From the NCBI GenBank assembly GCA_021204885.1, contig JAJPYP010000181.1:1-5314 (forward strand): a stretch of DNA of 5,314 nt. Direction: 5' to 3'. Of the stretch, positions 1-5,314 are shown in pieces. A program made the translations under genes and the position numbers. Origin of the DNA: Prevotellaceae bacterium. GTDB lineage: Bacteria > Bacteroidota > Bacteroidia > Bacteroidales > Bacteroidaceae. Every line of letters begins with the position of its first letter. Position 1 is the stretch's first letter. A model generated the notes under the pieces. It had not been told where the DNA came from and did not search any database. It saw only the letters and a list, made by a program, of their open reading frames with translations.

Positions 1-150
1 GCCGAGGGATATTACGGCACCAAGTGCATCAAGGAGATAAACAAGCACTACCACATCGACATGCCGATTGTGGATGCCGTGTACAACATCCTGTACGAGC
101 GCATCTCGCCCATGATAGAGATCAAGCTCCTCACGGACTCGTTCCGGTAG
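1..150 (+). CDS. gpsA: NAD(P)H-dependent glycerol-3-phosphate dehydrogenase, C-terminal fragment
   Basis: The window opens in frame 1 inside this gene; the last 49 codons and a TAG stop are visible. The enzyme reduces dihydroxyacetone phosphate to sn-glycerol-3-phosphate in the cytosol, supplying the backbone for phospholipids. The visible part matches the end of the GpsA helical C-terminal domain: AEGYYGTK near the left edge corresponds to the family's 'VAEG...TK' segment, followed by the conserved MPI, then AVYNILYE and a charged end. The NAD-binding Rossmann domain and catalytic lysine lie upstream, outside the window. A 100-base gap without a clear terminator separates it from pgi on the same strand, so co-transcription is plausible. 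gpsA-pgi adjacency is, to my knowledge, common in Bacteroides. Identity is confident from the motifs; completeness cannot be judged. Confidence 0.92.
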   Translation, partial: AEGYYGTKCIKEINKHYHIDMPIVDAVYNILYERISPMIEIKLLTDSFR

Positions 151-250
151 GGGCATGTCATGACTTGAATATGGCGTTTATTCATCAACCAAGCGTCGTT
201 GCCTGCTTTCGCGAGCGGAGGCGGACGCGGGGCTATAAAAACTATATATT

Positions 251-1588
251 ATGATTGCTTTACACATTGAAAAGACCTTCGGAACTGTTTCCAAGGAGAA
301 CGTGGCGGCCTACGAGGCACGGGTAATGGCCGCACAGAAGATGTTGGAAGAAGGTACGGGTGCCGGTAACGATTTCTTGGGTTGGTTGCACTTGCCCTCC
401 TCCATCACGCCCGAACACTTGGCCGACTTGAACGCCACCGCACAGACCTTGCGCGAGAATTGCGAGGTAGTGATCGTGGCCGGTATCGGCGGCAGCTACT
501 TGGGCGCACGCGCCGTCATCGAGGCGCTCTCCAACAGCTTCGCTTGGTTGCAGACCGAGAAGAAGTCGCCCGTCATCATCTTTGCCGGACACAACATCGG
601 CGAGGATTACCTCTATGAACTCACCGAGTACCTCAAAGGGAAGAAGTTCGGTGTCATCAACATCTCCAAGTCAGGAACTACTACCGAGACGGCGCTGGCA
701 TTCCGCTTGCTCAAGAAGCAGTGCGAGACGCAACGCGGCAAGGAGATGGCCCGCAAGGTGATTGTAGCCATCACCGATGCCGTGAAGGGAGCCGCCCGCG
801 TCACCGCCGACAAGGAAGGCTACAAGACGTTCGTAATCCCCGACAACGTAGGCGGACGCTTCTCCGTGCTCACGCCGGTAGGCTTGCTGCCCATCGCCGT
901 TGCCGGATTTGACATCGTGAAGTTGGTAGCCGGCGCCGCCGGGATGGAGCAGGCGTGCGGCATCGACAAGCCTTTCTGCCAGAACCCCGCAGCCCTCTAC
1001 GCCGCTACCCGCAACGAACTCTACAAGAGCGGCAAGAAGATCGAGATCCTCGTGAACTTCAACCCGAAACTGCACTATGTAGGCGAATGGTGGAAGCAAC
1101 TCTATGGCGAGTCGGAAGGCAAGGACCACAAAGGCATCTTCCCCGCAGCCGTCGACTTCTCTACCGACCTGCACTCCATGGGGCAGTGGATTCAAGACGG
1201 CGAGCGCACCATCTATGAGACGGTCATCTCCGTAGAGCAACCCAACCACACATTGGAGATACCTACCGACGAGGCCAACTTGGACGGCTTGAACTTCTTG
1301 GCCGGCAAGCGTGTGGACCAAGTCAACAAGATGGCTGAATTGGGCACCCAGTTAGCCCACGTGGACGGTGGCGTTCCCAACATGCGCGTGGTCATCTCCG
1401 CATTGGACGAGGAGAACATCGGCGGCCTGCTCTACTTCTTCGAGAAGGCATGCGGCATCAGCGGTTACTTGTTGGAGGTGAACCCGTTCAACCAGCCGGG
1501 TGTAGAGGCCTACAAGAAGAACATGTTCGCCCTCTTGGATAAACCCGGTTACGAAGCCGAGTCCAAAGCCATCCGTGCCCGTCTGTAA
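251..1588 (+). CDS. pgi: Glucose-6-phosphate isomerase
   Basis: This cytosolic enzyme interconverts glucose-6-phosphate and fructose-6-phosphate in glycolysis and gluconeogenesis. The 445-residue protein is full length for the short bacterial PGI type (Bacillus and Bacteroides; about 450 residues, against about 550 in E. coli). Sugar-phosphate-binding motifs are [10 protein letters not shown] (78-87) and the SIS loop [11 protein letters not shown] (138-148). The PGI signature is [14 protein letters not shown] (198-211). Expected catalytic residues are present: E287 in YGESEGK, H308 in STDLHSMGQ, and K422 in EAYKKNMF. They are spaced as E285/H306/K420 in the Geobacillus enzyme. The ATG start at 251 follows an A/T-rich leader (ctataaaaactatatatt), normal for Bacteroidetes; no Shine-Dalgarno site or convincing promoter is seen in the 100 bases upstream. 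The gene ends in TAA, 11 bases before the convergent SDR stop. Nothing is broken or missing. Confidence 0.98.
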
Positions 1589-1599
1589 GTAGGAGACTA

Positions 1600-2439
1600 T
1601 TATAACCGGGATTTAACGATTTTCTCGGTTTCCTCCCATAGCTGTCCCATCTGTGCATGCTCCGTGTACTTTTGGGACAGCTTCTTTTCGTGGCAGCTGG
1701 CGTTCAGCGTGCCCGTGCGCCCTCCCGCCTCTTCATCCAAGAGCAGGCTGACGGCTGTGGCCGCTCCCTTACGCGGCGTGCGTATGAAGGGACGGAAGAA
1801 GATGTCCGTCAACGGGTCAAACCATAGATGCATGGTGATGATGTCGGTCGATACCACGCCCGGGTCGGCGGCGTTCACCACAATGCCCCGCTCTTTCACG
1901 CGGCGGGCCAAGTCGATGGTGAAAAGCATGAGTGCCAACTTCGTGTTGCTGTAGATGGGGATGCGCCAGAAGCCGCCGCGCCTGCCCCGCGTGAAGAAGT
2001 CGGGGAAGTCGAGCGTGCCTATGGCGTAGGTACAGGATACCATGTTCACGATGCGGCTTCCCTTGCCCATCAAGGGCAGCAGCTTGCGCGTCAACAGGTA
2101 GGGACCCACGTAATTCACGCTCACCGTCTGCTCCAATCCGTCCTCGGTGATGTGCAGCCCCGTCTCCAACGTGCCGGCGTTGTTCATCAAGAGCGTGAGC
2201 GGCTCGCCGCGCCCAAGCATGTCATTCGCGAACGCTTCCACCGATGCGAGCGAGGCCAAGTTAATCTCCTTCACCTCTATATTCTCGTTGCCCGTATCAC
2301 GCGCCAGCATCTGCCGCTTGGCTTCGGCTGCCGCGGCATTACGGCAAGCCATCACTACCTTGTATCCCGCCGTGGCCACGGCGCGGGTTATCTCGGTGCC
2401 CATGCCCCCGTCGGCACCCGTTATAATCGCTGATTTCAT
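1600..2439 (-). CDS. Short-chain dehydrogenase/reductase, candidate 3-beta-hydroxysteroid dehydrogenase
   Basis: This is a classical SDR oxidoreductase of 279 residues. Seen in the sequence: the dinucleotide-binding motif TGADGGMG (7-14); R33 just after the second beta strand, which often favours NADP(H); NNAG (86-89); N109; catalytic S135; the Y163-x3-K167 pair in YSNTK; and DPGVVSTD (193-200). The catalytic set N-S-Y-K is therefore complete. The overall form resembles the retinol-dehydrogenase-like branch of SDRs, and no signal peptide or membrane segment is evident. It is the last gene of the minus-strand cluster, starting 24 bases after the stop of the flavin oxidoreductase gene. Its ATG at 2439 is preceded by an A/T-rich stretch with AATAAGG. 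SDR substrates cannot be read from motifs. The 3-beta-HSDH suggestion rests on its neighbours, a 5-alpha-reductase and an OYE-type reductase, as in reported isoallo-bile-acid clusters. The alternative is a generic carbonyl reductase. Confidence 0.93.
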   Translation of the reverse strand: MKSAIITGADGGMGTEITRAVATAGYKVVMACRNAAAAEAKRQMLARDTGNENIEVKEINLASLASVEAFANDMLGRGEPLTLLMNNAGTLETGLHITEDGLEQTVSVNYVGPYLLTRKLLPLMGKGSRIVNMVSCTYAIGTLDFPDFFTRGRRGGFWRIPIYSNTKLALMLFTIDLARRVKERGIVVNAADPGVVSTDIITMHLWFDPLTDIFFRPFIRTPRKGAATAVSLLLDEEAGGRTGTLNASCHEKKLSQKYTEHAQMGQLWEETEKIVKSRL

Positions 2440-2463
2440 ATACCTTATTATATATATCTATTC

Positions 2464-3693
2464 TTAAGCCTCCTTGCTTTCGATGCGCTCTATCTCGCGC
2501 TTCAAGCACGGCGGCAACTCCTCTTGCAGGTGTTGGTGGCAAGCCATCTCGATGGAGTACATCCGCGCGATGCAATAGTTGCTGTGCCTGCAATTGCAAC
2601 GCGCGTTCTCCTCGGCCCGCATGCGGTTCACGAAGCCCGGTTCGTTGAGCAACGCGCGTGCCATCTGCACCGCTTGGAAACCTTTGCCTAATACCTCGTC
2701 TATCTTCTGGCGCGATACCAATCCGCCCACATAGATAAGCGGCATCTTCAGCGCGGCACGGAACTTCAAGGCATCCTCCAAGAAGTAGGCCTCCTTGAAA
2801 GGCACGGTAGGAATCATCATCTTGCCCACCATGCGCACGCCGTATTTCAGCCACCAGCACTTCATGTAGTAGGTCATGCTGCGGATGGGCATCTCCCCCC
2901 GCATCACATACATGGGTGCCTTGCTCACGAAGCCGCCGCTCAGCACGAGCGCGTGCGCCCCCGATTGCTCCAACCGCTTGGCCACTTGCAGCGCCTCGTC
3001 TATCTCCATGCCCCCTTTGAAACCGTCGCGCAGGTTCGTCTTCACTATCACGGCCATGTCGCTGCCGGCGGCACGCATCACCTCCTCCATCACCATGTCC
3101 ATGAAGCGCATGCGGTTCTGGAGCGACCCGCCGAAGTCGTCTTTGCGGTGGTTCGTGTAGGGCGAGAGGAACTGGCTTATCAAGTAACCGTGACCGGCAT
3201 GAATCTCCACCGCGTCGAAGCCCGCCTCGCGTGCCAAGTTCACCGAGCGGCCGTAAGCACGCGCCAACTCGGGCAGTTCGTCGGCCCGCAAGCCGCGCAC
3301 GAAGGTGGGCGAATAGAGGTTGAAGCCGCCGCTCGCGCCCACAGGCGTGCAACCGCATATACTCTTGTGCGACATGTTGCCGCAATGCCCCAACTGGATG
3401 CCGGCGGCCGCGCCTTCGGCATGCACGGCATCGGTCAAGCGGCGCAATCCCGGCACAATCTCGGGCCGCATCCACAGCTGCCGGTCAAAGGAGAGTCCGC
3501 TTCGCGTCACGGCCGCGTAGGCCACGGTGGTCATGCCCACGCCCCCTGCCGCGACCGAACGGTGGTAGTCGAGCAACATCTGTGACGGTACATTGCCCGG
3601 ACACATGCTCTCGAACGCGGCCGAGCGGATGGTGCGGTTACGCAGCGTCAACGGGCCGAAGGTGACGGGCGTGAATAACGTTGAATCTTTCAT
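2464..3693 (-). CDS. Old yellow enzyme family NADH:flavin oxidoreductase, candidate steroid 5-beta-reductase / delta-4 dehydrogenase
   Basis: This 409-residue FMN-binding TIM-barrel enzyme belongs to the family of 2,4-dienoyl-CoA reductase and the bile-acid enzymes BaiCD/BaiH. Seen: LFTPVTFGPLTLRNR (6-20), the usual OYE opening; IQLGH (99-103), the FMN/substrate region; HAGHGYLISQFLSPYTNHR (165-183) followed by DDFGGSLQNRMRF, the strongest family signature; and YVGGL (321-325) with the MARALL segment (344-349) for phosphate binding. The C-terminal tail has cysteines 366, 368, 374 and 385, where iron-sulfur members of the family carry a 4Fe-4S cluster. The spacing is unusual and a serine (371) sits where the middle cysteine would be expected. 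The protein stops there and lacks the FAD/NAD domain of the ~640-residue BaiCD or dienoyl-CoA reductase, so electrons must come from elsewhere or directly from NAD(P)H. The start is fixed by the upstream stop 17 bases away. Steroid substrate is inferred from context; another enone or dienoyl substrate is possible. Confidence 0.9.
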   Translation of the reverse strand: MKDSTLFTPVTFGPLTLRNRTIRSAAFESMCPGNVPSQMLLDYHRSVAAGGVGMTTVAYAAVTRSGLSFDRQLWMRPEIVPGLRRLTDAVHAEGAAAGIQLGHCGNMSHKSICGCTPVGASGGFNLYSPTFVRGLRADELPELARAYGRSVNLAREAGFDAVEIHAGHGYLISQFLSPYTNHRKDDFGGSLQNRMRFMDMVMEEVMRAAGSDMAVIVKTNLRDGFKGGMEIDEALQVAKRLEQSGAHALVLSGGFVSKAPMYVMRGEMPIRSMTYYMKCWWLKYGVRMVGKMMIPTVPFKEAYFLEDALKFRAALKMPLIYVGGLVSRQKIDEVLGKGFQAVQMARALLNEPGFVNRMRAEENARCNCRHSNYCIARMYSIEMACHQHLQEELPPCLKREIERIESKEA

Positions 3694-3710
3694 ATCGTGT
3701 CTCTATATGA

Positions 3711-4475
3711 TTAGTAAATAAAAGGTATCACCCGCTTGCGCTTGCCCACCGCCTCGTCGCCGAACTCCTTGCGGTAACGGCGGTGTATGGCATCGGCACG
3801 CGGCACCAAGTTGGCGAAGGTCCACCACACGAATACCCAAGCGGCCGGTGAGAGCGTGAGCACGGCAAAGCCCGTCCACTCCACGAGTTCACCGAAGTAG
3901 TTGGCCGAGGTGATGTATCTATAAAGCCCTTTGGCAGGCAGGTAGTGCGCCGTGTCGCCGGGCTTGCGCAGGTGGCGTATCACATGGTCGGAATGGAGGT
4001 TGATGCCCATGCCCACGAAGAAGAGCAGCAGCCCGGGGAGGGCGTTCGCTTGCAGCAGATAGGCCGCGCCCATGTCGTAAGCGCCCGCACGCGGGAAGAA
4101 GAAAAGCCCGCCGGCCTGCATCATGCCGTTCAGCACGTTGAACACCACGCCCATGGCCACGATGGCCACCGGCATGCGGCTCTTGCCCTTCATCAAAAGC
4201 GGGAAAACAAACGAGCGTTGCAGGTAGTGCAGCTGGAAGAGCAGGAAGAAGAGTCACACGGGCAGGGTAAAGCCCGTGCCGCTGATGGCCCACAGCACCC
4301 ACATCACCACGAAGACGGGAGCCTCCATCAACACCCAAGCCACCTTGTTGTCGAGCGAGATGCCCCACGAGGGCGTGCGGAACATGCCGTAGCCCGCCTT
4401 CACGAAATAGAGCGAGATGAACACGACGAGCGCCAACGCGCTCATCACCCACAAAAAGAGCCGAAAACTTTCCAT
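3711..4475 (-). pseudogene. Steroid 5-alpha-reductase family membrane protein (3-oxo-5-alpha-steroid 4-dehydrogenase), interrupted by an in-frame TGA
   Basis: One reading frame runs from ATG at 4475 to TAA at 3711 (254 codons plus stop), broken only by TGA at codon 74 (4256-4254). The two halves are in the same frame, so this is a nonsense change, not a frameshift. Length and pattern match the SRD5A family, which reduces the delta-4 bond of 3-oxo-steroids with NADPH in the membrane. Before the stop: hydrophobic segments, and E51 in WVLMEAP, matching E57 of human SRD5A2. After it: LHYLQR with Y84, matching Y91; the family block GINLHSDHVIRHLRKPGDT; YITSANYFGELVEW; and the RKRVIPFIY end. Several further membrane segments are visible. 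A 73-residue fragment would separate the two catalytic residues and lack the cofactor region. No strong internal start is seen; the first ATG past the stop is at 4193. It is the first gene of the cluster behind a good promoter. Recent inactivation, sequencing error or readthrough remain possible. Confidence 0.9.
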
Positions 4476-4480
4476 TTCCC

Positions 4481-4490
4481 TAACCGGTTA
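4481..4490. promoter_or_regulatory. 10-bp perfect palindrome in the cluster leader
   Basis: TAACCGGTTA is its own reverse complement and lies 5 bases upstream of the ATG of the 5-alpha-reductase gene, inside the predicted leader and over the ribosome landing area. It could be half of an operator or a small RNA fold limiting translation, or simply chance. It is short, so the functional claim is weak. Confidence 0.3.
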
Positions 4491-4491
4491 T

Positions 4492-4555
4492 AACGCTTGT
4501 AGCAGCTGTTTACACTGTGGCAAATATAAAGATTAACTTCAACATGGCAAGCGTT
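4492..4555. repeat. 8-bp inverted repeat flanking the cluster promoter (possible operator pair)
   Basis: AACGCTTG at 4492-4499 is matched perfectly by CAAGCGTT at 4548-4555. The second copy covers the -33 element and the first lies in the predicted leader, so the pair brackets the promoter with 56 bases between copy starts, roughly five helical turns. That arrangement would suit a repressor binding two sites, but an 8-bp match can arise by chance and no regulator gene is in the window. Confidence 0.35.
4521..4551 (-). promoter_or_regulatory. Bacteroidetes-type promoter for the steroid-enzyme cluster
   Basis: On the minus strand TATATTTG (4528-4521) fits the Bacteroidetes -7 consensus TAnnTTTG exactly. 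CTTG (4551-4548) stands at the -33 position, with a 19-base spacer (4529-4547), which is the usual spacing. Transcription would begin near 4515, giving a leader of about 40 bases before the ATG at 4475. Only 17 and 24 bases separate the following genes, so this promoter probably drives all three. The start site is inferred, not observed. Confidence 0.72.
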
Positions 4556-4686
4556 CCCTGCCCATTAATCTTGCAAAATGAGGCGCATGCCCGTCAACCT
4601 CCCTTTTTTGAGATGGTACCGACCGCATACCCCGGTTCCGTTCATCCCAATCGGCGGTTATCATGACTGCATTCCATGCGATGAAT

Positions 4687-4800
4687 CGAAGCGCTTCCGT
4701 AGACCTTATCGAAGCGCTTCCGTAGATCCTGTCGAAGCGCTTCCGTAGATCCTGTCGAAGCGCTTGAGCAGACCTGCCGAAGCGCTTCGACAGACTATAT
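4687..4800. repeat. Five-unit ~23-bp tandem repeat with palindromic AAGCGCTT core
   Basis: Units begin with CGAAGCGCTT at 4687, 4710, 4733, 4756 and 4778, giving a period of 23, 23, 23 and 22 bases. Units 2 and 3 are identical over all 23 bases. Unit 1 differs at three positions near its end. Units 4 and 5 keep the core but diverge after it. The core AAGCGCTT is self-complementary. Unit 5 extends this to a 12-bp perfect palindrome (CGAAGCGCTTCG) and ends in CGACAG, the inverse of the CTGTCG junction between units 2 and 3 and between 3 and 4. There are no spacers between units. The function is unknown; it may be a protein-binding array or a genomic repeat family. Confidence 0.9.
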
Positions 4801-4856
4801 GGATTGGGTTCCGCAGAACGGCAGATGAGGAAGCATGAGAACGGGCTTCCCTTTGA

Positions 4857-4898
4857 TATAAAACAAATGGGAGCATGCCGTAAACGACACGCTCCCAT
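4857..4898 (-). terminator. Likely intrinsic terminator, minus strand, downstream of fucO
   Basis: An 8-bp perfect stem (ATGGGAGC at 4867-4874 with GCTCCCAT at 4891-4898) encloses a 16-base loop that can form a small inner CGT/ACG pairing. Read on the minus strand it is followed by TTGTTTTATATC, a U-rich tail. On the plus strand no T tract follows. It lies about 150 bases past the fucO stop, so it would end that transcript before the repeat array and the cluster promoter. Confidence 0.6.
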
Positions 4899-4970
4899 GG
4901 ATGGGGTAGGGCTTGGAGGCTGTTGCGCGATGTTAAAGCTGTAGCGCCGCTTCGGAGGCCTTTAGGCCGA

Positions 4971-4999
4971 CCAAGCCTCCCCTATGAGGGGAGGTTTGG
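4971..4999. repeat. 12-bp-stem palindrome, probable interspersed repeat
   Basis: CCAAGCCTCCCC (4971-4982) pairs with GGGGAGGTTTGG (4988-4999) across a 5-base loop, with one G-T mismatch that would be a G-U wobble in RNA. A smaller hairpin, GGCCT-TT-AGGCC, lies just before it at 4957-4968. No T tract follows on either strand, so it is not a standard intrinsic terminator. The CCTCCCC/GGGGAGG palindrome resembles short intergenic repeats I recall from Bacteroidetes genomes, but that is memory and not a search. Confidence 0.6.
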
Positions 5000-5051
5000 A
5001 GGGGTGTCAAGCAAGATCCTCGAAAGGGATGTGTCTTTTGACACAGCCCCT
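5000..5051. repeat. 52-bp element with AGGGG...CCCCT ends abutting the fucO stop
   Basis: The outer arms are AGGGGTGTCAA (5000-5010) and, reading inward from the other end, AGGGGCTGTGTCAA (5051-5038). They pair with a two-base bulge. Inside are a perfect TGTGTC-TTTT-GACACA hairpin (5030-5045), which competes with the outer pairing, and an ATCC/GGAT pairing (5016-5019 with 5027-5030). The element begins on the base next to the fucO TAA. Possible readings are a transcript-end structure or a miniature mobile-element remnant; no transposase is nearby. Confidence 0.5.
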
Positions 5052-5314
5052 TTAGAGCGCTTTCTTGTAGAGACCCAATACGATCTCCTCGTTGACCTCG
5101 CGCGGATTGCCCGGCGTGCACACGTCGGCCATGGCTGCCTTGGCCAAGCGGGGCAGGTCTTCCTCCTTGATGCCAAGGTCGGTCAAGTGCTGCGGGATGC
5201 CCACTTTGACCGATAACGCCTTCACGGCATCGCAAGCTGCCTTGGCGGCCTCTTCATCGGTCATGCCGTCTTTATAGACCTTCATGGCCTTGGCTATCTC
5301 CACATACTTGGGCA
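5052..5314 (-). CDS. fucO: Lactaldehyde reductase (iron-dependent alcohol dehydrogenase family), C-terminal fragment
   Basis: The last 86 complete codons and TAA stop are visible; the gene enters from the right edge. FucO reduces L-lactaldehyde to L-1,2-propanediol with NADH in anaerobic fucose or rhamnose breakdown. The visible part reads PKYVEIAKAM at the edge, then an acidic helix, VGIPQHL, LGIKEEDLP and DVCTPGNPRE near the end. This is closely similar to the C-terminus of E. coli FucO (VGIPPHL, DVCTGGNPRE). The iron ligands and nucleotide-binding domain are upstream, outside the window. A GTG at 5303 is not a start; coding continues to the edge. The general family is certain. The lactaldehyde specificity is likely, but other group III alcohol dehydrogenases share this end. 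It is transcribed toward the cluster, separated by the repeats and a likely terminator. Confidence 0.88.
   Translation of the reverse strand, partial: PKYVEIAKAMKVYKDGMTDEEAAKAACDAVKALSVKVGIPQHLTDLGIKEEDLPRLAKAAMADVCTPGNPREVNEEIVLGLYKKAL

What the first reader, a model, noticed from the sequence alone, without database searches (positions are those of the whole stretch)
1600..4475. Compact 5AR - 5BR - HSDH gene set: candidate allo/isoallo bile-acid (or steroid) pathway
Seen: three minus-strand genes spaced 17 and 24 bases apart, encoding a steroid 5-alpha-reductase family protein, an OYE-type reductase related to BaiCD/BaiH, and an SDR with a complete catalytic set, behind one promoter. Known, from recall of work on isoallolithocholic acid in gut Bacteroidales such as Odoribacteraceae and Parabacteroides: 5BR forms a delta-4-3-oxo intermediate, 5AR reduces it to the allo (5-alpha) form, and a 3-beta-HSDH yields the isoallo product. 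Inferred: this window holds that pathway, next to the housekeeping genes pgi and fucO.
Basis: partly seen in the sequence, partly recalled or inferred. Interest (0 to 1): 0.85.

Follow-up and report, generated by a model that had tools for sequence, protein, structure and literature searches.

The report
Known bile-acid gene trio, one interrupted
This is the gut-bacterial gene set already known to flip bile acids into the flat "allo" form, found in many Bacteroides relatives, but here the key 5-alpha-reductase gene carries a stop signal in its middle, so as sequenced it could not finish the job.

Summary
The three genes are real, on the stated strand and spacing (17 and 24 bases): a steroid 5-alpha-reductase (5AR) family region, an OYE-type flavoenzyme and a short-chain dehydrogenase. 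The trio is not new. The same order stands in 74 of the 80 best-matching loci, and a review passage describes this set from Sato et al. 2021, with 5AR disruption in Parabacteroides merdae abolishing alloLCA derivatives (PMC10382948). The stop lies upstream of the PF02544 match and between the residues aligned with Glu57 and Tyr91 of human SRD5A2. The closest relative (94%) has Cys there. None of the 32 strong matches in 251 genomes, nor the 94 strong match rows in 149 genomes, has an internal stop. As sequenced, this copy should not make allo products. A recent nonsense change and an assembly error cannot be separated without reads. Substrate rests on homology and gene association; OYE and SDR are below the NCBIfam cut-offs in the rows shown. 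Adjacency to pgi was seen in 1 of 80 loci.

The parts
3711..4475 (-). 5-alpha-reductase family gene (5AR), interrupted; start ATG at 4475, TAA at 3711-3713
   Evidence: PF02544 126.5 bits over residues 100-254, TGA read as Trp; for its 94% relative P0001, PDB 7c83 (E 1.4e-51) and 7bw1, human SRD5A2 (E 3.9e-35)
4254..4256 (-). in-frame TGA stop, codon 74 of the 5AR
   Evidence: the closest relative has Cys here; 120 homologs have Y57 F55 C3 S2 A1 V1 G1
2464..3693 (-). OYE-type flavin oxidoreductase, candidate bile-acid/steroid 5-beta-reductase (5BR)
   Evidence: PF00724; NF041087 BaiCD 171 bits, below cut-off 825; H165, H168 and C366, C368, C374, C385 invariant in 10 of 10
1600..2439 (-). short-chain dehydrogenase, candidate 3-beta-HSDH
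   Evidence: PF00106; N109, S135, Y163, K167 invariant in 8 of 8; none of the 25 NCBIfam rows shown, of 198, reaches its cut-off
4521..4528 (-). possible -7 element TATATTTG upstream of 5AR
   Evidence: not more frequent than chance in the window; consensus recalled
4867..4898 (-). terminator-like hairpin between fucO and the cluster (14 pairs, loop 4)
   Evidence: 4 such sites found against 4.7 expected, so suggestive only

Best explanation
The trio is an ordinary member of the Bacteroidota bile-acid A/B-ring isomerisation cluster. [quoted passage not shown] The membrane 5AR reduces delta-4 to the 5-alpha (allo) form. The SDR reduces the 3-oxo group to 3-beta-OH, giving isoallo products. In the sequenced copy the 5AR is cut by a TGA at codon 74, so this copy should stop at the delta-4 or 5-beta/3-beta products. 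Shown here: families, gene order, conservation, the stop. Inferred from published work on homologs: the reactions and substrates. Undetermined: whether the stop is a recent real mutation (my estimate about 0.65) or an assembly error.
For: Same-strand 5AR-OYE-SDR with gaps under 500 bases in 74 of 80 loci. Of 149 genomes in the genus-level group of G001: 5AR in 90, OYE in 85, SDR in 90, all three in 83. [quoted passage not shown] merdae prevented alloLCA derivatives (PMC10382948). Reaction order: passages of PMC10672800 and PMC9645264; PMC11271093 names the same enzymes. Stop. The residues aligned with SRD5A2 E57 and Y91 are window E51 and Y84, on either side of the stop (alignment of P0001; residue numbers by my count, catalytic roles recalled). 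No internal stop in 32 of 32 strong matches (9 weak dropped) or in 94 strong match rows from 90 genomes (3 weak rows dropped). The two sets share some genomes, and the G001 row in each does not reach codon 74.
Against: Substrate is not shown: OYE matches no specific NCBIfam model above cut-off, nor does the SDR in the 25 of 198 rows shown; the only PDB match of the SDR at E 1e-20 or better is 3rd5, deposited without a functional name. Apart from the stop the 5AR looks sound: of 104 columns conserved in 98% or more of 120 homologs, 103 match, which fits a sequencing error as well as a recent mutation. Signs of decay are mixed: dN/dS against L001 is 0.195 for the 5AR part, above 18 of 19 comparison pairs, but the OYE's 0.059 is also above 18 of 19. 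In a three-way comparison 7 changes are window-only, 8 L001-only and 1 P0001-only.
Confidence: 0.8

Rival explanations
1. The TGA is a sequencing or assembly error and the pathway is complete in the organism.
For: One base separates either Cys codon from TGA, and the closest relative has Cys there (its codon was not seen). The rest of the frame is conserved. No strong 5AR match in the searched genomes has an internal stop.
Against: pgi, OYE and SDR of the window show no frame damage; point errors are rare in consensus assemblies (general knowledge). No reads were available.
Confidence: 0.35
2. The cluster's natural substrates are other 3-oxo-delta-4 steroids (hormones, plant or host sterols), with bile acids only a side activity.
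For: The 5AR is homologous to steroid 5-alpha-reductases of known structure (7c83, 7bw1). A review table lists Bacteroides and Parabacteroides strains under testosterone 5-alpha and 5-beta reduction (PMC12789469 passage).
Against: The published cluster work described in the reviews is on bile acids, with a 5AR disruption phenotype.
Confidence: 0.2
3. The TGA is translated (leaky read-through or recoding), giving a working or low-level 5AR.
For: Trp from UGA read-through would probably be tolerated at a position that is Tyr or Phe in 112 of 120 homologs.
Against: No Rfam match at gathering threshold in the window; no unusual folding downstream of the TGA (z 0.43); the position is not a conserved Cys, so selenocysteine is unlikely; the four complete genes of the window end in TAA.
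Confidence: 0.04

Closest known systems
Bacteroidota 5AR / 5BR / 3-beta-HSDH bile-acid cluster (Sato et al. 2021, as described in PMC10382948)
   Same: Same three families in one cluster; same phylum; order 5AR-OYE-SDR shared with P. vulgatus ATCC 8482 and 74 of 80 loci examined
   Different: 5AR interrupted by an in-frame TGA; located beside gpsA-pgi (seen only in L001 of 80 loci)
BaiCD (NF041087) and BaiH of clostridial 7-dehydroxylators
   Same: OYE-type flavoenzyme; BaiCD acts on 3-oxo-delta-4 bile acids (PMC9645264 passage)
   Different: 409 aa against a 642-position model; 171 bits against cut-off 825; only residues 5-262 match
BaiP/BaiJ 5-alpha-reductases of Firmicutes (PMC9645264)
   Same: Same net reaction, 3-oxo-delta-4 to 3-oxo-allo
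   Different: The abstract states that they differ from the membrane-associated Bacteroidetes 5ARs
SRD5A2 and a bacterial 5AR of known structure (7bw1, 7c83)
   Same: Near whole-length sequence homology of the intact relative P0001; aligned Glu and Tyr conserved
   Different: Window copy has a stop between the two residues

Membership tests
Steroid 5-alpha-reductase family (PF02544) | Pfam model above gathering score | tested here: met
   126.5 bits against 22.6, with the TGA read as Trp
Steroid 5-alpha-reductase family (PF02544) | Single intact reading frame with both active-site Glu and Tyr | tested here: not met
   TGA at codon 74, between E51 and Y84
Bacteroidota 5AR/5BR/3-beta-HSDH cluster | 5AR clustered with an SDR (predicted 3-beta-HSDH) and a BaiCD/BaiH-like flavin oxidoreductase | tested here: met
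   description from PMC10382948
Bacteroidota 5AR/5BR/3-beta-HSDH cluster | Orthology to the characterised P. merdae / Odoribacteraceae proteins | not tested
   No named sequences of them in hand; source papers not held
Bacteroidota 5AR/5BR/3-beta-HSDH cluster | Conversion of 3-oxoLCA or 3-oxo-delta-4-LCA to isoalloLCA | not testable with these tools
   Needs an LC-MS assay
BaiCD (NF041087) | Score above curated cut-off over the full-length model | tested here: not met
   171.3 bits against 825; residues 5-262 only
OYE / NADH:flavin oxidoreductase (PF00724) | Pfam model and substrate-binding His pair | tested here: met
   179.9 bits; H165 and H168 invariant in 10 of 10; role of the His pair recalled
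4Fe-4S OYE subgroup (FadH/TMADH-like) | Four Cys in the C-terminal part binding a cluster | tested here: inconclusive
   C366, C368, C374, C385 invariant in 10 of 10, but the spacing differs from the FadH spacing as recalled; predicted model unreliable there (residues 345-409 pLDDT under 50)
Classical SDR | Asn-Ser-Tyr-Lys catalytic set | tested here: met
   N109, S135, Y163, K167 in 8 of 8; roles recalled

The most novel reading that the evidence does not exclude
The stop is real and fixed in this lineage, so the lineage keeps 5BR and 3-beta-HSDH under selection while giving up the allo step, turning an isoallo-producing cluster into one that makes iso or delta-4 products and feeds 5AR-bearing neighbours.
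Probability: 0.1. Interest if true: 0.45.

Novelty: new member of a known kind. Interest (0 to 1): 0.22.

Why it matters
IsoalloLCA is reported to act on regulatory T cells (PMC11271093) and to inhibit gram-positive pathogens (PMC10382948), so predicting which gut bacteria make it matters. Gene presence alone would count this contig as a producer; the in-frame stop shows why intactness of the 5AR must be checked first.

Tried and rejected
Selenocysteine or other recoding of the TGA: judged unlikely, since the position is Tyr or Phe in 112 of 120 homologs, no Rfam family matched at gathering threshold and downstream folding was no better than shuffles. Repeated loss of 5AR in relatives: considered because L066 and G305 also looked split. 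L066's gap is a run of N. G305 is frameshifted in both 5AR and OYE, which looks like assembly quality. Decay of the window's 5AR beyond the stop: inconclusive (see the report). Structure of the OYE: predicted from 10 close sequences, mean pLDDT 57, too weak for a fold search, so none was run. Paper searches: searches found nothing, one listing not opened; a search for nonsense mutation with 5-alpha-reductase and Bacteroides gave one listing with no 'nonsense mutation' in it, which says little.

Full report
What is there. The window reads gpsA 3' end (1-150, +), pgi (251-1588, +), then on the minus strand an SDR (1600-2439), an OYE-type flavoenzyme (2464-3693), a 5-alpha-reductase family region (3711-4475) and the 3' end of a lactaldehyde-reductase-like gene (5052-5312).

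The missed stop. The 5AR region translates with an in-frame TGA at codon 74 (4254-4256). The PF02544 match starts at residue 100, downstream of the stop. In the alignment of the intact relative P0001 to human SRD5A2 (7bw1), the residues corresponding to E57 and Y91 fall at window residues 51 and 84, on opposite sides of the stop (numbering by my count, catalytic roles recalled). P0001, 94% identical, has Cys at this place. The 120 listed homologs have Y 57, F 55, C 3, S 2, A 1, V 1, G 1. Searching P0001 in 251 genomes of the family-level group of L001's genome gave 41 with a match. The 32 strong ones (E 1e-80 or better; 9 weak dropped) have no internal stop. In 149 genomes of the genus-level group 91 matched. 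The 94 strong match rows, from 90 genomes, have no internal stop (3 weak rows dropped, one of them the only row of G334). One genome, G305, is split by a frameshift, but its OYE is too. L001, the nearest genome (OYE 96%, PGI 99%), begins inside its 5AR, after this codon, so it cannot say whether the stop is shared.

Error or mutation. Of 104 columns conserved in at least 98% of the homologs, 103 agree in the window, so the frame is otherwise sound. Window against L001 over 151 5AR codons gives dN/dS 0.195, against OYE 0.059, SDR 0.066 and PGI 0.019. In 19 comparison pairs (sharing loci, so not independent) the same 5AR stretch ranges from 0.028 to 0.329, and 18 are at or below 0.102. The OYE of the window-L001 pair is likewise above 18 of the 19 pairs, so the rise is not confined to the 5AR. 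With P0001 as third sequence, residues 104-254 show 7 window-only, 8 L001-only and 1 P0001-only change. The window is thus no faster than L001 but faster than P0001, and two of its changes (143, 188) hit conserved columns. This is inconclusive. A recent nonsense change and an assembly error both remain open.

A known cluster. One search found 424 loci encoding a relative of the OYE and kept the best 80. In 74 of these 80, 5AR, OYE and SDR lie on one strand in this order with gaps under 500 bases (L001 and L066 with incomplete 5AR are among the 74). The six exceptions are L013 (locus starts 138 bases before the OYE, no 5AR seen), L063 (no SDR seen) and four Prevotella/Prevotellaceae loci with larger gaps (L056, L058, L062, L064). 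Among 149 genomes, 5AR occurs in 90, OYE in 85 (17 genomes with only weak matches dropped), SDR in 90 (E 1e-60 or better), and all three in 83. Six have 5AR and SDR without a close OYE, and 58 have none of the three at these thresholds. The set is thus common but patchy; in the wider family-level sample 210 of 251 genomes had no 5AR match. Pgi lies inside the fetched locus in only 1 of 80 (L001). In genomes with both genes on one contig they can be far apart, for example about 35 kb in G325 and 62 kb in G153. So the housekeeping neighbourhood looks peculiar to this lineage. No locus showed the fucO piece, but L001 ends before that side and flanks were at most 6 kb.

Literature. Sato et al. 2021 and the 2021 Cell Host Microbe paper, tried by recalled DOI, are not held. 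I saw passages, found by term search, of four reviews and one primary paper, none read whole. [quoted passage not shown] P. merdae, Odoribacter laneus and Bacteroides dorei strains converted 3-oxo-delta-4-LCA to isoalloLCA; and disruption of 5AR in P. merdae prevented alloLCA derivatives. PMC10672800, PMC11271093 and PMC9645264 name the same enzymes; searches give the order of steps. PMC12789469 lists such bacteria under testosterone reduction as well.

How it works. Shown here: three enzyme families in one conserved cluster, and the stop. From the cited passages: 5BR makes the delta-4-3-oxo intermediate, 5AR reduces it to the allo form, 3-beta-HSDH gives the isoallo product. Inferred: that the OYE and SDR of this window do the same. 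The OYE is far below the BaiCD cut-off (171 against 825 bits), so it is related to BaiCD but is not filed as one. The SDR has no model above cut-off among the 25 of 198 matches shown, and its 3-beta activity rests on the cluster. With the 5AR cut, the sequenced copy would be predicted to form delta-4 or 3-beta-hydroxy 5-beta products only.

Regulation. A TATATTTG element and a terminator-like hairpin fit a separate transcription unit, but neither scan exceeds chance.

Verdict. A real but known gene cluster; a new member with an interrupted 5AR. Low interest, with the stop as a caution for gene-presence predictions of isoalloLCA producers.

Noticed in passing
window 4686-4788: Tandem array of a 23-base unit, 4.5 copies, carrying the palindrome GAAGCGCTTC, between the fucO-like gene and the 5AR.
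   Followed up: partly
L058 7225-9453; L062 7234-9516 and 9566-11821: In two Prevotella loci, histidine kinase genes sit between OYE and SDR of the cluster; each has an AraC-type HTH match lying before the HisKA domain (HTH_18 above cut-off in one of the three proteins), an order that struck me as unusual.
   Followed up: partly
G283, G302, G331, G362, G383: Genomes with 5AR and SDR side by side on one contig (gaps of about 29 to 130 bases) but no close OYE, so the 5AR-SDR pair can stand without the candidate 5BR.
   Followed up: no
L056 3189-4415 and 5830-8241: An ORF without Pfam match lies between 5AR and OYE, and a C10 peptidase gene between OYE and SDR, in a Prevotellaceae locus.
   Followed up: partly
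L001 455-534 and 1760-1888: The nearest relative has longer intergenic gaps in the trio (78 and 127 bases by match ends) than the window (17 and 24).
   Followed up: no
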